64,000 bases of DNA. It comes from an uncultured Lachnospiraceae bacterium. Lineage in GTDB: Bacteria > Bacillota > Clostridia > Lachnospirales > Lachnospiraceae. Under the pieces are notes generated by a model that did no database searches, had not been told where the DNA came from, and saw only the letters and a program-made list of their open reading frames with translations. Made by a program: the position numbers and the translations under genes. This document shows positions 1 to 64,000 of the stretch, piece by piece. The DNA lies in assembly GCA_947625775.1 (NCBI GenBank), contig CANQPM010000003.1, forward strand, positions 1 through 64,000. The letters run 5' to 3'. Position 1 is the stretch's first letter, and the number at the start of each line of letters is the position of its first letter.

Positions 1-72
1 AGATGTGCTCAGCTAAATGCTGCTGATAGGCCGAAAGCTTATCCTGGAGGCAGGAAGAGTAAGTATGGATAA
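1..72 (+). CDS. C-terminal end of an unidentified protein (cut by window edge)
   Basis: Frame 1 is open from the first base to a TAA at 70-72 and encodes about 23 residues ending GGRKSKYG. The basic, glycine-containing tail looks like a protein C-terminus, while frames 2 and 3 hit stops within 25 bases. A 16-codon ORF at 65-115 (MDKKDILNRL...) overlaps it and could be a tiny peptide, but nothing supports its translation beyond a purine-rich stretch upstream. Too little is present to name a family. Confidence 0.3.
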   Translation, partial: RCAQLNAADRPKAYPGGRKSKYG

Positions 73-137
73 AAAGGATATATTGAATAGACTGTATTCG
101 GTTTTGAGGGAATAAAGATTTATTAGGTAAATAGTAT

Positions 138-211
138 GGCGAGATAGCTCAGTTGGCTAGAGCATGCGGTTCATACCCGCAGTGTCGAGGGTTCGACTCC
201 CCCTCTCGCTA
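138..211 (+). tRNA. tRNA-Met (anticodon CAT, elongator type)
   Basis: A full cloverleaf can be drawn: acceptor GGCGAGA with TCTCGCT (first pair G-U), D arm with AGCTCAGTTGGCTAGAGC, anticodon stem TGCGG/CCGCA around loop TTCATAC, TTCGACT T-loop and discriminator A at 211. CCA is not encoded. The T stem GAGGG/CCCCC contains one A-C mismatch, which recurs in the second copy at 34.4 kb. The first-pair wobble is also found in the Bacillus elongator tRNA-Met, which argues against an initiator. Confidence 0.95.
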
Positions 212-224
212 CTTTTTAAAAAGT

Positions 225-266
225 GGGCGAATCCTAATTCGTTAGGAGTTTTGCTCATTTTATTTT
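225..266 (+). terminator. Intrinsic terminator after tRNA-Met
   Basis: A hairpin with core TCCTAA/TTAGGA around TTCG extends outward through GGGCGAA paired with GTTTTGCTC using G-U pairs. It is followed by ATTTTATTTT. It sits 14 bases after the tRNA 3' end. Confidence 0.75.
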
Positions 267-301
267 AGGTGAATTTTTTATCTGTTTTTTGTTTTAATGT
301 T

Positions 302-331
302 TTGTTTTAATATTCCGTATAAATCTATACA
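302..331 (+). promoter_or_regulatory. Probable sigma-A promoter of the DegV gene
   Basis: TTGTTT (302-307) and TATACA (326-331) are separated by 18 bases, 53 bases upstream of the DegV start codon and after the tRNA terminator. The match is moderate. Confidence 0.4.
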
Positions 332-384
332 GTTTAGAACATGTTTTGTAATGTCTATGTTTTATTAGCAAATGGAGGTAAATT

Positions 385-1272
385 ATGGGTGAATATGTAT
401 TAAGCTGCTGTTCCACGGCAGATTTGTCAAAGGAATATCTGACAAAAAGAGATATAAGGTACTTATGTTTTCATTTTGCGTTAAACCAGCAAGAGTATAT
501 TGATGATTTTGGAGCTTGTGTGTCGCCACATGAGCTTTATAGGCGTATGCTTGAGGGCGAGGAGGCAAAAACATCACAGGTAAGTGTGGGCGAATATACT
601 GAATTTTTTGAGGGGGCTTTAAAAGAAGGAAAAGACATTATGCATGTTACGCTTTCTACCGGAATATCAGGAACATATAATTCGGCGTGTGTAGCAAGGG
701 ATATGCTTGCGGAAAATTATCCTGACAGAAAGATATATGTAGTGGATTCGCTTGGCGCATCCAGTGGATATGGACTCCTTATGCATGCGCTTGCGGATAT
801 GCGCGATTCTGGCGCAGAGATAGACGAGTTGTATAAATGGGCTCTTGAACATAGGCGTAATGTCCATCACTGGTTTTTTTCATCCGATTTGACATTTTAT
901 ATCAAGGGAGGGCGCGTTTCAAAAACGGCAGGCTTTATTGGCTCAGTTATGGGCATCTGCCCTTTGTTAAATGTGGACTATGAAGGAAAGCTCATACCAC
1001 GTGAGAAGGTGCGTACAAAAAGTAAAACAATCAAACGCATAGTTGAAAAAATGGAACAGAACGCCCAAGATGGTTTGGATTATTCAGGTAAATGTTTTAT
1101 CAGCCATTCTGATTGTTTGGAGGATGCAAAAGAAGTTGCAAGGCTTGTTGAGGAAAAATTTAAGAAGCTTGATGGAAAAGTGGAAATTTTTCCAATCGGA
1201 GCTGTAATAGGAAGTCATACAGGTCCTGGGACAGTTGCGTTGTTTTTTTGGGGGAACGAAAGGAATAATTAA
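385..1272 (+). CDS. DegV family fatty-acid-binding protein
   Basis: 295 residues, the usual DegV length. DegV/FakB proteins bind one fatty acid and present it to the kinase FakA for phosphorylation; the kinase is not in this window. Family features visible are the N-terminal strand with CCSTADLS, the KTSQVSVGEY segment, the LSTGISGTYNSA loop, a VVDSLGASSGYG stretch, the FYIKGGRVSK motif, and the C-terminal IGSHTGPGTVAL motif that contacts the lipid carboxylate. A GGAGGT ribosome binding site lies 6 bases before ATG. It stands alone after the tRNA-Met, with an unrelated membrane protein 50 bases downstream. Specific ligand cannot be read from sequence. Confidence 0.9.
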   Translation: MGEYVLSCCSTADLSKEYLTKRDIRYLCFHFALNQQEYIDDFGACVSPHELYRRMLEGEEAKTSQVSVGEYTEFFEGALKEGKDIMHVTLSTGISGTYNSACVARDMLAENYPDRKIYVVDSLGASSGYGLLMHALADMRDSGAEIDELYKWALEHRRNVHHWFFSSDLTFYIKGGRVSKTAGFIGSVMGICPLLNVDYEGKLIPREKVRTKSKTIKRIVEKMEQNAQDGLDYSGKCFISHSDCLEDAKEVARLVEEKFKKLDGKVEIFPIGAVIGSHTGPGTVALFFWGNERNN

Positions 1273-1325
1273 TAAGAAATTGCAGCTGCGAGTGGCATAG
1301 TAAAACCATAGAGATGGAGCTTGGT

Positions 1326-2069
1326 ATGATAAAGGAGATTTTTTGTATTATATGCAGTATATTGTGCTTTTGCTATTGTCTTGTGGTGTACGGCATAAAA
1401 TCAGGCTCGCATTTTTATATGGTATGGGGCGCGGGCGGCGTGTTCTTTATTGCTGCAGCTGTGTTTTTGCATTTTCATTTATGGGAAAAGCTGCCTTCGC
1501 TTATTCAAAAGTTGGCTGTGATATGCATTGTGGCGGGCATAATCCTTTTTGCCGCGGTAGAGGGCTGCGTCATAAGCGGGTATCACACAAAGGCATGGTC
1601 TGGGCTTGACTATATAATTGTACTTGGAGCTCAGGTTAAGGAAAATGGACCGTCTGTCGTGTTGAAATTTAGGCTTGATGCGGCATATGATTATCTTGTG
1701 GAAAATGAAGGCACAGTCTGCATTGTATCAGGCGGACAGGGCGTAAACGAGCCTTGCAGCGAGGCGCAGGGAATGAAGGAATACTTGGAGCAGAAGGGAA
1801 TCGCCCCCGAGCGAATCATAATGGAGGACAAGGCTAGGAATACCGCAGAAAATATCGCTTTCAGTTCTGCCTTTTTTGACGAGGAAAATGACAGGGTAGG
1901 CATAGTCACAAACAATTTTCATGTCTTCCGCGGCGTCAGCATCGCAAAGCGTTATGGAATAAAAAATGTCTGCGGACTTGCCGCGCGCTCAAATTTATAT
2001 ATGCAGCCAAACAATATGTTCAGGGAGTTCTTTGGCATTGTGAAGGACTTTGCCTGCGGGAATTTATAG
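1326..2069 (+). CDS. YdcF/SanA-type DUF218 membrane protein
   Basis: 247 residues from the chosen ATG, which has GGAG six bases upstream; an in-frame ATG at 1314 has no comparable site. Three hydrophobic segments fill roughly the first 85 residues, followed by an extracytoplasmic DUF218 domain with the family landmarks IIVLGAQ, SGGQG plus a conserved E, an E-x-x-A-x-NTxEN block, and TNNFHVFR. Relatives (ElyC, SanA, YdcF) are linked to envelope integrity and lipid-carrier metabolism, but the reaction is not settled. No operon partner is evident; the downstream metal operon has its own promoter. Confidence 0.85.
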   Translation: MIKEIFCIICSILCFCYCLVVYGIKSGSHFYMVWGAGGVFFIAAAVFLHFHLWEKLPSLIQKLAVICIVAGIILFAAVEGCVISGYHTKAWSGLDYIIVLGAQVKENGPSVVLKFRLDAAYDYLVENEGTVCIVSGGQGVNEPCSEAQGMKEYLEQKGIAPERIIMEDKARNTAENIAFSSAFFDEENDRVGIVTNNFHVFRGVSIAKRYGIKNVCGLAARSNLYMQPNNMFREFFGIVKDFACGNL

Positions 2070-2129
2070 GATTTTATGAAAAAAGCAGATAAAAATTTGG
2101 AAAATAGCTAAAAAAATGTCATAGGCATA

Positions 2130-2158
2130 TTGACAAATGCATATGGTAGTATTATCAT
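2130..2158 (+). promoter_or_regulatory. Sigma-A promoter of the metal-resistance operon
   Basis: TTGACA at 2130-2135 and TATCAT at 2153-2158 with exactly 17 bases between. The predicted start of transcription falls inside the palindrome at 2162-2183, so repressor binding would block polymerase. Confidence 0.8.
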
Positions 2159-2161
2159 AAA

Positions 2162-2183
2162 CATATGAACAATTATTCATATG
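2162..2183 (+). promoter_or_regulatory. ArsR/SmtB-type operator
   Basis: Perfect 8-base inverted arms CATATGAA and TTCATATG flank CAATTA. ATATGAACA...TTCATAT matches the class of operators bound by CzrA, SmtB and CadC. It lies immediately downstream of the -10 element and upstream of the regulator start at 2247, implying autorepression relieved by metal. Confidence 0.8.
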
Positions 2184-2246
2184 AACAATAACTCAACAAT
2201 ATTTTTCAATACAGCGCAGCATTTAAGCGGCACGGAAAGGGGCAAT

Positions 2247-2621
2247 ATGACAGACGGGCTAAACACACAGGCGGAAATTGAATATTGCGACACGCATGAG
2301 GTACACCACGACATTTTGAAAAAGGTAAACGCGGCGATGCCCGACGAGGAGGAGATAAGCGATTTATCGGATTTGTTCAAGGTGTTTGGCGACTCCACAC
2401 GGCTCAAAATATTGTTTGTGCTGTTTGAGGCTGAGGTATGCGTGTGTGATTTGGCGGAGCTTTTGAATATGACGCAGTCCGCAATCTCACACCAGCTAAA
2501 GGTGCTAAAGCAGTCAAAGCTTGTGAGCAGCCGCCGCGAGGGAAAATCCGTGTTCTATTCGCTGGCAGACAATCACGTAAGGAGCATCATAGCGCAGGGG
2601 CGCGAGCATATTGAAGAATAA
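2247..2621 (+). CDS. ArsR/CadC-type metal-responsive repressor
   Basis: 124 residues from ATG 2247, preceded by GGAAAGGGG; an in-frame ATG at 2181 would start inside the operator and is unlikely. The winged helix carries MTQSAISHQLKVLKQ. Two metal sites are visible. The alpha-3 type has CVC in VCVCDLAEL plus an N-terminal Cys/His cluster (CDTHEVHH), as in CadC. The alpha-5 type has D-x-H then H-x-x-E in DNH...HIEE, with the same spacing as SmtB. This suits sensing of Cd/Pb/Zn. The next genes are an HMA chaperone and a P1B ATPase, so it most likely represses export of these cations. CadC-like is the best description; the true inducer is inferred. Confidence 0.9.
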   Translation: MTDGLNTQAEIEYCDTHEVHHDILKKVNAAMPDEEEISDLSDLFKVFGDSTRLKILFVLFEAEVCVCDLAELLNMTQSAISHQLKVLKQSKLVSSRREGKSVFYSLADNHVRSIIAQGREHIEE

Positions 2622-2817
2622 ATTATTAAGAAGTTCTGAGGCAGTAAAGGAAACGATTTGGGACTTTATAAATGTTATTTATTCGTGATTCAGGGAAATA
2701 CAGCTTGATTAGGATTAATTATAGGTAATATTAGATGCTTGCGAAAATTTGTTTGGATAATTGCGAACACATTTTGCAGTCATCTATAAGAAATATGATA
2801 AGAAAGGAATAAAAATT

Positions 2818-3036
2818 ATGAAAAAGAAATTTAAGCTTGAGGACTTGGACTGCGCTAACTGTGCGGCAAAGATGGAGGAGGCTATCAAAAAGCTTGACGG
2901 AGTAAATGACGCCACTGTCAGTTTTCTTGCGCAGAAGCTGACAATCGAAGCTGATGATGCCCGCTTTGATGAGATTATGAAAAATGTACAGTCAACGATT
3001 GCCAAGGTTGAGCCAGACTGCAGGCTTGTTATGTAA
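2818..3036 (+). CDS. Free-standing heavy-metal-associated (HMA) domain protein
   Basis: 72 residues, a single ferredoxin-like HMA domain with the metal-binding loop LDCANCAAKM (CxxC at about residues 12-15). The start follows AGAAAGGA by 9 bases; an upstream in-frame ATG lacks a binding site. Such domains are normally fused to the N-terminus of ZntA/CadA pumps. Here the pump 130 bases downstream lacks one, so this protein probably delivers metal to it in trans. A 196-base gap separates it from the repressor gene and holds weak promoter-like sequence (TTGCGA-18-TATAAG), so it may have an internal start as well as read-through. Confidence 0.9.
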   Translation: MKKKFKLEDLDCANCAAKMEEAIKKLDGVNDATVSFLAQKLTIEADDARFDEIMKNVQSTIAKVEPDCRLVM

Positions 3037-3044
3037 TATACGTG

Positions 3045-3102
3045 AAAATCCGTGGGAGGGCGCAAGGCAAATCGCCAACAGCTTAAGCCCGCGGATTTTT
3101 TT
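3045..3102 (+). terminator. Terminator-like hairpin inside the metal operon
   Basis: Twelve-base arms at 3045-3056 and 3088-3099 pair along their full length (one G-U) and run into seven T residues; a smaller GGCG/CGCC hairpin sits in the loop. It lies between the HMA gene and the ATPase gene, so it would make the chaperone transcript more abundant than the pump transcript unless read through. Confidence 0.7.
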
Positions 3103-3169
3103 AAGAATAGGGCGATTGCGAAGGCGGATGCTGTATATATCTTCATAAAAAATAGAGGGGGAGACTATT

Positions 3170-5041
3170 ATGACACAGAAACAAAAGAAAATGCTGTATC
3201 GCATAATAATATCATTTGTGCTGCTTGCCGCGCTTATGATAGGAGAGCACACAGGATTTCTGCCTGAAAACATATGGCTTCAGATGGTGCTTTTTCTGAT
3301 ACCGTATCTGATAATTGGCTACGACATCATCATAAAAGCGGCAAAAAACATCAAAAACGGGCAGGTATTTGACGAGAATTTCCTGATGATGATAGCGACC
3401 TTCGGCGCGTTCGGCGCACAGGAATTTTCCGAGGCGGCTGCGGTAATGCTTTTCTATCAGGTGGGAGAGCTTTTTCAGAGCTATGCAGTCGGCAAGTCGC
3501 GCCAGTCAATATCTGATATGATGGACATATGCCCCGAGTACGCCAATATCGAGGAAAACGGCGCGCTCACGCAGGTTGATCCCGATGATGTGGAGGTAGG
3601 CAGCATCATAGTCGTAAAGCCTGGTGAAAAAGTTCCTCTGGACGGCGTAGTTATGGAAGGCGATTCACTTCTAAACACAGCCGCCCTCACAGGCGAGTCA
3701 GTGCCAAGGCGCGTATGTGTAAATGACGAAGTGTACAGCGGCTGCGTAAACGGCAGCGGCACGCTCAAAATCCGCACGACAAAGGAATACGATGATTCCA
3801 CAGTGGCAAAGATTTTGGAGCTTGTCGAAAACGCAAGCTCTAAAAAGGCAAAGGTGGAGAATTTCATCACCAAATTTGCCAGATACTATACACCCATAGT
3901 CACGGTAGCGGCAGTCCTGCTCGCGCTAATCCCCCCGCTTGTCCTTGGCGGCGGCTGGATAAACTGGATGCACAGAGCCTGCACGTTCCTTGTAATTTCC
4001 TGCCCCTGCGCGCTTGTGATTTCCGTACCGCTCGGATTTTTCGGCGGCATCGGTGCGGCATCAAGGCTCGGCGTGCTTGTCAAGGGCGGCAATTATCTTG
4101 AAGCCGTTTCCGAGATGACGACAATTGTTTTTGACAAGACAGGCACGCTCACCAAAGGCGAATTTAAAGTGTCAAAGCTTATCCCCGCAGACGGAATAAC
4201 AGACGGACAGCTCCTTGAAACGGCAGCGCTTGCCGAGGGCTACTCCAACCATCCGATAGCGGCGTCAATAAGGGCGGCATACCAAAAAGACCTCGACATG
4301 GAAAGAGTGGAAAACGCAAGCGAAACAGCAGGACACGGCATCACCGCGCTAGTAGACGGCAGGGAAGTGCTTATCGGCAATGAAAAGCTTATGAAAAACA
4401 GCGGCATATCCATTACCTCCTGCAGCGACATAGGTACAGTCTGCTATGTGGCGGTTGACAAAAAATACGCAGGCGCAATACTGATAACAGACACAATAAA
4501 AGATGGCGTAAAGGATGCCATAGGCGCAATGAAAAAAGTAGGCGTAAAGAAATGCGTAATGCTCACAGGTGACAGAGAAGAAACAGCGCAGGCAGTAGCA
4601 GAAGAGCTTGGCATAGACGAAGTGCACGCAGAGCTCCTGCCCACGGATAAAGTGTCCATCCTCGAAAAACTCCTTGACGAACAGCACGGCAAGGAAAAAC
4701 TCGCCTTCGCAGGCGACGGCATAAACGATGCCCCCGTGCTCACAAGAGCGGACATAGGATTCGCAATGGGCAGCATGGGCTCAGACGCTGCCATAGAAGC
4801 GGCAGACATAGTGCTTATGGATGACGACGTCAGAAAAATCGCCAAGGTAGTGAAAATTTCAAGGCGTACACTCACCATAGTAAAGCAAAATATAGTCTTT
4901 GCACTGTCAGTCAAAGCAATAGTCCTCATACTGGGCGCGCTTGGCATTGCCAGCATGTGGGCGGCAGTATTTGCTGACGTGGGCGTAGCAGTACTTGCGA
5001 TAATAAATTCAATGCGGACATTAAGCTATAGCGGGAAATAA
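3170..5041 (+). CDS. cadA: P1B-type Cd2+/Zn2+/Pb2+-exporting ATPase
   Basis: 623 residues. Metal-pump landmarks in order: transmembrane helices from about residue 8, actuator motif LTGESVP, channel motif SCPCALV (CPC near residue 278), phosphorylation motif DKTGTLTKG (Asp near 321), HP locus SNHPIAAS, and the hinge GDGINDAPV. The CPC type with the C-terminal MRTLSYSGK end fits the ZntA/CadA subgroup rather than copper pumps. Unusually it starts directly with membrane helices: the N-terminal HMA domain is absent and is encoded separately upstream. GGGGGAG precedes the ATG. Control is by the CadC-like repressor, with possible attenuation at the hairpin just upstream. Confidence 0.93.
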   Translation: MTQKQKKMLYRIIISFVLLAALMIGEHTGFLPENIWLQMVLFLIPYLIIGYDIIIKAAKNIKNGQVFDENFLMMIATFGAFGAQEFSEAAAVMLFYQVGELFQSYAVGKSRQSISDMMDICPEYANIEENGALTQVDPDDVEVGSIIVVKPGEKVPLDGVVMEGDSLLNTAALTGESVPRRVCVNDEVYSGCVNGSGTLKIRTTKEYDDSTVAKILELVENASSKKAKVENFITKFARYYTPIVTVAAVLLALIPPLVLGGGWINWMHRACTFLVISCPCALVISVPLGFFGGIGAASRLGVLVKGGNYLEAVSEMTTIVFDKTGTLTKGEFKVSKLIPADGITDGQLLETAALAEGYSNHPIAASIRAAYQKDLDMERVENASETAGHGITALVDGREVLIGNEKLMKNSGISITSCSDIGTVCYVAVDKKYAGAILITDTIKDGVKDAIGAMKKVGVKKCVMLTGDREETAQAVAEELGIDEVHAELLPTDKVSILEKLLDEQHGKEKLAFAGDGINDAPVLTRADIGFAMGSMGSDAAIEAADIVLMDDDVRKIAKVVKISRRTLTIVKQNIVFALSVKAIVLILGALGIASMWAAVFADVGVAVLAIINSMRTLSYSGK

Positions 5042-5096
5042 AAATAAGAAAATAAAAATATATTACTGAAAAGTTGCCAATACACTATTCCAAACA

Positions 5097-5311
5097 ACAT
5101 AATATTACTGAAATCAGTCAGTAACCATAATGACTTAAGGCAATCAGAGCAAAAGCAATCAACATAAGATACTAAAGGATAATCAGCATCCTAGCAAGGC
5201 AATCGGTACAAAAGCAATCAACATAAAATACTAAAGGATAACCAGCATCCTGGCAGGGCAATCAGCACAAAAGCAATCAATTTGCACCACAAAAGGATAA
5301 CCAGTAACCTA
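5097..5311. repeat. Tandem 59-bp repeat array in the gap before the bile salt hydrolase
   Basis: The block CAATCAACATA...AAAGGATAA...GGCAATC begins at 5156, 5215 and 5274, a constant 59-base period. A more diverged copy starts near 5097 and the last is partial, running into the palindromic element. Copies 2 and 3 differ at only a few positions. There is no ORF. The repeats have no dyad and directly abut one another, so this is not a CRISPR array. Confidence 0.8.
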
Positions 5312-5496
5312 GCTCAGGCAGAAAAATATATCCCATGAAGCCCTTTGGAATGCGTCGGCACTTAGCGAACTATGCTACAAAGAACGTAGCACGCGTAAAA
5401 GCGTAGCTCCTTTTACAGCGTCATTGAGCTTAGTGTCCGCTACGCGTTCCACTAAGCGCAAGCGGGGTTGAATGGGATATATTTTTCTGCCTGAGC
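5312..5496. mobile_element. MITE-like palindromic element with 25-bp inverted ends
   Basis: The arms 5312-5336 and 5472-5496 are perfect 25-base inverted repeats beginning GCTCAGGCAG. The 135 bases between them contain further hairpins: TGCTAC/GTAGCA (5373-5391), GTAAAAG/CTTTTAC (5395-5416) and CTTAGTG/CACTAAG (5429-5456). ACCTA occurs just outside both ends (5307-5311 and 5498-5502), a possible 5-base target duplication, with one unmatched G on the right. No transposase is encoded. It may be a non-autonomous element or a large structured RNA/terminator between convergently read regions. Confidence 0.6.
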
Positions 5497-5539
5497 GACC
5501 TATAATCAATACATAATAAAAACAACAAAAAATATATCA

Positions 5540-5569
5540 TTGAAGAATACACACCAAATGGTATATAAT
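5540..5569 (+). promoter_or_regulatory. Probable promoter of the bile salt hydrolase gene
   Basis: TTGAAG (5540-5545) and TATAAT (5564-5569) are 18 bases apart, placing transcription start near 5576 and leaving a 60-base leader to the GGAGG site at 5621. Confidence 0.55.
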
Positions 5570-5635
5570 AATAAAATAAAAAAACGCAGCCACCAGCTAA
5601 AAACTGACCTGCTAAAAACCGGAGGTAATAAAAAT

Positions 5636-6610
5636 ATGTGTACAGCAGCAACCTACAAAACAAAAGACAGATACTTCGGGCGCACGCTCGACTACGAATT
5701 TTCCTATAACGAGACAGTAACAGTCACTCCCCGCAATTACCCCTTCAAATTCCGCAAGGCAAACCCCATAGACACCCACTACGCCATGATAGGCATGGCA
5801 TTCGTGGTAGACGGCTACCCTCTTTACTACGACGCAGTAAACGAAAAAGGCATAGGCATGGCGGGACTAAACTTTCCGCAAAACGCATACTATGGCGAAG
5901 AAAAAGCAGACAAGGACAACATCTCCCCATTTGAATTTATCCCTTGGATTTTAAGCCAGAGCGCGACCTTAGACGAGGCAAAAAACCTCCTTTCAAAAAT
6001 CAATCTTGTAAACATAAATTTCAGTGACCAGCTCCCTCTGTCCCCGCTCCACTGGATTGTTTCCGATGGCGTAAGTTCAGTGACAGTAGAGCAGATGAAG
6101 GACGGACTGAAAATTTATGACAACCCTGTCGGTGTTCTCACAAACAACCCGCCCTTTGACATACAGCTTTTCAACCTAAATAACTATATAAGCCTTTCCA
6201 CAGAGCCGCCCGTCAACAATTTCTCAAAAGACCTTTCGCTTAACACATACAGCCGCGGCATGGGCGCCATGGGACTTCCCGGAGATTTGTCGTCAGCATC
6301 GCGCTTTGCAAAAGTAGCCTTCACAAAAATGAACTCCGTTTCAGGCGATTCCGAGTCTGAGAGCATAAGCCAGTTTTTCCATATATTAGGCTCAGTCGCG
6401 CAGCAAAGAGGCTGTGTCCATATGGGCAACGGACAGTATGAAATCACGATTTACACCTCCTGCTGCAACATGGACAAGGGCATCTACTACTACACAACCT
6501 ATGAAAACAGCCAAATCACGGCGGTAGACATGCGCCATGAAGACCTTGACGCCGCCCAAACCGTATCATATCCGCTCATCAAAGGTCAGCAGATATGCGC
6601 GCAAAATTAA
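5636..6610 (+). CDS. Bile salt hydrolase (choloylglycine hydrolase family)
   Basis: 324 residues from ATG 5636, placed by GGAGG eleven bases upstream and because family members are processed to expose the second residue. The start MCTAATYKTKDRYFGR gives Cys2 as N-terminal nucleophile, with Arg16 and Asp19 at the usual positions. The asparagine-containing segments AGLNFPQNAYY and TNNPPFDIQL and the arginine of SSASRF complete the active site. The ETVTVTPRNYPF stretch follows the enterococcal and clostridial bile salt hydrolase pattern rather than penicillin V acylase. No signal peptide is seen, so it is cytoplasmic. It removes glycine or taurine from conjugated bile acids, pointing to life in a vertebrate gut. 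Substrate preference cannot be read from sequence. Confidence 0.9.
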   Translation: MCTAATYKTKDRYFGRTLDYEFSYNETVTVTPRNYPFKFRKANPIDTHYAMIGMAFVVDGYPLYYDAVNEKGIGMAGLNFPQNAYYGEEKADKDNISPFEFIPWILSQSATLDEAKNLLSKINLVNINFSDQLPLSPLHWIVSDGVSSVTVEQMKDGLKIYDNPVGVLTNNPPFDIQLFNLNNYISLSTEPPVNNFSKDLSLNTYSRGMGAMGLPGDLSSASRFAKVAFTKMNSVSGDSESESISQFFHILGSVAQQRGCVHMGNGQYEITIYTSCCNMDKGIYYYTTYENSQITAVDMRHEDLDAAQTVSYPLIKGQQICAQN

Positions 6611-6648
6611 CTGTGAAAACGGATAAGAGAGAAAAAAGGAGTACACCA

Positions 6649-7125
6649 ATGCGAAGACACGACAGAGAAATAACAGACCTTGACGCGATAATAGAAGTAA
6701 TGAAAAAATGTGACGTATGCCGCCTTGCCCTAAACGACGCAGGCGGCTATCCCTACATACTTCCGCTGAATTTCGGAATGACAGCTGACGACGGCAAAAT
6801 CGAGCTTTATTTCCACGGAGCAAATGAAGGGACAAAATATGGACTCATAGCAAAGGATAACCGCGCAAGCTTTGAGATGGACTGCGCTCATCGCCTAGTG
6901 CTTGACGAGGAGACAAAAAATTGCACAATGGAATACGAAAGCGTAATCGGGCAAGGCACGATAGAAATACTCTCCGACGAGCAAAAGCCCGACGCGCTAA
7001 AAATCCTTATGAGCCACTACCGCGCAGAGGATTTTAAATTCAACAAAGCAATCATGCCGCAGACCACGGTTTTCAAGCTTACAGTAAGCTCTGTCACAGG
7101 GAAACGGCGCATGAAAAAGCATTGA
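6649..7125 (+). CDS. Pyridoxamine 5'-phosphate oxidase-like flavoprotein (NimA-type)
   Basis: 158 residues; AAGGAG lies seven bases before ATG 6649, and an earlier in-frame ATG would overlap the preceding gene without a site. The split-barrel FMN-binding fold is suggested by MRRHDREITDLDAIIEVM, the CDVCRLALND strand, YILPLNFGM, and FHGANEGTKYGLI, which is typical of the family that includes NimA nitroimidazole reductases. The stop of bile salt hydrolase is 38 bases upstream, so the two are probably cotranscribed. Nitro-reduction is only one possible activity for the family, and the substrate is unknown. Confidence 0.8.
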   Translation: MRRHDREITDLDAIIEVMKKCDVCRLALNDAGGYPYILPLNFGMTADDGKIELYFHGANEGTKYGLIAKDNRASFEMDCAHRLVLDEETKNCTMEYESVIGQGTIEILSDEQKPDALKILMSHYRAEDFKFNKAIMPQTTVFKLTVSSVTGKRRMKKH

Positions 7126-7184
7126 AAAGCCAGCGTCTGTTAAACAGTCCTGCTGAACGCCCATTGAAAACTATACACGCCGTA

Positions 7185-7213
7185 TTGCTTAATGGCGGCG
7201 CGTATGGTAAAAT
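7185..7213 (+). promoter_or_regulatory. Probable promoter of the hybrid histidine kinase gene
   Basis: TTGCTT (7185-7190) and TAAAAT (7208-7213), 17-base spacer ending TGG, about 130 bases before the kinase start. The leader contains a repeated 26-base motif described among the findings. Confidence 0.5.
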
Positions 7214-7340
7214 AATAGCGTAATTTCAACGCAGAGCCAGTATTCAAGGCGTTAAAACTTAAAACTCTTTGAATTTTAATATGATAGCCGCTCAAACGCT
7301 TCGGAATGGCGATAGCATGCGTCAGGAATGGGGGATTGGT

Positions 7341-10300
7341 ATGCATATGCAATTTTTAAATATGGTGCTTTCAGTCGTGCAGTTTGTAGGGTTGATAATA
7401 CCTCTGGTAGGAGTTTTTGTCTTGATTAATAAGCAGCAGAACAAGGCATCAACCAACCTTATGATTGCCAATGTCGGCGGACTTGTCATGAATGCCGCAA
7501 ATTTCCTGCTTATACGTTCAACCGGCTATGATGAGGCAGTGCTTGCGTTCAAGGTCGGATATCTTGGCAACGTGCTGTTTTATTTCTTCTTCATACGCTT
7601 TATAGGAACATATATGCAGCTTGATAAAACACGGGCAAGCAAGCCAGTTGACATATTAGGCTACATATGGCTTGGTTTTGACAGCGTGCTTATGCTGATG
7701 CTTTGGAATGATGATAAACGCGAGATGATGTTTGACAGGATTGAACTGCGCCAGGACAAGAATGTAGGCTTTAATTATCTTGAAGTAGATAACGGGAAGG
7801 CTTATATCGTAAGATACGGCATACTGGGCATAGTGCTTATGGTTCTGATAGGCTATATGATTTGCCGCAGGGTAATAATCCGCATAAGAAAAGGGCGCGA
7901 AAAACATTACATGACGCACCTTATTATAGCGAGCGCGATTATTATTATTCCGCTTCTTGTAAAGATATTTCTGCCTGTCTCGCTTCCGTTTGATATAGTG
8001 CCGATATTCTCGTCAGCGGCTATACTGATGATTATAATAGGTACAGTCGAAGGCGATTCCCTGTCGGTTATGGACATCGGGCGCAGCCGCGTGTTTGACC
8101 AGCTTGAAGGCAGGATTATCTTTATGGTTGACAAGGATTACGGTTTCCTTGACGCCAATAGGTATGCCAAGGAGCTTTTTCCCGAGCTGAAAACGCTCCA
8201 CAAGGGCGACGATATACCAAAGAAATATTATGGTCTGTTTTATTCGGACAGCACAGAGGTAGAACTGAACGAGCGCTATTACATACGCAGCGTGACAATG
8301 CTTGAGCACAAAAATACGCTGAAGGGCTTCTGCCTTATGCTCATAGACATGACAGAGCAGTATAAGCTCATGGACGAATTAAAGGAGGCAAAGGAGCGCG
8401 CGGAGGACGCAAACCGCGCAAAGTCCGACTTTATCTCAAATATGTCCCACGAGATAAGGACTCCAATGAACGCCATAGTCGGCATGACGGAAATCCTGCT
8501 GCGGAGCGACTTAAGCGACCAGGACAGAGGGTATCTTATGAATATCAAAAATTCTGGCGCGGCGCTTCTCACTATTATAAACGACATACTTGACTTCTCA
8601 AAAATCGAGTCGGGCAAGCTTGAAATCATAGAGGACGAATACGAGCCAATGTCGATGCTAAGCGACCTTAGCATGATATTCCTCAACCGCATAGGCGATA
8701 AGCCCGTGGAGCTTTTGTTTGACATAGACAAGGATTTGCCGTTCAAGCTGTACGGCGATTCGCTGAGAATACGGCAGGTAATCATAAATATTGCAAACAA
8801 TGCCATTAAGTTCACGGAGGAGGGCAGCGTAAAGCTTACCATAAAAATGACACAGCTGTCAGATGAATACAGCGTGCAGCTTGACATTTCCGTGAAGGAC
8901 ACAGGGCAGGGCATAAAGCCCGAGGATATAGATAAGCTCTTTGGGGCGTTCCAGCAGGTGGACACGAGAAAGAACCGCAACAAGGAAGGCACAGGGCTTG
9001 GGCTTTCAATATCAAGACGCCTCGTAAACCTTATGGGCGGCGAGATAAATGTGGAAAGCGAGTACGGCAAGGGCAGCAACTTCTATTTCAGCATACCGCA
9101 GCGGGTAGTGGGCGCGCAAAAGGCGGCAGTATTAAAGGACAATGCAGGCGATGCCCAAAGTGGAAAGCAGCAGACGGTAAGCGCCGTTATGGCGGACAAT
9201 GCCATGCTTGATAATCTCAAAGACCTTGTCGCGGAATACGGTCTTTCCTACATAGACTGCAAGGATGCGGAAAAGAGCGGCGCGGCGGTTGACTTTATAT
9301 TTGTGGACGCATCAGTGTACGCAGAGGTCAAGGACAATATTGAAAAGTATTTTACCTCGCGCGGGGCGGAGCTTTGCATACTCCAGAACCCTATGCTCGG
9401 CGGCGCAAGGTACGATAAGGCGACTGTCATAAACAAGCCGCTTTATTCGCTCAACTTCTGTCAGGCGATAAATCATGAGACAAACTTAAGCCTGAACGCT
9501 GCGGACAATGAGATGAACTTCATAGCCCCCGATGCCGACATACTCATAGTAGACGACAATGAGATGAACTTAAAGGTTGCGACAGGGCTTCTGCAGCCGC
9601 TTAAAATGAAGATAGACACGGCGGACAGCGGCAAGCGCGCCATTGAGATGGTTCAGGCAAAGAAGTACCACATAGTCTTTATGGACCACATGATGCCCGT
9701 GATGGACGGCGTGGAAACCACTCAGAGGATAAGGGCGCTTGATGATGAATATTTAAAGACAATGCCCATCATAGCGCTTACGGCAAACGCGGTAGTGGGC
9801 GCGCGCGAAACCTTTAAAGAGGCAGGAATGAATGATTTTGTCGCAAAACCTATTGAAATTAAGGATATTTGTGCTAAAATCAAGACATGGCTTCCATCAG
9901 AGCTTGTGAGAAAGACGGCAGAGCCTGTCGTGAAGGAGCCCGCAGCAGATGCTGCCGAGCTTCCCCAGATAGAAGGCTTAAATGTGGCGGAGGGCGTCAA
10001 AAATTCAGGCAGTCTAGAACTGTTTACAAGCCTGCTTGGAGATTTTTACAAGCTCATAGACATGAAGTCCACCAAGATAGAGAAATGCCTTGCGGACGGC
10101 ATGATACGCGACTATACGATAGAAGTCCACGCCCTTAAAAACACGGCAAGAATGATTGGCGCGCTTGAGCTTTCAGACCTTTTCTATAAAATGGAGCAGT
10201 GCGGCAACGCCGAGGACGTAGAGACAATACAGCGTGAAAATCCCGCGATAATGGAGCTTTACAGGAGCTATAAGCCGATTTTGGAGCCCTATGGCAAAGC

Positions 10301-10550
10301 AAATGAGCAGGATAAACGGGAAGTGCCAAAGGACGAGATAGCAGCCGCGCTTGATAAGCTTAACACGGCGATGGACAGCTTTGACCTTGACGGTGCGGAT
10401 GCCGCTCTTGCGCAGCTTGAAGAATATAAGCTTCCGCCCGAGCTTTCGCCGCTTATGGAGCAGCTGCGGGCGCTTGTCGCCGACGTGGCGATGGAGGAGG
10501 TAATGGCGACAAGCCAGAAGATGATTGAGGAGCTTGAAAAACTTTCCTGA
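7341..10550 (+). CDS. Membrane hybrid histidine kinase (7TM-PAS-like-HK-REC-Hpt)
   Basis: 1069 residues from ATG 7341, which has GGGGG at a suitable distance; an in-frame ATG at 7269 has no site. Residues 1 to about 250 hold seven or eight hydrophobic helices of the histidine-kinase 7TM type. A PAS-like region (VDKDYGFLDANRYAKELF) follows, then HisKA with His near 370 in SNMSHEIRTPMN, and an ATPase domain with IINIANNAIKF, DTGQGI and GTGLGLS. A stretch near 600-700 looks like a degenerate receiver. A true receiver starts with LIVDDNE (about 733) and has MDHMMPVMDG (about 780). The C-terminal Hpt has EVHALKNTARMIG (about 928). A full phosphorelay is thus carried on one chain. The next gene encodes receivers and is a likely partner. 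Confidence 0.9.
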   Translation: MHMQFLNMVLSVVQFVGLIIPLVGVFVLINKQQNKASTNLMIANVGGLVMNAANFLLIRSTGYDEAVLAFKVGYLGNVLFYFFFIRFIGTYMQLDKTRASKPVDILGYIWLGFDSVLMLMLWNDDKREMMFDRIELRQDKNVGFNYLEVDNGKAYIVRYGILGIVLMVLIGYMICRRVIIRIRKGREKHYMTHLIIASAIIIIPLLVKIFLPVSLPFDIVPIFSSAAILMIIIGTVEGDSLSVMDIGRSRVFDQLEGRIIFMVDKDYGFLDANRYAKELFPELKTLHKGDDIPKKYYGLFYSDSTEVELNERYYIRSVTMLEHKNTLKGFCLMLIDMTEQYKLMDELKEAKERAEDANRAKSDFISNMSHEIRTPMNAIVGMTEILLRSDLSDQDRGYLMNIKNSGAALLTIINDILDFSKIESGKLEIIEDEYEPMSMLSDLSMIFLNRIGDKPVELLFDIDKDLPFKLYGDSLRIRQVIINIANNAIKFTEEGSVKLTIKMTQLSDEYSVQLDISVKDTGQGIKPEDIDKLFGAFQQVDTRKNRNKEGTGLGLSISRRLVNLMGGEINVESEYGKGSNFYFSIPQRVVGAQKAAVLKDNAGDAQSGKQQTVSAVMADNAMLDNLKDLVAEYGLSYIDCKDAEKSGAAVDFIFVDASVYAEVKDNIEKYFTSRGAELCILQNPMLGGARYDKATVINKPLYSLNFCQAINHETNLSLNAADNEMNFIAPDADILIVDDNEMNLKVATGLLQPLKMKIDTADSGKRAIEMVQAKKYHIVFMDHMMPVMDGVETTQRIRALDDEYLKTMPIIALTANAVVGARETFKEAGMNDFVAKPIEIKDICAKIKTWLPSELVRKTAEPVVKEPAADAAELPQIEGLNVAEGVKNSGSLELFTSLLGDFYKLIDMKSTKIEKCLADGMIRDYTIEVHALKNTARMIGALELSDLFYKMEQCGNAEDVETIQRENPAIMELYRSYKPILEPYGKANEQDKREVPKDEIAAALDKLNTAMDSFDLDGADAALAQLEEYKLPPELSPLMEQLRALVADVAMEEVMATSQKMIEELEKLS

Positions 10551-10623
10551 CTGCAAATGCGGCAATTGCAATAATGGCTGTAATAATTATAATGATTTTG
10601 AAATATAAAAATGGGAGGAAATT

Positions 10624-11385
10624 ATGCAAAGAGTATTGATTGTGTCGGAAACGCAGAGTTATCTGCTGGTATCGCTTCAAGGCAAGCTTGAGGAGGCGGG
10701 GTATGAGGTGCTGGGCGTTCATGCGGATCCCGACGCCGTAAGCAGGATAGAAAAAAGCATAGACCTGATGTTCATATTCGCTGACGAAACCCTTATCGAC
10801 CAGCATCAGGGGCTTACATATTTAAAGGATAAGGCGGTTGAGGAGGATATCCCCATATTTGTGTCGGGCGACAGCGAGGAAATTAAGTCCATAATGAACG
10901 ACATACCAATGCACCTTATACAAAAGGAATTTCAGCGCCCTATTAATGTGGGCGAGGTAGCAGACGCGATATGCTCATATGTAATTACCTTCGGCAAGCA
11001 CAATAAGAAGAAAATCCTCGTAGTAGACGATTCGGGCGCGATGCTTAGGAACGTCAAGGGGTGGCTTGAGGAAAAATATCAGGTAATTCTTGCAAACTCA
11101 GGCGCAATGGCGATAAAGTACCTTGCGACAAACCGCCCCGATTTAGTCCTCCTTGATTATGAGATGCCAATAGTAGACGGCAAGCAGGTGCTCCAGATGA
11201 TCCGCACGGAAACGGAGTTTTCTGACATACCTGTCATTTTCCTCACCAGCAAGGGCGACAAGGAGAGCGTCATGCAGGTAATGGCATTAAAGCCAAACGG
11301 GTATCTGCTAAAGACAATGCCGCCTGAGCAGATAAAGAAGTCAGTCGATGAATTTTTTGAAAAGCGCAAGGCAATAAATAAATAG
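10624..11385 (+). CDS. Twin-receiver response regulator without output domain
   Basis: 253 residues. The first half (1-120) has the receiver fold (VLIVSETQSYLLVSL, then FIFADETL) but lacks the conserved acidic cluster and phospho-accepting Asp context, so it is probably degenerate. The second half has ILVVDDSGAM, LLDYEMPIVDG as phosphorylation site, and FLTSKG with a downstream lysine, and looks active. No DNA-binding or enzymatic output domain follows. GGGAGG lies before the ATG, 70 bases after the hybrid kinase, suggesting cotranscription. It may act as a phosphate shuttle or as a protein-interaction regulator; its downstream target is unknown. Confidence 0.85.
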   Translation: MQRVLIVSETQSYLLVSLQGKLEEAGYEVLGVHADPDAVSRIEKSIDLMFIFADETLIDQHQGLTYLKDKAVEEDIPIFVSGDSEEIKSIMNDIPMHLIQKEFQRPINVGEVADAICSYVITFGKHNKKKILVVDDSGAMLRNVKGWLEEKYQVILANSGAMAIKYLATNRPDLVLLDYEMPIVDGKQVLQMIRTETEFSDIPVIFLTSKGDKESVMQVMALKPNGYLLKTMPPEQIKKSVDEFFEKRKAINK

Positions 11386-11398
11386 TAAAACGGGCATA

Positions 11399-11439
11399 AA
11401 ATAAACAGGCGCCGCCAATGAAGCAGCGCTTGTTTTATT
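11399..11439. terminator. Bidirectional terminator between convergent signalling genes
   Basis: AATAAACAGGCGC pairs with GCGCTTGTTTTATT and is flanked by A-rich and T-rich sequence on the two sides. It separates the twin-receiver gene from the EAL gene on the opposite strand. Confidence 0.75.
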
Positions 11440-11463
11440 GCATTATTTTTCTTTATTTGCATA

Positions 11464-13395
11464 CTATACCGCAGGCTTGGCTGTAAAATAGTTTGTCAGC
11501 TCGTCTATCGGTACGGGCTTTGCGTATTTATAACCCTGAATGTAATTAAAGCCCTTGTCGATGCTGTACTGGTTCTGTTCATCATCTTCGACGCCTTCGA
11601 CAAGCAGCACAAAGCCCTGTTTTTTAAACACGTCAACCATGCTCACCACGAGGTCATTCATGCCCTCGCTGTTCATGGATTTGTAAAGCAGGCTCTTGTC
11701 AAATTTGATTGTCTTAAACGGACAGCTTATTATGCGCTCAAGATTTGAATAGCCCGTGCCAAAGTCGTCAAGATAAAATTGTACGCCCGATTGCCGCAGC
11801 ATCTCAATATTGTGCATGACTGTCGAGAAATCGTCAAACATTGCGCTTTCAGTAAGCTCCAGCCTTATTTTTGAGCAGGGGATATTGTTGCGGCGTATGA
11901 TTGCCAGAAGCTCGCTGTGCAGGTTTTTCTCCGAAAATTCCGTGGTGGAGCAGTTTACCGTTATAGCGTCAAAGTCATAATCGGCGCTGAGACGGCGCAC
12001 CTGCTGGCATACCTTGTTAAGCATAATGCAGGTGAGCGTGTGTATGCAGCCGTTCTGCTCGGCAAGGGGGATAAATTTATCGGGATATACAATTTTACCG
12101 TCAAGCTGCAGCCGCATAAGCGCCTCCGCAGTCCTAAAGGTTTTATGTTCAACAGAATATATCGGCTGCGCAAAACACAGCACGCGCTCGTCATCAAGGT
12201 CGAAGCGGTTTTTGATGTCGTCAAGCATCTGCGAGATGTAATATTGCGACGCAAAATCCTCATAATCCTTTTCGGACGCGACATAATATTCGTTGCTGGT
12301 GTCTTGGCTCAGTTTTGAAAAAAGGTATTTCATAAAATACGAGAGCTTGGGCAGAGTGTCCACCTTGGGATTGTTTTTAAACGCAATCATTTTGTAGCAC
12401 AACAGTGAGCGCTGCATAGCCTGCGGAGTGGGCATATCAAGTATCTGCTGTACGCCGTCTATTATTTTTTGAGTCTCCTCGTCATTTTTTACATTGACAG
12501 AAAGCGCATAGTTATGTATGTTAAATGTATAGAGGTGGATACCCCTGTGCAGCCTTGCTATTTCACGGCACTTTTCGGCGGAAATGTGGTAGATCTTGTC
12601 CTTTAAATAATTCTGGTCGGCGTTTTTCAGCTTTGGGAACACGACGTTTACGATAAGAAAGCGTTTGCGCAGCATCATGTTGTCAACAAAACGCGTTTCA
12701 AAGGAATACTTATTCTGGCAGCCGCTTATCTCGTCAAAGGGATTGCTGTGGAAAAGCAGGTAAAAAAGTATAAACGGCAGTACATAAGTAAAGCTTGAAA
12801 ACTGTATGATTTTGCAGAACATCTGCGCTATAAACACTACTATGCTTAACGGCAGGACAAAGCATGAGTAGCGGTAAGAAACGCTCGCGATGGATGCGCG
12901 GTTTTTGTAGCAATTGCTCATGCACAGGACAGTGTTTAAAATTCCAATAAGGAGATAGATTTTAAAAACAGGTGAAAATCTTATAACGCCGCCTTCTGCC
13001 GTATATACAGAGTCCGCCGCGGTCACATACGCAAAAATGCATATATATGCCATAGACAGCACAAGCGCTTTTGCGAAAACGTTTTTAATGTATATTCTGT
13101 GCTTTGAGGAAAAAAGGCTGGTATATATGTACATAAGCGCGAGTACAAGCGTGTACTGCGTATAGAAGGCAATGCATGCAAGCTTAAATCTGCCTGCGTT
13201 GAAGGTATCGACAGAACCCGCGAGGGATATTAGGTAAATATGGGTAACGGTGGTGGTTATTGAGAGGACTATGCCCGTGAAATTGACGATGTATGCAATG
13301 GTCTTGCGCGGTTTTATGTAAAACATAAGAAACAGCGTGATGCATGAAAACGTCGCCAAAAGCTGTTCGGCTACAATGTTATAAGTATTAAGCAT
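11464..13395 (-). CDS. Membrane-anchored EAL-domain cyclic-di-GMP phosphodiesterase
   Basis: 643 residues from the ATG at 13395, chosen because a GGAGGT site precedes it at the proper distance; a start 24 bases further upstream has none. About eight hydrophobic helices occupy the first 230 residues, followed by a 170-residue region with no recognisable GGDEF signature and the EAL domain from about 400. Catalytic features are intact: EALMR, NCSTTEF, RLELTESAMF, LDDFGTGYSN, IKFDKSLL, VEGVEDDEQ and IQGYKYAKP. It should hydrolyse c-di-GMP to pGpG. It converges on the hybrid kinase pair, suggesting a local signalling module, though direct coupling is inference. Confidence 0.9.
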   Translation of the reverse strand: MLNTYNIVAEQLLATFSCITLFLMFYIKPRKTIAYIVNFTGIVLSITTTVTHIYLISLAGSVDTFNAGRFKLACIAFYTQYTLVLALMYIYTSLFSSKHRIYIKNVFAKALVLSMAYICIFAYVTAADSVYTAEGGVIRFSPVFKIYLLIGILNTVLCMSNCYKNRASIASVSYRYSCFVLPLSIVVFIAQMFCKIIQFSSFTYVLPFILFYLLFHSNPFDEISGCQNKYSFETRFVDNMMLRKRFLIVNVVFPKLKNADQNYLKDKIYHISAEKCREIARLHRGIHLYTFNIHNYALSVNVKNDEETQKIIDGVQQILDMPTPQAMQRSLLCYKMIAFKNNPKVDTLPKLSYFMKYLFSKLSQDTSNEYYVASEKDYEDFASQYYISQMLDDIKNRFDLDDERVLCFAQPIYSVEHKTFRTAEALMRLQLDGKIVYPDKFIPLAEQNGCIHTLTCIMLNKVCQQVRRLSADYDFDAITVNCSTTEFSEKNLHSELLAIIRRNNIPCSKIRLELTESAMFDDFSTVMHNIEMLRQSGVQFYLDDFGTGYSNLERIISCPFKTIKFDKSLLYKSMNSEGMNDLVVSMVDVFKKQGFVLLVEGVEDDEQNQYSIDKGFNYIQGYKYAKPVPIDELTNYFTAKPAV

Positions 13396-13571
13396 ATAAG
13401 ACCTCCGTTCTGCCGTCATTTGCCTGACAGCATATAGCGAATCAGCAAAAAATCTTTACTTATGTTTATAAGATGATTTTTTGAATGTACAAATGTTGTT
13501 TAAAATATTATACTATATATTTATGAAATTTTACAATATTTTTAAAAATATTTACCGAAAAAATCGCAAAT

Positions 13572-13600
13572 TTGTTATTAATTTTAGTAAAATGTTATAT
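13572..13600 (+). promoter_or_regulatory. Probable promoter for the deoxyinosine glycosylase operon
   Basis: TTGTTA (13572-13577) and TTATAT (13595-13600) with 17 bases between, in a very AT-rich stretch; TATAAT follows at 13598. The rest of the 309-base divergent gap (13396-13704) holds no gene, only AT-rich sequence likely to include the minus-strand promoter of the EAL gene. Confidence 0.4.
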
Positions 13601-13704
13601 AATTATGCATTGTAAAGCTTGCATTTAACATTTGTATGCATATAAATAAAAGTTGCGTGCAGGCTAAGAAATATGTCTGCAAAGCGGCGCGGAAATGAGG
13701 AATC

Positions 13705-14223
13705 GTGAATAAAGAGTACACTCATGTCACGCACGAGTTTGGACCTGTGTATGACAAAAACTCAAAAATACTTATATTGGGCTCGCTGCCGTCAGTAAAA
13801 TCAAGGCAGCAGCAATTTTACTACGGGCATCCGCAGAACCGTTTCTGGAAGGTGCTTTCCGCAGCGCTTGGCGAAAGCATAGGCGGCAGCATAGATGAAA
13901 AAAAGCGCATTATGCTGAAAAACCATATCGCGCTGTGGGACGTTATCCAATCCTGTGATATAATAGGCTCATCAGACAGCTCAATTAAAAATGTCAAAGA
14001 AAATGACATATCTGTCATTTTAGATGCCGCTGACATAAAGGCGATATTTTTAAACGGCGCAAAGGCGTATGAGCTTTTCAAAAAGTATTGCGGCGGCATT
14101 GAAGACAGAAATGAGCCGCCCGCCATACTAAAGCTGCCATCCACCAGTCCTGCCAACGCCGCATGGAAGACACAGCAGCTTATCGAGGCTTGGGGCGCAG
14201 AGCTGGGAAAGTATTTATTATAA
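13705..14223 (+). CDS. DNA-deoxyinosine glycosylase (uracil-DNA glycosylase superfamily)
   Basis: 172 residues starting at a GTG preceded by TGAGGA. The chain shows the hypoxanthine-DNA glycosylase layout: HEFGPVYDKNSKILILGS with the GSLPS catalytic loop, YYGHPQNRFWKVL, an ALWDVIQSCDIIGSSDSSIKN loop region, an IFLNGAKAY strand, and the LPSTSPANA loop that inserts into DNA. It removes deaminated adenine (hypoxanthine) from DNA to start base excision repair. The following IMPase-family gene starts 24 bases after its stop and is probably cotranscribed. Confidence 0.85.
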   Translation: MNKEYTHVTHEFGPVYDKNSKILILGSLPSVKSRQQQFYYGHPQNRFWKVLSAALGESIGGSIDEKKRIMLKNHIALWDVIQSCDIIGSSDSSIKNVKENDISVILDAADIKAIFLNGAKAYELFKKYCGGIEDRNEPPAILKLPSTSPANAAWKTQQLIEAWGAELGKYLL

Positions 14224-14246
14224 GAGAAAATGGGGATTTATTTATT

Positions 14247-15008
14247 ATGGAAGAAAAAGACACGAAATTATTGAATGAAATCATAGATATAGTGCGCGGC
14301 TGCGGCGCCATTATCCTAAACGCGGACAGGAGTAAGGGCAGCATAGGCGAAAAAGCGGGGCACGCCAATTTTGTCACGTCATATGACAAAAAAGTGCAGG
14401 AGCAGCTGCGCGAAAAGCTCCTTGCCATTCTGCCCGAGGCAGTCTTTGTAGGTGAGGAGGAGGACATTCACGCTTCGATTGAAAAAGGCTATGCCTTTAT
14501 TGTAGATCCGATTGACGGCACGACCAACTTTATCAAGGATTACCATACAAGCGCAGTGTCCGTAGGGCTTACAAAAGACGGCGCGCAGTATATGGGCGTG
14601 GTGTATAACCCATATTTGGATGAAATGTTTTATGCCCAAAGGGGAAAAGGCGCGTACCTGAACGGCAGGCGCATAAGCGTTTCCGACAATCCGCTGAAGA
14701 ACGGCATAGTGATATTCGGCACGTCGCCGTATTATGAGGAGCTGAACAGGGCATCGTTTGAGCTTGCCTATGCTTATTTCAAGAAGTCGCTGGACATAAG
14801 GCGGAGCGGTTCGGCGGCGCTTGATTTGTGCAACGTGGCGGCAGGGCGCGCCGAACTGTTCTTCGAGCTTCGCCTAAGCCCGTGGGATTACGCCGCAGCC
14901 TCGCTTATAGTGGAGGAGGCTGGCGGAATCGTGACTACGGTTGAGGGAGGCAAAATCACGCTCGGCGAAAGCTGTTCGGTGCTCGCAAAAAATATTAAGG
15001 AAAATTAA
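14247..15008 (+). CDS. Inositol monophosphatase family protein
   Basis: 254 residues from ATG 14247; a longer in-frame start lies inside the glycosylase gene and lacks a site. Metal and catalytic motifs are intact: GEEED, DPIDGTTNF, and WDYAAASLIVEEAGG near the C-terminus. The family dephosphorylates inositol phosphates, 3'-phosphoadenosine 5'-phosphate or sugar bisphosphates using Mg2+. Length and motifs do not separate these, so the substrate is left open. ptsI begins 20 bases downstream. Confidence 0.85.
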   Translation: MEEKDTKLLNEIIDIVRGCGAIILNADRSKGSIGEKAGHANFVTSYDKKVQEQLREKLLAILPEAVFVGEEEDIHASIEKGYAFIVDPIDGTTNFIKDYHTSAVSVGLTKDGAQYMGVVYNPYLDEMFYAQRGKGAYLNGRRISVSDNPLKNGIVIFGTSPYYEELNRASFELAYAYFKKSLDIRRSGSAALDLCNVAAGRAELFFELRLSPWDYAAASLIVEEAGGIVTTVEGGKITLGESCSVLAKNIKEN

Positions 15009-15028
15009 AGCTGCAAAAAGGGAGACAT

Positions 15029-16636
15029 ATGGAAATATTTAAAGGCAATAAAATTCACGGCGGAATAGCAATCGGCACAGTGCTTTTTTATTCGAGGGAA
15101 AAAAGAAAAATAGTGCGGCGCAGGGTGGAGGACACGCAGGCAGAGCTTTCAAGGCTGAATGAGGCAAAGCGCGCGGCTGCCGTTCAGCTGGAGGAGCTAT
15201 GCCAAAAAGCGCGCGAGGAGACAGACAGCCAGAATGCGCAGATTTTTGAGGCGCACCTTATGATGCTTGAAGATTACGATTTAAACACAGCCATCGCAAA
15301 TGTGATAGAAAGCCAAAGCGTCAGCGCCGAATACGCCGCCGCGGTAACGGGCGACAGTTTTGCGTCGCGCTTTGAAAATATGGATGATGAGTATTTCAGG
15401 GCGCGCGGAGAGGACATAAGAGATGTTACGGAGCGCATAATAGACGCGCTTATGGGCGGCGTTCACAGGCTTAATGCTGATGAGCCGTCGATAATAGCGG
15501 CGCAGAACCTGACGCCAAGCGAAACTCTCAGGACAGACAAAACAAAGCTGCTTGCGTTCGTCACGCAGAAAGGCACCACAAGCTCGCATACCGCCATACT
15601 TGCGCGCGCGATGGATATTCCCGCTGTTTCGGGCATAGAGGTCAGGGCGGAATGGGACAAAAGAACGGCGGTAGTTGACGGGCACAAGGGCATATTTATA
15701 TTGGAGCCTGACGAGGAGACGCTTGAAAGCTATCGCGAGCAGCAAAAAAAAGACGCGCAGCAGGAGCTCCTGCTAAAAAAATATAAAGGGATAAAGACAA
15801 CCGCCAAAAACGGCAGGCGCATTAACCTGTACGCAAATGTCGGCTCGCTTGACGACATAGACGCCGCCCTGCAGAATGACGCTGAGGGCATAGGGCTTTT
15901 CAGGACAGAGTTTATCTTTATGGAAAGAGCGCAGGCGCCCACGGAGCAGCAGCAGTTTGAGATATACAGAAAGGCTGCGCAGAAAATGGCGGGCAGAAGG
16001 GTGATAATCCGCACGCTCGACATAGGCGCAGACAAACAGCTGCCATATATTTCACTGGGAAAAGAGGACAATCCCGCGCTTGGCTGCCGAGCCGTAAGGC
16101 TGTGCCTTGCGCGCCCCGAACTGTTTAAGACACAGCTTCGCGCCATTTTTAGGGCGAGCGTGTGCGGAAATATATCAGTCATGTATCCGATGATTACCTC
16201 CGTGGAGGAGGTGCAAAGAATAAAACAGCTCGTACAGGAGGTTAAGGCGGAGCTTAGGAATGAAAATATTCCGTACAAAGAGACAGAGCAGGGCATTATG
16301 ATAGAGACGCCCGCCGCCGCGCTGATAAGTGGCAGCCTTGCGGGGGAAGTGGATTTTTTCAGCATAGGCACAAATGACCTGACGCAGTACACGCTCGCCG
16401 CAGACAGGCAGAACAGCAGGCTTGCGCAGACATTTAATCCGCACCATGAAGCTGTAATGCGTCTTATTAAAATGACAATAGAAAACGCCCACAGCGCAGG
16501 AATATGGGCGGGCATCTGCGGAGAGCTTGCCTCGGATTTGAGCATCACGCAGAGCCTGATTGATATGGGCGCTGACGAGCTTTCCGTTTCACCAGGAATG
16601 GTCTTGAGGGTAAGGAAGGCAGTGTCGGAGGCGTAG
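15029..16636 (+). CDS. ptsI: Phosphoenolpyruvate-protein phosphotransferase, enzyme I
   Basis: 535 residues, shorter than the usual 570-575 but with both ends of the family present. The N-terminal phosphohistidine domain has TTSSHTAILAR with the active His near 186. The PEP-binding barrel has LFRTEFIFMER, GCRAVRLCL, MYPMIT, MIETPAA, FFSIGTNDLTQY, and AGICGELASD with the catalytic Cys near 496. It passes phosphate from PEP to HPr for sugar uptake. HPr is not adjacent, so this copy is not in the usual ptsH-ptsI pair. GGGAG precedes the start. It may be an alternative enzyme I, but the motif set supports full activity. Confidence 0.92.
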   Translation: MEIFKGNKIHGGIAIGTVLFYSREKRKIVRRRVEDTQAELSRLNEAKRAAAVQLEELCQKAREETDSQNAQIFEAHLMMLEDYDLNTAIANVIESQSVSAEYAAAVTGDSFASRFENMDDEYFRARGEDIRDVTERIIDALMGGVHRLNADEPSIIAAQNLTPSETLRTDKTKLLAFVTQKGTTSSHTAILARAMDIPAVSGIEVRAEWDKRTAVVDGHKGIFILEPDEETLESYREQQKKDAQQELLLKKYKGIKTTAKNGRRINLYANVGSLDDIDAALQNDAEGIGLFRTEFIFMERAQAPTEQQQFEIYRKAAQKMAGRRVIIRTLDIGADKQLPYISLGKEDNPALGCRAVRLCLARPELFKTQLRAIFRASVCGNISVMYPMITSVEEVQRIKQLVQEVKAELRNENIPYKETEQGIMIETPAAALISGSLAGEVDFFSIGTNDLTQYTLAADRQNSRLAQTFNPHHEAVMRLIKMTIENAHSAGIWAGICGELASDLSITQSLIDMGADELSVSPGMVLRVRKAVSEA

Positions 16637-16767
16637 GCATGAGCTGTGAAAACAGGTTCTGCATACGTCTTTATGCTGAATTTGTTTAGGCAGCCGCGAA
16701 AGCCTGCATGATGAAATTAAGCTCAGCATTGCCCGAAGTATTTATTAATGGAGGAGAGGAAGTAAAA

Positions 16768-17271
16768 ATGGAGCTATGGGATATATATGATGAAAATAAA
16801 ATGCCGACAGGGCGCACAATGCAGCGAAACGACTGGCATATGAAGCCAGGAGACTATCATCTGACGGTGCTTGGCGTAATCGGCCGCCCTGACGGTAAAT
16901 TCCTTATTACAAAGCGCGTCATGACAAAGGCATGGGCGGCAGGCTGGTGGGAGGTTTCGGGGGGCGCCGCAATGGCGGGCGAGACTTCACAGGAGGCTGT
17001 TTGGCGTGAAATACGCGAGGAGACGGGGCTTGACGTTTCGGGCTGGAACGGCGGGTATCTCTTTACCTACAAGCGAGAAAATCCTGATGAGGGCGATAAT
17101 TATTTTGTGGATATTTACCGTTACATATCGGATTTTGACGAGAGCAGAATAAAGCTGCAGGAGGCTGAGACAGACGGCTATATGCTTGCCACGGCGGAGG
17201 AGATAAAGGCTCTGGGCGAGCAGGGGGTATTTTTGCACTATTCAAGCATAAAGCAGGCGTTTGAGCTGTAA
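16768..17271 (+). CDS. Nudix hydrolase
   Basis: 167 residues from ATG 16768 with GGAGGAGAGG just upstream; in-frame sequence before it lacks a site. The Nudix box runs GGAAMAGETSQEAVWREIRE followed by ETGL, with all catalytic glutamates. The N-terminus MELWDIYDENKMPTGR resembles the Nudix group related to isopentenyl-diphosphate isomerase, which acts on varied diphosphates. The substrate is not predictable. It is separated from ptsI by 131 bases and is followed by a convergent acyltransferase. Confidence 0.88.
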   Translation: MELWDIYDENKMPTGRTMQRNDWHMKPGDYHLTVLGVIGRPDGKFLITKRVMTKAWAAGWWEVSGGAAMAGETSQEAVWREIREETGLDVSGWNGGYLFTYKRENPDEGDNYFVDIYRYISDFDESRIKLQEAETDGYMLATAEEIKALGEQGVFLHYSSIKQAFEL

Positions 17272-17316
17272 ATATACAGAATTTTTTGTTTCCTATTTTT
17301 TATTTATTTATGGCAG

Positions 17317-17354
17317 AAAATCCCGAACTTAATTATAAAAGTTTGGGATTTTCC
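17317..17354 (-). terminator. Hairpin at the 3' end of the acyltransferase gene
   Basis: GAAAATCCC...AACTT pairs with AAGTTTGGGATTTTC across the acyltransferase stop codon. On the other strand the AT-rich tail after the Nudix gene could let it serve both convergent genes. Confidence 0.5.
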
Positions 17355-18076
17355 GTAAGCGTTCCGTTAGCGTACATATTGAGCACGTTTTGTATTTTAT
17401 CCTGTACGAGCCGTGCAATCTCTACAGTTGTCATGCTTTTGTAATCGTTATAGTACAGGGGCTTTAGATAATATACAAACGTCTTAATCGGCTTTAGCGT
17501 GTGCAGCTCAAATACCTTGTACGAGTCAATAAGCACCACTGGCACGATAGGCACCTTCGCCCACACGGCGCTCTTAAACGCGCCAGCCTTAAAGCTTGTG
17601 GTCTTATTGCCGTTGTGCGAATATCCTCCCTCTGGGAAAATGATGAATTTACGCCCCGTTTTTGCCTCGTCAGCCATTTCGCGTATGATTTTTATTGACT
17701 GTCTTGCGTCTTTCCTGTCTATGCGCTTGCCACGCACCAGATTGATGAATTGGCGCACGAGTATGGAATTTGACTTTTCTATGTCCATAACCACCGAGCA
17801 GGGCTTGTCATGCGTGTACATTATGCCAAGAGCGTCATATTTGCCCTGATGGTTGGGGCACATGATATATCCGCCCTCGCTTGGCAGATTTTCCATGCCG
17901 TACCCCTCTGTCGTGATGTGACCTGGCCGCATCATGCGCCTGATTGCGAGACGGTCAAGCTCATACATTTCACTTTCAGAATACTTCTCGGGATGCCTTG
18001 AAACATATTCCATCTGCGGTATCATATAAATATGGTGCAGATTTCTCAATATAACATGAAAAAACCTTGAAAACAT
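17333..18076 (-). CDS. 1-acyl-sn-glycerol-3-phosphate acyltransferase (PlsC family)
   Basis: 247 residues. The acyltransferase core is recognisable by the catalytic H-x4-D block CPNHQGKYDA, the FPEGGYSHNG substrate motif, and the VPIVPVVLID strand. The N-terminal hydrophobic segment (MFSRFFHVILRNLHHIY) probably makes it membrane-associated. It adds the second acyl chain to lysophosphatidate in phospholipid synthesis. The call within the LPLAT superfamily is by motif; a lysophospholipid remodelling role is possible. The 294-base gap to the divergent Dabb gene is AT-rich with short hairpins only. Confidence 0.85.
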   Translation of the reverse strand: MFSRFFHVILRNLHHIYMIPQMEYVSRHPEKYSESEMYELDRLAIRRMMRPGHITTEGYGMENLPSEGGYIMCPNHQGKYDALGIMYTHDKPCSVVMDIEKSNSILVRQFINLVRGKRIDRKDARQSIKIIREMADEAKTGRKFIIFPEGGYSHNGNKTTSFKAGAFKSAVWAKVPIVPVVLIDSYKVFELHTLKPIKTFVYYLKPLYYNDYKSMTTVEIARLVQDKIQNVLNMYANGTLTENPKLL

Positions 18077-18370
18077 TTTCAGTCCCCATTTCCACTAAAA
18101 AACAGGCTCACGAAAAGCCTGAATGAGCAAATGCCCATTTATGCCAAAATATTGATTTATAACAAAAATTATAAATGAAAAATAATATTAAGTCAATATT
18201 CGGCGTTTGAAAACAGCGCCTATGCAAATTTATGTAAAGCAATTTATGTAGAGCCTTAAAAAGTTGTTGAAATAAGCTTTTTAATAAAATATAATTATAA
18301 GCACAGGAAAGCATATTTTGTTATCAATAATCTGCCGTATGCGGCAGTATGTAAGGTATGGAGGAGAAAA

Positions 18371-18673
18371 ATGGTTAAACACATTATTTTATGGCAGTTA
18401 AAGGACGGGCTTTCAAATGAGGAAAAGGAGAGCGTCAAGGCGGGCATAAAGTCAGGCCTTGAAGGCTTAAAGGGAAAAATCGACGGACTCATCGACATAA
18501 AGGTGGAGACAAACCCGCTTGCGTCATCAAACGCGGACGTGATGCTCGACTCAAGCTTTGAAAGCGAGGCGGCGCTGAAAGCGTACTCAACAAATCCCGA
18601 GCATGTAAAGGTAGCGGACAGCAAGGTGCGCCCATACACAAAGACCAGATCGTGCATGGATTATGAAGCATAG
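18371..18673 (+). CDS. Dabb-family (stress-responsive alpha/beta barrel) protein
   Basis: 100 residues, one Dabb domain: MVKHIILWQLKDGLS, an amphipathic helix LEGLKGKIDGL, a strand ending NADVMLDSSF, and the C-terminal AYSTNPEHVKVADSKVRPY that carries the family HxxV-type ending. GGAGGAG precedes the ATG by four bases. Such small dimeric barrels occur widely in gut Firmicutes and no specific reaction is known for this group. Confidence 0.85.
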   Translation: MVKHIILWQLKDGLSNEEKESVKAGIKSGLEGLKGKIDGLIDIKVETNPLASSNADVMLDSSFESEAALKAYSTNPEHVKVADSKVRPYTKTRSCMDYEA

Positions 18674-18744
18674 GATTTTATTGCGGAAATTTCAGTTTAT
18701 TATATTAGGTCAAGAAATTGAAAGGCTGTTGGCGCTCGGAAAAA

Positions 18745-19341
18745 ATGGAAAACATATTATTTTTCCCGTTTGCAGTAGTATTATTTTTTGTTTTTCGCTT
18801 GATATTTAAACGGGCTGTATTTTATCATACTGGAAGAAAAGAATGGATTACCAATATCAGATGGTATCATTATGCCATGTATTATTCTTTGATAATTTTT
18901 TTTACTGGAGCGCTGTTGATACCGTTTTTCCCGGAAACATTCATGCAGATTGGCAAATTCTATGAATTACTCCATAGCAAAACTTTTGTATCAGTAAATG
19001 ATAAGGAACGTCATGAGCTAAATAAAGGATTGCCAGATAAGGAAGAAATTTTTAAATATGAAGTTTTAAGCAGTGTGAAGCCAGAAGAATTGGTTGATGC
19101 AGTATTGCCTGAAACGATAGAATATCAACGCCAGCTTAAACAATTATGGGCTGATATTGGAGTATACAGTTCCGTTCAATACGATTTTGGCAAGGAATTT
19201 ACAATCAGTTACGATAGTGAAAATAAAAATTATTATATACTGGCAGACGGTAAAAAGTTTGCTGACATTGAAGTGAAGCGGACGATGTTTTTCAAAATAA
19301 TATATGCTCACTATTATTGGAAGGCATTATTGGATGAATAA
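18745..19341 (+). CDS. Hypothetical two-helix membrane protein
   Basis: 198 residues from ATG 18745; a TTG nine codons earlier is an alternative and neither has a strong ribosome binding site. Two hydrophobic segments lie near residues 3-20 (LFFPFAVVLFFVF) and 45-65 (YYSLIIFFTGALLIPFF), followed by a soluble, charged domain of about 120 residues. Codon choice is AT-rich (many AAA, GAA, TTT, ATT) unlike the GCG/GGC-rich neighbours, suggesting recent acquisition. It is followed 12 bases later by a signal-peptide remnant. I do not recognise the family. Confidence 0.55.
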   Translation: MENILFFPFAVVLFFVFRLIFKRAVFYHTGRKEWITNIRWYHYAMYYSLIIFFTGALLIPFFPETFMQIGKFYELLHSKTFVSVNDKERHELNKGLPDKEEIFKYEVLSSVKPEELVDAVLPETIEYQRQLKQLWADIGVYSSVQYDFGKEFTISYDSENKNYYILADGKKFADIEVKRTMFFKIIYAHYYWKALLDE

Positions 19342-19353
19342 AGCAGGAAAGAA

Positions 19354-19431
19354 ATGAAGAGATTAAGTAGTAGAAGTTTAAAAAAGTTGCTTTCGATGGT
19401 TTTAGCATTATGCATGACTATTATTTTTTAA
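19354..19431 (+). pseudogene. Signal-peptide-only remnant of a secreted protein gene
   Basis: An ATG with AGGAAAG just upstream opens a 25-codon ORF whose product, starting MKRLSSRSLKKLLSMVL, is a typical Lachnospiraceae signal peptide (basic n-region, then LALCMTIIF). It stops at TAA exactly where the mature protein should begin. The downstream 70 bases are a tRNA promoter region, not coding. It reads as the 5' stub left after deletion of a secreted-protein gene. A bona fide 25-residue membrane peptide is the alternative. Confidence 0.5.
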
Positions 19432-19456
19432 CAAAAAGCAAAAAAACGCTTGCATT

Positions 19457-19484
19457 TTGACATAGACTGTAGTAATATTAAATA
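19457..19484 (+). promoter_or_regulatory. Probable promoter of the tRNA-Glu pair
   Basis: TTGACA (19457-19462) and TAAATA (19479-19484) with a 16-base spacer, about 25 bases before the first tRNA. Confidence 0.5.
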
Positions 19485-19509
19485 GCTGTCGCGGACAGCG
19501 CTGTATAAT

Positions 19510-19581
19510 GGCTCGTTGGTCAAGCGGTTAAGACGCCGCCCTCTCACGGCGGAAACAGGGGTTCGATTCCCCTACGAGCTG
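19510..19581 (+). tRNA. tRNA-Glu (anticodon CTC), copy 1
   Basis: 72 bases. Acceptor GGCTCGT with ACGAGCT (first pair G-U), anticodon stem CCGCC/GGCGG around loop CTCTCAC, T arm CAGGG(G)TTCGATTCCCCTA, discriminator G. CCA is not encoded. It reads GAG codons. Confidence 0.93.
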
Positions 19582-19621
19582 TTCGGTTTTGTTCCGGCAG
19601 ACATATTACATTATTTATAAT

Positions 19622-19693
19622 GGCTCGTTGGTCAAGCGGTTAAGACGCCGCCCTCTCACGGCGGAAACAGGGGTTCGATTCCCCTACGAGCTG
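19622..19693 (+). tRNA. tRNA-Glu (anticodon CTC), copy 2
   Basis: Sequence identical to copy 1, 112 bases downstream, with a shared ATAATGG upstream context. It looks like a recent tandem duplication of a single unit. Confidence 0.93.
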
Positions 19694-19724
19694 CTGACTG
19701 TTTTTAAGAACAGCCCAACCCGAG

Positions 19725-19770
19725 AAAATTCTCAAGATTCATTATAAAGATGGATTTTGAGAATTTTTTT
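19725..19770 (+). terminator. Terminator after the tRNA-Glu pair
   Basis: AAAATTCTCAA (19725-19735) pairs with TTGAGAATTTT (19757-19767), followed by more T residues. Confidence 0.75.
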
Positions 19771-19859
19771 ACCACGCAAAATTTACAGAAAATTTATTGA
19801 CTTTTCAAACAAATCCCCCCAATTTTATAAATGTTCAAAAAAAATTAATAATTTTCCTC

Positions 19860-19888
19860 TTGTTATGTGAATTATTATATTTTATAAT
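19860..19888 (+). promoter_or_regulatory. Sigma-A promoter of citrate synthase
   Basis: TTGTTA (19860-19865) and TATAAT (19883-19888), 17-base spacer, about 85 bases before the start codon. Confidence 0.6.
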
Positions 19889-19973
19889 AGTATAGATACA
19901 GTATAAAAGCGTTGAGATGTATTGAAGGTTTCTGTACTTGCAAGGCAAACATAAATAATGAAAGGATGATTGA

Positions 19974-21401
19974 ATGAGAAAAAAGAGAGAAGAAGCGATA
20001 AGGGATTTTACACAGAAATATACAAAGATATGCGTAGACAACAACGAGATAGACGCCAATCTGTTTGACCACTACGGAGTTAAGCGCGGGTTGCGCGATA
20101 AAAACGGCAAGGGCGTGCTGTCGGGCTTGACGAATATTTCGCTCATAAAGTCCTCAGAGGAGATTGACGGCAAGAGCGTACCGTGCGAGGGCGAGCTTTA
20201 CTATAGAGGCTACAATATAATTGATTTAGTCAGGGGCTTTCAGGCGGACGAGCGTTTTGGCTTTGACGAGTGCGCGTACCTGCTTTTGTTCGGCGACCTG
20301 CCAAACAAAGAGCAGCTTATTGAGTTCAAAAAGACGCTCGGCTACAGCATGACGCTCCCGACCAATTTTGTGCGTGACGTAATAATGAAGGCTCCAAGCC
20401 ACGATATTATGAACTCCCTCACAAAGAGCGTGCTCACGCTTGCCTCATACGACGACAACGTATCGGACATTTCGCTTGACAATGTGCTGCGGCAGTGCCT
20501 TATGCTTATCAGTGTATTCCCGATGCTTTCGGTTTACGGCTATCATGCGTATAACCATTACGAGTGCGACGACAGCTTATATATACACAGGCCAGATCCG
20601 AAGCTTTCCACGGCGGAGAATATTCTGCGCATGCTAAGGCCCGATATGAAATATACTCCTATCGAGGCAAGAGTGCTTGATGCGGCTCTGGTGCTTCATA
20701 TGGAGCATGGCGGCGGCAACAATTCAACGTTTACCACGAGGGTAGTCACAAGCTCGGGATCGGATACATATTCCGTAATCGCGGCGGCGCTTTCATCATT
20801 AAAGGGGCCAAAGCACGGCGGCGCCAACATCAAGGTTGTGCAGATGATGGAGGATCTGCGCAGGAATGTAGAAGACGTGACGAATGAAAATCAGGTAAGG
20901 GAATACCTATACAGGCTGCTAGACAAGCAGGCATTTGACAAGAGCGGGCTTATATATGGCATGGGACATGCGGTATATTCAATCTCCGATCCGCGCGCGT
21001 GCATTTTCAAGGGCTTTGTGGAGTCGCTTGCGACGGCAAAGAACCGCCATGCGGAATTTGAGCTGTACTCAATGATAGAGCGCCTTGCGCCGGAGGTTAT
21101 CGCTGAGAAGTGCAGGATTTACAAGGGCGTAAGCGCCAACGTAGACTTTTACAGCGGCTTTGTTTACAGTATGCTCGACATACCGATGGAGCTCTACACG
21201 CCGATATTTGCAATCGCGAGGATTGTCGGCTGGAGCGCTCACCGTATGGAGGAGCTGATAAACGTAGACAAGATTATAAGGCCTGCATACAAGAGCATAC
21301 TGACGCTCAAGCCTTACGAATCGTTAAAGGACAGGTCTACGCCAAAGCTTGACAGCCACGGCAAAAAAATATATGAGCTTCCAATGAATGAGGAGTGCTA
21401 G
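19974..21401 (+). CDS. gltA: Citrate synthase
   Basis: 475 residues. The classical (si-type fold) catalytic histidines are in LKGPKHGGANIKV and GMGHAVYSISDPRA, with the Asp in NVDFYSGFVYSMLDIP; ELYYRGYNIIDLVRGF is the N-terminal family signature. It condenses acetyl-CoA and oxaloacetate. The N-terminal 40-residue extension (MRKKREEAIRDFTQKY...) is common in clostridial homologues. AAAGGA lies eight bases before ATG. It is a single-gene unit; no aconitase or isocitrate dehydrogenase is adjacent, so it probably feeds glutamate synthesis through a partial cycle. Confidence 0.93.
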   Translation: MRKKREEAIRDFTQKYTKICVDNNEIDANLFDHYGVKRGLRDKNGKGVLSGLTNISLIKSSEEIDGKSVPCEGELYYRGYNIIDLVRGFQADERFGFDECAYLLLFGDLPNKEQLIEFKKTLGYSMTLPTNFVRDVIMKAPSHDIMNSLTKSVLTLASYDDNVSDISLDNVLRQCLMLISVFPMLSVYGYHAYNHYECDDSLYIHRPDPKLSTAENILRMLRPDMKYTPIEARVLDAALVLHMEHGGGNNSTFTTRVVTSSGSDTYSVIAAALSSLKGPKHGGANIKVVQMMEDLRRNVEDVTNENQVREYLYRLLDKQAFDKSGLIYGMGHAVYSISDPRACIFKGFVESLATAKNRHAEFELYSMIERLAPEVIAEKCRIYKGVSANVDFYSGFVYSMLDIPMELYTPIFAIARIVGWSAHRMEELINVDKIIRPAYKSILTLKPYESLKDRSTPKLDSHGKKIYELPMNEEC

Positions 21402-21455
21402 GCTGTCCCAATACGGCAGGATTTGTAAAAATATAAAAAATTTTCCCCCTGCCTA

Positions 21456-21484
21456 TTGCGTTTTGGCAAATATAGTGGTAAAAT
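21456..21484 (+). promoter_or_regulatory. Promoter of the rimP-nusA-infB operon
   Basis: TTGCGT (21456-21461) and TAAAAT (21479-21484), 17-base spacer. The predicted start near 21491 places the hairpin at 21512-21540 within the leader. Confidence 0.6.
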
Positions 21485-21511
21485 CTTTATAGTTAAATAA
21501 TGCTAGATGAT

Positions 21512-21540
21512 AAAGAGTGGGCTTGTAAGTCCGCTCTTTT
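21512..21540 (+). terminator. Terminator-like hairpin in the rimP leader
   Basis: AAAGAGTGGGCTT pairs with AAGTCCGCTCTTT (with G-U pairs) followed by TCTTT, 27 bases before rimP. It may end citrate synthase transcripts. Since a promoter lies between it and gltA, it may instead attenuate the nusA operon; NusA-dependent attenuation of this operon is reported in Bacillus subtilis. Confidence 0.65.
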
Positions 21541-21567
21541 CTTTGATAGCGGCACAGAGGTGAAGAA

Positions 21568-22044
21568 ATGGCAAAAAAAGACAATTACGAGCTTCGCGCG
21601 GAGGAGCTGCTTAAGCCCATAGCCGCGGCAAACGGCTGTGAAATATATGATGTCGAGTATGTAAAGGAGGGCAGCGACTGGTATCTTCGGGCATACATTG
21701 ACAAGGAGGGCGGCGTGAGCATAAACGACTGCGAGGCCGTGAGCAGGGCGTTTTCCGACAGGCTTGACGAGGAGGATTTTATATCTGACGCGTATATTTT
21801 GGAGGTATCCAGCCCCGGGCTTGGCAGGGCGCTCAAAAAAGACAGGCATTTTGAAAAAAGCATAGGCGAGGAGGTCGAGTTAAAAACCTTTAAGCCCATA
21901 GACGGTAAAAAGGAATTTTCAGGCATTCTAAAGTCCTATGACAAGGACACAGTCACCATAGAGACAGTTGACGGGGAAGAACGGCAGGATATGGCATTTG
22001 ACAGGTCCGGCATTGCAGTCGTCAGGCTGGCGCTTGACTTTTAA
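21568..22044 (+). CDS. rimP: Ribosome maturation factor RimP
   Basis: 158 residues with the two-domain RimP fold: NGCEIYDVEYVKEGSDWYLR, the conserved IDKEGGVSINDCEAVSR, ILEVSSPGLGRALKKDRHF, and a C-terminal SH3-like strand set (FSGILKSYDKDTVTIE). It helps 30S subunit assembly. GAGGTGAAG precedes the ATG. First gene of the rimP-nusA-ylxR-ylxQ-infB-rbfA operon. Confidence 0.95.
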   Translation: MAKKDNYELRAEELLKPIAAANGCEIYDVEYVKEGSDWYLRAYIDKEGGVSINDCEAVSRAFSDRLDEEDFISDAYILEVSSPGLGRALKKDRHFEKSIGEEVELKTFKPIDGKKEFSGILKSYDKDTVTIETVDGEERQDMAFDRSGIAVVRLALDF

Positions 22045-22077
22045 AAACTATTAATATATATACTTATGGAGGTAGAG

Positions 22078-23343
22078 ATGAACAAGGAATTAATGGAAGC
22101 ACTGAACATTTTGGAGAAGGAGAAGGAGATAAGCAAGGAAACGCTTTTTGAGGCTATCGAAAATTCTCTTTTGACCGCCTGCAAAAATCATTTTGGAAAA
22201 GCAGACAACATAACAGTGCAGATTGACAGGGAGACATGTGATTTCCTGGTATATGCCACAAAGGAGATAGTTGCAACGCCCGACGAGGTGGAGGATGGCG
22301 TTACGCAGATTTGCATTGACGACGCGGTTAAGATTTCAAAGGATTCGGTCATCGGCGGCACAGTCAACGTAGAGATAAAGTCAAAGGAATTTGGCCGCAT
22401 TGCCACGCAGAACGCGAAAAACGTTATCTTACAGAAAATCCGCGAGGAGGAGAGAAGCGTCGTTTACAACCAGTTCTATGAGAAGGAAAAAGACGTAGTG
22501 ACAGGCATAGTGCAGCGTTATGCGGGCAGGAACATCAGCATAAATTTAGGAAAGGCTGATGCGCTTTTAAACGAGGCTGAACAGGTAAAAGGCGAGGTGT
22601 TCCACCCTACGGAGCGCATTAAGGTATATATTCTCGAGGTTAAGAATACGCCGAAGGGACCTAGAATTTTAGTCAGCAGGACACATCCTGAGCTTGTAAA
22701 GCGGCTTTTTGAGGCGGAGGTCACGGAGATTAAAGACGGCACGGTGGAGATTATGAGCATCGCGCGCGAGGCGGGAAGCCGTACCAAGATTGCAGTAAAG
22801 ACAAACAACCCCAACGTTGACGCGGTAGGCGCGTGCGTAGGCATAAACGGCGCGAGGGTAAACGCTATCGTGGAGGAGCTGCGCGGAGAGAAGATAGATA
22901 TTGTAAACTGGGACGAAAATCCTGGCAATTTTATACAGAACGCGCTTTCCCCTGCCAAAATAGTGGCTGTATTTGCAGATCCCGACGAGAAGACGGCAAA
23001 GGTCGTAGTCCCCGATTACCAGCTTTCGCTTGCGATAGGCAAGGAGGGGCAGAACGCAAGGCTTGCCGCAAGGCTTACAGGCTACAAGATAGACATTAAA
23101 TCCGAGACGCAGGCAAAAGACGCCGAAGGCTTCCGCTACGAGGACTATATGTATGACGAGGACGGAGACGTCTACTATGAGGAGGAGTACGAGGAAGGCG
23201 AATACGAGGAGGCCGCAGACGAGGAAGACGCATATGATGAGACTGAGGAAATAGAGGAAGCGGATACGGCGGAGGAAACAGATGAAGCCGAAGAAATAGA
23301 AGACTTAGAGGAATCAGATGAAGCGGAGGAGAACGAGGAATAA
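22078..23343 (+). CDS. nusA: Transcription termination/antitermination factor NusA
   Basis: 421 residues from ATG 22078; an ATG twelve bases earlier is inside the GGAGGT site that serves the chosen start. The N-terminal polymerase-binding domain (MNKELMEALNILEKEK) is followed by S1 (GIVQRYAGRNISINLG) and two KH domains (NPNVDAVGACVGINGARV and LAIGKEGQNARLAARLTGY). The tail of about 55 residues is almost entirely Glu, Asp and Tyr, an acidic extension seen in related clostridia and not part of the core protein. It binds RNA polymerase and modulates pausing and termination. Confidence 0.96.
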   Translation: MNKELMEALNILEKEKEISKETLFEAIENSLLTACKNHFGKADNITVQIDRETCDFLVYATKEIVATPDEVEDGVTQICIDDAVKISKDSVIGGTVNVEIKSKEFGRIATQNAKNVILQKIREEERSVVYNQFYEKEKDVVTGIVQRYAGRNISINLGKADALLNEAEQVKGEVFHPTERIKVYILEVKNTPKGPRILVSRTHPELVKRLFEAEVTEIKDGTVEIMSIAREAGSRTKIAVKTNNPNVDAVGACVGINGARVNAIVEELRGEKIDIVNWDENPGNFIQNALSPAKIVAVFADPDEKTAKVVVPDYQLSLAIGKEGQNARLAARLTGYKIDIKSETQAKDAEGFRYEDYMYDEDGDVYYEEEYEEGEYEEAADEEDAYDETEEIEEADTAEETDEAEEIEDLEESDEAEENEE

Positions 23344-23619
23344 ATGGCGAAAAAAATTCCGTTAAGACAATGCATCGGCTGCGGTGAAATGAAGCCTAAA
23401 AAGGAGCTTTTGCGTATTCTGCGCACGGAGGACGGAAGCATTTTACTTGACGCCACAGGCAGGAAAAACGGCAGAGGCGCTTACATATGCCCCAATGCGG
23501 AGTGCTTAAAGAAAGCGGTAAAAAGCAAGGGGCTTGAGCGTTCGTTTAAAATGGCTGTGGACAGCAGCATATACGAAGGTCTGATAAAGGAGATAGAAGC
23601 GTTTGGAACAACAGGATAA
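23344..23619 (+). CDS. ylxR: YlxR-family RNA-binding protein (RnpM)
   Basis: 91 residues, start codon directly after the nusA stop. The family signature is CIGCGEMKPKKELLRI, then ATGRKNGRGAYICPNAEC. YlxR is a small nucleic-acid-binding protein; the Bacillus homologue has been reported to modulate RNase P. Its four cysteines (CxxC and a downstream C...C) could bind a metal. It overlaps the next gene by 17 bases. Confidence 0.92.
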   Translation: MAKKIPLRQCIGCGEMKPKKELLRILRTEDGSILLDATGRKNGRGAYICPNAECLKKAVKSKGLERSFKMAVDSSIYEGLIKEIEAFGTTG

Positions 23620-23965
23620 GTTAAATTCAAGGATATATTCAATGCTTGGGCTCGCGGCAAAGGCAGGCCAAATAGCGAGCGGAGAATTTTCAGCCGAAAA
23701 ATGCATAAAAAGCAGAAAGGCGTATGTCGTGATTGTATCTGATGACGCGTCTGACAACACAAAAAAATTGTTTTGCAACAAGTGTAAGTCATACAGCGTG
23801 CCTATATATTATTTTGGGACTAAGGAGGAGCTTGGACACGCGATAGGTAAGGCGGCAAGGACTTCTCTTGCTGTCACAGATGAAAATTTTGCAAAATCAA
23901 TATTAGGTCATCTGGAGAAATCCGTTAATCGTGAGGGTGAGGAGGAAAAAAATGGCAAAAATTAA
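23603..23965 (+). CDS. ylxQ: L7Ae-family ribosome-associated protein YlxQ
   Basis: 120 residues, starting at TTG 23603 with GGAGAT upstream and overlapping ylxR. The L7Ae/L30e fold is indicated by [54 protein letters not shown]. It is expected to bind kink-turn RNA. It overlaps the infB start by 14 bases, showing translational coupling. Confidence 0.9.
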
Positions 23966-26921
23966 GGTATATGAGCTTGCGAAGGAGCTCGGCGTTGAAA
24001 ATAAAGAGGTTCTTTCGGAGCTGGAGAAAAAAGGTATAGAAAAGGGTTACAGGAATGCGCTGGAGGATGAGCTTGCTGAGGAGATAAGGGTTATTTTCAA
24101 GGCAAAAACCGCATCGCCTAAGACAGAAAAAAATGCGGAGACAAAGGCTACGGAGGCAAAGGCTGCGGAGACAAAATCAGCGGAGATAAAGGCGGCAGAG
24201 ACAAAAACGGCTGATTCAAAGCAGAAGGCGGCAAAGCCCGAGGAGCCCAAACAGGAAAAGGCGGCGGAGGCAAAGCCTGCCAAGGCAAAGGAAAACGGCG
24301 GCGCTCCTGTCAAAAAGAAAAAAAGCATAATATTTATAAGCAATCCTCAGAACTCGAAAATGCCTGGAGCGCAGATACCGAAGAAACCAATAGGGGTAGA
24401 AAAAAAGAAAGCGGCAAAGCCCGCAGATACAGCGGCGGCAAAGGCTGCGGCGGATTCAAATTCATCTGCGGCAAAGTCTTCTGCCGCAATAAAACCAGCT
24501 GCTGAAAAGACGGAGACGCCTTTAAAGGAAAAGGAAATAAAGACAGCGGAGACTTTAGCTGACAAAACCTCGAGCGAGACAGCGGCAGCAGCAAATACAA
24601 ACATTCCAAAGAATGAGAATGAGACGGCGGCAGTGCAGAAGAATACAAATATACAGAAACGTGATAACCAAAGAAATGATAATCAGCGAAATGACAGCCC
24701 GAGAAATGACGGCCAAAGGCGCGACGACCAGCGTGGTGACAGGCAGCGCGGCGATGGACAAAGACGCGACGGGCAAAGGCGTGACGACCAGAGAGGCGAC
24801 AGGCAGCGCGGCGACGGACAAAGGCGTGACGGGCAAAGACGTGACGACCAGAGAGGCGACAGGCAGCGCGGCGACAGGAATAAATCACAGGGCTACGGCG
24901 GGCGTGACAATGAGCGCGGACGTGACAGCAGAGGCGGCTTTGGCGGCGGAAAGGGCAGTAAAGGCGGCTTTGTGCCCGAGAGCCCTATCAAAGACGCGGA
25001 GAAGCACAGAGATGAGGAAAAGCGCCGTATCAGCCAGGAAAAGGACAAGAGAAACCGCAAGGATTTGATTTATGAAGACGACGGCGACATGATGAACATT
25101 AAGGGCAAGAACAAGCCGGGCAAATTTATTAAGCCTGAGAAGAAGCCTGCAGAAACCGTTGAGGAACAGATAAAGGTTATCACCCTCCCTGAGAAGCTTA
25201 CGATAAAGGAGCTTGCGGATAAGATGAAGCTCCAGCCGTCGGCAATCGTCAAAAAGCTTTTCATGCAGGGGCAGATTGTTACCGTCAATCAGGAAATTTC
25301 CTATGAAACCGCAGAGAACATTGCTATTGAGTATGATGTCATCTGTGAGAAGGAAGTAAAGGTTGACGTGATAGAGGAGCTGTTAAAGGAGAACGAGGAG
25401 AACGAGGCGGATATGGTATCAAGGCCTCCCGTTATCTGTGTCATGGGGCATGTCGACCATGGCAAAACGTCCCTGCTTGATGCCATCAGAAAGACTAATG
25501 TTACGGATAAGGAGGCAGGCGGCATCACGCAGCATATCGGCGCTTACACCGTAAAGATAAACGACCAGAAGATTACCTTCCTTGACACTCCGGGACACGA
25601 AGCGTTCACGGCAATGCGTATGAGGGGCGCTAATTCCACAGATATAGCAATCCTTGTAGTGGCGGCTGACGACGGCGTTATGCCTCAGACAGTCGAGGCG
25701 ATAAACCACGCAAAGGCGGCAGGCATTGAGATTATCGTAGCCGTAAACAAGATTGATAAGCCTGGCGCAAATGTGGAGAGGGTTAAACAGGAGCTCACCG
25801 AGTATGGGCTTATTGCCGAGGACTGGGGCGGCAGCACAGTATTTGTGCCTGTATCTGCAAAGAGCGGCGAAGGCATAGAGCAGCTTCTTGAAATGATACT
25901 TTTGACGGCGGAAGTGCTTGAATTAAAGGCAAATCCTAACAGACGCGCAAGAGGACTTGTGATCGAGGCGGAGCTTGACAAGGGGCGCGGGCCTGTGGCT
26001 ACCGTGCTTGTGCAGAAGGGCACGCTTAAGGTTGGCGATTTTGTATCAGCGGGAGCGGCAAGCGGCAAAGTGCGCGCTATGATAGACGACAAGGGCAGGC
26101 GCGTAAAAGAGGCAGGACCGTCTACGCCGGTAGAGATACTCGGACTTGGCGACGTGCCGAACGCGGGCGATATATTTATCGCGCATGAAAATGACAAGGA
26201 GGCGAAATACTACGCTGAAACCTTTGTGGCGCAGAATAAAGAGAAGCTTCTTGAAGATACTAAAACCAAGATGTCGCTTGATGATCTGTTCTCACAGATT
26301 CAGGCGGGCAGCCTTAAAGAGCTCAACCTTATCATCAAGGCTGACGTACAGGGCAGTGTAGAGGCTGTAAAGCAGAGTCTTATGAAACTTTCAAATGATG
26401 AGGTAGTGGTAAAATGCATTCATGGCGGCGTAGGCGCGATAAACGAGTCAGACGTAATACTTGCGTCGGCTTCAAACGCGATTATCATAGGCTTTAACGT
26501 GCGTCCCGACGCCGTGGCAAAGAACACGGCAGAGCGCGAGGGCGTAGACGTAAGGCTTTACAAGGTAATTTATCAGGCAATAGAGGACATTGAGGCGGCT
26601 ATGAAGGGCATGCTCGATCCTATATTCGAGGAGAAGGTTATCGGACACGCCGAGGTAAGGCAGATTTTCAAGGCGTCGGCAGTCGGAAACATCGCGGGCT
26701 CATATGTGCTTGACGGCGTATTCCAGAGGGATTGCAAGATTAGGATTACGCGCGAGGGCGAGCAGATTTATGAAGGCAGCCTTGCGTCATTGAAACGCTT
26801 TAAGGATGATGTGAAGGAGGTCAAGGCAGGCTTTGAGTGCGGACTTGTATTTGAAGGCTTTGACAGCATGCAGGAGCTTGACATCGTCGAGGCGTATATA
26901 ATGGTTGAGGTGCCCAGATAA
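23952..26921 (+). CDS. infB: Translation initiation factor IF-2
   Basis: 989 residues from ATG 23952, which has GGAGG; an in-frame ATG seven codons earlier has no better site. The N-terminal IF2-N domain ([20 protein letters not shown]) is followed by about 370 residues of low-complexity Ala/Lys/Glu, then Arg/Asp/Gln/Gly repeats. A second IF2-N domain ([20 protein letters not shown]) leads to the GTPase with [19 protein letters not shown] and NKIDKPGA, and the C-terminal fMet-tRNA domain. It recruits initiator tRNA to the 30S subunit. The linker carries three in-frame copies of a 20-residue repeat. Confidence 0.96.
24711..24876 (+). repeat. In-frame 60-bp tandem repeat in the infB linker
   Basis: A 60-base unit encoding [20 protein letters not shown] begins at 24711, 24771 and 24831 (last copy partial). 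Sub-repeats of RGD/RRD form a finer 15-base periodicity. Being a multiple of three, copy-number changes would keep frame. Confidence 0.9.
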
Positions 26922-26969
26922 AAATGCAGAAGCGGTGTTTTAATGGGTATTTAGGCATGGAGGAGCAGA

Positions 26970-27353
26970 ATGAGGAAAAACAGTGTTAAAAACACTCGCA
27001 TAAATGGCGAGGTCCAGCGCTCGCTTGCAGAGATAATCAGAAGTGAAATAAAGGATCCAAGGATTAACCCTATGACATCTGTAGTGTCGGTCGAGGTCGC
27101 TCCTGATTTAAAGACCTGCAAGGCATGGATAAGCGTATTGGGCGATGAGGCTTCGCAGAAGGCTACGCTTGAGGGCTTAAAGAGCGCTGAGGGCTATATA
27201 AAAAATCAGCTGGCAAAGACGGTAAATCTCAGAAATACGCCTGAAATTAAATTCATTTTGGATCAGTCAATCGCTTACGGCGTTTCAATGTCAAAGAGGA
27301 TTGACGAGGTAAACCGCGCCGACGAGCAGAAGCGGGCTGAAACAGAGCATTAA
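26970..27353 (+). CDS. rbfA: Ribosome-binding factor A
   Basis: 127 residues with the KH-like RbfA fold: RINGEVQRSLAEIIRSEIKD, DPRINPMTSVVSVEVAPDL, LKSAEGYIKNQL and LRNTPEIKFILDQS. Needed for 30S maturation and cold growth. GGAGGAG lies before the ATG. It is 48 bases after infB in the same operon. Confidence 0.95.
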   Translation: MRKNSVKNTRINGEVQRSLAEIIRSEIKDPRINPMTSVVSVEVAPDLKTCKAWISVLGDEASQKATLEGLKSAEGYIKNQLAKTVNLRNTPEIKFILDQSIAYGVSMSKRIDEVNRADEQKRAETEH

Positions 27354-27380
27354 GGCAGCATTTGACAGGAAGGGAGTTTT

Positions 27381-28382
27381 TTGACAGTAATGGAAATAAT
27401 TAATTTATTAGAAGAATGTAGGGGTGCACAGAGCATAGTGATTTCAAGCCATATCAGACCTGACGGCGACTGCGTCGGCTCGTGTCTGGCGGTATATCTT
27501 TTCTTGAAAAAGACTATGCCCTGCGCGGACATAAAGCTTTGTCTTGAAAAGCCGTCGGAGAAATTCTCATGCATAAAGGGGTATGAGGACATAGACAGCA
27601 ATTATGACGTAAGTACAGAGCCAGATGTTTTTATAGCTCTCGACTGCGAAAAATCAAGGCTTGGCGAAGGCGAGAAAATTTTTGATGTTTCAAAAAAGCG
27701 CATAAATATTGACCATCATGTGAGCAACGAGCTTGGCAGCGGCGACGTGAATTATATCGTACCGCACTGCAGCTCTACGGCGGAGCTTGTGTATGACGTG
27801 CTTGACAAGGAATACATAGACACTGACATTGCAAAGGCAATTTACATGGGAATTGCCCACGACACGGGAATTTTCCAGTATTCAAATACATCACCCAAGA
27901 CTCTGCGCACAGCCGCCGAGCTTATAGAGTACGGCTTTGATTTTTCAAGGCTTATCGACGAGACCTATTATGAAAAGACATATGTGCAGAACCAGCTTTT
28001 GGGCAGGGCGCTTCTGGAAAGCATAGTATTTATGCATGGAAAGTGCATAGTAAGCTCGGTAGACCAGAAAACGCTTGACTTTTATAATGCGACGTCAGAC
28101 GATTTGGACGGCATTGTAAATCAGCTCCGTGTTATTAAAGGCGTAGAGTGCGCTGTATTTATGTACCCGATTGGCAACCTTCAATACAAGGTAAGCCTGC
28201 GCTCATGCAGCTATGTAGACGTGAGCAGGGTTGCGTCATATTTTGGCGGCGGCGGACATGTGAGGGCAGCAGGCTGTGATATGAACGGCACATTTTATGA
28301 CGTGATAAACAATATTTCCGCGCAGATTGAGCGGCAGATTTTAGAGCACGAGCAAAACCAGAACCAAAACCAAGAGGAATAG
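27381..28382 (+). CDS. nrnA: DHH-family oligoribonuclease / pAp phosphatase (NrnA-type)
   Basis: 333 residues if the TTG at 27381 is used; an ATG nine bases on is the alternative, both behind GGGAG. The DHH domain has SHIRPDGDCVGS, a DCEKS motif and INIDHHVSN; the DHHA1 domain ends with FGGGGHVRAAGC. NrnA degrades nano-RNAs and removes the 3' phosphate of pAp. Placement between rbfA and truB is the standard Firmicutes order. Confidence 0.9.
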   Translation: MTVMEIINLLEECRGAQSIVISSHIRPDGDCVGSCLAVYLFLKKTMPCADIKLCLEKPSEKFSCIKGYEDIDSNYDVSTEPDVFIALDCEKSRLGEGEKIFDVSKKRINIDHHVSNELGSGDVNYIVPHCSSTAELVYDVLDKEYIDTDIAKAIYMGIAHDTGIFQYSNTSPKTLRTAAELIEYGFDFSRLIDETYYEKTYVQNQLLGRALLESIVFMHGKCIVSSVDQKTLDFYNATSDDLDGIVNQLRVIKGVECAVFMYPIGNLQYKVSLRSCSYVDVSRVASYFGGGGHVRAAGCDMNGTFYDVINNISAQIERQILEHEQNQNQNQEE

Positions 28383-28398
28383 GCGGTGCGGAGGTTTA

Positions 28399-29307
28399 AT
28401 GAACGGAATACTTGTCATATACAAGGAGGCAGGCTACACCTCCCATGACGTTGTGGCGCGTCTCAGGGGCATATTAAAGCAGAAAAAAATAGGGCATACT
28501 GGCACGCTTGATCCCGATGCTATGGGAGTGCTTCCCGTATGCCTTGGCAATGCCACAAAGCTGTGCGATATGGTTGCCGAGGGCGGTAAGGAGTATAAGG
28601 CGCGTATGCTGCTTGGTGTCACCACCGATACTCAGGATATGAGCGGCAGGGTGCTTTCGAGAAGCGACATAAGGGTGAGCCGTGATGAGATTGAAACGGC
28701 GGTTATGAGCTTTGTAGGCGGCTATGAGCAGGTGCCGCCTATGTTTTCCGCATTAAAAATCGGCGGCAAAAGGCTTTATGAGCTTGCGCGCATGGGCAGG
28801 GAGGTAGAGCGCGCTCCGAGGCATGTCGAGATATCTGATATAAAAATACTTGACATAAATCCTCCGCGCGTCTCATTTACCGTGGAATGTTCAAAGGGCA
28901 CGTACATAAGGTCGCTCTGCGCCGATATAGGCGATATGCTTGGCTGCGGCGCCGCTATGCAGGAGCTCACCAGACTTAGGGTGGGACAGTATAAAATAGC
29001 TGACGCGCTTACGCTTTCCGAGGTTGAGGAGCTTGCGGATAAAGAAATGCTTGAAAAGCATATAATCCCGATAGACAGCCTGTTTGAAGACTATTACAGC
29101 GCGGCAGTCAGGGAAGACGCAAAAAAGACGCTTATGAACGGAAACAAGCTCTATCCGTATCAGCTTGACATCGACAATGAAAACCATCATTTTATCAGGG
29201 GAGACCTGCTCAGGGTATATCTGGATAATCCATTGGGAAACAGGGAGCTTAAAGCGGTATATTGTTATGACGGCGGCTGTTTTAAGCCGTATAAAATGTT
29301 TTTGTAA
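28399..29307 (+). CDS. truB: tRNA pseudouridine(55) synthase
   Basis: 302 residues. The catalytic Asp is in KIGHTGTLDPDAMGVLP, with the family GYTSHDVVARLR before it and FTVECSKGTYIRSLCADIG afterward. It makes pseudouridine 55 in the T loop. GGAGG precedes the start, 16 bases after nrnA. Confidence 0.95.
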   Translation: MNGILVIYKEAGYTSHDVVARLRGILKQKKIGHTGTLDPDAMGVLPVCLGNATKLCDMVAEGGKEYKARMLLGVTTDTQDMSGRVLSRSDIRVSRDEIETAVMSFVGGYEQVPPMFSALKIGGKRLYELARMGREVERAPRHVEISDIKILDINPPRVSFTVECSKGTYIRSLCADIGDMLGCGAAMQELTRLRVGQYKIADALTLSEVEELADKEMLEKHIIPIDSLFEDYYSAAVREDAKKTLMNGNKLYPYQLDIDNENHHFIRGDLLRVYLDNPLGNRELKAVYCYDGGCFKPYKMFL

Positions 29308-29389
29308 GCGTTTATGTAAGCATTTATTAAGCATTCATGCATGCATATATGCGTACATTCAGAGCCGCAAAGGTGGTACGTGTGATTTT

Positions 29390-30331
29390 ATGAAGATAAT
29401 AGAAAATACAACCGAATTTAATATAAATGAAAAAACTGCTGTGGCAATCGGCAAGTTTGACGGCTTTCACAGAGGCCACCAAAAGCTGCTGCGCATGCTG
29501 AAGGAACAAAAAGACAACGGACTCGCATCTGTTGTCTTTACATTTGTGCCGTCTCCCGCCGCTTTTTTTGCAGGACACCCTTTAAAGGACTTGACGACGG
29601 TGGAGGAGAAAAGAAGTATTTTTGGACAGGCGGGCGTGGATTATCTTATAGAGTATCCTTTTTGTCAGGAGACCGCCGACATGGAGCCGCTTGATTATAT
29701 CAAGGACGTACTTGCGGGCAGGCTTAACGCCAAATGCATTGTCGCGGGAGATGATGTTTCTTTTGGAAGGAACGGGGCGGGCAGCTGCGGGCTTTTGAAG
29801 GAAAAGGCGGCGGAGTACGGCTACAGCGTGATTGTCATTGACAAGGTGCTTTATATGGAGCGCGAGGTAAGCTCTACATATGTGCGCGAGGAGGTCAGAA
29901 ACGGCAATATGGAGCTGGCAGGAAAGCTCCTTGGGCAGCCGTATCATATAGGCGGCGAGATAGTGCATGGCAGGCAGCTAGGCAGGACTATAGGCATGCC
30001 CACGGTAAATCTCATACCCGCGCCCGAAAAGCTTTTGCCGCCCAATGGCGTTTATTTTTCATATGTGCGCTTTTTTGACAGGGGGCTTAGCGGCATAAAG
30101 TACCCGTCAATCACCAATATAGGCACAAAGCCTACGGTAGATGAGCGCGAGGTTATGGGAGTTGAAACTTATATTTACGATTTTGACAAGGACGTGTACG
30201 GCAAAACCATGGAGGTGTTTCTGCTGAAATTTGTGCGGCATGAGATGCGGTTTGGCAGCGTAGAGGAGTTAAAGTCGCGCATGGCGCGTGACATAGCGGC
30301 GGGCAGAAGATTTCATAATCTGGAGTTTTAG
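29390..30331 (+). CDS. ribF: Bifunctional riboflavin kinase / FAD synthetase
   Basis: 313 residues from ATG 29390; longer in-frame readings run back into truB and are excluded. The N-terminal nucleotidyltransferase has AIGKFDGFHRGHQKLL (a GxFDGxHxGH signature) and the EVSSTYVREEVRNG motif; the C-terminal flavokinase has GRTIGMPTVNL and the NGVYFSYV, VETYIYDFDKDVYGK strands. It makes FMN then FAD. The ribosome binding site (AAGGTGG) is rather far at 12 bases. Last gene of the translation operon. Confidence 0.94.
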   Translation: MKIIENTTEFNINEKTAVAIGKFDGFHRGHQKLLRMLKEQKDNGLASVVFTFVPSPAAFFAGHPLKDLTTVEEKRSIFGQAGVDYLIEYPFCQETADMEPLDYIKDVLAGRLNAKCIVAGDDVSFGRNGAGSCGLLKEKAAEYGYSVIVIDKVLYMEREVSSTYVREEVRNGNMELAGKLLGQPYHIGGEIVHGRQLGRTIGMPTVNLIPAPEKLLPPNGVYFSYVRFFDRGLSGIKYPSITNIGTKPTVDEREVMGVETYIYDFDKDVYGKTMEVFLLKFVRHEMRFGSVEELKSRMARDIAAGRRFHNLEF

Positions 30332-30363
30332 AAAAATTTTAACATTTTAAAAGTCAGCTTTTA

Positions 30364-30392
30364 TTGACACGGCACTTGGTAAATGCTATAGT
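30364..30392 (+). promoter_or_regulatory. Sigma-A promoter of the NlpC/P60 gene
   Basis: TTGACA (30364-30369), 17-base spacer, TATAGT (30387-30392). Strong match, 62 bases before the start codon. Confidence 0.75.
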
Positions 30393-30453
30393 ATTTGATG
30401 TAACAAAGATGTAACAATTTTGTAAAGCTTTTAAGAAATGAGTTGTTAGATTA

Positions 30454-31581
30454 ATGAAAAGAATAACAGGATTAAGATACAGTGCATTTATCGCAGGTGT
30501 CGGCTTGGCTGCAGTATTGTTTGGAAACGGCGCATACGCTGTCACAAACCAGAGCAGTGACGAGACCAGTGCCAATGCCATCACGACAGTTGAATGGCAG
30601 GGGACATCAAACGAGAGCCTGACGGCAGAGGTAAAGCTTTCCGCAGGGGCGGGGCTTGTCCTTGACGAAGCGGTAAAGCCCGAGGATATAGAGGTTATAA
30701 AATCAAACGCGGTTATCGAGCAGCCAAAGCTTGAGCCCGAGACACACTGGGGATATACAAACCTTGGCATAGCGCATGTGGACAATCACCTGAACATAAG
30801 GCAGGAGCCCTCAGAGACAGGTAAGCTTGTGGGCAAGCTTTCAAAGGACGCGGCGTGCGAGATTCTGGAGGTTGAAAACGGCTGGGCGCATATCAAATCA
30901 GGCAAGGTAGAGGGCTATTGCAATACTGATTATCTGTATATGGGCGATGAGGCGATTGCGCGAGGCAAGGAGGTTGCCTCAATGATAGCGGTAGTGAACA
31001 CGCAGACCTTAAAGGTAAGAGAGCAGCCAAACACTGACTGCGCGGTAATCACCCTTATACCTCAAAACGAGGAGCTTGAGGTAGTAGACGTAATGGACAA
31101 CGGCTGGATTAAGTTTATGCTTGACGACGACGAGGCATATGTTTCGGGAGATTACGTAGATGTCGAGGAGCGCCTTGAAAAAGCAGTGACGCTGACAGAG
31201 CTGCTTTACGGGCAGGGCGTCTCAGATGTGCGCGTAAGCCTTGTGCAGTACGCAAAGCAGTACATAGGAAACCCTTACGTCTGGGGAGGCACGAGCCTCA
31301 CAAAAGGAGCGGACTGTTCAGGCTTTACGATGAGCATATACAAGAAATACGGCGTAAGCCTTCCGCACCATGCGGCATCACAGGCGCAGCTTGGCAAAAA
31401 GGTAAGCCTTGCGGAAGCTCAGCCCGGCGATTTGGTATTCTACTCAAAGAACGGCAGCATAAACCATGTGGCAATCTATATAGGCAACGGGCAGGTAATA
31501 CACGCGTCGAGCCCCAAGACAGGCATCAAGATTTCCACGGTGAATTACAGGTCAGTTGCGTGCGTGAGAAGATATTTGTAG
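30454..31581 (+). CDS. Secreted NlpC/P60 cell-wall hydrolase with two SH3 domains
   Basis: 375 residues. A signal peptide (KRITGLRYSAFIAGVGLAAV, cleavage likely after GAYA) leads to two bacterial SH3 domains, near 115-165 (HLNIRQEPSETGKLVG) and 180-235 (TLKVREQPNTDCAV). The C-terminal NlpC/P60 domain has Cys near 288 in GADCSGFTMS, and histidines in INHVAIYIG and QVIHASSP. It cleaves D-Glu-diaminopimelate bonds in peptidoglycan peptides, acting outside the cell during growth or division. The ribosome binding site is weak, so the start could be debated, but the signal peptide fits it. Confidence 0.92.
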   Translation: MKRITGLRYSAFIAGVGLAAVLFGNGAYAVTNQSSDETSANAITTVEWQGTSNESLTAEVKLSAGAGLVLDEAVKPEDIEVIKSNAVIEQPKLEPETHWGYTNLGIAHVDNHLNIRQEPSETGKLVGKLSKDAACEILEVENGWAHIKSGKVEGYCNTDYLYMGDEAIARGKEVASMIAVVNTQTLKVREQPNTDCAVITLIPQNEELEVVDVMDNGWIKFMLDDDEAYVSGDYVDVEERLEKAVTLTELLYGQGVSDVRVSLVQYAKQYIGNPYVWGGTSLTKGADCSGFTMSIYKKYGVSLPHHAASQAQLGKKVSLAEAQPGDLVFYSKNGSINHVAIYIGNGQVIHASSPKTGIKISTVNYRSVACVRRYL

Positions 31582-31588
31582 ATTTTTC

Positions 31589-31617
31589 TTGCATATAGCA
31601 CATATATGTGTTATACT
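31589..31617 (+). promoter_or_regulatory. Sigma-A promoter of rpsO
   Basis: TTGCAT (31589-31594) and TATACT (31612-31617) with 17 bases between. Transcription should start near 31623, just before the leader hairpins. Confidence 0.7.
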
Positions 31618-31623
31618 TTCTTA

Positions 31624-31696
31624 GTGTGCTGAAAATCACACTGAATATAGCCTGTGCCCAGTGTCGGGACGCTCCGGCCCAGACTTGGTACAAGGC
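31624..31696 (+). promoter_or_regulatory. Structured 5' leader of rpsO (candidate S15 autoregulatory element)
   Basis: Three helices can be drawn: GTGTG/CACAC (31624-31641), an outer helix GCCT-GTGCC (31650-31658) with GGTAC-A-AGGC (31687-31696), and inside it AGTGT/ACGCT around CGGG (31660-31673). The junction layout is like S15-binding leaders, in which S15 recognises a mimic of its rRNA site. The assignment is by position and shape only. Confidence 0.5.
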
Positions 31697-31724
31697 GGTA
31701 AACAATAAAATGGAGGATTTAAAA

Positions 31725-31991
31725 ATGATAGCTAAAGAAAAGAAACAGGCAATTATGAATGAGTATGCCAGAACACCTGGCGACACAGGCTCTCCCGAGG
31801 TTCAGATAGCTGTCCTTACAGCGAGAATACAGGAGCTCAATGAGCACTTGCAGAAAAATCCGAAGGATCACCATTCAAGACGTGGTCTTTTGAAAATGGT
31901 AGGTCAGAGACGTGGGCTGCTTGATTATTTAAAGAGAAAAGACATCGAGAGATATCGTGCTCTGATTGAGAAGCTTGGCATCAGAAAGTAA
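31725..31991 (+). CDS. rpsO: 30S ribosomal protein S15
   Basis: 88 residues from ATG 31725 with GGAGG at eight bases; in-frame ATGs upstream lie in the leader. Family sequence is unmistakable: [35 protein letters not shown]. Binds 16S rRNA early in 30S assembly. Confidence 0.97.
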
Positions 31992-32011
31992 TTATTGTTA
32001 CTTCAACTTTT

Positions 32012-32036
32012 AAGGGGCGGTTTATTCCGCCCTTTT
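32012..32036 (+). terminator. Terminator between rpsO and pnp
   Basis: AAGGGGCGG and CCGCCCTTTT around TTTATT, ending in a T run. It lies 20 bases after rpsO, so pnp transcription depends on read-through or its own promoter. Confidence 0.8.
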
Positions 32037-32111
32037 AGTATCATTTAAGTATTTAATCAGCTATAGCAATAAAGACAGAAAATATATTTTAAGAAAAGGA
32101 GATTTGTTTGT

Positions 32112-34238
32112 ATGGATTACATTACGTTCAGCGAAAAGAAAGACAAGTCCTACAAGGCGTACAGTCTCGAGCTTGCGGGACATACCCTGACAGTTGACAT
32201 AGGCAGAGTGGCGGCGCAGGCAAACGGCGCGGCGCTCATGCATTATGGAGATACCACTGTGCTCTGTACTGCCACGGCGTCGGACAAGCCCAGGGACGGC
32301 ATAGACTTCTTCCCTCTTTCAGTGGAATACGAGGAGAAATTATACGCCGTAGGCAAAATCCCAGGCGGATTTAACAAGAGAGAGGGCAAGGCAAGCGAAA
32401 ATGCCATTCTTACAAGCCGCGTCATTGACAGACCTATGCGCCCCCTGTTTCCCAAGGATTACAGAAATGATGTTACGTTAAACAATATGGTAATGAGCGT
32501 TGATCCTGAATGTCGCCCCGAACTCGTGGCTATGCTTGGCTCGGCTATCGTTACATCTATATCTGATATTCCGTTTGACGGTCCGTGCGCTACCACGCAG
32601 ATGGGACTGGTTGACGGTGAATTTGTCCTTAATCCCAATCAGGAGCAGTGGAAAAACGGCGATTTGCAGCTTACCGTCGCGTCTACAAGCCAGAAGGTCA
32701 TCATGATAGAGGCAGGCGCAAACGAGGTTCCCGAGGACAAGATGATAGAGGCGATTTACAAGTGCCATGAGGTAAACCAGACGATAATCGCGTTTATCAA
32801 TAAAATTGTCGCAGAGGTCGGCAAGCCTAAGCACGAATATACAAGCTGCGCTGTTCCCGAGGAGATGTTTGCAAAAATCAAAGAGATAGTGCCTCCCGAG
32901 GAGATGGAGACGGCAGTATTCACTGATGAAAAGCAGGTAAGAGAGGAAAATATCAAAAAGATTACGGAGCGTCTCGAGGAAGCGTTTGCCGACAACGAGG
33001 AATGGCTTGCGATACTTGGCGAGGCTGTTTACCAGTATCAGAAAAAGACTGTGCGCAAGATGATTTTGAAGGATCACAAGCGTCCTGACGGACGCGCCAT
33101 CACGCAGATCCGCCCGCTTGCGGCTGAAGTTGATGTTATACCCAGAGTACATGGCTCGGCTATGTTTACGCGCGGACAGACACAGATATGCACTGTAACC
33201 ACATTGGCTCCGCTTTCAGAGATGCAGAAAATTGACGGCCTCGATGAAAATGAGACATCAAAGAGATATATGCACCACTATAATTTCCCTTCATATTCTG
33301 TAGGGGAGACAAAGCCGTCAAGAGGACCGGGACGCCGCGAAATCGGACATGGCGCGCTTGCGGAGAAGGCGCTTGTGCCTGTGCTTCCGACAGAGGAGGA
33401 GTTTCCTTACGCTATCCGTACAGTATCGGAGACCTTTGAGTCAAACGGCTCTACATCGCAGGGCTCAATCTGCGCGTCAACAATGTCGCTTATGGCGGCA
33501 GGCGTGCCTATAAAGAAGCCCGTTGCAGGTATTTCCTGCGGTCTTGTGACTGGCGAGACAGATGATGATTATATCGTGCTCACTGATATTCAGGGACTTG
33601 AGGATTTCTTCGGTGATATGGATTTCAAGGTAGCGGGCACTAGGGACGGCATCACAGCCATTCAGATGGATATTAAGATTCATGGTCTTACAAGGCCTAT
33701 TGTTGAGGAAGCGATTGCCAAGACAAGAGACGCGAGAATGTACATCTTAAATGAAATTATGCTGCCCTGCATTTCTGCTCCAAGGCCAGAGGTTGGCAAG
33801 TATGCTCCAAAGATTATACAGCTTCAGATTAATCCTGAAAAGATTGGCGATGTTGTAGGTCAGAGAGGAAAGACAATCAACGCGATTATCGACCAGACGG
33901 GCGTTAAGATTGACATTACAGACGACGGCTTTGTAAGCATCTGCGGCACGGACCAGGCTATGATGAACAAGGCAAGCGAGATGATAAAGATTATTACCAC
34001 AGACTTTGAGGAAGGGCAGATTTTCAAGGGTAAGGTAGTAAGCATCAAGGAGTTTGGCGCGTTTATCGAATTTGCTCCCGGCAAGGAAGGAATGGTACAC
34101 ATTTCAAAGATTGCGCGTGAGAGAATTAACCGTGTGGAAGATGTACTCACGCTTGGCGACATAGTTACGGTAGTGTGCCTCGGCAAGGATAAGATGGGCA
34201 GGATAAGCTTTTCAATGAAGGACGTAGCGCAGGTATAA
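32112..34238 (+). CDS. pnp: Polyribonucleotide nucleotidyltransferase (PNPase)
   Basis: 708 residues: two RNase PH domains (LMHYGDTTVLCTATAS; GSAMFTRGQTQICTVTTL), active-site region SNGSTSQGSICASTMS, KH domain (IGDVVGQRGKTINAI) and C-terminal S1 domain (GKVVSIKEFGAFIEF). It degrades RNA phosphorolytically and joins the RNA degradosome. AAGGAG precedes the ATG. The rpsO-pnp order is standard. Confidence 0.97.
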   Translation: MDYITFSEKKDKSYKAYSLELAGHTLTVDIGRVAAQANGAALMHYGDTTVLCTATASDKPRDGIDFFPLSVEYEEKLYAVGKIPGGFNKREGKASENAILTSRVIDRPMRPLFPKDYRNDVTLNNMVMSVDPECRPELVAMLGSAIVTSISDIPFDGPCATTQMGLVDGEFVLNPNQEQWKNGDLQLTVASTSQKVIMIEAGANEVPEDKMIEAIYKCHEVNQTIIAFINKIVAEVGKPKHEYTSCAVPEEMFAKIKEIVPPEEMETAVFTDEKQVREENIKKITERLEEAFADNEEWLAILGEAVYQYQKKTVRKMILKDHKRPDGRAITQIRPLAAEVDVIPRVHGSAMFTRGQTQICTVTTLAPLSEMQKIDGLDENETSKRYMHHYNFPSYSVGETKPSRGPGRREIGHGALAEKALVPVLPTEEEFPYAIRTVSETFESNGSTSQGSICASTMSLMAAGVPIKKPVAGISCGLVTGETDDDYIVLTDIQGLEDFFGDMDFKVAGTRDGITAIQMDIKIHGLTRPIVEEAIAKTRDARMYILNEIMLPCISAPRPEVGKYAPKIIQLQINPEKIGDVVGQRGKTINAIIDQTGVKIDITDDGFVSICGTDQAMMNKASEMIKIITTDFEEGQIFKGKVVSIKEFGAFIEFAPGKEGMVHISKIARERINRVEDVLTLGDIVTVVCLGKDKMGRISFSMKDVAQV

Positions 34239-34249
34239 ATTAAAGGCAA

Positions 34250-34288
34250 AAGCCGTCACTATTGGTGGTAGTGGCGGCTTATTTTTTT
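34250..34288 (+). terminator. Terminator after pnp
   Basis: AGCCGTCACTA pairs with TAGTGGCGGCT (one G-U) around a seven-base loop, followed by TATTTTTTT. Confidence 0.9.
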
Positions 34289-34360
34289 ACTATATTTCAA
34301 CAAAAAGTGTTTTGCAGACAGCATATCAAAGTTTTTTGCTGTTACAAAAATATTTCATAT

Positions 34361-34411
34361 AAACAAAACAGGCGAACACCTTAACATACAAGGGTTTCGC
34401 CTGTTTTGTTT
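34361..34411 (-). terminator. Terminator of the minus-strand tRNA pair
   Basis: Sixteen-base perfect arms at 34361-34376 and 34396-34411 with further pairing (ACCTT/AAGG) toward the loop. On the minus strand the second arm ends in T residues. It directly abuts the tRNA-Met 3' end. Confidence 0.8.
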
Positions 34412-34413
34412 AG

Positions 34414-34487
34414 TAGCGAGAGGGGGATTTGAACCCTCGACACTGCGGGTATGAACCGCATGCTCTAGCCAACTGAGCTATCTCGCC
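34414..34487 (-). tRNA. tRNA-Met (anticodon CAT), second copy
   Basis: Same cloverleaf as the gene at 138-211, differing only in the T loop (TTCAAAT instead of TTCGACT). The A-C mismatch in the T stem is shared. CCA is not encoded. Confidence 0.94.
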
Positions 34488-34520
34488 ATATTTTGCATTG
34501 AAACTATTATGATAAGAAAA

Positions 34521-34593
34521 TGGGGCCTACAGGGCTCGAACCTGTGACCCTCTGCTTGTAAGGCAGATGCTCTCCCAGCTGAGCTAAGACCCC
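34521..34593 (-). tRNA. tRNA-Val (anticodon TAC)
   Basis: 73 bases read on the minus strand. Acceptor GGGGTCT with AGGCCCC, anticodon stem TCTGC/GCAGA around CTTACAA, T arm ACAGG-TTCGAGC-CCTGT, discriminator A. Cotranscribed with tRNA-Met 33 bases downstream. Confidence 0.95.
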
Positions 34594-34639
34594 ACTTCAA
34601 TCTGCCGAAGCGATGACAATCAACACCGCCGACTATTAC

Positions 34640-34668
34640 ACTATACTAATTATTTGCCAAAAAGTCAA
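34640..34668 (-). promoter_or_regulatory. Promoter of the minus-strand tRNA-Val/tRNA-Met unit
   Basis: On the minus strand TTGACT (34668-34663) and TATAGT (34645-34640) are 17 bases apart, 47 bases before tRNA-Val. Confidence 0.7.
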
Positions 34669-34779
34669 TAGAAAAATCAAAATTTTTGCGCCTGTCTGGG
34701 AATAAAAATAAAATCTATCGCGTAAATGTAGTAAAAAAACAGAAAATCGCGCAAATTTTACCAATAAATTTTCTGCCTG

Positions 34780-34910
34780 TTTCGACTAAAAAAAAGTTTA
34801 TCCCTTATCGGATTTACGCGCTTTTTGTAACTTATCCGCAAAAGGCGTATTAAACGTGAAAATTATGCGATAAGTAACAGTTGCAGGATAAATTGACAAT
34901 CTTATATAAT
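34780..34910 (+). promoter_or_regulatory. Upstream region of the Spo0A-like gene: promoter, inverted repeat, candidate 0A box
   Basis: TTGCAG (34881-34886) and TATAAT (34905-34910) with 18 bases between form the likely promoter. Upstream, ACTTATC (34830-34836) and GATAAGT (34869-34875) make an inverted repeat; TTATCGG occurs again at 34805. On the minus strand 34789-34780 reads TTAGTCGAAA, nine of ten bases of the 0A box TTTGTCGAAA. The remaining gap from 34594 holds only the divergent tRNA promoter and AT-rich sequence. The roles of these motifs are inferred. Confidence 0.4.
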
Positions 34911-34959
34911 TATCCTTGCCAAATGGTGGTACATTTTGTAAATTTATCGGAGGTAAGTT

Positions 34960-35523
34960 ATGGAACAATTAAATTTAATGACTACACAGGACAATGAAAG
35001 GATTTTCGGAATACTAAACGATCTGCTCAATAAAAACAAGGAATTTCAGATTATGATAACAGTTCCCGCGGGCACAAGGCTTTCGGGAGACGCCGCAAAC
35101 GGCGGGCAGAATAATGCCTTGCTTGGCAGCAGGCTTGGCGGCAAGACAGAAAGCAAGACGGAGAGAACACATTACGACCTTGAAAAAGATGTGACTGATA
35201 TGATACACGAGATTGGCGTTCCCGCGCATATCAAGGGCTACCAGTATTTGAGGGAGGCGATTATGATGTCGGTGGAGGACGTGGAAATGCTCAACTCAAT
35301 CACAAAGATTTTATATCCTTCAATAGCAAAGAAATACCAGACCACGCCGAGCCGTGTCGAGCGCGCCATAAGGCATGCGATTGAGGTTGCGTGGAGCAGG
35401 GGAAAGATGGAAACATTGGACGCGTTTTTCGGCTACACGATAAACATTGGCAAGGGCAAGCCCACAAATTCAGAATTTATTGCACTGATAGCTGACAAAA
35501 TAAGGCTCCGTTATAAGCAGTAA
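34960..35523 (+). CDS. Receiver-less Spo0A-like DNA-binding protein
   Basis: 187 residues. Residues from about 75 to the end match the Spo0A effector domain almost throughout: [69 protein letters not shown]. The first 75 residues are not a receiver: there is no acidic pair, no phospho-Asp and no conserved Lys, just a short helix-strand segment ([18 protein letters not shown]) and a Gly/Asn/Lys linker. CGGAGG precedes the ATG and an AT-rich promoter region lies before it, so the gene is not truncated by a mutation in this window. It should bind 0A-type sites without needing phosphorylation. Full-length Spo0A, if any, is elsewhere. Confidence 0.85.
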
Positions 35524-35596
35524 TCCCTGAAATACTGGCAATTTATATAATAATAAGACGCTTTAGTGTCATAATATCACGAAAATTACGAACTCC

Positions 35597-35626
35597 TTTA
35601 CATTTGAAGGTCAAATGGTGTATAAT
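35597..35626 (+). promoter_or_regulatory. Probable promoter of glgA
   Basis: TTTACA (35597-35602), 18-base spacer, TATAAT (35621-35626), 69 bases before the start codon. Confidence 0.55.
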
Positions 35627-35694
35627 TAATTTAGTCAATTATGTACACAATGGAAATCATTCCATAAAAATAAAAGTAAGGAAAGGGATTTAAT

Positions 35695-37143
35695 ATGAAA
35701 AACATTCTATTTGTGGCTTCTGAGGGAGTTCCATTTATCAAGACAGGAGGACTTGCGGACGTAGTGGGTTCACTTCCCAAATATTATGACAAGCGCTATT
35801 TTGACACACGCGTTATACTGCCGAAGTATATGTGCATGTCAGACCATATGAAATCCTTGCTGCAGTACAGAACAAACTTTTATATGGATTTTATGGGACA
35901 GAATGAGTACGTCGGGGTTTTTGAGGCGCAGTATGACGGCACTACCTACTATTTCATCGACAATGAAAAAATGTTTGGTGGTTTCAGACCGTACAGCGAC
36001 GACGCCATAGGCGAGATTACAAAGTTTGTGTTTTTCTCAAAGGCGGCGCTGTCAATACTTCCCGTCATAGGCTTCAGGCCTGACATTGTTCACTGCCATG
36101 ACTGGCAGACGGGTATCATTCCTGTATATTTAAAGGAAAGATTTGCGCAGGGAGATTTTTACAGGGGCATTAAGTCGATAATGACGATTCACAACCTCAA
36201 GTTCCAGGGTATTTATGACATAAACACGGTAAGGAATATCACGGGGCTTGACAGGTCATATTTTGCGCCCGATAAGCTTGGGTATTTTAAGGACGGCAAT
36301 CTCTTAAAGGGCGGCTTGACCTACGCTGACGCTATCACGACTGTAAGTGAAACATACGCGGAGGAGATTAAGACCGACTTTTACGGGGAGAAGCTGAACG
36401 GCCTTCTTACGGCAAGGACGCATGACCTGCGCGGTATCGTGAACGGCATTGACTACGGCGAGTATAACCCTGAGACAGACGGGTATATTGTGCATAAATA
36501 CAATGCCGAGAATTTCCGTAAGGAGAAGATTAAGAACAAGAGGGAGCTGCAGCGCCAGCTTGGGCTTGAAGAAAACGACAAGACTATGATGATAGGCATT
36601 GTTTCAAGGCTCACTGACCAGAAGGGCATGGATCTGGTAGCCTATATTATGGACGAAATGTGCAGCACAGACGGCATACAGCTTGTAGTGCTTGGCACGG
36701 GCGAGGAAAAGTACGAAAATATGTTCCGTCATTTTGACTGGAAATATCATGGAAAGGTTTCAGCGAATATTTACTATTCAGAGGAGCTTTCGCACAGGAT
36801 TTACGCGTCATGCGATACTTTCCTTATGCCTTCGCTGTTTGAGCCGTGCGGCTTGAGCCAGCTTATGTCGCTGCGTTATGGCACAGTGCCTATCGTGCGT
36901 GAGACGGGCGGCTTAAAGGATACGGTACAGCCTTACAATGAATATGAGAACACTGGCACAGGCTTTAGCTTTACAAACTACAACGCGCATGAGATGCTCC
37001 AGACAATAAGATACGCGGAGCGCATATTCTATGACAGAAAGCGCGACTGGAACAAGATTGTGGAGAGGGCGATGGCGGTAGACTATTCGTGGGGCGTATC
37101 TGCAAACAAATATCAGGAAATGTATGATTGGATGATAGGATAA
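35695..37143 (+). CDS. glgA: Glycogen synthase (GT5)
   Basis: 482 residues. The N-terminal ADP-glucose motif is KTGGLADVVGSLP; HCHDWQTG, the SRLTDQKGMDL linker and the C-terminal EPCGLSQLMSLRYG retaining-transferase motif are all intact. It extends alpha-1,4-glucan using ADP-glucose. No other glg gene is adjacent. GGAAAGGG precedes the ATG, and rqcH begins four bases after its stop. Confidence 0.93.
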   Translation: MKNILFVASEGVPFIKTGGLADVVGSLPKYYDKRYFDTRVILPKYMCMSDHMKSLLQYRTNFYMDFMGQNEYVGVFEAQYDGTTYYFIDNEKMFGGFRPYSDDAIGEITKFVFFSKAALSILPVIGFRPDIVHCHDWQTGIIPVYLKERFAQGDFYRGIKSIMTIHNLKFQGIYDINTVRNITGLDRSYFAPDKLGYFKDGNLLKGGLTYADAITTVSETYAEEIKTDFYGEKLNGLLTARTHDLRGIVNGIDYGEYNPETDGYIVHKYNAENFRKEKIKNKRELQRQLGLEENDKTMMIGIVSRLTDQKGMDLVAYIMDEMCSTDGIQLVVLGTGEEKYENMFRHFDWKYHGKVSANIYYSEELSHRIYASCDTFLMPSLFEPCGLSQLMSLRYGTVPIVRETGGLKDTVQPYNEYENTGTGFSFTNYNAHEMLQTIRYAERIFYDRKRDWNKIVERAMAVDYSWGVSANKYQEMYDWMIG

Positions 37144-37146
37144 AAA

Positions 37147-38886
37147 ATGGCATTTGATGGAGTGACAATCGCTGCGGTAGTCAGCGAGCTTCAGGACAAA
37201 ATTGTCGGCGGCAGGGTTTACAAGATAGCGCAGCCTGAAAAGGATGAGCTGCTTGTGACGATAAAAGGTAACGGCGGACAGACGCGCTTGCTGATGTCCG
37301 CCAACGCCTCTCTGCCGCTTATATATTTGACTGAAAAAAATAAGACAAGCCCTATGACTGCGCCAAATTTCTGCATGCTCCTGCGAAAGCATCTTCAAAA
37401 CGCGCGCATAGTGTCCGTGGCACAGGCAGGGCTTGAGCGCGTAGTGCGCTTTGAGCTGGAGCATTTGAATGAGCTTGGCGATTTGTGTAGGAAGTACCTT
37501 ATTATAGAGCTTATGGGCAAGCACAGCAATATTATTTTCTGCGACGACAAGGATATGATTATTGACAGCATAAAGCGCATATCAAACGTGATAAGTTCAG
37601 TGCGTGTCGTGCTGCCTGGGTGCGAATATTTTATACCAAAGACGCAGGACAAGGCTGAGCTTTTGGAAACGCCCCCGGAGGAAATAGGGAAGATACTCAC
37701 AGGCAGGAATATGTCGTTATATAAGGCTGTGTACAGCGGCTTTACAGGCATTTCCCCCTGCATAGCAAATGAAATATGCTATAGGGCGGGGGTAGATGCG
37801 GACAAGGCTGTAAGCGAGCTTGACGGCAGCGAGCTTGGGGCAGTGTCGGACATACTATGTGGGCTTGCGCAGGACATAAAAAGCGGGAAATTTTTCCCGA
37901 ATGTAGTCTATGAAAACAGGCAGCCTGCCGAATACGCCGCAGTGCGCCTTACTTCCTACAATAAGGACAATACAAAGGAATTTGAAAGCATTTCCGAGCT
38001 GCTTGAATATTATTATGCCGAAAAAAACGCTGTGACGAGAATAAGGCAGCGCTCCGTTGATTTGCGCAAGATTGTACAGACGGCGCTGGAGAGAAATGTC
38101 AAAAAATATGATTTGCAGAAAAAGCAGCTTGACGACACCCAAAAGCGCGAAAAATACCGAATATACGGGGAGCTTTTGAACACATACGGCTACAGTGCCG
38201 AACCCAATGCAAAATCTATAGAAGCCTTAAACTATTATACAAATGAGATGATAACCATTCCGCTTGATCCTACGCTTACTGCCAGTGAAAATGCAAAAAA
38301 ATATTTTGAGAAATACCAGAAGCTCAAACGCACATATGAGGCGCTTACGGAGCTGGTAAAGGAAACAGGCGATGAGATAGAGCATCTTGAGTCTATAAGC
38401 AACTCGCTGGATATTGCGCTGAAGGAGGAGGATTTGGCGCAGATTAAGGAGGAGCTTATAGAGAGCGGCTATATAAAGCGCAAGGGCGGCGCAAAGCGCG
38501 AAAAGATTACGAGCAGACCGTTTCACTATATAAGCAGCGACGGCTACCATATTTATGTGGGGAAAAATAATTACCAGAATGAAGAGCTTACCTTTAAGCT
38601 TGCCACGGGAAATGACTGGTGGTTCCACGTCAAGGGCATTGCGGGCTCGCATGTAATAGTAAAGTCAAACGGTGAGGAGCTTCCCGACAGGGTTTTTGAG
38701 GAGGCGGGCAGGCTTGCCGCGCATTACTCACAGGCAAGAGGACAGGAAAAGGTAGAGGTTGACTACACGCAGAAAAAAAACGTCAAGAAGCCAAACGGCT
38801 CAAAGCCAGGCTTTGTGGTGTATTATACAAACTATTCGCTCGTGATTGATTCGGATATATCAGGGCTTGTGATGGAGGAGAGCTGA
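37147..38886 (+). CDS. rqcH: Ribosome quality control protein RqcH (NFACT family)
   Basis: 579 residues with the NFACT-N domain (MAFDGVTIAAVVSELQ; LLRKHLQNARI), central coiled coil of about 100 residues (around 300-420), and the NFACT-R domain (SSDGYHIYVGKNNYQNEELT; NDWWFHVKGIAGSHVIVKS). RqcH recruits Ala-tRNA to stalled 50S subunits and adds alanine tails. Older databases call the family fibronectin-binding protein. Probably translated with glgA from one message. Confidence 0.93.
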   Translation: MAFDGVTIAAVVSELQDKIVGGRVYKIAQPEKDELLVTIKGNGGQTRLLMSANASLPLIYLTEKNKTSPMTAPNFCMLLRKHLQNARIVSVAQAGLERVVRFELEHLNELGDLCRKYLIIELMGKHSNIIFCDDKDMIIDSIKRISNVISSVRVVLPGCEYFIPKTQDKAELLETPPEEIGKILTGRNMSLYKAVYSGFTGISPCIANEICYRAGVDADKAVSELDGSELGAVSDILCGLAQDIKSGKFFPNVVYENRQPAEYAAVRLTSYNKDNTKEFESISELLEYYYAEKNAVTRIRQRSVDLRKIVQTALERNVKKYDLQKKQLDDTQKREKYRIYGELLNTYGYSAEPNAKSIEALNYYTNEMITIPLDPTLTASENAKKYFEKYQKLKRTYEALTELVKETGDEIEHLESISNSLDIALKEEDLAQIKEELIESGYIKRKGGAKREKITSRPFHYISSDGYHIYVGKNNYQNEELTFKLATGNDWWFHVKGIAGSHVIVKSNGEELPDRVFEEAGRLAAHYSQARGQEKVEVDYTQKKNVKKPNGSKPGFVVYYTNYSLVIDSDISGLVMEES

Positions 38887-38951
38887 TGCGGACGGGCATC
38901 AGCTCTCATTTTAACCGTTCGCAGATGCATCAAGAATGGGGGCTTAGTATA

Positions 38952-39218
38952 ATGAGAAAGTATAGGATTATTGCATTGTGGATGGAAAGGATAGCGTCTG
39001 TCGGAATGATAATTACTTTACTGAGTATGTACCTATTCCAGTGTTCGGTTACAGTTGTCCTTGTCTTAGGTGCGTTCTCTGTCATTTTACTGACTGTATC
39101 ATTGGTCATTTCTCTTTTGTTTTGGAGATGTACTAATTGTGGTAAAGGATTTCCGATACACTATGGGATTGTGGATAAAGGGGAGATATGTCCATACTGC
39201 GGGGAAAAAATAGAATAG
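38952..39218 (+). CDS. Small membrane protein with C-terminal zinc ribbon
   Basis: 88 residues from ATG 38952, which has GGGGG upstream; an in-frame ATG at 38886 overlaps the rqcH stop and is possible but weaker. Two hydrophobic helices (RIASVGMIITLLSMYLF and VTVVLVLGAFSVILL) are followed by a ribbon with two CxxC pairs, CTNCGKGF and CPYCGEK, likely binding Zn2+. Codon use is AT-rich compared with rqcH. Function unknown; the domain might sense or anchor a partner. Confidence 0.65.
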   Translation: MRKYRIIALWMERIASVGMIITLLSMYLFQCSVTVVLVLGAFSVILLTVSLVISLLFWRCTNCGKGFPIHYGIVDKGEICPYCGEKIE

Positions 39219-39276
39219 GCGGTAATATTGGGAAACATTCTATTATGAATCCAGTTTTAAGAAGTGAGAGCGCCTT

Positions 39277-41757
39277 TTATCGGAAGCAAAGGCAGCTTCC
39301 GATAAGATATATTATCACGCACAAAATTGATATTACAGCCCCCAGATTAAACCCTTCAGGATAATATGAGAGCGATATTGTGTGCGTGCCCGCCGAAAGC
39401 TCCACGCATATGAAGGTATCTTCAAACAATTCAGCGTCAGTTTCAGCGCCGTCAACTTTTAAATGCCAACCTTTTTCATAAGGCACGGAGAGCACCAGCT
39501 TTTTCGGCGAGTCAACTGTTATGGAGCCCGATATGCTTGTTTCGTCATATGAATCAACAGTCATAGTCTGCTGCCTTAACAAATCTATATATTCCTTCAA
39601 AACGGTTTCGTTTACGGAATACACGTCTAAGTTAAGCGCCTCGCCATTGTCCGATTCAATCGTGATTAATTCGCCGCTGTCCAGATATCCCAAATCAAGA
39701 ATATACTTTTTGTCAACATTTGAAAATGTTTTGGAGGAGTCCTCATACTCAACCGTTATCTTTTCAATTTTGCCATTGTCGGTATAGGCATAATAGTGAG
39801 CGGCAGCGGGCGCATATAAGTCTGCGATATCTCCGTATGAATCAGTCTCCACGGGAATGAACACATCACCGTCAATGCCAAGCCTGTTTACGAAAATGTT
39901 TTGCCTCTGTATGGGATTGAGCGCATCTCCAAAGTCATTTGTGACATAAGTGTCAGAAACGGCAAAACCAAACGGCACATAATAATTATTCCTGTAAAGA
40001 TACAGCTTGCCCTCAGTGTCAGAAAGTTCAAATAAATTGTCATATCCGCGGTCTAACGTATAAAGCATATATTTATTGGAAAGAATGGCAGCCGTGACAG
40101 GAGTGGCGCCGTCATAGCAGTAATTTACGCGGCTTGCGCGCATGCCGTATTTTTCATAAAAATCAGCGACAAGCGAATTTAAGGTGGACGAAAAATATGA
40201 GCCGCCCTGAAAACCGATAAGCATGGCGTCATTCTGCGTCCTGCGCGCAAATTTTTCAAACCTGAAAAAGCTGTTTTCTTCGCTTTCCACAGTGCGTTTA
40301 GTCAAAATTTTATATGAGTCATAATTTGACAGGTAAGTATCCCTTGAAACGGTAGGGCAGCTTGTAAGGTAAGTATTGATTCCCGCCTCCGCGATGACAG
40401 CCGTAAACGCGATTACAGCAAGTCCATTTATCACGGAAACGCCTCCGCTTAATCTGTAAGAATGTATGCACCCTGCATAAATTAAAATAAATATCCCCGT
40501 CACGATAAAGCTTGAATAAGAAAACGCGTCATCAGTGATAAGCTTTTCACATAGCACGACAAAAAAGACGGCTCCCATAAGCAGCCTCAAAAGCTCGCCG
40601 TTTGAGTGTTCGCGTATGTGGAGAAACGCTTCATAGCACAGCGTAAGCAATAGAAAAATATAGAGGAATGAGTGTCTTGCGGGAAGCGAATCGGGGTAAT
40701 TAAAGCCATGCCACAGGAAATTCAGCAGATTGACCGAACAGCTTATCAGCATAAACGCAAGCAGCAAAAGCTTAGGCGCTTTTTCGCGCACGGGAATGTT
40801 CTTCTGCATTATATAAAGCGGCAGCAGCAGCAATACGGCGGTGCCGCAGTAAACGTTAGGGAAGTGGTCAAGCCCCGTCTCCACGCCGACGTTAAAAAAG
40901 TGGCGCGCAAGCATATCAATGACAGAAAAATATGTTTTTACAGTGTCGGGGAAATTTATCTCGCTAAATTCAGTATATTGAAGCGCGGCAAATTCAGGCA
41001 GCAAAAGCACCGCCGCCATTCCCCCCGCAAGCAGTGAGTATATGCAGAATCTCAGCGCGGCGCTCATATAAAACCGAAGCGAACAGTGTCCCTTTCCTAT
41101 CAGCAGCACTATAAAATACAACACTAAAAATATGCAGAGCATTATTGAAAGATAGTAATTTGAGATAATTGAGAGCGCGAGCGCGGCGCAGTAAAATCTT
41201 CCGTTTCCCTCCGCAACAAGCCTTTCAAGCCCTAGGATTACAATAGGGGCAAGCGCTACGACATCAAGCCACATAACATCCCAGTTATAAGCAGCCATAA
41301 AGCCTGAAAGCGAATAAAATATCGAAAACAAAAGAATATTTAAGCTGTCCGTGCCGAAATGCTTCCTTATATAATAGGTAAAGCTGACGCCGCAGAGCCC
41401 TATTTTAAACACCATAAGATAAGTGAGAAACTCCATAAGAAGTCCCTCGGGGAAAAGCGCGCACAGCCAGTTAAAAGGGCTTGCAAGATAATAGACATAC
41501 AGCGCGTAAAAGTTTGAGCCAATCCCCGTGTTCCATGAGTAAAAAAGGCTTTTGCCGCCGCGGAGCTTGTGGTAAAACTCGACCAGAAACGGAAAATACT
41601 GGTGATACATGTCGATATGGAGAAAAGAGCGGTCGCCCGCTCCAAACGGATAAATGTCGCGTATGAAAAAAATATCAAGCATAATCAAGACAGGCATCAG
41701 AAAAGAAAAAATATACAGCCTGTCAAGCCTTATTTTAGGAAGTTTTAGTTTCTTCAT
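39277..41757 (-). CDS. YfhO-family membrane glycosyltransferase
   Basis: 826 residues. About 12-14 transmembrane helices span the first 470 residues, with the family features YPFGAGDRSFLHIDMYHQY, YSWNTGIGSNFYALYVYY and the ANW-like AYNWDVMWLDVVALAP; a large extracytoplasmic domain (480-800) ends in a final helix. Bacillus YfhO decorates lipoteichoic acid with sugar using a GT-C fold. The gene lies 21 bases after the LTA-synthase-like gene on the same strand, supporting a joint role in wall polymer synthesis. An 11-base perfect hairpin (39277-39305) covers its stop codon. Confidence 0.88.
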   Translation of the reverse strand: MKKLKLPKIRLDRLYIFSFLMPVLIMLDIFFIRDIYPFGAGDRSFLHIDMYHQYFPFLVEFYHKLRGGKSLFYSWNTGIGSNFYALYVYYLASPFNWLCALFPEGLLMEFLTYLMVFKIGLCGVSFTYYIRKHFGTDSLNILLFSIFYSLSGFMAAYNWDVMWLDVVALAPIVILGLERLVAEGNGRFYCAALALSIISNYYLSIMLCIFLVLYFIVLLIGKGHCSLRFYMSAALRFCIYSLLAGGMAAVLLLPEFAALQYTEFSEINFPDTVKTYFSVIDMLARHFFNVGVETGLDHFPNVYCGTAVLLLLPLYIMQKNIPVREKAPKLLLLAFMLISCSVNLLNFLWHGFNYPDSLPARHSFLYIFLLLTLCYEAFLHIREHSNGELLRLLMGAVFFVVLCEKLITDDAFSYSSFIVTGIFILIYAGCIHSYRLSGGVSVINGLAVIAFTAVIAEAGINTYLTSCPTVSRDTYLSNYDSYKILTKRTVESEENSFFRFEKFARRTQNDAMLIGFQGGSYFSSTLNSLVADFYEKYGMRASRVNYCYDGATPVTAAILSNKYMLYTLDRGYDNLFELSDTEGKLYLYRNNYYVPFGFAVSDTYVTNDFGDALNPIQRQNIFVNRLGIDGDVFIPVETDSYGDIADLYAPAAAHYYAYTDNGKIEKITVEYEDSSKTFSNVDKKYILDLGYLDSGELITIESDNGEALNLDVYSVNETVLKEYIDLLRQQTMTVDSYDETSISGSITVDSPKKLVLSVPYEKGWHLKVDGAETDAELFEDTFICVELSAGTHTISLSYYPEGFNLGAVISILCVIIYLIGSCLCFR

Positions 41758-41778
41758 AAGTCATTGCACGCTCGCTTT

Positions 41779-43563
41779 CTAGTCAAACATTCTGTTATAT
41801 TGTAAAATCGCATAATTGTTTAATTTATCGGACACGTCTTTTATGCCGCAGCTTTCACCGTCGGAGCTTTGAGCCCGTATGGAGGTTATCACGGGAAAGC
41901 TTTCAGAAAGCTCTTTTAGGTAAGCCGCATAGTCATAGAGCGGCAGCCCGCAAGCCTCCAGAACCCTTCCGCCAAGAAAATTTGCGCTTGTCTCCACGCC
42001 GCTTTCCTCTGAAATGTCAAAGTTTGCCCATATGAAAAACGGCACAATATATCGCTTTGCTTCGTCCCCCTCCGACAGATTATTTCCGTTTTTGCCGTTG
42101 ATTTTCCATATATTTGACACCACGGAGTTGGTCGGCTGGTGGTCGCCGAAAAAGACAATGACCGTGTCCTCGTCTTCGCACGAAAAGTAGTCGATAAGCT
42201 CGCGTATTTCCTCATCTGAAAGCCTGATAAGCGACAGATAATTGTTAAGAGCCTTTGAACTGCTGTCCGTCACGGTTATGTCGGGAGTAAAGTTGTCAAA
42301 TTCCTCGGTGTACGACGAATGATTTTGCATAGTCACGTTAAAGATAAAGAGTGGTGCGTCATTCTGTCTATTTTCGTAGAGTGATATTATTTTTTCATAG
42401 CAGGCGCGGTCGCTCACATATTTCCTTATTTTTTCAGGATTTACAAAGCTTCTTATAAAATATGTGCTGTCAAAGCCGAGCAGCGGATAGACCTTGTTCC
42501 TGTCCCAGCCTGTGCTGTTGTATGGGTGCAGCGCGGTCGTCTGGTATCCAAGCGACTTTAAATATGAGACAAGCGAAGGCATCTCATCTTTGATATATTG
42601 CTGGTAAGGAATGCTGCCCTGTGGCAGAAACGCCATGGAGTTTCCTGTCAGAAACTCAAACTCGGTATTTGCGGTGTTGCCGCCAAGCACTGATACATTC
42701 AGATGTCCCGAGACAGTGTTTTCAGCGCCCTTCTGCATAAGCGAGTGGATAAACGGCATATAATCCTTATTGGTTTCAAAGCTGCCAAGCACGGACAAAT
42801 CCGAGAACGCTTCATTCATCACAACAATAATATTAGGGCGTCTTTTAACCGACAGGGCATCTGTATTTTGCGCATAAGGCTCTAAAATCTCACGGGCCTT
42901 GTCTGCGCTGTAGCCGTCGGGCGTGTCAATGGAAATATATTTAAGTTCCATAAGGAATGCCACGGCGCTGCCGTCGCGTCTGCTCATCACAGTGGGAGTA
43001 AAAAGTTTGTCGTACATGCCAAACCGCAGCACAGTGCTGTCAAGCTGTACATAGTGAGTGTAGGCAGCCAGAAACCCCGCAAATGCAAAAGCCCCTGCAA
43101 GCCTGACAGCCGCGGCGCGCCCAGCTTGTCCGCTTATATTTTTTATATTTAGCTTTACCATTGACGCCAAAATAATGAGTACGGCAAAACCAATAAGCAC
43201 GAAAACAGTATTTTTTTCAAGCGAGTATTCAAAATTGTCCGCCACGCTCAAAGCCGTGCCTGCGGAATATATGTCCCAGGGCATTATCGGCGCGGAGCGG
43301 AATGACAGAACATAATAGTCCGCAAGCCCGATTACCATAAAGAAAACGCTCTGGAAACAAAGCGCCCATTTTATCCTGCCAAAGACAAAAAAAAGAAATA
43401 AAGCTGACAGCTCAAAGAATACAATATTTAAAAGCTGTATCTGCGGCTTCATATTTTCAAAGGGATTGCTGATAAAAAACTCAAATAAATAAAAATTCGC
43501 GGCAGGAATTAAAAGCGTTAATATTATTGAAACTGTTAGTGAAACTATTGATGACCTTTTCAT
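41779..43563 (-). CDS. LTA synthase-like membrane sulfatase-fold enzyme
   Basis: 594 residues. Five N-terminal transmembrane helices (to about 200) are followed by an extracellular alkaline-phosphatase-like domain. Metal and catalytic residues are in place: VVMNEAFSD, the nucleophile Thr in LGGNTANTEFEFLTGNS, QNHSSYTEE, and FFGDHQPTN. Such enzymes polymerise glycerol phosphate from phosphatidylglycerol, or transfer it to glycans. With the following YfhO-type gene it forms a two-gene unit for a glycerol-phosphate polymer and its glycosylation. Whether it is the main LtaS or a modifying paralogue is open. Confidence 0.9.
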   Translation of the reverse strand: MKRSSIVSLTVSIILTLLIPAANFYLFEFFISNPFENMKPQIQLLNIVFFELSALFLFFVFGRIKWALCFQSVFFMVIGLADYYVLSFRSAPIMPWDIYSAGTALSVADNFEYSLEKNTVFVLIGFAVLIILASMVKLNIKNISGQAGRAAAVRLAGAFAFAGFLAAYTHYVQLDSTVLRFGMYDKLFTPTVMSRRDGSAVAFLMELKYISIDTPDGYSADKAREILEPYAQNTDALSVKRRPNIIVVMNEAFSDLSVLGSFETNKDYMPFIHSLMQKGAENTVSGHLNVSVLGGNTANTEFEFLTGNSMAFLPQGSIPYQQYIKDEMPSLVSYLKSLGYQTTALHPYNSTGWDRNKVYPLLGFDSTYFIRSFVNPEKIRKYVSDRACYEKIISLYENRQNDAPLFIFNVTMQNHSSYTEEFDNFTPDITVTDSSSKALNNYLSLIRLSDEEIRELIDYFSCEDEDTVIVFFGDHQPTNSVVSNIWKINGKNGNNLSEGDEAKRYIVPFFIWANFDISEESGVETSANFLGGRVLEACGLPLYDYAAYLKELSESFPVITSIRAQSSDGESCGIKDVSDKLNNYAILQYNRMFD

Positions 43564-43681
43564 TTTGACTGAAATTTAACCTCGCAAAGCCAAGTATTGA
43601 TAACTTTAATACAATAGCACTTTTTAACCGTGTTTTCAAGCGTTGATATATAAAATTATGGGGAAATAAGGCTAAAATATG

Positions 43682-43710
43682 TTGACGCGGGAAAAGTAAT
43701 ATTTTATAAT
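43682..43710 (+). promoter_or_regulatory. Sigma-A promoter of the yicC-pgsA operon
   Basis: TTGACG (43682-43687) and TATAAT (43705-43710), 17-base spacer. Transcription would start near 43717, immediately before a large hairpin. Confidence 0.7.
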
Positions 43711-43727
43711 ACAGAAAGTAGTGCAAA

Positions 43728-43784
43728 AAACATTAAGGAACTCTAAGGCGGCAAAAAACGCCGCCTAAGACTTCCTAAATGTTT
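43728..43784 (+). promoter_or_regulatory. 25-bp leader hairpin upstream of yicC
   Basis: Arms 43728-43752 and 43760-43784 pair at 22 of 25 positions around AAAAAAC; the top is GGCGGC/GCCGCC. It is not followed by T residues, so it is not a terminator itself. It precedes a second hairpin that is. Confidence 0.75.
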
Positions 43785-43785
43785 A

Positions 43786-43812
43786 GAAAAATGCCAAGGG
43801 CAGGCATTTTTC
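43786..43812 (+). terminator. Terminator-like hairpin in the yicC leader
   Basis: GAAAAATGCC and GGCATTTTTC form ten perfect pairs with a TTTTTC end. It stands 80 bases before yicC and after the promoter, so it can only end a short leader RNA from that promoter. Confidence 0.7.
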
Positions 43813-43892
43813 ATGGTGATTTGAGCCTTTTCAGAACGGAATATATGCGCCGCTGCGGGTGCAAAGGCACATTAGAAACGGAGAAGATTACA

Positions 43893-44771
43893 ATGATAAA
43901 AAGTATGACAGGCTTCGGCAGATGCGAGACGGCGGAGGGCAGCAGGAAATTTACGGTTGAGATGAAATCCGTCAATCACAGATACCTTGATGTCAGCATT
44001 AAAATGCCTAAAAAGCTGAATTATTTTGAGAGCTCCATAAGGGCGGAGCTGAAAAATTATATCCAGCGCGGAAAAATAGATGTTTTTATCACATATGAGG
44101 ATTTTACGGAAAACAACGTATGCATCAAGTACAATAAGGAAATAGCCGCGGAATACCTCAAATATCTGAAACAGATGGCTGATGAGTTCGGACTTGACAA
44201 TGATGTCAGGGTATCAACTCTGTCAAGATATCCCGAGGTATTTTCAATGGAGGAGCAGGCATCGGATGATGAGGAAATCTGGAAGCTTCTTGCAAAGACG
44301 ATAAAGGGCGCAGCCGAGGGCTTTGTCGAGACGCGCATCAAGGAAGGACAGAACCTTGCTGACGACCTTATAGCCAAGCTTGACGGTATGCTTGAGCATG
44401 TGGATTATATAGAAAAACGTTCGCCGCAGATTATAGAAGAATATCGCGCGAAGCTTCTTGAAAGAGTAAAGGAAATACTGAATGACGCGCCAGTGGACGA
44501 GGCAAGGCTCCTTACTGAGGTGACGATATACGCTGACAAGGTATGCGTTGACGAGGAGGTAGTGCGCCTTAAAAGCCATATAGAAAGCATGAAACAGTCG
44601 CTTATAGAAGGCGGCAGCATTGGGCGCAAGCTTGACTTCATCGCGCAGGAGATGAACAGGGAGGCAAACACTATTCTTTCCAAGGTAAACGATATAGAAC
44701 TGTCAAACCGCGGCATTGAGCTGAAAACAGAAATAGAAAAGGTGCGCGAGCAGATTCAGAATATCGAGTAA
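43893..44771 (+). CDS. yicC: YicC-family endoribonuclease
   Basis: 292 residues from ATG 43893 with GGAG ten bases upstream; a longer in-frame start falls within the leader hairpins. Family features: MIKSMTGFGRCE, VEMKSVNHRYLDVSIKMP at the N-terminus and LDFIAQEMNREANTILSKVN at the C-terminus (DUF1732). YicC-type proteins cut RNA endonucleolytically. First gene of the yicC-remA-rpoZ-rimO-pgsA unit. Confidence 0.94.
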   Translation: MIKSMTGFGRCETAEGSRKFTVEMKSVNHRYLDVSIKMPKKLNYFESSIRAELKNYIQRGKIDVFITYEDFTENNVCIKYNKEIAAEYLKYLKQMADEFGLDNDVRVSTLSRYPEVFSMEEQASDDEEIWKLLAKTIKGAAEGFVETRIKEGQNLADDLIAKLDGMLEHVDYIEKRSPQIIEEYRAKLLERVKEILNDAPVDEARLLTEVTIYADKVCVDEEVVRLKSHIESMKQSLIEGGSIGRKLDFIAQEMNREANTILSKVNDIELSNRGIELKTEIEKVREQIQNIE

Positions 44772-44837
44772 ACAAAAAACTGCAGTTTCAATACAATTAA
44801 TATAAGTGCCTGCTAGAGCGGGCGGATGGGAGTTAAT

Positions 44838-45098
44838 GTGGATAAGCTTATTCACATAGGTTTTGGAAATATAGTAAATACCGCGAAAATTATCGCAATA
44901 GTAAGCCCCGACTCCGCGCCCATAAAGCGCATGGTGCAGAAAGCAAAGGAGACAGGCACGGTGATAGACGCGACACAGGGAAGAAAGACTAAATCCGTGC
45001 TCGTGATGGAAAGCAGCCAGATAGTGCTTTCCGCGCTCATGCCAGAGACGATAGCGGGAAGGGCAGCGGGGGAAATCGCGGAGAACAATCAGGAATAA
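44838..45098 (+). CDS. remA: RemA/DUF370 DNA-binding regulator
   Basis: 86 residues if GTG 44838 is used, supported by GGGAG at six bases and by the Bacillus protein beginning similarly close to IGFGNI; ATG 44826 is the alternative. Sequence IHIGFGNIVNTAKIIAIV, SPDSAPIKRMVQKA, GRKTKSVLVMESSQIVLSA is typical. In Bacillus RemA activates biofilm matrix genes. It follows yicC as usual. Confidence 0.93.
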   Translation: MDKLIHIGFGNIVNTAKIIAIVSPDSAPIKRMVQKAKETGTVIDATQGRKTKSVLVMESSQIVLSALMPETIAGRAAGEIAENNQE

Positions 45099-45134
45099 AT
45101 AATCGTAAATAATATGAAAGCGAGGATATAAAAT

Positions 45135-45365
45135 ATGTTGCATCCGTCTTACACAGATTTAATGAAGGTAGTAAACAGCGACGTAGAGCAGGGTGACACG
45201 CCTGTCGTAAACAGTCGTTACTCAATCGTTATGGCTACCGCGAAAAGAGCCAGACAGATTATCGGGGGCGAGGAGCCGCTTGTGGACACAAAGCAGACAA
45301 AGGCGCTTTCCATTGCCATAGAGGAGCTTAATCAGGGCAAGATAAAGATTATGCCCGAGGAATAA
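45135..45365 (+). CDS. rpoZ: RNA polymerase omega subunit
   Basis: 76 residues: MLHPSYTDLMKVVNSDV, SRYSIVMATAKRARQI, KQTKALSIAIEELNQGKI. Omega helps fold the beta-prime subunit. It begins only 37 bases after remA; the guanylate kinase gene that usually lies between them is absent. Confidence 0.93.
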   Translation: MLHPSYTDLMKVVNSDVEQGDTPVVNSRYSIVMATAKRARQIIGGEEPLVDTKQTKALSIAIEELNQGKIKIMPEE

Positions 45366-45384
45366 CAAAAGAAAGAAAAAGTTT

Positions 45385-46722
45385 ATGAAAATTTTATTTA
45401 TTTCCCTCGGCTGCGACAAAAACCTTGTCGACAGCGAGAAGATGATTGGCATGCTTGTTGAAAAAGGCTATTCCATAACAGACGACGAGGAGGAAGCCGA
45501 TGCCGTAGTAGTGAACACCTGCTGCTTTATAAACGATGCCAAGGAGGAAAGCATAAATACGCTGCTCGAGATGGCAGAGCTTAGGAAAAACGGCAGCATT
45601 AAAGCGCTTGTGGCGGCGGGATGCCTTGCACAGCGTTACAAAGATGAGATACAGAAGGAAATACCAGAGGTTGACGCGGTAATAGGCACTACAGCGGCAG
45701 ATGCCGTCATAGAAGCGTTGGAGAGGGCGCTTTCGGGCGAGGGCGGCAGATATCTTTACGATATAAACCGAATGCCTGATTTTGGCGGCAGGAGAATAGT
45801 CACCACGGGCGGTCATTATGCATATCTGAAAATTGCCGAGGGGTGCGATAAGCGCTGCACATACTGCATTATACCAAAGGTAAGAGGAAGTTACAGAAGC
45901 ATACCGATGGAGGAGCTCATAAAAGAGGCACAAACGCTTGCGGAACAGGGAGTCCGCGAGCTTATTTTAGTGGCGCAGGAAACCACCGTCTACGGAGTTG
46001 ACATATACGGCAGAAAGGCGCTTTCGGAGCTTCTTCACAAATTATGTGAAATCGAGGGCTTGCACTGGATAAGGCTTTTATACTGTTATCCCGAGGAAAT
46101 CACGGACGAGCTTATAAATACCATAAAAAACGAGAAAAAAATTTGCAGCTATCTTGACATACCCATACAGCATGCGTCAGACAGGATTTTGAAGCTTATG
46201 GGCAGGCGCACTGACAAGAAGGAGCTTACGGAGATTGTGGCAAAGCTCAGGCGGGAAATACCCGATATATGTCTGAGGACTACGCTGATTACAGGCTTTC
46301 CTTCTGAAACAGATGAGGAACACGAGGAGCTTATGGCGTTTGTTGATGAGATGGAGTTTGACAGGCTGGGAGTGTTTACGTATTCCCCAGAGGAGGATAC
46401 ACCCGCGGCGCTTTTTGATGGGCAGATAGATGAGCAGGTCAAGCAGAAACGCCAGTCTGAGCTTATGGAGCTCCAGCAGGAGATAGCCTTTGACAATGCT
46501 GAAAAGATGACGGGCAGGACTCTCGAGGTGATGATAGAGGGCAGTATTCCAGAGGATAACGTGTATGTGGCGCGATGCTACAAGGACGCTCCGAATGTTG
46601 ACGGCTTGGTGTTTGTGAAGTCGGACAGGGAATTGATGACGGGCGATTTTGCCAGTGTGAGGATAACGGGCTCATACGAATACGATTTGATGGGAGATAT
46701 AACAGATGAATTTACCGAATAA
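45385..46722 (+). CDS. rimO: Ribosomal protein S12 methylthiotransferase RimO
   Basis: 445 residues. UPF0004 domain cysteines (SLGCDKNLVDSE, NTCCFI, AAGCLAQRY), radical-SAM motif CDKRCTYC, and a C-terminal TRAM domain (TGRTLEVMIEGS). The CDKNLVDSE start distinguishes RimO from MiaB. It adds a methylthio group to an Asp of S12. It overlaps pgsA by 17 bases. Confidence 0.95.
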   Translation: MKILFISLGCDKNLVDSEKMIGMLVEKGYSITDDEEEADAVVVNTCCFINDAKEESINTLLEMAELRKNGSIKALVAAGCLAQRYKDEIQKEIPEVDAVIGTTAADAVIEALERALSGEGGRYLYDINRMPDFGGRRIVTTGGHYAYLKIAEGCDKRCTYCIIPKVRGSYRSIPMEELIKEAQTLAEQGVRELILVAQETTVYGVDIYGRKALSELLHKLCEIEGLHWIRLLYCYPEEITDELINTIKNEKKICSYLDIPIQHASDRILKLMGRRTDKKELTEIVAKLRREIPDICLRTTLITGFPSETDEEHEELMAFVDEMEFDRLGVFTYSPEEDTPAALFDGQIDEQVKQKRQSELMELQQEIAFDNAEKMTGRTLEVMIEGSIPEDNVYVARCYKDAPNVDGLVFVKSDRELMTGDFASVRITGSYEYDLMGDITDEFTE

Positions 46723-47281
46723 GCTTACTGTTTTCAGGGTGATATTGATAGTGCCGTTTGTGCTGCTTATGCTGGGCGGCTGCAATGAGTGGCAATGGTT
46801 TAGGGCGGTTTTTGGCGGCATTATGGAATATGTCGATTATATCGCTCTTGCCATTTTTATTATTGCAAGCCTTACAGATATGCTGGACGGAAAGATTGCC
46901 AGAAAGTACAATCTGGTAACTAACTTCGGCAAGTTTATGGACCCGCTTGCGGATAAGCTCCTTGTGTGTTCGGCGCTTATCTGCCTTATAGAGATGGATA
47001 GAATACCCGCGTGGATTGTAATTATAATCATAAGCCGCGAGTTTATTATCAGCGGTTTCAGGCTGATAGCGGCGGACAATGACATCGTGATAGCAGCAAG
47101 CTACTGGGGCAAATTCAAGACTGTTTTCCAGATGGTTATGGTGTGCCTTATGATAGCTGATATTGAGGCGCTCAGTGTTCTCACGCAGATAGTTATGTGG
47201 GCTGCCGTTGTGCTTACTGTGGTGTCGCTTGTTGATTATATTGCGAAGAATAAGGATGTCATAAAAGATGGAGTGAAATAA
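46706..47281 (+). CDS. pgsA: CDP-diacylglycerol-glycerol-3-phosphate 3-phosphatidyltransferase
   Basis: 191 residues with four to six membrane helices. The CDP-alcohol phosphotransferase motif DMLDGKIARKYNLVTNFGKF and MDPLADK carries all conserved Asp, Gly and Arg positions. It makes phosphatidylglycerol phosphate, the precursor of phosphatidylglycerol and hence of lipoteichoic acid. Last gene of the yicC operon. A lipoprotein gene converges on it with a 13-base gap and no terminator. Confidence 0.94.
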   Translation: MNLPNKLTVFRVILIVPFVLLMLGGCNEWQWFRAVFGGIMEYVDYIALAIFIIASLTDMLDGKIARKYNLVTNFGKFMDPLADKLLVCSALICLIEMDRIPAWIVIIIISREFIISGFRLIAADNDIVIAASYWGKFKTVFQMVMVCLMIADIEALSVLTQIVMWAAVVLTVVSLVDYIAKNKDVIKDGVK

Positions 47282-47294
47282 AAATGGCGCTGCT

Positions 47295-47852
47295 TTATTT
47301 GCTCGGCAAGGCGATCGTATCTGTTTCCGTACCATCATCATGCGCAATGGTTACATCCAACTTTGTGTAATTGTCACAAAACGCCAAATCATAAATATAC
47401 GAATCTTCCGCAAGGTTATATGTTTTGATGATGTTCCCGTCATATGTATGGATTTCCGACCAGAATGAATACACTGCGGTAGTTATATCATCGCTGTGCC
47501 ATATCAGATTGTTTCCTAGGATATCCTCATCAAAGGACTCGCTGTCCGTATCAAAAATACAATAAACGCCATTCTTCGGTCCGACATGGCACTCAATAAC
47601 GATTTTTTTCCCTACAGGAATTGCAGATAAAATGCTATTTATTGATTGATTCCGAGAGGAAACATCGTAGTCATGAGTTCCATAATGGAATACAGTTCCT
47701 TCAAAAGAAAAACTTGCCTGTTCTGAAGTTTGCAGGCTGCCGCTCTGTTCGTTCGTAGATGTTCTCTCTTGCAAATTCTGCCCCTGTCCGCACGAAGAAA
47801 GCAATAATACACACATGAGCAATACTACCGGAATTAAAATTTTCTTTTTCAT
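47295..47852 (-). CDS. Hypothetical lipoprotein
   Basis: 185 residues from the ATG at 47852, which has a GGAGGTATC site; an in-frame ATG five codons upstream lacks one. The signal ends in a lipobox LLLSSC, so the mature protein is tethered to the membrane. After a Ser/Gln/Glu-rich linker there is a beta-rich domain of about 130 residues with no family I recognise; the VIECHVGPKNGVYCIFD and SEIHTYDGNIIKTY stretches are typical of it. Codon use resembles the rest of the island rather than pgsA. Confidence 0.7.
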   Translation of the reverse strand: MKKKILIPVVLLMCVLLLSSCGQGQNLQERTSTNEQSGSLQTSEQASFSFEGTVFHYGTHDYDVSSRNQSINSILSAIPVGKKIVIECHVGPKNGVYCIFDTDSESFDEDILGNNLIWHSDDITTAVYSFWSEIHTYDGNIIKTYNLAEDSYIYDLAFCDNYTKLDVTIAHDDGTETDTIALPSK

Positions 47853-47986
47853 ACCGGATACCTCCACAAATCAGTTTATTGAATTGTTCAACTCTGATAT
47901 TTTACCACAAACACACACATAATTCCAATAAATTTTCCTTAATCTTTTTTCGCTATAAATTTAAAAAAAATTTTATTGTAAAAGCG

Positions 47987-48026
47987 GCGGAACATGGCAT
48001 GATGTGCTGTGTTCCGCTGTTTTTTA
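47987..48026 (+). terminator. Plus-strand terminator upstream of the LytTR system
   Basis: GCGGAACA (47987-47994) pairs with TGTTCCGC (48010-48017), then TGTTTTTT. No plus-strand gene lies directly before it, so it may be a relic of a deleted gene or insulate the LytTR promoter. The rest of the 357-base gap holds the LytTR site and promoter. Confidence 0.6.
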
Positions 48027-48058
48027 ATTTGCGGTCACATATACACTTCATCATTTTT

Positions 48059-48122
48059 TTCACAACAAAATAAGGTCTGTTTACAACATGGAAAATCAAT
48101 CAAGGATGTATTAAAATATAAT
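48059..48122 (+). promoter_or_regulatory. LytTR direct-repeat site A with promoter of the response-regulator gene
   Basis: TTCACAACA (48059-48067) and TTTACAACA (48080-48088) are separated by exactly 12 bases, the 9-12-9 layout of LytTR-domain binding sites. TATAAT follows at 48117-48122 without a good -35, as expected for an activated promoter. The response-regulator start is at 48210. Confidence 0.7.
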
Positions 48123-48209
48123 TTAGAAGAAAAAGACGATTTGAGTCGATCCGGAGTCATCGCCTGCGTGGGTGTTTTAAGGTTAAGAGAAGATCGAGGA
48201 GGTGAATAT

Positions 48210-48983
48210 ATGGAAGTTTTTCGTATGCAGACAGGTACGGACAAATCAATAGCACAGGAGACTGCCTATATAGCGATTTGTGATGATGAGCCGTTTATAC
48301 GGGACAGCCTGAAGGAAAAAGTAGAGAAAGCTTTTCCGCAGGCTCGTACAGAGCTGTTTTCTTCCGGCGGCGAGCTTTTGGCGAGCGGCATACAGCCGGA
48401 TATTTTGTTTTTGGACATACAGATGCCAAAGATGGATGGAATGGAAGTGGCAAGGCTTTTTAGAAAGCAGAATAAAGATACCCTCATTATTTTTGTCACA
48501 GCGCTGGAAGAATATGTTTTTCAGGCGTTTGACGTAGGGGCTTTCAATTATCTGGTTAAGCCTTTTTCGGATGACAGGTTCTATGAGGTTTTTGAAAATG
48601 CGATGCGGGAAGTGGAAAACCGGAAAGCAGGCGGGAAAGAAAATGATGAAGACTATATGATGATACAGATGGGCGGAATCCACACAAAGATACGGCTCAA
48701 AGACATTGTATATGCGGAAGTGTTCAATCGGAAAGTCATCATACATACGGTAAACGGTGATACGGAATATTACGGCAAGCTGTCCGAATTGGAAGAAAAG
48801 GTGGGGGAGGACTTCTTCCGGTCACACAGGTCTTATCTGATTCATTTTAAGTATGTGATGAAATATGATGCTGTATCCATCACCATGAAAAACGGGACTG
48901 CATTGATTGCAAAACAGGTATATCCTGAATTTGTGAAACGATATTTTAAATATAATCAGAAGAAAGGCAGGGAAATCAGGTGA
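48210..48983 (+). CDS. LytTR-family response regulator
   Basis: 257 residues from ATG 48210 with GGAGGTG; longer in-frame readings run through the promoter. The receiver has ICDDEPFIRD, phospho-Asp in LFLDIQMPKMDG, VTALEEY and the Lys in YLVKPFSD. The C-terminal LytTR domain (about 150-250) has the characteristic IVYAEVFNRKVIIHT, FFRSHRSYLIHFKYV. The family binds paired 9-base repeats, and such pairs flank this gene set. The kinase gene overlaps it by four bases (GTGA). Confidence 0.92.
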   Translation: MEVFRMQTGTDKSIAQETAYIAICDDEPFIRDSLKEKVEKAFPQARTELFSSGGELLASGIQPDILFLDIQMPKMDGMEVARLFRKQNKDTLIIFVTALEEYVFQAFDVGAFNYLVKPFSDDRFYEVFENAMREVENRKAGGKENDEDYMMIQMGGIHTKIRLKDIVYAEVFNRKVIIHTVNGDTEYYGKLSELEEKVGEDFFRSHRSYLIHFKYVMKYDAVSITMKNGTALIAKQVYPEFVKRYFKYNQKKGREIR

Positions 48984-50320
48984 GTTCGGTTGAATTATGC
49001 TGGAACGTTACATCATATCTGTCTATTATTGTGCAGTTGATCATGGCGGGCGTTTGTCTTGGGATATTCGTAGCGCCTTATCTGCAGGAACGAAAGAAAG
49101 CGGTCAGCGTGGGAGCGGTTTATGCAGTGGTTATGACGGTTTTATATGTCATGCCGCCCCAGATAGACAATATCCTCGCATATTTTCTTGGCGCACTGGC
49201 GGCATTTTTTGTGATGTTCATGGAGGAGAGGCGGAATGTCAGTCAAAAGATATTCCTGTCGGTAACGTTCTTCTCGCTGCGCTCGTTATCACTTTCTATG
49301 GAAAGTATTCTTATGGTTTTTCTGCGTCGGTTTTGCATGAATCCGGAGTTTGCAGAAAAAGTGTGGCTACAATATGGATTGTATGCGGCAGGCAGGATTA
49401 TAGACATACTGCTTGGCTTTCTGTTCCTGTTCCTGTCTTTTTGGGAAGTAAACAGGGTTTATACGGACAAAAACAGACATATGGGAAAAAGCGAGCTATT
49501 GATGCTGATTGTCCCATCGCTGTCGGGAGTGGCTGGCAATGTGATTTTCAATTTTTATCAGGTAAAATTTGATATAAACGGCATTTATGATGTGATTTGC
49601 TTCCTGTATTATTTGATTTCCGTGGCAACGATCCTTGTCGTGATTATTGCGCTCCAAAACTGGAAAAGACTGCAGAACGAGCAGATGGGGCAGGAGCTTT
49701 TGGAAAGCCAGATAAGTGCGATTAAAACGCATATTGATGAAGTGGAGAAGCTGTATGGCGACATTCGTTCCCTGCGCCACGACGTGGGAAACCATATCCA
49801 GATGATCGAGCATCTGATGGCGGTGGGAAACAGCGCCGAGGCATCCGCCTATCTGGAAAGGCTGAAAGATGAATGGCAGGAGCTTACGCCTGAGATCCGG
49901 ACGGGAAATCCGGTCATGGACATGATCCTTTTGGAAAAGAAAAAAGAAGCCGAGGCGAGGGGCGTTCGGTTTGAATGTGATTTCCGCTATCCAAACGGAA
50001 CAGGGCTGGATGCTTTTGACGCCAGCGTTATCTTATACAATGCGCTGAATAACTGCATGGAGTCAGTAAATGGGGCAGAACCGTATATTAAAATCCATAC
50101 GTTTCAAAAGGACAGTGTTTTTATGCTGATGATTAGTAACAGCTTTACGGGAAGGCTTACGCATGGCTCTGATGGACTTCCGCTCACTACCAAAAAGGGC
50201 GGCGGACATGGAATTGGACTTAAAAACATACAGAGAGTGGCAAAGAAGTATATGGGGTACATATCTGTTGAACAGAGTGGAGATGAGGTCACTGTCGGCA
50301 TTATGCTTCAGATTCTTTAA
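48980..50320 (+). CDS. GHKL-type sensor histidine kinase (AgrC-like)
   Basis: 446 residues, GTG start overlapping the regulator stop. Six hydrophobic helices fill residues 1-220, followed by a coiled segment, the phospho-acceptor His in RSLRHDVGNHIQMIEHL, and a GHKL ATPase with NALNNCMESV and the GGGHGIGLKNI nucleotide loop. It should phosphorylate the adjacent LytTR regulator. AgrC-type kinases often sense peptides, but no propeptide or AgrB-like gene is visible here, so the signal is unknown. Frequent CGG, CCG and GGA codons contrast with the core genes. Confidence 0.9.
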   Translation: MSSVELCWNVTSYLSIIVQLIMAGVCLGIFVAPYLQERKKAVSVGAVYAVVMTVLYVMPPQIDNILAYFLGALAAFFVMFMEERRNVSQKIFLSVTFFSLRSLSLSMESILMVFLRRFCMNPEFAEKVWLQYGLYAAGRIIDILLGFLFLFLSFWEVNRVYTDKNRHMGKSELLMLIVPSLSGVAGNVIFNFYQVKFDINGIYDVICFLYYLISVATILVVIIALQNWKRLQNEQMGQELLESQISAIKTHIDEVEKLYGDIRSLRHDVGNHIQMIEHLMAVGNSAEASAYLERLKDEWQELTPEIRTGNPVMDMILLEKKKEAEARGVRFECDFRYPNGTGLDAFDASVILYNALNNCMESVNGAEPYIKIHTFQKDSVFMLMISNSFTGRLTHGSDGLPLTTKKGGGHGIGLKNIQRVAKKYMGYISVEQSGDEVTVGIMLQIL

Positions 50321-50324
50321 TGGC

Positions 50325-50386
50325 TTTACAACATAATAAGGGCGATTCACAACATGGCTATTGATTTCTGTAAATTTTCTTACGAT
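50325..50386 (+). promoter_or_regulatory. LytTR direct-repeat site B downstream of the kinase
   Basis: TTTACAACA (50325-50333) and TTCACAACA (50346-50354), again with a 12-base spacer, and with much of the spacer sequence (AATAAGG) shared with site A. A weak -10-like TACGAT lies at 50381. It faces the damaged genes starting at 50479. Confidence 0.7.
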
Positions 50387-50478
50387 AAACTTTACAGAAG
50401 GATGACATTACGGCAAATGGCAGCAATGGGAATACAGAAACGGATTTCAAATCAGTAAAATTCAAGGAGGACGAAACT

Positions 50479-50649
50479 ATGGCAATGGAGATTACAAACA
50501 ACTACAACGCATATGAGAATACCTATGCGGCACAAAAACAGCAGGAAACAGCAAAACAGAGAGCTGCTTCAAAACAGGAAGTATCGGAAATGACAGCTGC
50601 ACAGAAAAATTCCAATACAGAAAACAGCAAGGCAAGGGGAATTACCTGA
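50479..50649 (+). pseudogene. N-terminal fragment of a Lachnospiraceae-type protein (possibly DUF6033)
   Basis: An ATG behind CAAGGAGG opens a 56-codon ORF, MAMEITNNYNAYENTYAAQ followed by a Gln/Lys/Ser-rich stretch, then an abrupt TGA. The start resembles the N-terminus of longer DUF6033-type proteins (recalled, not searched). Its last codons overlap, in another frame, the remains of a nitrogenase-like protein, so the ORF is probably the left part of a deletion junction. Confidence 0.5.
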
Positions 50650-50765
50650 ACATAGCATGGCCAGTGCAGGATAAAGTAGTGCTGGATGACTTCTATGCAG
50701 GATACATTGGCGGCATTCGGCTGATCGAGGATATTTACACGGTCGCAGTACAGAGATTTAATTAG
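50634..50765 (+). pseudogene. C-terminal remnant of a nitrogenase component 1-like protein
   Basis: Frame from 50634 to TAG 50763-50765 encodes about 43 residues with no start codon of its own, including NIAWPVQDKVVLDDFY, AGYIGGIRLIEDIYTV. The YIGGIRLIEDIY ending is typical of NifD/NifK/NifE-type (nitrogenase component 1) C-termini. Everything upstream is lost; the frame fuses to the fragment before it. The NifX-like gene begins 14 bases later, as expected of a nitrogenase-like cluster. Confidence 0.65.
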
Positions 50766-50779
50766 CAGGAGGTTTTCCT

Positions 50780-51277
50780 ATGTTTTATAAGATAGCGGTC
50801 GCATCCTCGGATGGAATACAGATTGATGAAACCTTTGGCGCTGCAAAGAGATTTCTGATTTATGAAGTGGAGGACGGCGCATACAGAAGGCTGGAGGAAA
50901 GGGCGGCTGATGAGGACAAGACGGACCGCAGAGGCACACCGCAGGAATCCAGCTTTCAAAACGCCTGTAATGAAAAAAGCGCCTGCAGTGCAGAAAGCGC
51001 CTGTCACGCAGAAAGCGGGTGCGGAAACGGCACAGGAGGCGGATGCGGCGGCGCTGGGGAAGCGTCTGCAAAGGTGGAGCTTGTATCAGACTGCAGGTGC
51101 GTAGTCTGCAAAAAGATAGGATTTCACATACAAAAACAACTGGAGCGGAAGGCGATCTCGTCTTTTGATGTCACTTGTCCAGTGGAAGAAGCATTGGAAA
51201 AGATTTCCCATTATTTTACCAAAATGGATAACCATGAGTCTTTACGGGTGCAGAAGCCAGATACCCCGCAGGAATAA
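50780..51277 (+). CDS. Dinitrogenase iron-molybdenum cofactor-type (NifX/NifB-C-like) protein with Cys-rich insert
   Basis: 165 residues; AGGAGG precedes the ATG. The N-terminal strand and loop MFYKIAVASSDGIQIDETFG and the end SSFDVTCPVEEALEKISHYF match the Di-Nitro_FeMo-Co domain, which carries metal-cluster precursors. The family His after the first loop (usually HFG) is Thr here (TFG). The middle is replaced by a Cys-rich stretch with cysteines near 63, 69, 74, 81 and 89, plus CRCVVC near 104-109, giving eight possible cluster ligands. It follows the nitrogenase-like remnant, so its original client is gone or elsewhere. Confidence 0.8.
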   Translation: MFYKIAVASSDGIQIDETFGAAKRFLIYEVEDGAYRRLEERAADEDKTDRRGTPQESSFQNACNEKSACSAESACHAESGCGNGTGGGCGGAGEASAKVELVSDCRCVVCKKIGFHIQKQLERKAISSFDVTCPVEEALEKISHYFTKMDNHESLRVQKPDTPQE

Positions 51278-51283
51278 AGAAAG

Positions 51284-51303
51284 ACGGACGAAATTTTGTC
51301 TGT
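51284..51303 (+). promoter_or_regulatory. Candidate operator of the Rrf2 gene
   Basis: ACGGAC and GTCTGT form an imperfect inverted repeat with an 8-base spacer, directly before the AGGAGG site of the Rrf2 gene. Autoregulation is common for this family. No other support. Confidence 0.35.
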
Positions 51304-51315
51304 AAGGAGGTTCTT

Positions 51316-51753
51316 ATGAGGATATCAACAAGAGGTAAAAACGCAATCAATCTGATGCTGGATCTGGCGACGTATCATCAGGGAGAGCCGGTAAGACTCA
51401 AGGATATCGCAAAAAGGCAGGATGTATCTGAAAAATATTTGGAGCAGATTATTGCAGTGCTGCATAAGGCAGGTCTCGTAAAAAGCATCCGTGGTGCGCA
51501 CGGAGGATATGTCTTGGCTTATCCGCCGGAAAGATATACGGCAGGTCAGATATTAAAAGCGGTCGAGGGGGATCTGGCTCCGACGGATTGTGTCGGTGAA
51601 AACGGCTCAGAGTGCGAAAATAAAGGAACGTGCGTCAGCTACCGTTTATGGAAAAAACTGGACGAGGCGGTCAATGATGTACTGGAGGGTATTACTCTGG
51701 CGGATATGCTGGATTGGCAGAATGAGCTTCTGAGCGATCAATATATAATATAA
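51316..51753 (+). CDS. Rrf2-family iron-sulfur transcription regulator
   Basis: 145 residues. Winged helix (RLKDIAKRQDVSEKYLEQII) followed by RGAHGGYVLAYPPERYTAGQIL, and three cysteines in CVGENGSECENKGTC (spacing C-x7-C-x5-C), the ligands of an IscR/NsrR-type cluster. It may sense iron-sulfur status or nitric oxide. TAAGGAGG precedes the ATG. Its place after a cofactor-carrier gene suggests it controlled the lost nitrogenase-like locus. Confidence 0.88.
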   Translation: MRISTRGKNAINLMLDLATYHQGEPVRLKDIAKRQDVSEKYLEQIIAVLHKAGLVKSIRGAHGGYVLAYPPERYTAGQILKAVEGDLAPTDCVGENGSECENKGTCVSYRLWKKLDEAVNDVLEGITLADMLDWQNELLSDQYII

Positions 51754-51979
51754 GAAAAGACACGGGATTTCTTCCAAACTCAGGGCTGCTTGTCCGTCTG
51801 CCTGCTGACAAAAGTGAAATATAAAAATGAAATGTAAAAATTAATCCTTGTTTTTATGTCGGATATGTGTTAGCCTAATAAAGTAAGCAGTGCTGCTTTA
51901 TTGGACTATGCACAGTCTTGGGATTATCCCCGGTATTTCCACATTATTTTAAAAAGTTTTTAAAATTTAAAAATAATTA

Positions 51980-52008
51980 TTGACAAAACCGAACAGATGT
52001 TTTATAGT
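51980..52008 (+). promoter_or_regulatory. recA: Sigma-A promoter of recA
   Basis: TTGACA (51980-51985), 17-base spacer, TATAGT (52003-52008). The spacer contains the LexA box. Upstream 51754-51979 holds only an imperfect hairpin (51877-51902) and AT-rich sequence. Confidence 0.85.
51990..52003 (+). promoter_or_regulatory. LexA (DinR) box of recA
   Basis: CGAACAGATGTTTT matches the Gram-positive SOS box CGAACRNRYGTTYC at all but the last position and sits between -35 and -10. A half-matching AAACATTTGTTC follows at 52019-52030. Confidence 0.8.
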
Positions 52009-52048
52009 ATTAAAAGATAAACATTTGTTCTAAAAACGGAGGATTAAA

Positions 52049-53143
52049 ATGGAAAGAGAAGAAAAATTAAAGGCGCTAGACGCCGCACTTAGTCAAATAG
52101 AGAGACAATATGGCAAGGGGGCAGTCATGAAGCTTGGCGATCCGAGCGCGCAGATGAATGTTGAGACAATCCCCACAGGCTCATTGAGCCTTGACATTGC
52201 GCTTGGGCTTGGCGGCATACCCAAGGGCAGGATTATAGAAATATACGGTCCGGAATCATCAGGTAAAACTACGGTTACGCTTCATATGATTGCAGAGGTG
52301 CAGAAAAGGGGCGGCATAGCGGGCTTTATTGACGCAGAGCATGCGCTAGATCCCGTATATGCCAAGAATATCGGCGTTGATGTAGATAACCTGTATATAT
52401 CCCAGCCCGATAATGGCGAGCAGGCGCTTGAAATCACTGAGACAATGGTGAGGTCAGGCGCTATAGACATAGTGGTAATAGACTCTGTAGCTGCGCTTGT
52501 TCCCAAGGCGGAGATTGACGGCGACATGGGCGATTCACATGTCGGTCTGCAGGCAAGGCTTATGTCGCAGGCGCTGCGCAAGCTCACCGCTGTGATAAGC
52601 AAGTCAAACTGCGCCGTTATATTTATAAACCAGCTTCGTGAGAAGGTCGGCATTATGTTTGGCAATCCCGAAACCACGACAGGAGGGCGTGCGCTCAAAT
52701 TCTATTCTTCCGTCAGGCTTGATGTCAGAAGGATAGAATCCTTAAAGCAGAGCGGCGAGGTGACAGGCAACAGGACACGCGTCAAAGTAGTTAAAAACAA
52801 GATTGCCCCTCCCTTTAAGGAGGCGGAATTTGACATTATGTTTGGCGAAGGCATATCAATGACAGGCGATATACTTGACCTTGCGGCAAGCGTAAATATC
52901 GTGGTAAAGAGCGGCGCATGGTACGCGTATGAGGGCAATAAAATCGGACAAGGCAGAGAAAACGCCAAGCAGTACCTCAAGGACAATCCGGATGTCTGCA
53001 AGGAAATAGAGAACAAGGTGCGTGCACACTTTGGTCTGCAGGGCGCTGAACAGCCGCAGACAGCGCAGCCGGAGGAGGAAAAGCCCTCAAAAAAGAGCAA
53101 ATCAAAAGAAACAGAGAGCGAACAGCCGCAGGAGCAGGAATAA
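52049..53143 (+). CDS. recA: Recombinase RecA
   Basis: 364 residues. Walker [11 protein letters not shown], Walker B region [19 protein letters not shown], loop with [11 protein letters not shown], and [20 protein letters not shown] are all standard. It drives strand exchange and LexA self-cleavage. The tail after residue 325 is Lys/Glu/Gln-rich as in relatives. CGGAGG precedes the ATG. recX starts four bases after its stop. Confidence 0.98.
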
Positions 53144-53146
53144 AAT

Positions 53147-53761
53147 ATGCTGGTAACTGAGATTACAGAGCTGTCCAAGACAAAGGCGAGGCTGTATATA
53201 GATTATCAGCCTGCCTTTGCCCTATATAAAAGCGAGTTAAAAAAATATGGCATAAAATCAGGAGAGGAGCTTTCAGAAAACTTATACAAAACTCTTGTCA
53301 ACGAAATTCTCACCAAAAGAGCGACACTCCGCGCCCTGAACCTGCTAAAAAGCAGAGATTATACAGAGCGCCAGCTCATAAATAAGCTAAAGCAGAGCGA
53401 ATATCCACCTGAAGCGATAGACAGCGCGGCAGCCTATGTAAAGTCGTATGGCTATATAGACGATGCCAGATATTCAAAAGCATACATTTCATACGCAGGA
53501 GCCTCCAAAAGCAGAAAACAGATAATGAACGACCTCTTAAAAAAAGGAGTGTCAAAGGAAAACATAGATGAGGCTTTTGAAGCCTGCATCGAAGAAAACA
53601 GCATTTCCGATGAGGGAGAGCTTATTAAAAAATTATTGCAGAAAAAACACTATGACAGCGCCGAGGCAACAATTCAGGAAAAGCAGAAAATAATCGGTTT
53701 TTTATACAGAAAAGGCTTTTCTTTGGATAAGATTTACAGGGCAGTAGGGCAGACAAACTGA
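53147..53761 (+). CDS. recX: Regulatory protein RecX
   Basis: 204 residues with the three-helix repeats of RecX (NLLKSRDYTERQLINKLKQ, YVKSYGYIDDARYSKAYI, LLKKGVSKENIDEAFEAC, FLYRKGFSLDKIYRAVG). It limits RecA filament growth. Adjacent and probably cotranscribed with recA. Confidence 0.9.
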   Translation: MLVTEITELSKTKARLYIDYQPAFALYKSELKKYGIKSGEELSENLYKTLVNEILTKRATLRALNLLKSRDYTERQLINKLKQSEYPPEAIDSAAAYVKSYGYIDDARYSKAYISYAGASKSRKQIMNDLLKKGVSKENIDEAFEACIEENSISDEGELIKKLLQKKHYDSAEATIQEKQKIIGFLYRKGFSLDKIYRAVGQTN

Positions 53762-53806
53762 TTCTTGAAATTATGTTATTAGCGCCAATAAGTATTTTTT
53801 AAAGTT

Positions 53807-53852
53807 AAAAGTCTTGTAATTCGCTTTATCGCAGAATTCAAGACTTTTTATT
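53807..53852 (+). terminator. Terminator after recX
   Basis: AAAAGTCTTG pairs with CAAGACTTTT, with AATTC/GAATT pairing continuing toward the loop, followed by TATTTTA. Confidence 0.85.
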
Positions 53853-53922
53853 TTACTTTTGCCAATAGATATTTTTTATTTAATGAGTGCGATTCTCCTG
53901 ATTGATTCATTTTTCAGGAATG

Positions 53923-53951
53923 TTGCAATCACTGTGTATAAATGCTATATT
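53923..53951 (+). promoter_or_regulatory. Promoter of maf
   Basis: TTGCAA (53923-53928), 17-base spacer, TATATT (53946-53951); start codon at 53987. Confidence 0.6.
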
Positions 53952-53986
53952 AAAATTATAAAAACTGGCATAAGGAGAACTCTAAA

Positions 53987-54586
53987 ATGATAAAATACAT
54001 TCTGGCATCAAATTCCCCAAGGCGTAGGGAACTCTTAGAGCAGGTGGGGCTTAAATTTGAAGTGGTTTCCTCACATGGCGAGGAAATCATCACCAAACAG
54101 CTGCCCCACGAAATTGTAGAGGAGCTGTCATTCCAAAAAGCGACAGAAGTGTCACAAAAATATGTGCAGAGTGTTTCAACGGGCAAAAACGACACTACTG
54201 TCATAATTGGCGCCGACACAATAGTTGCTTATAACGGTACAATAATGGGTAAGCCAAAGGACAAGGCAGACGCCGCAGGAATGCTTACGCAGCTGCAGGG
54301 AAATACTCATCAGGTCTACACAGGCGTTACGCTCATAATCCTTGCGCCGGAAGGAAGGAAAACCATTACCTTTTATGAAAAGACAAGCGTCAGCTTTTAC
54401 CCCATAAGCAATGAGCGCATAGCTGCTTACATAGAGACGGGCGAGCCAATGGACAAGGCGGGCGCATACGCGATACAGGGACGTTTTGCAGCATACGTAA
54501 AAGGCATAAACGGCGACTATAACAATGTGGTGGGACTTCCCGTTGCCCGCCTTATGAATGAGCTTTTTTCATTAAAGCTTGCATAA
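53987..54586 (+). CDS. maf: Maf-family nucleoside triphosphate pyrophosphatase
   Basis: 199 residues. ASNSPRRRELLEQVGLKFE, SFQKATEVSQKY, IIGADTIVAYNG, GKPKDKADAAGML, and the C-terminal DKAGAYAIQGRFAAYVKGING are all family motifs. It hydrolyses non-canonical or dTTP/UTP nucleotides. Ribosome binding site AAGGAGA. Confidence 0.93.
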   Translation: MIKYILASNSPRRRELLEQVGLKFEVVSSHGEEIITKQLPHEIVEELSFQKATEVSQKYVQSVSTGKNDTTVIIGADTIVAYNGTIMGKPKDKADAAGMLTQLQGNTHQVYTGVTLIILAPEGRKTITFYEKTSVSFYPISNERIAAYIETGEPMDKAGAYAIQGRFAAYVKGINGDYNNVVGLPVARLMNELFSLKLA

Positions 54587-54649
54587 GGTCTTTACAAACA
54601 CATGCGATACAGATAAAATAGATACAAATAAATATTTTGGAGGTACGTT

Positions 54650-54913
54650 ATGCACGAATATGATGATGCGGTACTTAATTGTTTCCTGGAAAACCAGCTA
54701 AAGCTTCTGCCTGAAAAAGTTGCCGAGAACATTGACGAGGCGGAGGCGTTTTTGGAGGAATGTATGGCGGTAGTCGTGGATTCCGTAGATGAGGTGTGGG
54801 ATTACTTTGACGAAGAAGGCGTGGACTTAGACGGACAGGACAAGGAGGAAATCCTCGACGCGCCCGAAGTATTTGATATCGGCGACGGCAGATATTTGAT
54901 AGTAGAAAGCTAG
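54650..54913 (+). CDS. Small acidic conserved hypothetical protein
   Basis: 87 residues with about one-third Asp/Glu: MHEYDDAVLNCFLENQLKLL, ECMAVVVDSVDEVWDYFDEE, ending DIGDGRYLIVES. GGAGGTACG lies before the ATG. I recall similar short proteins in Lachnospiraceae, sometimes named glyoxalase, but no glyoxalase motif is visible, so the name is not adopted. Between maf and the large hypothetical. Confidence 0.75.
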   Translation: MHEYDDAVLNCFLENQLKLLPEKVAENIDEAEAFLEECMAVVVDSVDEVWDYFDEEGVDLDGQDKEEILDAPEVFDIGDGRYLIVES

Positions 54914-54986
54914 TGATACGGTACATCGGTATGACGCATTATGCCTAAAAAGGCTTAAAATAACGAAATGGAATAGGTAACAGACA

Positions 54987-57134
54987 GTGGAAAGAAAATC
55001 TAATATAACAGTATGGCAGTTAAATCTATTTGAAGGCTTTGACAAGGATATTATGGTAATGCAGCGTGACGAGCAGGAGGTCTTTGACGATGCGCTGCAT
55101 GTGTTTTTTGACAGGGAATATTATGATGCATATGTGTCCAAGGCTTCAAAGTACAGCAGTCACAGCTATGCATACCATGAAGACAAGCTTGGCGAAGTTG
55201 TGAACCAGATATTTGATGAGAATATAAACGGACTTGTACTTCATATGAATGTTGACGCCGCTCAGCCTAAAAACGTGCTTTGCGAGGAGCGTTATCTGTC
55301 GGCAAAGGATTTGCTGGGGCTTAGGGACGCGGCGGACAGTTATCACCATATGTATCTTGCGGCAATAGAAAGAGGCACAAAAGAAGATGCAGCGGCAAAT
55401 CTCTGGACAAAGTATGTCTACATAATAGGACATCTGCCTGATTTTAGGAAAAAGCCAGCCAATGGCGAAAAGCAGACCTTTGAGCTTATGACCATGAAAC
55501 GTAAAAAAGACGGCTCGCAGGCGACAGCGGAGGATTTTGACTATGAGTCGCTCAAGGTATTTTTGACGCCCGACAGCGCAATGCGCTTTAATCCTGACAA
55601 AAAACCTGTAAGCAAGTATAAGCTTTCTATGCTGTCGCAGCTTGTAAAGGGAAAATTCCATGTGATTGTGGAGCCTCACAGGAATTATTGTCTGGAATAC
55701 AATCCCGCGGACATTGACTTAAAAGGACTTCTAGATATACCGCAGTTCAATGAGGAGACTGTACGCGCGCGGATAAAGGAGTATTTTGGGCTTGATAAAC
55801 TTTATATACTTCTTATGCCGCAAAACAGCGATTATGCGAGGGCGATAGGAAATCCTTTTCTGATGAAGCTTGACGAAAAGAATGTGATGATGTACATTTT
55901 TGAAAAATATGACAATGCTGTCAGTTATGCGCTCCAGAATCCAGCGCTTCTGCCTGCGCTTGACGGCATATTTCCGATAGGCGTGCTTGACAAAAACGAT
56001 AAGCTCACAAATCTCAACGTCTTTACGGCAATAGCGGAAAAAATCGGGGTGACAGGCATAACGCTTGAAGCCGACACCAAAAGATCTATTGTGTGCAAAA
56101 TGGAGTTTTTCAAAGACGCATCGGGCGGACAGTTTGATTTGGAACAGCTTTTGGACAGTGAGGAGCTTGCAGCTGTAGTCAGAGAAGGCGAAGCGGGTAA
56201 GCAGTACCGTATTCCTGCGATACCGTTTTATGATAAAACCAACGAATACGCCGTCAGCAGTGAACGCATAAGTGAGCTGGCATCGCATATAGACGGCGAC
56301 AAGGATCAAGGTTTAGCTTATCTTTCGGGCTGTACTCTCGCGGAGCACATGGCGTATATGCGAGAGACGGCGGCGCGTTTTGAAAAGGCGCGGACTGAAA
56401 ATGACGAGGAGAAAAAAGCGTTTTACAACCGCCTTATGAACAGGCTTACTATACCTTTGACCGAGCTTTTGTGCGAGAAACCGTATATTTTTACGCTTCG
56501 CGATGAAAAGGGCGGATTTGTGCTTAAAAATGAGCTTGCATACCTGATTGTGACAAACCGCTATGAGGCGGGGCGCAAGGGCGAGGGCAGGCTTATGCCC
56601 GCAGGAGTAGACAATGAGCAGTTTACGCAGAATTTATGCGAGGCATGCAAAGCGGCGGTGCTTACTGACGGACCAAGCCTTGTATGTGTGCTGGACACCA
56701 AGCTTATGAGCGAAGTCGCAAAGCAGTGGAAAAGGTCTGAGGCGCTGCGCGAGGAGCTTATGATTTACCTCATGCAGGGGTGCGGATTTTCATATAATGA
56801 GGCGCTTTATTATTTTAAGCGGCTGAAAACAGACAGCAGTATCTTTGTAGAGTTTACCGCCACAGTGAGAGATGGAGCGTATCCGTCTGTCGGCATGCTT
56901 AATATTGACGGAAATACCGCCAAGACGCTTGCAGAGCAGAACGGGCTTAATTATGCCCAGGCATACAATATGCTTTTGTCTGTTAAGCTGGGTGAGACCG
57001 TGGCATCTGGCGAAGCGGACAGCGCCGCAGGCCCTGCAGGCAAAAAATCCGCAGGCGAAGACGCATCGGACAATAATGAGGACAGCCATGACAAAGACAA
57101 AAAAGGGCTGTTTGGCAGATTGTTTAAAAAATAA
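54987..57134 (+). CDS. Large conserved hypothetical protein
   Basis: 715 residues beginning at GTG 54987. No signal peptide or membrane helix. A central stretch (LKVFLTPDSAMRFNPDKKPV, KGKFHVIVEPHRNYCLEYN) vaguely resembles SseB-type folds; a second similar block follows near residue 280-450. The C-terminus is a Lys/Asp-rich tail ending GLFGRLFKK, a possible amphipathic membrane-binding or peptide-docking end. It follows the small acidic gene by 73 bases. I cannot name its function. Confidence 0.75.
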   Translation: MERKSNITVWQLNLFEGFDKDIMVMQRDEQEVFDDALHVFFDREYYDAYVSKASKYSSHSYAYHEDKLGEVVNQIFDENINGLVLHMNVDAAQPKNVLCEERYLSAKDLLGLRDAADSYHHMYLAAIERGTKEDAAANLWTKYVYIIGHLPDFRKKPANGEKQTFELMTMKRKKDGSQATAEDFDYESLKVFLTPDSAMRFNPDKKPVSKYKLSMLSQLVKGKFHVIVEPHRNYCLEYNPADIDLKGLLDIPQFNEETVRARIKEYFGLDKLYILLMPQNSDYARAIGNPFLMKLDEKNVMMYIFEKYDNAVSYALQNPALLPALDGIFPIGVLDKNDKLTNLNVFTAIAEKIGVTGITLEADTKRSIVCKMEFFKDASGGQFDLEQLLDSEELAAVVREGEAGKQYRIPAIPFYDKTNEYAVSSERISELASHIDGDKDQGLAYLSGCTLAEHMAYMRETAARFEKARTENDEEKKAFYNRLMNRLTIPLTELLCEKPYIFTLRDEKGGFVLKNELAYLIVTNRYEAGRKGEGRLMPAGVDNEQFTQNLCEACKAAVLTDGPSLVCVLDTKLMSEVAKQWKRSEALREELMIYLMQGCGFSYNEALYYFKRLKTDSSIFVEFTATVRDGAYPSVGMLNIDGNTAKTLAEQNGLNYAQAYNMLLSVKLGETVASGEADSAAGPAGKKSAGEDASDNNEDSHDKDKKGLFGRLFKK

Positions 57135-57201
57135 CTAAACTATTGCTTGTTAAATATTAAACAACATAAAAAAATAATTTAATATTTTTATCACATAAAA
57201 A

Positions 57202-57232
57202 CAAATAAGCCTGATAAAATCAGGCTTATTTG
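57202..57232 (+). terminator. Terminator after the large hypothetical gene
   Basis: Fourteen perfect pairs, CAAATAAGCCTGAT with ATCAGGCTTATTTG, around AAA. The remaining gap to 57508 has AT-rich sequence with a weak promoter (TTGTAA 57386-57391, TTTAAT 57409-57414) and a GCTGCT/AGCAGC hairpin (57441-57456) in the leader of the next gene. Confidence 0.8.
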
Positions 57233-57508
57233 CTTGTGTAAAAGGGGAATTCTTCCGGAATTGCTAATTAGCAAGTTTAGTATTGCTACTAAACATATCT
57301 TTATAATACACTCAAAATATTTATCAATCTATAACTATTTTGCAGAAAGATAACACTATATTGCTTAAAAATTTTGCTGTACTTTTTGTAAATATATGTT
57401 AAAATATATTTAATATATAAGCAATTCTGTAGATTTTTTGGCTGCTTTACAGCAGCGGGCAAAACAATATTCATGCAATAATAATAATTTTTAGAAGGGG
57501 TGGGCTAG

Positions 57509-57976
57509 ATGGCAGACAGTCTCAGGCTTTCAAGAGACGAGATTATCATTTGCTACAAGGAGGACGTTGTCAGGCTTATAAAGTTTCTGCCTTGGCTTCA
57601 GGGAGTAAGCGGGGCGGACACGACAGGCATATACAGCGGAGAAGGCATAGACAAAAGTTCAATGGCGGTGCCGGTATATGACTCAACCCTTCTGAATTTT
57701 GTCAAGGAGGCAAAAAAGACAGACTTCATAAACAGAAATTATGTCTATACCTTTTCACGCTACAGAATGAAAACGGCGCAGGACGAGCTTAGGGTGATAA
57801 GCGCCTGTTCACTGCAGGATATATCGGTTTTGGGAGATATTCTGTCAAAGTACATTTTAAAGGGAGACGTGCGCGGCGCAGTCTGGGCTGAGGGCGTTAA
57901 AAACGGCGTGTACCTTGCCCTTCTGCTGAAACTCAAGGAATTAATGGAAATAAGAAAACCGCTTGAACAGCAATAG
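57509..57976 (+). CDS. Conserved hypothetical cytosolic protein
   Basis: 155 residues, soluble, starting behind GAAGGGG. The pattern RLSRDEIIICYKEDVVRLIK, FLPWLQGVSG, LLNFVKEAKKTDFINRNYVY shows a helical protein with a conserved FxxWL-type core. It lies 29 bases before the TetR gene, so the two are likely one operon and the regulator may control it. No family name recognised. Confidence 0.7.
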   Translation: MADSLRLSRDEIIICYKEDVVRLIKFLPWLQGVSGADTTGIYSGEGIDKSSMAVPVYDSTLLNFVKEAKKTDFINRNYVYTFSRYRMKTAQDELRVISACSLQDISVLGDILSKYILKGDVRGAVWAEGVKNGVYLALLLKLKELMEIRKPLEQQ

Positions 57977-58005
57977 GCTGTATGGCGCGGTACGGAGGGG
58001 TATAA

Positions 58006-58593
58006 ATGGGAGATAAGTCATTACATAAGAAGAACTACATTATAGAAAAGGCGCGCGAGGTTTTTCAGAAAAAAGGCTACAGGGCTGTCACAATGAAGGA
58101 TATTGTAGATGCATGCGGCATAAGCAGGGGCGGTCTTTATCTTTATTTTTCCAGCACGAAGGAGCTGTTTGAGGAAATCATTGGACAGGAGGAAAAGGAC
58201 GCAAAAACAGTCATAGCTGCCGCAAGGGACAAGGACACTACGCCTGCGACGCTTATGTTTGTCTATCTTAATGAGCAGAAAAAGGAGATTTTAAAGAAAA
58301 ATGACAATCTTTCCGCCGCCATATTTGAATACCTCTTTGAAAATAAGGCATCTAAAAATGACAACCCTGTCATAAAACGCATACGCAGCGATATAGATGA
58401 GCTTGAAAAGCTTATTATTGACGGCGTCGAGCAGGAATGGATAGACTGCGACAACCCAAAGGCTGCCGCAAAAAATCTCGTCTATACCATTGAGGGCTTA
58501 AAGGTCACGGCGCAGACATCAGGGCTTACTGCAGATGACCTTGACAAAGAGATAGAGTACATTATGGGGACTTTTGGGCTTGTAGTAGAGTAA
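58006..58593 (+). CDS. TetR-family transcription regulator
   Basis: 195 residues. N-terminal helix-turn-helix KKGYRAVTMKDIVDACGISR followed by GGLYLYFSSTKELFEEII; the rest is an all-helical ligand and dimerisation domain. GGAGGGG precedes the ATG. Its last 32 bases overlap the convergent NYN gene. Ligand and targets unknown; the upstream hypothetical is the nearest candidate. Confidence 0.9.
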   Translation: MGDKSLHKKNYIIEKAREVFQKKGYRAVTMKDIVDACGISRGGLYLYFSSTKELFEEIIGQEEKDAKTVIAAARDKDTTPATLMFVYLNEQKKEILKKNDNLSAAIFEYLFENKASKNDNPVIKRIRSDIDELEKLIIDGVEQEWIDCDNPKAAAKNLVYTIEGLKVTAQTSGLTADDLDKEIEYIMGTFGLVVE

Positions 58594-59515
58594 TTACCCT
58601 GCCGAGGCTTGTGATTTTACATTCCCTGAAGTCGCCGAGCATTTTTGAAAGCTTTGCGTAGCCGTAATTTGATATGTTGAAATCGGGGTATTTGCGCAGA
58701 AGCCTTTGGTTAAGCTCGCCGATATTTATGGTTTTCTTGTCGCAGTTTTCGAGTATTGAGATTACTTCACGGTGTATATCGTCGAGTGTCACGCCAGCGT
58801 CACGCAGATACGCCGTGATTGTGTTTTCATTGTATTCAAGCTTTATTGTCTTTTTAAATTCAGCTGCTTCAAGGAATTTTGAAAATTTGGTATATTCATA
58901 ATTTCTCACGTCAAATGACGGATACATCTTACACAGGCGGCTGCCAAGCTCGCCGATGTCCATAGCTGTGCCGTCATTTCCGTTTTCAGTGATAATTTTG
59001 ACAATCGCTTTTTCAATCTCTGAAAGCGGAGTGAGCGCGTCGGTCGTGATGTCGTTTCCCTCCTTTGTGTCGGAAGCCTCGACATTTGAAAGCAGATCGA
59101 GCAGCACAAACTTTTCGCACGCAGAGCGGAAAGGCTCAGGCGTCTTCCTCTCGCCCATGCCTATTACGTACATTCCCGACTCGCGCAGCCTCATGGCAAG
59201 CCGCGTAAAATCGCTGTCGCTTGACGCAAGGCAGAAGCCGTTTACGTGTCCTGAGTAAAGTATGTCCATCGCGTCTATTATCATAGCGGAGTCAGTCGCA
59301 TTTTTCCCGCTGGTGTAGCTGTACTGCTGCACGGGATTAATCGAGTTTGCAAGCAGCACGTTTTTCCACTTGGAAGCATTTGACCTAGTCCAGTCGCCGT
59401 AAATGCGCTTGTAAGTCACAGTGCCGTATTTAGAAAGCTCATCAAGAATTATTTTTACATAATGCGCGCTGATATTGTCGCTGTCGATAAGCAGAGCAAA
59501 TTTTTTCTCGTCCAC
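58562..59515 (-). CDS. NYN-domain ribonuclease-like protein with two OST-HTH/LOTUS domains
   Basis: 317 residues from GTG 59515, which has AAGGGGGG nearby; upstream in-frame sequence is a hydrophobic run from the intergenic region. The NYN (LabA/DUF88) domain covers about 1-150: FALLIDSDNISAHYVKIIL, GDWTRSNASKWKN, ATDSAMIIDAMDIL, LASSDSDFTRLAMRLRESG, with the acidic residues of a PIN-like active site. Two LOTUS domains follow (TPLSEIEKAIVKII...; GVTLDDIHREVISIL...), which bind RNA such as G-quadruplexes in other proteins. It probably cuts or binds RNA. Confidence 0.88.
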   Translation of the reverse strand: MDEKKFALLIDSDNISAHYVKIILDELSKYGTVTYKRIYGDWTRSNASKWKNVLLANSINPVQQYSYTSGKNATDSAMIIDAMDILYSGHVNGFCLASSDSDFTRLAMRLRESGMYVIGMGERKTPEPFRSACEKFVLLDLLSNVEASDTKEGNDITTDALTPLSEIEKAIVKIITENGNDGTAMDIGELGSRLCKMYPSFDVRNYEYTKFSKFLEAAEFKKTIKLEYNENTITAYLRDAGVTLDDIHREVISILENCDKKTINIGELNQRLLRKYPDFNISNYGYAKLSKMLGDFRECKITSLGRVITLLQAQKSP

Positions 59516-59601
59516 ACCAATCCCCCCTTGTTTCATTTGATGATGCCTGTTTGATAATATTAGTTTATCACAAATCTTGGAGAAGTAAAAGGACAAAGAG
59601 A

Positions 59602-59676
59602 TTGACAAGAAAAATAAACTTTTTGTATATAATTCCACTTGAAAAATTTGATTGTATGTGGTAGATTAAATATATA
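59602..59676 (+). promoter_or_regulatory. Promoters of the candidate antitoxin RNA
   Basis: TTGATT (59648-59653) and TATATA (59671-59676) with 17 bases between would start RNA near 59683. A second set, TTGACA (59602-59607) and TATATA (59626-59631) with 18 bases, lies further upstream. Confidence 0.5.
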
Positions 59677-59682
59677 AAAGGA

Positions 59683-59763
59683 ACAACCGCCCACAAGGTG
59701 GGTTGACCTGTTTTGTGTAGAAAAACTACCCCGTCACTGGTCAAAGTTTAGGGGTGGTTTTTC
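59683..59763 (+). ncRNA. Candidate antitoxin RNA opposite the toxin message
   Basis: The predicted plus-strand transcript of about 80-125 bases contains CCCAC-AAG-GTGGG and ends at the terminator 59720-59763, the same hairpin that ends the toxin message from the other side. It therefore pairs with the toxin message only through the shared terminator, unless it reads through. Its first 30 bases resemble the start of the toxin message on the other strand (ACAACCG then GGTGGGYTGACCT). Confidence 0.5.
59720..59763. terminator. Bidirectional terminator of the toxin-antitoxin locus
   Basis: GAAAAACTACCCC (59720-59732) pairs with GGGGTGGTTTTTC (59751-59763), giving T-rich ends on both strands. Confidence 0.8.
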
Positions 59764-59772
59764 TATGTAGCT

Positions 59773-59862
59773 TTACTTACAAAACGAAAAGATAAATGTA
59801 AGTAATGCCAGAAGAAATATGCCAAATGTCAGCATATCTTTAAAATCAAATTGATTTTTCAT
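59773..59862 (-). CDS. Small hydrophobic holin-like toxin peptide (type I TA candidate)
   Basis: 29 residues: MKNQFDFKDMLTFGIFLLA then a hydrophobic stretch LLTFIFSFCK. The pattern of a polar start, D-x-L-x-F-G and one membrane helix fits Hol_Tox/TxpA-like toxins that disturb the membrane. GGAGGTGA (59875-59868) is an almost perfect ribosome binding site five bases from the ATG. A promoter reads into it (59961-59933) and a terminator ends 10 bases after its stop. It was too short for routine gene calling. Confidence 0.75.
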   Translation of the reverse strand: MKNQFDFKDMLTFGIFLLALLTFIFSFCK

Positions 59863-59932
59863 AGGCATCACCTCCACTCTGTTAAGAATGAAAGGTCAGC
59901 CCACCCCGCAGCACGGTTGTCCTGTATGTGAA

Positions 59933-59961
59933 ATATTACCATATATTTTCTATATTTTCAA
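59933..59961 (-). promoter_or_regulatory. Promoter of the toxin message
   Basis: On the minus strand TTGAAA (59961-59956) and TAATAT (59938-59933) with 17 bases between; the message would start near 59926 with a leader of about 64 bases that includes the inverted copy of the antitoxin start (59922-59891). Confidence 0.6.
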
Positions 59962-60033
59962 CAAAAATCAAAAAAATTTATTTTCTGTTTTTTATAATAG
60001 GATATTTTATATAAGTTATTTTATCATATTCAG

Positions 60034-60062
60034 TTGAAAAACCCCTGTAAATCAGATATAGT
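60034..60062 (+). promoter_or_regulatory. Promoter of purL
   Basis: TTGAAA (60034-60039), 17-base spacer, TATAGT (60057-60062). The leader of about 43 bases is too short for a purine riboswitch and none is seen. Confidence 0.65.
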
Positions 60063-60111
60063 TAAAATATTAAAACAAATATTTTTTTGAAAATCAACGG
60101 AGGACTCACAA

Positions 60112-63100
60112 ATGGGAAATGTTAGACGTGTTTACGTGGAAAAAAAGGACTCTTTTGCAGTAAAGGCGAGGGAGCTTGAGGAGGAGCTGAAAAGCTACCT
60201 CGGCATAAACGGACTTGAAAAGGTCAGGATATTTATCCGTTACGATGTGGAAAATATCTCGGACGAAACCTTCAAAAAGGCTTGCGGCACTGTATTTTCA
60301 GAGCCTCCTGTCGATACGCTGTATCATGAAAGCTTTGAACAGCCGCAGAATAGCCGCTGCTTTTCAGTGGAGTTTCTGCCTGGTCAGTTTGACCAGAGGG
60401 CGGATTCAGCCGTGCAGTGTGTCCGTTTTATAAAGGAAGACGAAGAACCGGTAATCAGGACAGCCGTGACATATCTTCTAATTGGAAACATTTCAGACAG
60501 TGAGTTTGAAAAGATAAAGGCGTATTGCATAAATCCCGTGGACTCGCGCGAAACAGACATGCAAAAGCCCGACACCCTGATTACAGAGTTTGATGAGCCA
60601 AAGGACATAGCGGTGTTTGACGGCTTTACTGATATGGCGCAGGACAAGCTTAATGATTTGTACAATTCACTCGGTCTTGCGATGACCTTCAAGGATTTTC
60701 TCCATATACAAAACTACTACAAAAATGAGGAAAAGCGTAATCCAACAGTGACAGAGATAAGGGTGCTTGACACATACTGGTCGGATCACTGCCGCCACAC
60801 GACATTTTCCACGGAGCTTACGGACATAGATTTTGAGGAGGGATATTATTCCGAACCGATAAAGGCTGCGTATAAGCAGTACCTTGAGGCAAGAGAGGAG
60901 CTTTTTGCAGGCAGAAAGGACAAGTACATCTGCCTTATGGATTTGGCGCTCATTGCCATGCGCAAGCTTAAAAAAGAGGGAAAACTTCAGGACATGGAGG
61001 ATTCAGACGAGATAAACGCATGCTCTATCGTAGTGCCTGTAGAGATAGACAAGGGCGACGGCAGGGGCGTACAGACTGAGGAATGGCTTGTAAGCTTTAA
61101 AAACGAAACGCACAACCACCCCACTGAAATAGAGCCGTTTGGCGGCGCGGCGACGTGCCTTGGCGGCGCTATCAGAGATCCGCTTTCGGGGCGTTCATAT
61201 GTGTATCAGGCAATGCGCGTGACAGGCGCGGCAGATCCTACTCTGCCTATTGAAAAGACCTTGAAAGGCAAGCTCCCGCAGAAAAAGCTCGTGCGTGGCG
61301 CGGCAAGCGGATATTCGTCATACGGCAACCAGATAGGTCTTGCGACAGGCTATGTCAAGGAAATTTACCACCCCAATTATGTCGCAAAACGAATGGAGAT
61401 AGGCGCGGTAATGGGCGCTGCCCCCAGAGCTAATGTCATAAGGGCAAATTCAGATCCAGGCGACATCATCATACTTCTCGGCGGGCGCACGGGGCGCGAC
61501 GGCTGCGGCGGCGCTACAGGCTCGTCAAAGGTGCATACGGAAAGCTCTATAAAAACCTGCGGCGCTGAGGTGCAGAAGGGAAACGCGCCAACAGAGAGAA
61601 AGCTGCAGAGACTTTTCAGGCGCGAGGAGGTAAGCCGTCTGATTAAAAAGTGCAATGATTTCGGTGCGGGCGGCGTTTCAGTGGCAATCGGAGAGCTTGC
61701 GCCAGGGCTTATCATAGACACGGACAAGGTGCCTAAAAAATACGCAGGACTTGACGGCACAGAGCTTGCCATTTCCGAATCACAGGAGAGAATGGCAGTC
61801 GTAGTAGATCCAAAAGACGCGGATAAATTTATGGAATATGCCGCCGAAGAAAATCTGGAGGCGGTAAAGGTAGCGGAAGTCACAAAAGAGCCGCGTCTTG
61901 TGATGCTTTGGAGAGGCAAGGAGATAGTAAACCTTTCAAGGGCATTTCTCGACACAAACGGCGCTCATCAGGAGACGGGCGTATATGTAGAGACACCCGA
62001 CAAGGATAAAAATTACCTTGAAAATAATGAATTTAAAGGCACAATGCGGGAAAATCTGCTAACGGTATTAAATGATTTGAATGTTTGCTCACAGAAGGGG
62101 CTTGTCGAAATGTTTGACGCGTCAATCGGCGCAGGCAGCGTGTTTATGCCTTATGGCGGCAAGTACCAGCTTACCGAAACGCAGGCGATGGTTGCCAAGC
62201 TCCCGCTTTTAAAGGGAAAGACAGACACTGTCACTATGATGGCATACGGCTTTGATCCGTATCTGTCAAGCTGGAGTCCTTACCATGGCGCGGTTTACGC
62301 AGTCACGGAATCAATGGCTAAGATCGTGGCGGCGGGCGGAGACTACTCAAAGATAAGATTTACGTTCCAAGAGTATTTCAGGCGCATGACTAGCGAACCC
62401 TCGCGCTGGAGCCAGCCGTTTGCGGCGCTTTTGGGAGCATACTCGGCGCAGATTGGTTACGGGCTGCCGTCTATCGGCGGAAAAGATTCAATGTCGGGCA
62501 CATTTAATGATATAGACGTGCCGCCGACACTCGTGTCATTTGCGGTTGACGTGGCGAAAAAGCAGGATATCATCACGCCAGAGCTTAAACGCAAGGGCGA
62601 CAGGCTCGTAGTGTTTGAGCTGCCAAAGGATAGCTATGATCTGCCCGATTATAATAAGACGATGAAAATGTTTGACGCTGTTTCCAAGCTCATAAAGGAA
62701 AAAGCAGTTGTGGCGGCATATGTGCTCGATGCCAAGGGAATTGCGGCAGCAGCGGCAAAGATGGCGTTTGGCAATAAACTGGGAGTAGAGTTTGACAGCG
62801 GGCTTAAAGCGGAGAAGTTTTTTGAAAACCAGACAGGCAGCATTATAGCGGAAATTTCTTCTGATAAGGAAAGTGCGCTTGCCGAGTGCGGCGCAGCATA
62901 CGTAACAGTAGGCACGGTGCTTGGCGAAAATGATGGCTTTGTCTGTGCTGGTGAGAACGTATCAATGGACGAGGCGCTGAAAGCGTGGACATCAAAGCTT
63001 GAAAAGGTATTCCCCACAAAGGCGTCAAAAAATACGGACACGATAGAAACAAAGCTTTACGATACCAAGGACATCTATATATGCAAAAACAAGGTGGCAA

Positions 63101-63900
63101 AGCCTACAGTGTTTATACCCGTATTCCCAGGGACAAACTGTGAATATGACTCGGCAAGGGCTTTTGAACGCGCGGGCGCAAACGTGGTGACGAAGGTGTT
63201 CAGAAATCTGAGCGCGTCAGATATAACATCATCCGTAGAAGAATTTGAAAAGGCAATCTCGCAGTCGCAGATTATCATGTTCCCAGGAGGATTTTCAGCG
63301 GGCGATGAGCCTGACGGAAGCGCGAAATTTTTTGCGACGGCGTTCCAAAACGCTAAGCTTAAAGAGGCTGTAAATAAGCTTTTAGACGAAAGAGACGGTC
63401 TTGCGCTTGGCATATGCAACGGTTTTCAGGCGATAATCAAGCTCGGTCTTGTGCCATATGGCGAGATAAAAGGACAGACGGACGATTCGCCGACGCTTAC
63501 CTACAACACGATAAACCGCCACATATCAAAGATGGTTTACACCAAGGTAGTGACAAACAAGTCGCCATGGCTTGCGCTTGCCGAGCTTGGCAAGACATAT
63601 GTAACCCCTGCGTCACACGGCGAAGGACGGTTTGTAGCCTCAAAGGAGTGGATAGACAGGCTTTTTGCAAACGGACAGGTTGCCACACAATACGCTGACT
63701 TTGACGGCAATATTTCGATGGACGAGGAGTGGAACGTAAACGGTTCGTATGCCGCCATAGAGGGCATAACTTCGCCTGACGGAAGGTGTCTTGGCAAAAT
63801 GGCGCATGTAGAGCGGCGTGGCGACGCAGTAGCGATGAATATCTACGGTGAGCAGGACATGAAGATATTTGAGGCAGGCGTGAAGTATTTTAAAGATTAA
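60112..63900 (+). CDS. purL: Phosphoribosylformylglycinamidine synthase, single-chain (PurL-PurQ fused)
   Basis: 1262 residues, the large single-chain form. The N-terminal PurS-like part (1-150) is followed by the linker with LDTYWSDHCRHTTF, two ATP-grasp-like synthase halves (FKNETHNHPTEIEPFGGAAT; SLGSIGGKDSMSG-type LPSIGGKDSMSG) and a C-terminal amidotransferase with NCEYDSARAFERAGA, nucleophile Cys near 1102 in LGICNGFQ, and His-x-Glu near 1169-1171 in ASHGEGRF. It makes FGAM from FGAR with glutamine and ATP in purine synthesis. CGGAGG precedes the ATG. Monocistronic here; other pur genes are not nearby. Confidence 0.95.
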   Translation: MGNVRRVYVEKKDSFAVKARELEEELKSYLGINGLEKVRIFIRYDVENISDETFKKACGTVFSEPPVDTLYHESFEQPQNSRCFSVEFLPGQFDQRADSAVQCVRFIKEDEEPVIRTAVTYLLIGNISDSEFEKIKAYCINPVDSRETDMQKPDTLITEFDEPKDIAVFDGFTDMAQDKLNDLYNSLGLAMTFKDFLHIQNYYKNEEKRNPTVTEIRVLDTYWSDHCRHTTFSTELTDIDFEEGYYSEPIKAAYKQYLEAREELFAGRKDKYICLMDLALIAMRKLKKEGKLQDMEDSDEINACSIVVPVEIDKGDGRGVQTEEWLVSFKNETHNHPTEIEPFGGAATCLGGAIRDPLSGRSYVYQAMRVTGAADPTLPIEKTLKGKLPQKKLVRGAASGYSSYGNQIGLATGYVKEIYHPNYVAKRMEIGAVMGAAPRANVIRANSDPGDIIILLGGRTGRDGCGGATGSSKVHTESSIKTCGAEVQKGNAPTERKLQRLFRREEVSRLIKKCNDFGAGGVSVAIGELAPGLIIDTDKVPKKYAGLDGTELAISESQERMAVVVDPKDADKFMEYAAEENLEAVKVAEVTKEPRLVMLWRGKEIVNLSRAFLDTNGAHQETGVYVETPDKDKNYLENNEFKGTMRENLLTVLNDLNVCSQKGLVEMFDASIGAGSVFMPYGGKYQLTETQAMVAKLPLLKGKTDTVTMMAYGFDPYLSSWSPYHGAVYAVTESMAKIVAAGGDYSKIRFTFQEYFRRMTSEPSRWSQPFAALLGAYSAQIGYGLPSIGGKDSMSGTFNDIDVPPTLVSFAVDVAKKQDIITPELKRKGDRLVVFELPKDSYDLPDYNKTMKMFDAVSKLIKEKAVVAAYVLDAKGIAAAAAKMAFGNKLGVEFDSGLKAEKFFENQTGSIIAEISSDKESALAECGAAYVTVGTVLGENDGFVCAGENVSMDEALKAWTSKLEKVFPTKASKNTDTIETKLYDTKDIYICKNKVAKPTVFIPVFPGTNCEYDSARAFERAGANVVTKVFRNLSASDITSSVEEFEKAISQSQIIMFPGGFSAGDEPDGSAKFFATAFQNAKLKEAVNKLLDERDGLALGICNGFQAIIKLGLVPYGEIKGQTDDSPTLTYNTINRHISKMVYTKVVTNKSPWLALAELGKTYVTPASHGEGRFVASKEWIDRLFANGQVATQYADFDGNISMDEEWNVNGSYAAIEGITSPDGRCLGKMAHVERRGDAVAMNIYGEQDMKIFEAGVKYFKD

Positions 63901-63911
63901 TTAAATGAGGA

Positions 63912-63943
63912 GGCGGCAGTCGAAAAAAGGTTGCCGCCCTTTT
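63912..63943 (+). terminator. Terminator after purL
   Basis: GGCGGCA pairs with TGCCGCC around a 13-base loop, then CTTTT. The final 57 bases of the window contain nothing recognisable. Confidence 0.65.
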
Positions 63944-64000
63944 GGGAAAATGTGCGATTTGTATAAAAAGGTTTGAAATTTATCAAAAGCTGGACATAGG

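Follow-up and report, generated by a model that had tools for sequence, protein, structure and literature searches.

We identified two predicted LytTR binding sites in a 64,000-nucleotide stretch of DNA from an uncultured Lachnospiraceae bacterium (the window). One precedes the gene of a LytTR-type response regulator and the other directly follows the gene of the adjacent sensor kinase. The promoters behind such sites differ in type, which is newly found here: those of the regulators usually contain a TATAAT −10 element, those of the target operons a sigma-28-type −10 element. Our preferred reading, to which we assign a probability of about 0.72, is that the regulator would act at both promoters, with autoregulation through TATAAT and co-activation of the targets together with sigma-28, followed by CsrA control of the target leaders.

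Organization of the locus

The locus comprises the following features, all on the forward strand.

48059–48088, +: LytTR-type direct repeat 1, TTCACAACA-N12-TTTACAACA, in the regulator promoter (exact match)
48117–48122, +: −10 element TATAAT in the promoter of the regulator; it begins 29 nt past site 1 (from the sequence)
48210–48983, +: response regulator, REC + LytTR, 257 aa (Pfam PF00072, 1.1e-20; PF04397, 1.9e-16)
48980–50320, +: sensor kinase with GHKL ATPase, 446 aa (Pfam PF14501, 2.8e-21), overlapping the regulator stop
50325–50354, +: LytTR-type direct repeat 2, TTTACAACA-N12-TTCACAACA, in the target promoter (exact match), directly 3' of the kinase stop
50382–50388, +: sigma-28-type −10 element ACGATAA; CGATA starts 29 nt past site 2
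50437–50448, +: GAAACGGATTTC, leader motif of the CsrA-like ANGGAN loop type (from the motif count in the genome and the promoter classes)
50464–50470, +: Shine-Dalgarno sequence AAGGAGG of the remnant gene (from the sequence; leader layout common to many relatives)
50479–50649, +: 56-codon remnant of a DUF6033-family gene (47/52 identity to an L078 protein; Pfam on its own gives nothing)
50643–50765, +: end of a frame (..GGIRLIEDIYTVAVQRFN) adjoining the DUF6033 remnant (from the translation; no Pfam match)

The REC and LytTR domains of the regulator and the GHKL domain of the adjacent kinase all exceed the Pfam cut-offs. The kinase further contains six hydrophobic segments, as judged by hydropathy, and an RHDVGNH box. 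Both repeats match TTYACAACA-N12-TTYACAACA with zero mismatches and enclose the regulator and the kinase, as the first-pass annotation had reported. Its figure of about 28 shared bases out of 33 has to be corrected to 27 of 33 with the trailing TGG, the likeness as such being real. It had also described the sites as bracketing the two-component system. Regulator and kinase do lie between them, but there is no special bracketing: the sites belong to two promoters, one of the regulator operon and one of the next operon. The 9-12-9 spacing, taken in the annotation as a LytTR layout, matches the published arrangement of direct repeats upstream of a promoter (PMC6193735). The sigma-28-type −10 element and the CsrA-like leader motif of the second promoter had been missed. 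A scan of the window at three mismatches yielded one more, weak match besides the two sites; in 100 shuffles of the window the mean was 0.21 matches and none reached 3. Judged from layout and conservation, the LytTR reading of the repeats as predicted binding sites is well supported.

Site 2 had further been expected to control the genes from 50479 onward. It does head a target promoter, but the gene at 50479 is only a 56-codon DUF6033 remnant, so this control is largely a relic in the window. The first 52 residues of the remnant are 90% identical to a protein of 276 aa, encoded by a close relative at its C24-type locus, and then the gene is broken off. The region behind it (50643–51753) contains the truncated frame together with genes for a NifX-type protein and for an Rrf2 regulator; two loci may have been fused here by a deletion. 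The segment 50643–50765 has what we take to be a resemblance to a nitrogenase-type C-terminus; this was not accepted as an assignment, as it is a resemblance only and Pfam gives nothing.

Occurrence of the repeats in the genome and in relatives

A scan of the organism's own genome (3.75 Mb), proposed in the first-pass annotation to tell a regulon from random scatter, gave five exact copies: two in the window (contig C3), two on C22 and one on C24. All are located at LytTR regulator-kinase loci. Three further copies have one mismatch; two of them, on C10, contain an AAGG-type spacer, and the third (C5:41915) was rejected as a regulon member for lack of this spacer. Ten matches have two mismatches. 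Altogether, up to two mismatches, there were 9+9 real matches as compared to 2+2 for the reversed-pattern control. The C22 and C24 loci each contain a LytTR regulator and a kinase as well, and C10 has two sites and no LytTR regulator there. The genome encodes 11 LytTR domains, and only three of them, those of C3, C22 and C24 (C24:14613), are associated with these sites. Given the two additional regulator-kinase pairs and the regulator-less target locus on C10, the window regulator may act in trans, and cross-talk may occur among three pairs with near-identical sites in one genome.

The exact half-site pattern is present in 12 of 299 genomes of the family, our own included; the reversed control had no match in any row. 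A spacer-aware pattern identified 65 stretches in GTDB species genomes, 58 of them titled Lachnospiraceae, Roseburia (R. faecis and R. inulinivorans among them), Eubacterium, Lachnospira or with broader labels, and seven from Flavobacteriia. One record titled Bacteroides (L089) was counted with the family, because its FliA coordinates are the same as those of the family genome G094. The window locus is 95% identical over 4.2 kb to L080 from an uncultured Lachnospiraceae bacterium. Two sites per stretch were found in 11 of the 65, at a spacing of 2215–2252 bp; the window pair is 2266 apart.

The order site, regulator, kinase, site and FlxA-, DUF6033- or FliD-like gene recurs among the relatives. 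Sites of the regulator type are mostly located 44–201 bp before the open reading frame of a LytTR regulator. In most relatives the distance from the kinase to the site behind it is 5–71 bp, with values of 85 in L070 and 299 for the C22 paralogue, and the next gene is usually of the FlxA, DUF6033 or FliD-like kind. Four records (L037, L042, L064 and L065) contain other site-headed operons with several small proteins, most of them without a Pfam match among those scanned; in L065 a DUF3879 gene lies upstream of the site. Four of the Flavobacteriia sites (L052, L094 and L100 from Maribacter, L054 from Muriicola) share the half-sites and the AAGG spacer, have no CGAWA and lie within about 0.2–1.4 kb of an open reading frame with a weak match to the regulator (23–36% identity).

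Two classes of promoters

Sites that agreed over an 80-base key entered the count a single time. From their neighbours, 62 sites were classed by hand as regulator promoters (28) or target promoters (34). The two atypical sites of L059 and L074 and the seven Flavobacteriia sites were kept apart. Two members of the regulator class were assigned on other grounds: L049, truncated at the end of its locus, for the likeness of its promoter, and L068 for fragments of a kinase. The short target site L051:7950 was dropped from the following counts.

CGAWA is present in 34 of 34 target promoters, at +28 after the site in six and at +29 in 28; these counts are not independent, since homologous loci share descent, and removal of near-duplicates leaves 19 of 19. 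About half of the target −10 elements read CGAAA instead of CGATA. As background, windows of equal size taken from these loci contain CGAWA in 1905 of 72698 cases (2.6%). CGAWA was found in none of the seven Flavobacteriia sites and in neither of the two atypical sites. An exact TATAAT, in contrast, occurs in 24 of 28 regulator promoters (23 of 26 without L049 and L068) and in no target promoter (0/34). With near-duplicates removed, the numbers are 15/19 and 0/19. In a sample picked without regard to the spacer, CGAWA stands at +28 or +29 in 10 of 11 relatives' sites with an AAGG-like spacer, L032 being the exception, and in none of four sites without such a spacer; nine of the 11 are loci of the spacer-aware set, and only L028 and L029 are new.

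The regulator promoters also contain CGAWA, between +27 and +32, in 22 of 28 cases (21 of 26 without L049 and L068); it is absent from six, including that of the window, where no CGA precedes the TATAAT copy. CGA stands directly before TATAAT in 19 of these 24 regulator promoters, compared to 10 of the 642 TATAAT sequences elsewhere in these loci. Together with the nearly equal distance from site to −10 element in both promoter types, this fits a rival account, namely ordinary LytTR autoregulation with the housekeeping sigma factor reading both promoters and CGA as a mere feature of the class. A position of LytTR repeats directly 5' of TATAAT promoters also corresponds to the published norm (PMC6193735). 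This account has no ready place for the complete lack of exact TATAAT in the target class, and the evidence presented in the next section further reduces its probability.

Proposed link to the flagellar sigma factor

The consensus of Butyrivibrio sigma-28 promoters is given as TAAA(N16-17)MCGATAa (PMC3720852). Its −10 part, MCGATA, resembles the CGAWA found in target promoters at fixed spacing; the element of the window reads ACGATAA. The −35 element TAAA is absent 15–17 nt upstream in the target promoters, which show a weak TTTAnT at this position (TTGATT in the window).

The genome encodes FliA at C3:182582 (264.5 bits). Among site-bearing genomes FliA scores over the cut-off in 35 of 38, compared to 152 of 299 family genomes (Fisher 4e-7, uncorrected for kinship and for genomes present in both sets, as the family control overlaps the site-bearing set). 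For this count one locus was taken for each of 38 of the approximately 41 distinct genomes outside the Flavobacteriia; L051, L057 and L063 were left out. The three genomes without FliA over the cut-off are L055, L059 and L074. L055 is a MAG with a typical target promoter.

Two DUF6033-family genes appear to be served by sigma-28 in the canonical manner. In the genome under study, three of four DUF6033 genes are in site-headed operons, as are both FlxA-family genes. The fourth DUF6033 gene (C7) has no site and is preceded by TAAAGTTT...TCCGATA about 75–100 bp before its start, a canonical promoter of the TAAAG...CCGATA type. The second site-less case is a gene of L042 with a BLAST match to DUF6033 proteins, located behind TAAAGATTT...GCCGATA. 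In Escherichia coli, flxA is FliA-dependent (280 to 2 in a fliA mutant; PMC4183435).

Sequences of the type TAAAG...CCGATATATA were observed in seven of eight flagellin loci fetched from the genome. Only those on C14 and C19 are directed at the flagellin; five are located about 1.4 kb upstream of it on the opposite strand. Genome-wide, the pattern TAAA-N14-17-SCGATA is not enriched (71+70 matches, 86+71 for the reversed control) and was rejected as evidence by itself, because it does not exceed the control.

These data weigh against the housekeeping sigma factor as the reader of both promoters. The targets include flagellar-type families, the genomes with sites are mostly FliA-positive, and the FliA-negative L059 and L074 have neither CGAWA nor, in the stretch retrieved, any usual target. 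In addition, the two site-less DUF6033-family genes have canonical sigma-28 promoters. We therefore consider the rival account unlikely and favour co-activation of the target promoters by the regulator and sigma-28.

Target genes

The assignment of the FliD-like target family is based on Pfam: ten of 11 members contain the FliD_C domain (best E-value 7e-10), the protein of our own genome alone giving no Pfam match. The assignment does not draw on a profile search against the PDB, in which FliD came first at E = 0.1 and an unrelated protein followed at 0.16, nor on a Foldseek search with the predicted fold (mean pLDDT 66.7), in which FliD caps came first at E = 0.04.

At the C24 locus (L020:7418–8137 and the matching places in L044, L055 and L078) the first target gene is present as three alleles in four records. 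The allele proteins are 31–63% identical or align at the start alone, the flanking DNA is 93–100% identical by block, and the allele boundaries are sharp. Divergent alleles between near-identical flanks suggest that the first target gene has been replaced repeatedly. This exchange between close relatives, and the presence of several copies per genome, would also be expected if the repeats were a mobile or selfish family travelling with these genes rather than LytTR sites. We regard this as hardly credible, as the distance to the −10 element is fixed while the flanks diverge, and the viral contigs scanned with the spacer-aware pattern gave no match. In the following, the repeats are treated as putative LytTR sites.

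A CsrA-like motif in the target leaders

The motif GAAAYGGAKTTC, a short stem with an ANGGAN loop, precedes AGGAGG in 23 of 33 target promoters, leaving ten without it, compared to none of 27 regulator promoters (L049 and L043 were dropped as short). Seven copies are present genome-wide (1+1 for the reversed control). Five of them lie in target leaders, including the one in the window, and behind the remaining two no open reading frame of 60 codons is present on that strand. Close variants of the type GAAACGGA(A)nTTC are found in six of seven readable flagellin leaders of the genome. The flagellin leader on C19 has a different GGA hairpin, and one flagellin is located at a contig end. In a hexaloop test, L105 and L106 passed and L109–L111, with slightly different loops, did not.

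GAA-ANGGAN-TTC occurs in 32 distinct leaders, one with GTA/TAC flanks, two of the three core pairs being fixed by the search pattern. When the stem was compared with shuffles, two further pairs reached p = 0.02–0.03 and the remaining four did not; the outer pairs barely covary. The folding energy of the window leader is no better than that of shuffles (z = 1.29), and a claim for RNA structure from folding energy was rejected on this ground.

The genome contains seven csrA genes (C8, four on C9, C14 and C19), each followed on its own strand by a flagellin gene at a distance of about 0.29–0.37 kb. These apparently private csrA-flagellin pairs involve seven of the 11 flagellin-N matches. Bacillus subtilis hag is under sigma-28 control. 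CsrA represses it by binding to a leader GGA and the Shine-Dalgarno sequence, so that ribosome binding is blocked (PMC7652899). Most of the target leaders described here likewise contain a GGA element, but the input is a two-component system and the outputs are FlxA, DUF6033 and FliD_C proteins instead of flagellin. Control of the target leaders by CsrA is plausible but unproven.

Proposed mechanism and comparison with known systems

Based on the sites and the two promoter classes we propose the following mechanism. The membrane kinase would sense an external signal and phosphorylate the LytTR regulator. Bound to site 1, the regulator would boost its own operon from the TATAAT promoter in a positive feedback. 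On site 2 it would act with RNA polymerase containing FliA (sigma-28) to switch on the downstream operon of FlxA-, DUF6033- or FliD_C-type genes. The CsrA-like leader element could then link translation of the targets with assembly of the flagellum, in the manner of flagellin. In the window itself the output operon has decayed, and the regulator may act in trans. Directly observed are the repeats with their location, spacing and conservation, the families of the genes and the joint occurrence with FliA. From these patterns we infer regulator binding, the use of sigma-28, CsrA binding, a signal, and activation rather than repression.

As to the last point, the regulator might instead be a repressor that keeps the target operon off until the signal arrives. 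Site 2 could block access of RNA polymerase, and our results do not separate the two modes of action. Such a role appears very improbable, however, as the sites end approximately 7 nt upstream of the expected −35 position, near the 10 bp described as typical of activating LytTR repeats (PMC6193735), and both promoter types have a poor −35 region, which usually calls for an activator.

A LytTR Regulatory System (LRS) contains a LytTR protein without a REC domain, paired with an inhibitory membrane protein and without a kinase; the locus described here has both REC and GHKL domains and falls outside this definition. The HdrRM and BrsRM systems and AgrA likewise have, just before a promoter, direct repeats of 9 bp with a spacing of about 12 bp, and are autoregulated, but the half-sites tabulated for such systems, including Roseburia intestinalis, are of the type ACCNCTTAY, compared to TTYACAACA with an AAGG spacer here (PMC6193735). 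The present system differs from them further in its combination of a REC-LytTR regulator with a GHKL kinase and in the sigma-28-type target promoters. Neither AgrB nor AgrD was found among the six open reading frames of the locus given to Pfam, and the overlap of regulator and kinase leaves no room for a gene in between. In Clostridium difficile, also a gut Firmicute, the LytTR regulator AgrA is needed for flagella, and loss of agrA lowers most flagellar genes; the terms 'binding site' and 'direct repeat' are absent from that paper (PMC3754575). Here, in contrast, a defined site stands on auxiliary flagellar-type genes and no agrB or agrD was found beside the pair.

Few examples of activator-dependent sigma-28 promoters are known according to the cited account (PMC2859248). 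In E. coli aer and trg, which are activated by CRP, the activator likewise acts upstream of a sigma-28 promoter (PMC2859248). In our case the presumed activator is a LytTR regulator, the TAAA −35 element is missing and many species are involved. Searches of the open-licence PMC literature brought up no description of LytTR sites at sigma-28 promoters, and those for LytTR direct repeats in Lachnospiraceae, for DUF6033 and for Roseburia FlxA returned nothing. Each half of the proposed scheme, LytTR autoregulation and CRP-activated sigma-28 promoters, has thus a precedent, and the combination appears to be without a known report.

Control of sigma-28 promoters is mainly ascribed to the sigma factor together with its anti-sigma factor. 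In a wider interpretation, for which we see the odds as evenly balanced, the system would be a coincidence switch in many motile gut Lachnospiraceae: the LytTR system and the flagellar sigma factor would both be needed at one promoter, followed by CsrA, for the production of auxiliary flagellum-exported or filament-tip proteins. The allele-swapped first gene at one locus would be as expected under pressure from host immunity, phages or rivals. If true, two-component wiring on sigma-28 promoters would show how an outside signal selects flagellar accessory proteins in gut bacteria, and the DUF6033 and FlxA-like families would gain a testable regulatory context.
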